NCBI GenBank assembly: GCA_934359535.1
Contig: CAKRLN010000107.1
Coordinates: forward strand, 1-7,148
Length of the DNA stretch: 7,148 bases
Direction of reading: 5' to 3'
From: an uncultured Lachnospiraceae bacterium
GTDB taxonomy: Bacteria; Bacillota; Clostridia; Lachnospirales; Lachnospiraceae
Shown: positions 1 through 7,148 of the stretch, piece by piece
How the letters are laid out: each line of letters opens with the position of its first letter
How positions within the stretch are numbered: position 1 is the stretch's first letter
Notes under the pieces: model-generated
What the model saw: only the letters and a program-made list of their open reading frames with translations
What the model was told of the DNA's origin: nothing
The model's database searches: none
Program-made: the position numbers and the translations under genes

Positions 1-114
1 ACATAAGGCGCTAAAATACAGCGCCTAAGTACCGGCCGCTCCCCAGTGTCTTCTTAATTTTTTTGTCACTTTTCACAATGAAATCCTGTTTAACTATGAG
101 TTTCGCAATTACCT
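1..114 (+). repeat. Partial inverted-repeat (MITE-like) element, copy L
   Basis: This segment matches the reverse complement of 1187-1300 with no gaps and about 20 mismatches in 114 positions (about 82% identity, counted by eye). It begins inside a hairpin: stem 6-12 with 20-26, loop AAAATAC at 13-19. It continues through CTCCCCAGTGTCTTCTTAAT and ends with a terminal motif TGAGTTTCGCAA...CCT followed by AATT. The left half of the element lies outside the window. Eight mismatches fall in the hairpin stem and all preserve pairing. No coding capacity is visible. I read it as a non-autonomous repeat, possibly a miniature inverted-repeat element, but the family is not one I can name. Confidence 0.8.
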
Positions 115-180
115 AATTAACCCTAATAAATGAGCCAATTTTAACACAACTGGGTGAAAAACTCAAATTGCAGGTCTGAC

Positions 181-262
181 GGGTTGGATAAATTGCAAAA
201 GTTTCAGAAAAAAGGTTGGAAAAGTTGAAAATCAGAAGCATAATAAGGTTGGAAAAGTTGAA
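181..262 (+). repeat. Short direct repeat, 33-bp period, two exact units plus one diverged
   Basis: The 18-mer AAGGTTGGAAAAGTTGAA occurs exactly at 212-229 and 245-262, a 33-bp period. A diverged third unit, GGGTTGGATAAATTG, sits one period upstream at about 181-195. The octamer AAATTGCA also occurs at 165-172 and 190-197. Periods near three helical turns put the units on one DNA face, as in iterons or multi-site operators. No replication or partition gene is visible here, so a function cannot be assigned. Confidence 0.6.
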
Positions 263-286
263 CGTCATATAAGGATTTATATGATT

Positions 287-299
287 GTTCATTATGAAC
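287..299. promoter_or_regulatory. Perfect 13-bp palindrome, possible operator
   Basis: GTTCATTATGAAC is a perfect inverted repeat (6-bp arms around one T) 17 bp upstream of an AT-rich TATAAA at 316-321 that could be a -10 element. It lies between the 33-bp direct repeats and the small ORF cluster at 358-737. A well-placed -35 is not visible, so promoter assignment is weak. The palindrome is real; its role as an operator is inference. Confidence 0.3.
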
Positions 300-357
300 A
301 GAACAGAGAGTGTGATATAAATATAGACATTTATCTGATAGGAAAGAGGCTGTTAGG

Positions 358-390
358 ATGAAAATATTAATAGTAAGGAAAATGTTATAA
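358..390 (+). CDS. Possible 10-aa leader ORF coupled to the next gene
   Basis: ATG at 358 opens MKILIVRKML and stops at TAA 388-390. AAAGAGG at 343-349 is a fair Shine-Dalgarno 8 nt upstream. The stop shares one base with the start of the next ORF (TAATG at 388-392), the classic arrangement for translational coupling by terminating ribosomes. The peptide is too short for homology reasoning. It could be a coupling leader, or the ATG could be chance with the downstream gene using its own weak AAGGA at 375-379. Confidence 0.35.
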   Translation: MKILIVRKML

Positions 391-689
391 TGAAAAAAAT
401 GTTACGTAATGTAATTCTTATTTTTTTGTTGGGAGTCACAGGAATAATATATCAAATAGTAAATGAAAATGTAGAACAAAGTATTCAAAGATTATTTATA
501 ATGGTTATTATATTAGCTTTATGGAAAGAATTTATAACGTTTATAATCTATAATATAAAAAATAAAAAAAATAATAGTAAAAAAAATATATTATTATATA
601 TATCATTTTTATTAATATATATTGTTTGTATACTTTTTTCGCTTTTCTTTTTTGGATATATTATAATAGTAATTAGTTTATTTTCATAA
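390..689 (+). CDS. Small AT-rich membrane protein of unknown function
   Basis: A 99-aa ORF that I do not recognise. Hydrophobic stretches at about residues 7-24, 32-54 and 66-98 suggest two or three transmembrane helices. A strongly basic loop at about 56-65 (KNKKNNSKK) is likely cytoplasmic by the positive-inside rule. GC content is about 16% by hand count, far below tyrS and mntP nearby, which suggests horizontal origin or weak selection. A weak AAGGA lies at 375-379, and the ATG overlaps the stop of the 10-codon ORF, so coupled translation is likely. It could be an accessory peptide-system membrane protein or an orphan. No terminator is seen after it. Confidence 0.6.
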   Translation: MKKMLRNVILIFLLGVTGIIYQIVNENVEQSIQRLFIMVIILALWKEFITFIIYNIKNKKNNSKKNILLYISFLLIYIVCILFSLFFFGYIIIVISLFS

Positions 690-701
690 AAGGAGGATTT
701 C

Positions 702-737
702 ATGAAAAAAATATTTCAGATGATTATGGGACTATAA
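702..737 (+). CDS. Possible 11-aa peptide or gene remnant
   Basis: AAAGGAGGA at 689-697, close to an ideal Shine-Dalgarno, lies 4 nt before ATG 702. The frame encodes MKKIFQMIMGL and stops at TAA 735-737. The ORF starts 12 nt after the membrane-protein gene stops, so the two are probably cotranscribed. It could be a genuine tiny hydrophobic peptide, or the 5' stub of a longer gene cut by a rearrangement before the T-box promoter at 772. No continuation of the protein is visible in other frames downstream. Confidence 0.35.
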   Translation: MKKIFQMIMGL

Positions 738-771
738 ATCATTTTTGGCTAAACATAAAGTAAATTAACCA

Positions 772-801
772 TTGACAAATCAAATTTTGAATGACTATAA
801 T
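772..801 (+). promoter_or_regulatory. Promoter of the tyrS T-box leader
   Basis: TTGACA at 772-777 and TATAAT at 796-801 are both perfect sigma-A consensus hexamers with an 18-bp spacer. Transcription would start near 808, immediately before the first paired strand of T-box Stem I (TGAAGC at 811-816). Confidence 0.85.
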
Positions 802-807
802 AAAACC

Positions 808-1105
808 AATTGAAGCATACACAGGCTTTGACGGGAAGAAGTAATACTTTGCGGAACAGACAGAAAGCTGCCGGGTGATGAGAGGCGCATGGGAAGCAGA
901 TTATGAATACATCCCTGAGCTTCACTCTGAATTTACGGAATCTATGCAACGGGTACGTAATAGTAGGATGTGACGGAGTGGTTTCCGTTAGCAGAACTGG
1001 AGTGTTGTCGGACACTCGATAAGATAGACAGTGTGAGCTGTTTATGAATTAAGGTGGTAACACGGGTTTGATTCCTCGTCCTTTTGTGGACGGGGTTTTT
1101 TTAAG
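808..1105 (+). promoter_or_regulatory. T-box riboswitch, tyrosine specifier (UAC)
   Basis: The leader senses uncharged tRNA-Tyr and prevents termination when tyrosine is scarce. Stem I closes by TGAAGC 811-816 with GCTTCA 919-924. The specifier region pairs GGGA 833-836 with TCCC 912-915 and ATA 844-846 with TAT 902-904, leaving AGTA (840-843) opposite GAA (905-907) as the S-turn. The specifier is TAC at 908-910, the Tyr codon. GGTGATGAGAG at 874-884 fits the apical loop motif that docks on the tRNA elbow. The T-box proper, AAGGTGGTAACACG at 1051-1064, contains TGGT (1055-1058) to pair with the tRNA acceptor end. The specifier agrees with the tyrS gene downstream. Confidence 0.95.
1074..1102 (+). 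terminator. Intrinsic terminator of the Tyr T-box
   Basis: CCTCGTCC at 1074-1081 pairs with GGACGGGG at 1088-1095 (one G-U), loop TTTTGT, followed by seven T at 1096-1102. The 5' strand is also needed to form the antiterminator with the T-box sequence just upstream, which gives the mutually exclusive switch. Confidence 0.93.
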
Positions 1106-1185
1106 TTTATGATAATTATGAGACTTACAGAAAGTATATGCGTTAGTAAGTTTAGGAGAGTTTCGCAATTGTTGATTACGAAAAA

Positions 1186-1396
1186 TAGGCAGTTGCGAAA
1201 CTCATAGTTGAGCTGAATTCTATTGTGAGAAGTGACAAAAAGATTAAGAAGACACTGGGGAGCCACCGGTACTTAGCGACCGTATTTTGGTCGCTTATGT
1301 ACCGTTGTGAGCGACACGTAGCGAAAGCGTGTCTTCGAAGATTTTTGTCACTTTGAACAATAAAAGATAGAAAAAAGTGAGTTTCGCAAACGCCTA
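1186..1396. repeat. Complete inverted-repeat (MITE-like) element inside the tyrS leader
   Basis: About 210 bp with long imperfect arms: 1187-1255 (AGGCAGTTGCGAAACTCA at the outer end) pairs with 1329-1395 (TGAGTTTCGCAAACGCCT at the outer end). Between the arms is a hairpin, AGCGACC 1275-1281 with GGTCGCT 1289-1295, loop GTATTTT, framed by GGTAC and GTACC. A second hairpin is GACACG 1313-1318 with CGTGTC 1328-1333. AAT stands on both sides (1184-1186 and 1396-1398), a possible 3-bp target duplication; TA is an alternative. It has no ORF of its own. Its 1187-1300 half aligns in reverse with 1-114. It lies after the T-box terminator and before the tyrS ribosome site, so readthrough RNA would contain it. 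Confidence 0.8.
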
Positions 1397-1410
1397 ATTC
1401 AAAGAAAACA

Positions 1411-1420
1411 AAAAAAGGAG
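1411..1420 (+). promoter_or_regulatory. Ribosome binding site of tyrS
   Basis: AAAAAAGGAG ends 7 nt before ATG 1428 and is the only good Shine-Dalgarno near the start. It lies just 15 nt beyond the end of the inverted-repeat element, so the element inserted close to the translation start without destroying it. Confidence 0.8.
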
Positions 1421-1427
1421 AAACAAA

Positions 1428-2654
1428 ATGACATTATATGATGAATTAGTTGCCCGCGGACTGATCGCGCAGGTAACAGATGAAGAAGAGATCAAGGATC
1501 TCATTAACAACGGAAAGGCAACCTTTTATATTGGATTCGATCCAACCGCAGACAGTCTCCATGTAGGACATTTTATGGCACTCTGCCTGATGAAACGTCT
1601 TCAGGCAGCAGGAAATAAACCGATCGCCTTAATCGGTGGCGGAACAGCAATGATTGGAGATCCATCCGGACGTACCGACATGCGTCAGATGATGACACCG
1701 GAGACGATTCAGCATAACTGTGACTGCTTCAAGAAACAGATGAGCCGTTTTATTGATTTCAGCGATGGAAAAGCGCTTATGGTCAACAATGCGGACTGGC
1801 TGATGGACTTAAATTATATTGATGTGCTCCGCGAGGTTGGTGCGCATTTTTCCGTAAACCGCATGCTTACTGCAGAATGCTACAAACAGCGCATGGAAAA
1901 AGGCTTAAGCTTCTTAGAGTTTAACTACATGATCATGCAGAGCTACGACTTCTATACCTTATACCAGAAGTACGGTTGTAATATGCAGTTCGGCGGAGAC
2001 GACCAGTGGAGCAATATGCTTGGCGGTACCGAGCTGATCCGTCGTAAGCTGGGCAAGGATGCGTATGCAATGACCATCAATCTGCTTCTTAATTCAGAAG
2101 GAAAGAAGATGGGAAAAACCCAGTCCGGAGCCGTATGGCTTGATCCGAATAAGACATCTCCATTTGAGTTCTTCCAGTACTGGAGAAATGTTGCAGATGC
2201 AGACGTTTTAAAATGCATCCGTATGCTGACCTTCCTTCCGCTTGAAGAGGTTGATGCAATGGAGAGCTGGGAAGGAGCCCAGTTAAATGAGGCAAAGGAG
2301 ATCCTGGCATTCGAGCTGACAAAGCTTGTCCATGGCGAGGAAGAGGCACAAAAAGCAAGAGAGGCTTCCCACGCATTATTCAGCGGTCAGGGAGATCTCG
2401 CACATATGCCGACGGTAGAAGTGACAGCAGAGGATTTTGCAGAGCGTGACATGGATATTATGGCTGTTTTAGTAAAAGCAGAGCTTGCAACAACCCGTTC
2501 CGATGCACGCCGTGCAGTACAGCAGGGCGGTGTTACCGTGGATGGCGATAAGGTATCGGATATTGCCACCTCTTATCAGCTTTCTGATTTTGCCGGAGAA
2601 GGAAAAATCGTAAAACGCGGCAAGAAGAAATTCGCAAAGGTTATTGCGAAATAA
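1428..2654 (+). CDS. tyrS: Tyrosine--tRNA ligase (TyrRS)
   Basis: A cytoplasmic class I aminoacyl-tRNA synthetase that activates tyrosine with ATP and charges tRNA-Tyr. At 408 aa it is of normal bacterial length. The Rossmann catalytic domain opens with [15 protein letters not shown], in which HVGH (residues 45-48) is the HIGH signature. QSYDFYTL (171-178) and GGDDQWSN (189-196) line the tyrosine pocket. KMGKT at 227-231 is the KMSKS-type loop. The C-terminal part, about 343-406, has the S4 RNA-binding fold pattern ([18 protein letters not shown]). The start is supported by AAGGAG 7 nt upstream. Expression is governed by the Tyr T-box, about 320 nt further upstream than usual because of the inserted repeat. 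No intrinsic terminator is visible directly after the stop, so some transcripts may run into the next leader. Confidence 0.98.
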
Positions 2655-2689
2655 GATCTGGAAAAGATGTGTAAAAATGAGAAATTTTA

Positions 2690-2718
2690 TTGACAAACAC
2701 CAGGCAATTGGCTATATT
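2690..2718 (+). promoter_or_regulatory. Promoter of the mntP leader
   Basis: TTGACA at 2690-2695 and TATATT at 2713-2718, spacer 17 bp, begin 36 nt after the tyrS stop. The start point would be near 2725, just ahead of the riboswitch aptamer. Confidence 0.75.
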
Positions 2719-2729
2719 AGTAATAATCT

Positions 2730-2818
2730 GATTTGAGAATGATCCGTGAGGGAGTAGTTCGCACGATGGTGTGATTTGTCAACAAACCCGGTATTTGTAC
2801 CTGGCAAATCTTAAAGAA
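2730..2818 (+). promoter_or_regulatory. yybP-ykoY (Mn2+) riboswitch aptamer
   Basis: The signature GGGAGTAG lies at 2750-2757. It is followed by a short helix CGCAC 2760-2764 with GTGTG 2769-2773, then CAACAAACCCGG, a small hairpin CCGGTA/TACCTGG, and GGCAAATC at about 2803-2810. These match the two conserved loops that together bind Mn2+ in this riboswitch class. A closing helix may form between TTTGAGA (about 2732-2738) and TCTTAAA (about 2809-2815), but I could not fix its limits. The next gene is the Mn2+ exporter mntP, the best-known partner. A long terminator hairpin follows, consistent with transcriptional control in which Mn2+ allows readthrough. Confidence 0.85.
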
Positions 2819-2820
2819 TG

Positions 2821-2901
2821 AGACTCATGTATGTTTCATAAAAAAGTCATTTTGGTAAATACTTTAGAATGATGATTTTATGGACATACGTGAGTCTTTT
2901 T
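2821..2901 (+). terminator. Long hairpin terminator of the Mn2+ riboswitch
   Basis: AGACTCATGTATGT at 2821-2834 and following TCATAAAA pair with TTTTATGGACATACGTGAGTCT ending at 2898, a stem of about 22 bp with very few mismatches. The inner part can fold further (TCATT with AATGA). A T-rich run follows, TTTTTGTATTTT. It is unusually long for an expression-platform terminator. It may also end readthrough from tyrS, which lacks its own terminator. Confidence 0.8.
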
Positions 2902-3034
2902 GTATTTTGCAAGCACATGGATAGAATTCGGGATAATTATATTTCAGGACAAATGGCACGCAAATATGGCGCAGGTGCGGACTGTTGGATCTGATCAGAG
3001 GAGATTATGATTACGATAGAAAAGAGGATGAACT

Positions 3035-3619
3035 ATGGCACTATTTATTGAGCTGATCTTAATGGGTGTCGGGCTTGCGATGGACGCATTTGCGGTGTCG
3101 ATCTGTAAGGGACTTGGCATGTCGAAGCTGAACAAGAAGCAGGCAGTTGTGATTGGATTGTATTTTGGTGGTTTTCAGGCACTGATGCCATTTGTCGGAT
3201 GGCTGCTTGGAAGCCAGTTTGAACAGTATATCACAAGCATTGATCACTGGATCGCATTTATTCTGCTTGGGTTTATCGGTGGTAAGATGATTGTGGAGGC
3301 TGTGAAGAGCTGGAATGAGGAAGAGGTTGTTGAGGTTCGGGATGAGCCGATCAATCATAAAAACATGCTTGTGCTTGCGATTGCAACAAGTATCGATGCG
3401 CTTGCCGTTGGAATTACGTTTGCATTCCTTGGAACTCCGATTGTAGAGGCAATTACGGTAATTGGTATTACGACGATGATAATCTCAATTGCGGGTGTCG
3501 CTGTCGGAAATTTCTTTGGAAGTAAATATAAAAATAAAGCGGAGCTTGTAGGTGGTCTGATCCTTGTTCTGCTCGGTGTCAAGATTCTGCTTGAACATCT
3601 CGGGATTATTACATTTTAG
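3035..3619 (+). CDS. mntP: Manganese efflux pump MntP
   Basis: A 194-aa inner-membrane exporter of Mn2+ (former DUF204/YebN), of family-typical length. About six hydrophobic helices form two related halves. The signature GLAMDAFAVSICKGL (13-27) carries the conserved Asp17, and the second half carries ATSIDALAVGITFAF (117-131) with Asp121; these acidic residues are important for Mn2+ transport in the family. A charged cytoplasmic loop at about 92-109 links the halves. The start is supported by AGAGG about 7 nt upstream. Regulation by the upstream Mn2+ riboswitch fits a detoxification role: high Mn2+ turns on its own exporter. The next gene begins 14 nt after the stop and is very probably cotranscribed. 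Confidence 0.95.
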   Translation: MALFIELILMGVGLAMDAFAVSICKGLGMSKLNKKQAVVIGLYFGGFQALMPFVGWLLGSQFEQYITSIDHWIAFILLGFIGGKMIVEAVKSWNEEEVVEVRDEPINHKNMLVLAIATSIDALAVGITFAFLGTPIVEAITVIGITTMIISIAGVAVGNFFGSKYKNKAELVGGLILVLLGVKILLEHLGIITF

Positions 3620-3633
3620 AAGGAGAATGGATT

Positions 3634-4623
3634 ATGAATGAATTAGTTCAAAGTGTACCATTTGCAGTAGTATTACTGATTATTGGATTTGCGTTTCTGG
3701 TAAAAGGAGCCGATGCGTTTGTGGAGGGCTGTAGCAGCATTGCAAAGCGTTTTGAAGTGCCGTCACTTATTATCGGAATGACGATTGTTGCGATGGGAAC
3801 AAGTCTTCCGGAGACAGCGGTCAGCATCACTGCGTCTGTAACAGGAAATAATGCGCTTGCAGTCAGCAATGCAGTCGGATCGAATATCTTTAACCTGATG
3901 ATCGTTGTTGGTGTGTGTGCGATCCTGACACCGGTTGCGGTACGGAAGGAGACTTTGAAGGTCGATTTCCCGTTTTCTGTTCTTTGTGCGGTTCTTCTTC
4001 TGATCCTTGGTGGCATCGGGATGATGCTTGGACATGCAGATGGTGTGATATTTATTGTGCTGTTCGCGGTATTTATTTTTTACATGATCAAATCTGCACA
4101 GAAGGCAAGGAAAGATAACAAGGACATGGATACGGAAGAGAGCGAGTTTGCAATGGAGGCAGAGGAGATTCAGATTATGCCGATGCCGAAAAGCATTGTA
4201 TTTATTGTACTTGGATGTATCGCAATTGCGCTTGGCAGTGACTGGGTTGTAGATGGAGCAACGACAGTTGCAGAGGCACTTGGTGTCAGCCAGACACTGA
4301 TTGGTCTTACGGTTGTTGCATTCGGAACAAGTCTTCCGGAGCTTGCAACGTCCATTATGGCAGCTAGGAAAAATGAAGTGGACATGGCACTTGGAAATGC
4401 GATCGGATCGAATATTTTTAATATTCTTATGGTTCTCGGAATTGCAGCTGCAATCAGCCCGATCGCATTTATTCTGGAGAATATGATAGACATTGTTATT
4501 TTGATCATATTCAGCGTGATCGTATGGATCATGGCATGGACAAAAGATGAACTGAGCAAAAAAGAAGGTCTTGTAATGGCAATCCTGTACGCAGCGTATG
4601 TTGTATATATCTGTATGCGGTAA
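3634..4623 (+). CDS. CaCA family Na+/Ca2+ (cation) exchanger, YrbG-like
   Basis: A 329-aa integral membrane antiporter of the Ca2+:cation antiporter superfamily, with about ten helices. The two inverted alpha repeats are clear: GMTIVAMGTSLPE at 48-60 with AVGSNIFN at 80-87, and GLTVVAFGTSLPE at 224-236 with AIGSNIFN at 256-263. Glu60 and Glu236 are the expected ion-coordinating acids. A highly charged cytoplasmic loop at about 155-185 separates the halves. AGAAGGAGAA gives a good ribosome site, and the 14-nt gap to mntP indicates one operon under the Mn2+ riboswitch. Ca2+/Na+ exchange is the family default. The operon context suggests that it may move Mn2+ as well or instead, but this is inference. 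Confidence 0.93.
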   Translation: MNELVQSVPFAVVLLIIGFAFLVKGADAFVEGCSSIAKRFEVPSLIIGMTIVAMGTSLPETAVSITASVTGNNALAVSNAVGSNIFNLMIVVGVCAILTPVAVRKETLKVDFPFSVLCAVLLLILGGIGMMLGHADGVIFIVLFAVFIFYMIKSAQKARKDNKDMDTEESEFAMEAEEIQIMPMPKSIVFIVLGCIAIALGSDWVVDGATTVAEALGVSQTLIGLTVVAFGTSLPELATSIMAARKNEVDMALGNAIGSNIFNILMVLGIAAAISPIAFILENMIDIVILIIFSVIVWIMAWTKDELSKKEGLVMAILYAAYVVYICMR

Positions 4624-4624
4624 G

Positions 4625-4655
4625 AAAAACACCTGGACATATGACAGTCCAGGTG
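4625..4655 (-). terminator. Terminator of the HTH-aldo/keto reductase unit (possibly shared)
   Basis: A perfect 9-bp stem, CACCTGGAC 4630-4638 with GTCCAGGTG 4647-4655, loop of 8 nt. Read on the minus strand it is followed by TTTTTCTTA, a proper terminator tail, 25 nt after the reductase stop. On the plus strand there is no T-run, so its use for the convergent exchanger gene would be weak. Confidence 0.85.
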
Positions 4656-4679
4656 CGTAAGCATAAAATTCGCAAGAGG

Positions 4680-5675
4680 TTACTCATCAAGCGAAATGCG
4701 GTCGATCTCTCGGAGTTCTTCTTCCGAAAAAGGTGCAGCTTCTAAAACCTTTAAATTTTCTAAAATCTGCTGTGGCTTGGAGGCCCCGATCAAAACACTT
4801 GTTACATCGTTGTCCTTGAGCACCCATTTGAGAGCCATTTGTGCAAGGCTTTCGCCACGTTTGGCAGCAAGCTCATTCAGCTCGCGGATCGTATGGATTT
4901 TTTCTTCAGTAAGCTGATCCTTATGCAGAAAGCGTCCGTCGGTCATAACACGGCTGTCGGATGGAATGCCATTTAAGTAGCGGTCGGTGAGCATGCCCTG
5001 TGCAAGCGGGCTGAAAGAGATAATACCTTTTCCGCATTCGCGGGAAGCTGCTTTCAGGCCATTCTGTTCAATGGTACGGTTAAAAATGTTATAGGAATTC
5101 TGGTTGATAATAAATGGGCATTTCAGGTCGCTTAAGATCTGGCATGCCTTTTTCATTGTCGCTCCGTCGTAGTTGGACAGACCAACGTATAAGGCTTTTC
5201 CGCTTTGGACGATCTGTGCAAGTGCACCCATGGTTTCTTCGAGTGGCGTTTCCGGGTCCATGCGGTGGTGATAGAAGATATCAACGTAATCAAGTCCCAG
5301 ACGTTTTAAGCTCTGATCGAGACTTGCGATCAAGTATTTGCGGCTTCCCCAGTCACCATAAGGACCCTTCCACATGTCAAAGCCTGCTTTGGTGCTGATG
5401 ATCAGCTCATCGCGGTAGCCGGAGAAATTTTCTTTTAAGATCAGTCCCAGATGCTTTTCTGCGCTTCCCGGTTCCGGGCCGTAATTGTTCGCAAGATCAA
5501 AATGTGTAATGCCATGGTCAAAAGCAGTAAAGCAGAGCTGTTTCATATTATCATAGGAAGAAAAATCTCCGAAATTGTGCCAGAAACCGAGGGAAACGGC
5601 TGGGAGCAGCAGGCCGCTTTTTCCACAGCGGTTGTACTGCATTGTATTGTAACGGGATTCATCTGGTGTGTACAT
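4680..5675 (-). CDS. yghZ: Aldo/keto reductase, YghZ / L-glyceraldehyde 3-phosphate reductase type
   Basis: A 331-aa NADPH-dependent cytosolic aldo/keto reductase with a TIM-barrel fold. Resemblance to E. coli YghZ (Gpr, AKR14) is strong: MQYNRCGKSGLLLPAVSLG near the N-terminus, THFDLANNYGPEPGSAE (57-73), ISTKAGFDMWKGPYG (93-107) and ASLDQSLKRLGLDYVDIFY (117-135). The catalytic tetrad is Asp60, Tyr65, Lys96 and His137. FSPLAQGMLTDRYL and VLIGASKPQQI are the usual C-terminal cofactor-binding segments. YghZ reduces L-glyceraldehyde 3-phosphate and methylglyoxal; related clostridial proteins may have other carbonyl substrates. AAAGGAGG precedes the start, and the gene lies 18 nt after the HTH gene in the same unit. 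Confidence 0.93.
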   Translation of the reverse strand: MYTPDESRYNTMQYNRCGKSGLLLPAVSLGFWHNFGDFSSYDNMKQLCFTAFDHGITHFDLANNYGPEPGSAEKHLGLILKENFSGYRDELIISTKAGFDMWKGPYGDWGSRKYLIASLDQSLKRLGLDYVDIFYHHRMDPETPLEETMGALAQIVQSGKALYVGLSNYDGATMKKACQILSDLKCPFIINQNSYNIFNRTIEQNGLKAASRECGKGIISFSPLAQGMLTDRYLNGIPSDSRVMTDGRFLHKDQLTEEKIHTIRELNELAAKRGESLAQMALKWVLKDNDVTSVLIGASKPQQILENLKVLEAAPFSEEELREIDRISLDE

Positions 5676-5693
5676 GGTAAAAACCTCCTTTGG

Positions 5694-6188
5694 TTATTTT
5701 AAAATATGTTTGTCTATTTTTCCGGAAGCAATCGTGTTATCTACCCAGAGACGCAGAGAATCAATTGCCTGAGCCATTTGATCAAGATGGGAATGGATCT
5801 GAAGAAAATCAGGAATCTCGTCCGGGGTAATTTCGCCGTCTGCGGCAATATCAATGAGACGGTCTTTTTCTCTTGAGAGTGTATTTAAGGTGGAAAGCAT
5901 CTCAAGTGTGATTACAGAAAGATCTTTGGCTTTTACTTCCGGTACGTACTCACGTCCGATTGGACACTCGTGTGAGCAATAGTAATTGCAAAGGGCAGGA
6001 TTCTTATAGCACTCTGCCATTGCAAGGATCTCGTCAGGATGCGGAAGCGATTTCTCATTTTCAATTTTCTCGATCCGGTCAGAGGAGAGGAATGACAGTT
6101 TCTCGGCAGCGGCATCCCGGGTAAGGGAAACAGCCTCGCGGCTTGTCTGATAAATATTTTTATTTTCTTTTGTCGAGCGGCGTCCCAT
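5694..6188 (-). CDS. XRE-like helix-turn-helix protein with Cys cluster
   Basis: A 164-aa protein. Residues about 10-60 resemble an XRE-type HTH (SREAVSLTRDAAAEKLSFLSSDRIEKIE), with KSLPHPDEILAMAECYK continuing the bundle. Then follows a Cys cluster, CNYYCSHECPIG at 67-78 (C67, C71, C75, plus C60 and H73), which could bind metal or sense redox state. Residues about 88-164 are mainly charged and helical, possibly a dimerising coil. I recognise this as a family common in Clostridia but without an established role. AAGGAGGT gives a strong ribosome site. The reductase gene follows after 18 nt. The palindrome over its own promoter suggests autoregulation, so it is probably a local regulator of the reductase. 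Confidence 0.8.
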   Translation of the reverse strand: MGRRSTKENKNIYQTSREAVSLTRDAAAEKLSFLSSDRIEKIENEKSLPHPDEILAMAECYKNPALCNYYCSHECPIGREYVPEVKAKDLSVITLEMLSTLNTLSREKDRLIDIAADGEITPDEIPDFLQIHSHLDQMAQAIDSLRLWVDNTIASGKIDKHILK

Positions 6189-6208
6189 GGGGTGACCTCC
6201 TTATATAG

Positions 6209-6220
6209 AATGTATACATT
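6209..6220. promoter_or_regulatory. Palindromic operator candidate over the HTH gene promoter
   Basis: AATGTATACATT is a perfect 12-bp palindrome. It overlaps the -10 (6218-6223) and the expected transcription start of the minus-strand HTH gene. This is where a repressor dimer would block initiation. The HTH protein encoded just downstream is the obvious candidate to bind it; this is inference. Confidence 0.5.
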
Positions 6221-6246
6221 ATAGCAATTTCCCGTCTGGAAAGCAA
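6218..6246 (-). promoter_or_regulatory. Promoter of the HTH-reductase operon
   Basis: On the minus strand, TTGCTT (6246-6241) and TATAAT (6223-6218) are separated by 17 bp. Transcription would start near 6211. The leader is about 22 nt and carries the AAGGAGGT ribosome site of the HTH gene. Confidence 0.75.
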
Positions 6247-6300
6247 AATAAATGCGGTTATTTCGCCATAAAAGCAGTTTTTATTTTGGGGAAATATGAA

Positions 6301-6306
6301 TATAAT
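6301..6306 (+). promoter_or_regulatory. -10 element of the small membrane protein gene
   Basis: TATAAT at 6301-6306 is a perfect -10, with a poor T-rich -35 around 6278-6283. The start point near 6313 would exclude the in-frame ATG at 6286, and so supports translation from 6334. This promoter diverges from the HTH gene promoter about 55 bp away. Confidence 0.55.
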
Positions 6307-6333
6307 GAGTGCATACAAAAGGAGGGAATAAGG

Positions 6334-6552
6334 ATGTTAATATTGTTTATGATACTTGTAGTTTTCGGCGGGCTGTTCTGGCTGGCATTCCAGATTACAG
6401 GTGCGATACTGGTAGCATTGATCTGGCTGTGTGTAAAGCTTCCGATTGCGACTATGCTGCTGGCACTGGGAATCATATGTTTTTGTACAATCCTGTTGAT
6501 TCCAGTCGGAATCGGGCTTTGGAAAGCCGCAATCAGGCTGCTTCTTCCGTAA
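6334..6552 (+). CDS. Small two-helix membrane protein
   Basis: The protein is 72 aa when read from ATG 6334, which has AAAGGAGGG 8-9 nt upstream. An in-frame ATG at 6286 would add 16 residues but lacks a ribosome site and lies before the likely transcription start. The sequence is almost entirely hydrophobic: helices at about 2-32 (possibly one long or two short) and 36-60, with a short amphipathic tail WKAAIRLLLP. I recognise no named family. It precedes a pspC-like gene by about 100 nt in the same direction, a pairing that hints at an envelope-related role, but the role itself is unknown. Confidence 0.75.
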   Translation: MLILFMILVVFGGLFWLAFQITGAILVALIWLCVKLPIATMLLALGIICFCTILLIPVGIGLWKAAIRLLLP

Positions 6553-6616
6553 CAGATATTAAGGCAGATTTAAACAGATTCAATAAGTTTTAAGGAATAT
6601 TTGAGCGCGATAGGTG

Positions 6617-6622
6617 TATAAT
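6617..6622 (+). promoter_or_regulatory. Possible -10 of the pspC-like gene
   Basis: TATAAT at 6617-6622 lies 33 nt before the start codon and is preceded directly by TG. No convincing -35 lies 16-19 bp upstream, so it may be weak, activator-dependent or fortuitous. The gene could also be read from the membrane-protein promoter, since no terminator separates them. Confidence 0.35.
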
Positions 6623-6654
6623 CAGAATAAGAAAAACAAAAGAAGGAAGGTTTT

Positions 6655-6861
6655 ATGATGAAGAAACGATTATATAAAAGTAACAGCGATAAAAAAATTT
6701 GTGGAGTATGTGGCGGAATTGCTAATTATTTTGATATCGATCCGACGATCGTCCGTCTGGCATGGGTGATCTTTACATTTGCAGGAGGCAGCGGTCTGTT
6801 GGCATATATCATTGCCGCAATTGTTATGCCGGAGGATCCGGGGTATATTGATGTAGACTAA
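6655..6861 (+). CDS. PspC domain protein
   Basis: A 68-aa protein that is essentially one PspC domain. The N-terminal part KRLYKSNSDKKICGVCGGIANYFDIDPTIVRLAWVIF (about 4-40) contains the hallmark CGVCGGIA (16-23) and the D-P-T-x-V-R motif. One hydrophobic helix follows at about 41-60, then a short acidic tail. PspC proteins sit in the membrane and in proteobacteria activate the phage-shock envelope stress response; in Firmicutes small stand-alone forms are common and their role is less clear. AAGGAAGG precedes the start; either of the two first Met codons (6655 or 6658) could be used. No other psp gene is present nearby. Confidence 0.92.
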   Translation: MMKKRLYKSNSDKKICGVCGGIANYFDIDPTIVRLAWVIFTFAGGSGLLAYIIAAIVMPEDPGYIDVD

Positions 6862-6868
6862 ATAACAG

Positions 6869-6897
6869 TTGACTTTTTGGGATGCCCGTGCTAACGT
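6869..6897 (+). promoter_or_regulatory. Candidate promoter of the second T-box leader
   Basis: TTGACT at 6869-6874 and TAACGT at 6892-6897, spacer 17 bp, with TGC just before the -10 (extended -10). Transcription from here would begin near 6904, ahead of Stem I. TTGCAG 6924-6929 with TATAAC 6949-6954 is a poorer alternative (19-bp spacer, and it would start inside Stem I). Confidence 0.4.
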
Positions 6898-6909
6898 AAT
6901 CATAGCTGA

Positions 6910-7148
6910 TAACTGGCTATCACTTGCAGTTATAACAGAATACACTTTTATAACACGTTGAAAAAGAGAGTACATTTGCAGGAATTTTACAGAGAATTTC
7001 CCACGGAACAGGTGCTGAGAGGGAATGAAGGAGTGCGGATGGAAGATGGCTTTGGAGTGGCAGAACTGAACCGGATAAACCGGATAAGCACTGACAGGAC
7101 CGCCTGTTATAGCGGAGGATGTTAGCCGACATCTGCGGAGGCTGGTTT
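6910..7148 (+). promoter_or_regulatory. Partial T-box leader, apparent GAU (Asp) specifier, cut by window end
   Basis: This segment has the Stem I layout of the Tyr T-box. AGTA (6969-6972) stands opposite GAA (7042-7044), above which CATTTGCA 6973-6980 pairs with TGCGGATG 7034-7041. AGAGA precedes TTCCC 6998-7002, which pairs with GGGAA 7021-7025 around the apical GGTGCTGAGA (7011-7020). The triplet directly after GAA, aligned with UAC in the Tyr leader, is GAT at 7045-7047, an aspartate codon. Hairpins CCGC/GCGG and GATGT/ACATC at about 7100-7130 suit the stem II-III region. The antiterminator, terminator and controlled gene are outside the window; aspS or an aspartate/asparagine gene is the likely target. 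Confidence 0.75.

Follow-up and report, generated by a model that had tools for sequence, protein, structure and literature searches.

The window, by which we mean the whole 7,148-nt stretch analyzed here (contig CAKRLN010000107.1 of assembly GCA_934359535.1, from an uncultured Lachnospiraceae bacterium), contains two copies of an inverted-repeat element. The complete copy, R, is placed between a T-box leader and the tyrosyl-tRNA synthetase gene tyrS, while the partial copy, L, lies at the window start. The features of this region are as follows:

1 to 115, minus strand: copy L, one half of a second element that runs in the opposite orientation and is cut by the window start
6 to 26, minus strand: terminal hairpin of L
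819 to 1086, plus strand: T-box leader of tyrS (Rfam RF00230, 91.9 bits, E = 1.1e-19, barely missing the gathering score of 93)
1158 to 1171, minus strand: isolated remnant of an end repeat shortly before R, from an inverted repeat in the window
1186 to 1396, plus strand: copy R, a complete 211-bp near-palindromic inverted-repeat element with ends 86% complementary and boundaries taken from the family
1186 to 1204, plus strand: left terminal inverted repeat of R, TAGGCAGTTGCGAAACTCA, from end-repeat comparison
1259 to 1333, plus strand: conserved structured tip (core) of R, from covariance model R1 (this tip and 36 others)
1262 to 1312, plus strand: lower tip helix of R, in which 1262-1272 pairs with 1299-1312; its bulges of 2 nt and 1 nt are conserved
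1275 to 1295, plus strand: terminal hairpin of R, seven pairs and the loop GTATTTT, from tip alignments
1378 to 1396, minus strand: right terminal inverted repeat of R, from end-repeat comparison
1415 to 1420, plus strand: Shine-Dalgarno sequence AAGGAG of tyrS, 18 nt past the end of R, in the same phase as in the family
1428 to 2654, plus strand: tyrS (Pfam tRNA-synt_1b and SYY_C-terminal), starting 31 nt past R

A single long hairpin is predicted for positions 1180 to 1402 (-93.6 kcal/mol; z = -10.5). The tyrS Shine-Dalgarno sequence was unpaired in the predicted leader fold that takes in the tyrS start, and, on this modeling, tyrS mRNA that reads through the T-box is predicted to have the 211-nt hairpin immediately ahead of an unpaired Shine-Dalgarno sequence. 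A single promoter-like match lies ahead of R at 1087-1116 (0.6 expected); a promoter and terminator scan found neither signal within R, and no open reading frame (ORF) of at least 50 amino acids lies wholly inside it. The remnant at 1158-1171 is perhaps a decayed older short element in the same leader.

An initial annotation had treated positions 1 to 1300 as one inverted-repeat element. We find instead that R is a full element with end repeats of its own and that L is half of a second one, with its tip at positions 1-42 matching R1 at 46.4 bits. The ungapped complementarity between L and R on which that annotation was based was reproduced (arms 1-118 versus 1183-1300, 82%), as were the identical 7-nt loops of the two hairpins and the paired nature of all differences in their stems, which affect four of seven pairs (AGGCGCT/AGCGCCT in L, AGCGACC/GGTCGCT in R). 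Among 72 tips compared, the L stem recurs in one copy from genome G032, and the R stem recurs in nine tips from G002, one from G053, and two from G251. Since both stems recur elsewhere, the four differences need not represent four events between these copies.

Three other stretches of the window drew our attention. A second T-box-like stretch lies at 6949-7124 on the plus strand (52 bits, E = 2e-9, under the gathering score), and its gene is outside the window. A long leader (2730-3034) precedes an MntP-type manganese efflux gene (3035-3619) and contains a GGGAGTAG stretch, which we take to resemble a manganese riboswitch; no Rfam match to a manganese riboswitch family was found in the window at E ≤ 1. 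A 99-amino-acid ORF at 390-689 on the plus strand appears hydrophobic by eye and had no Pfam match at E ≤ 0.001.

The nearest relatives, Roseburia inulinivorans and Roseburia porci, lack R before tyrS. Across the tyrS region, the former shows 82% and the latter 87% identity to the window. The T-box and tyrS matches are 46 nt apart in R. porci versus 293 nt in the window, and 1 nt apart in R. inulinivorans versus 307 nt in the window. R is therefore an insertion. By eye, all that the R. porci tyrS leader retains is a short, degenerate pair of element ends.

In a genome collection search, the tip pattern matched one contig each of R. inulinivorans DSM 16841, a member of the Lachnospiraceae, and R. 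porci. A follow-on genome search gave 46 matches in R. inulinivorans (G001) and 20 in R. porci (G002) at E ≤ 0.01, and the end-repeat pattern gave 75 matches in the former (3 for the reversed control) and 24 in the latter (0 for the control). Ends in relatives are ~18 bp long, with dozens of copies per genome in several Lachnospiraceae. A stricter end-repeat pattern, AGRYAATTGCGAAACT, was present in 36 of 299 sampled family genomes (reversed control, 0). The initial annotation had proposed that a covariance model be built; the resulting model, R1, matched 86 of 200 family genomes at E ≤ 0.01 and 60 at E ≤ 1e-6, with the caveat that these E-values are rough and that G248 belonged to the training set. 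Plasmids and Escherichia coli genomes gave no match, and the matches of a phage search were four unannotated fecal contigs. No viral contig matched the tip pattern; 33 viral contigs had a single end-repeat match each, which we took as chance. Several end repeats lie within ~260 bases of a contig start in draft genomes (e.g., G070, G231, and G280). Assemblies may break in palindromes, as at the window start, so copy numbers may be lower bounds.

A total of 108 elements with paired ends, 51 to 335 bp long, were collected; they are short, have terminal inverted repeats, and occur as scattered copies, as miniature inverted-repeat transposable elements (MITEs) do. The shortest (51 to 104 bp) are scarcely more than ends. 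Elements of G236 have the same ends and a different interior without the tip, and this tip-less element occurs in at least 13 of the 29 genomes of that genus, among the matches listed. Two loci of G236 (L184 and L188) hold a 334-bp tip-less variant with an extra insert in one arm. Conversely, many R1 tips sit in elements having other arms and ends. The tips at L038, L039, and L049 (G006 and G049) have different outer arms and ends, of the TAACAGTTCAG type, which suggests that tips have been exchanged between element types. Three loci of G248 (L177, L189, and L209) represent a tip subfamily whose terminal stem is down to about three clear pairs.

Conservation of the tip was assessed in three alignments, each a subset of the tips collected: A1 (37 tips), A2 (15 R. 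inulinivorans tips), and A3 (72 tips, 67 of them distinct, from 67 chosen loci and 28 sources). In A1, 95.8% of 645 pair cells were formed, even with poor register in four G248 rows, which weighs against the structure, and 101 two-sided changes were counted versus 33.2 after shuffling. In A3, which was fitted to the model and thereby favors pairing, 97.2% of 1,178 pair cells were formed, with 245 two-sided changes versus 68.2 after shuffling; excesses such as those in A1 and A3 may arise among related sequences even without structure. The initial annotation's expectation that stem pairs would not be broken freely in other copies therefore holds in both alignments. Sliding the register reduced paired cells to 20.6 to 42.3% (A1) and 21.8 to 45.5% (A3). 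Two-sided change affected 16 of 18 pairs in A3 and 6 of 11 pairs of the lower helix (helix 1) in A1, where 98.0% of cells were paired; in A2, the R. inulinivorans tips have a longer hairpin, and 10 of its 31 predicted pairs covary. The 72 tips have 38 distinct stems, most of them one pair from another. Besides the pairs, the bulges, an internal loop, the GTATTTT-like loop, and a 3' AGCGARAGCG segment are conserved. Judged from these alignments, the tip is a hairpin with fixed bulges and loop and a free stem sequence, most likely a structural signal that a protein recognizes, either in the transcript or in extruded DNA.

Paired substitutions between palindromic repeats alone do not prove RNA function. 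They could also result from templated arm-to-arm correction of the palindrome during replication, with no selection on structure. This explanation gains from the rarity of one-sided cells in A3 (22 G-U and 9 A-C, versus 245 two-sided) and from the long arms, which by eye differ between subfamilies yet remain paired; since one-sided intermediates are so rare, there is room for templated correction or for pairing at the DNA level. However, the four conserved features named above (bulges, both loops, and the 3' segment) persist as stems change, and correction would be expected to erase bulges. We therefore consider correction without selection a rather doubtful account of the tip.

It is equally possible, and to us somewhat unlikely, that the tip is a functional RNA of 5' leaders—an mRNA stabilizer, an RNase III site, or a protein-binding element—domesticated by host genes. 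Transcribed bacterial MITEs have been proposed to act at the mRNA level in these ways, according to the extracts of PMC2229807. The strong predicted hairpin and the free Shine-Dalgarno sequence are consistent with such a role, as is orientation in Roseburia and the window, where the tip has the sense of the gene in 31 of 33 orientable copies (13 more were not orientable). In G248, on the other hand, orientation is not fixed (5 tips in the same sense as the gene and 11 opposite; 11 more not orientable), and the tyrS genes of the nearest relatives lack R. The comparison of G-U with A-C cells, which would indicate the pairing strand, is a weak test: G-U exceeds A-C by only 22 to 9 in A3 and 13 to 6 in A1, and the 18 to 0 of A2 comes largely from one column.

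Direct repeats of 9 to 13 bp were found at the ends of many elements. A score of at least 9 was reached by 40 of 91 elements, against a background of 0.000 in ~3,000 mismatched flank pairs, and by 51 of 108 in the larger set; lengths of 8 to 13 were tested, and the commonest perfect duplication was 11 bp long. In G382, such target duplications flank 15 of 20 elements. R itself has no clear target duplication.

For placement, elements were gathered by their ends alone, ignoring genes (two ends with at most three mismatches, made unique), and we then asked whether a start codon that has a Shine-Dalgarno sequence and begins an open frame of 50 or more codons lay 20 to 40 nt beyond one end. This was the case for 79 of 91 elements, compared with 156 of 2,983 random points in the same loci, and for 91 of 108 in the larger set, compared with 210 of 3,701 random points. 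The counts cover fetched loci, with places in G001, G002, and G248 mostly, not fully, included, and the 20 G236 elements come from the listed part of 132 end-repeat matches. By source, the proportions were 36/38 in G001, 27/34 in G248, 16/20 in G236, 9/13 in G002, 2/2 in G032, and 1/1 in the window. A later addition, G382, was queried with the tip-less G236 element, and 20 of its 46 matches were picked before looking at any gene; 17 of the 20 obeyed the placement, all at 25 to 34 nt from the start, compared with 84 of 1,514 random points. Placement was weaker in G154, where 6 of 13 copies belonged to the start cluster. Two genomes, G085 and G068, were left out because 13 of 18 and 4 of 9 of their loci, respectively, gave no match to the tip pattern; for 4 of 5 and 2 of 5 tips found there, the start was 96 to 142 nt away.

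The spacing between Shine-Dalgarno sequence and start showed no correlation with the distance from element to Shine-Dalgarno sequence (r = -0.04) but did correlate with the element-to-start distance (r = 0.50; n = 79). These values tie the phase of the element to the Shine-Dalgarno motif and not to the start codon; the distance to the motif has a standard deviation of ~3 nt, which is looser than expected of a single fixed site. Short elements follow the same placement (16/20). Since both short and tip-less elements (16/20 and, in G382, 17/20) do so, targeting goes with the ends, and as copies lacking the tip choose identical positions, the tip appears to be carried as cargo.

The exceptions among the 108 elements comprise 7 whose nearest start lies outside 20 to 40 nt and 10 with no start within 400 nt. 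At the usual distance, 10 of these 17 score at least 5/7 to AAGGAGG and 7 score below 5; when the same scoring was applied 60 nt farther away as a control, 30 of 107 elements scored at least 5/7. Scores of at least 6/7 were found for 6 of the 17 at offsets 12 and 15, compared with 0 to 2 at offsets of 21 nt or more. By eye, AAGGAG falls within a terminator-like stem at L281 (the same copy as L214) and L285, and GAAAGGG-type stretches fall in apparent reading frames at L257 and L254.

We propose, as the probable explanation of the 91 of 108 placements, that R and L are non-autonomous MITE-like elements mobilized in trans by a putative transposase that cuts ~17 bp from an AAGGAG-like motif. The enzyme would recognize this purine motif in DNA and then make a staggered cut at the predicted distance. 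Because the motif is the Shine-Dalgarno sequence of most genes, the element would land in the leader and leave the ribosome-binding site and its spacing intact, and a cut directed in this way would bring copies to 20 to 40 nt before start codons. Counting against directed insertion are the absence of a clear duplication at R, the 6 of 13 in G154, and the 7 of 17 exceptions that score below 5/7.

The placement might instead arise by survival, if insertion were undirected and mainly those copies persisted that lie just before a Shine-Dalgarno sequence, where the hairpin is harmless or useful. Selection of this kind could be reflected in the gene-sense tips of 31 of 33 oriented Roseburia copies, and the 6 of 13 in G154 would fit it as well. 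But among copies with well-kept duplications, 41 of 51 are already at a Shine-Dalgarno sequence; only 7 of 108 elements lie outside 20 to 40 nt and 10 of 108 are startless, though other positions should be equally harmless; some of the exceptions have no gene there but do show the motif at the usual distance; and G248 tips show no preference for the gene sense (5 same, 11 opposite). Survival without targeting is thus improbable.

The search for a mobilizing enzyme covered two transposase families, PF01609 (DDE_Tnp_1, the type expected in IS4-type elements) and Y1_Tnp. No inward-facing pair of ends was found around the gene at 47 PF01609 loci, which represent 47 of 68 matches from 11 genomes (30 of 51 and 17 of 17) and some of which are ended by contig ends. 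Three 3- to 5-kb stretches between end repeats held ordinary genes and no autonomous copy, and the genus of G236 (29 genomes) yielded no autonomous parent among the matches listed. The initial annotation had raised derivation from an IS as a point against its reading: end repeats and target duplications do make the elements MITE-like, but these searches turned up no parent IS. No R1 match at E ≤ 1 was found in 22 Y1_Tnp loci from 5 of 10 genomes searched, and the remaining 5 hold the tip and had no Y1_Tnp match; the 22 loci thus speak against a REP/RAYT identity. That the tip is a REP-type hairpin mobilized by an IS200/IS605-like Y1 transposase (RAYT) is thus highly improbable, despite the GGAG before the hairpin and the bulged stem, which we take to resemble REP-type hairpins, and target duplications are not expected of the IS200/IS605-like family. 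The elements share with REP/RAYT systems a palindromic build, intergenic location, and high copy number; they are much longer, have end repeats and duplications, and show no Y1 link in those loci.

The initial annotation had recognized no family with this signature, and no Rfam family matched R or L. At E ≤ 1, the matches in the window were two to T-boxes and one, by chance, to an miRNA, with nothing on R or L, and at the gathering score no match fell on the tip in 20 loci. Open-licence literature, among the matches listed, contained nothing on Shine-Dalgarno-directed insertion or this repeat. Among bacterial MITEs, Correia/NEMIS elements insert at TA dinucleotides. According to the extracts of PMC2229807 and PMC3733652, Correia/NEMIS, ERIC, RUP, and Bcr1 are short non-coding MITEs that have terminal inverted repeats with TA ends, many intergenic copies, RNA folding, and target duplications. 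RUP is described as inserting at a TA dinucleotide (extracts of PMC2229807), a criterion from which our elements depart in that their duplications lack a shared TA. No Shine-Dalgarno targeting is named for bacterial MITEs in these extracts, and the terms "Shine" and "start codon" are absent from the main text of PMC2229807. Our elements have in common with these four families that they are short and non-coding, with end repeats that have TA at the ends, many intergenic copies, an RNA fold, and target duplications. They differ in their 9- to 13-bp duplications, in the fixed Shine-Dalgarno phase, and in a covarying tip that is found on elements whose ends and arms differ.

Insertion at a set distance from a recognized sequence, sparing the gene, is known from Tn7 and its attTn7 site, a single site in glmS. 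In vitro, Tn7 prefers GAA-TTC purine tracts in a set orientation (extracts of PMC2886061). The set-distance insertion that spares the gene and the preference for purine tracts are the points of likeness, while one glmS site contrasts with the putative Shine-Dalgarno target of many genes here. Among eukaryotes, Ty1/Ty3 and similar elements land at a fixed distance upstream of genes and so avoid damage; Ty1 and Ty3 are retroelements directed by transcription factors. The harmless upstream landing is common to both, whereas the present case concerns a DNA element of bacteria and a signal for translation.

Under directed insertion, the repeat can likely jump between genes without breaking them. 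A farther-reaching version, which we put forward tentatively, is that the Shine-Dalgarno sequence itself serves as the attachment site and that one tip, read by a dedicated factor, has been seeded in dozens of leaders per genome across the Lachnospiraceae. Directed insertion before translation signals, if true, would be a new answer to how mobile elements spare gene-dense bacterial genomes, and would explain why tyrS in the window and many genes of abundant gut bacteria have long hairpin leaders.
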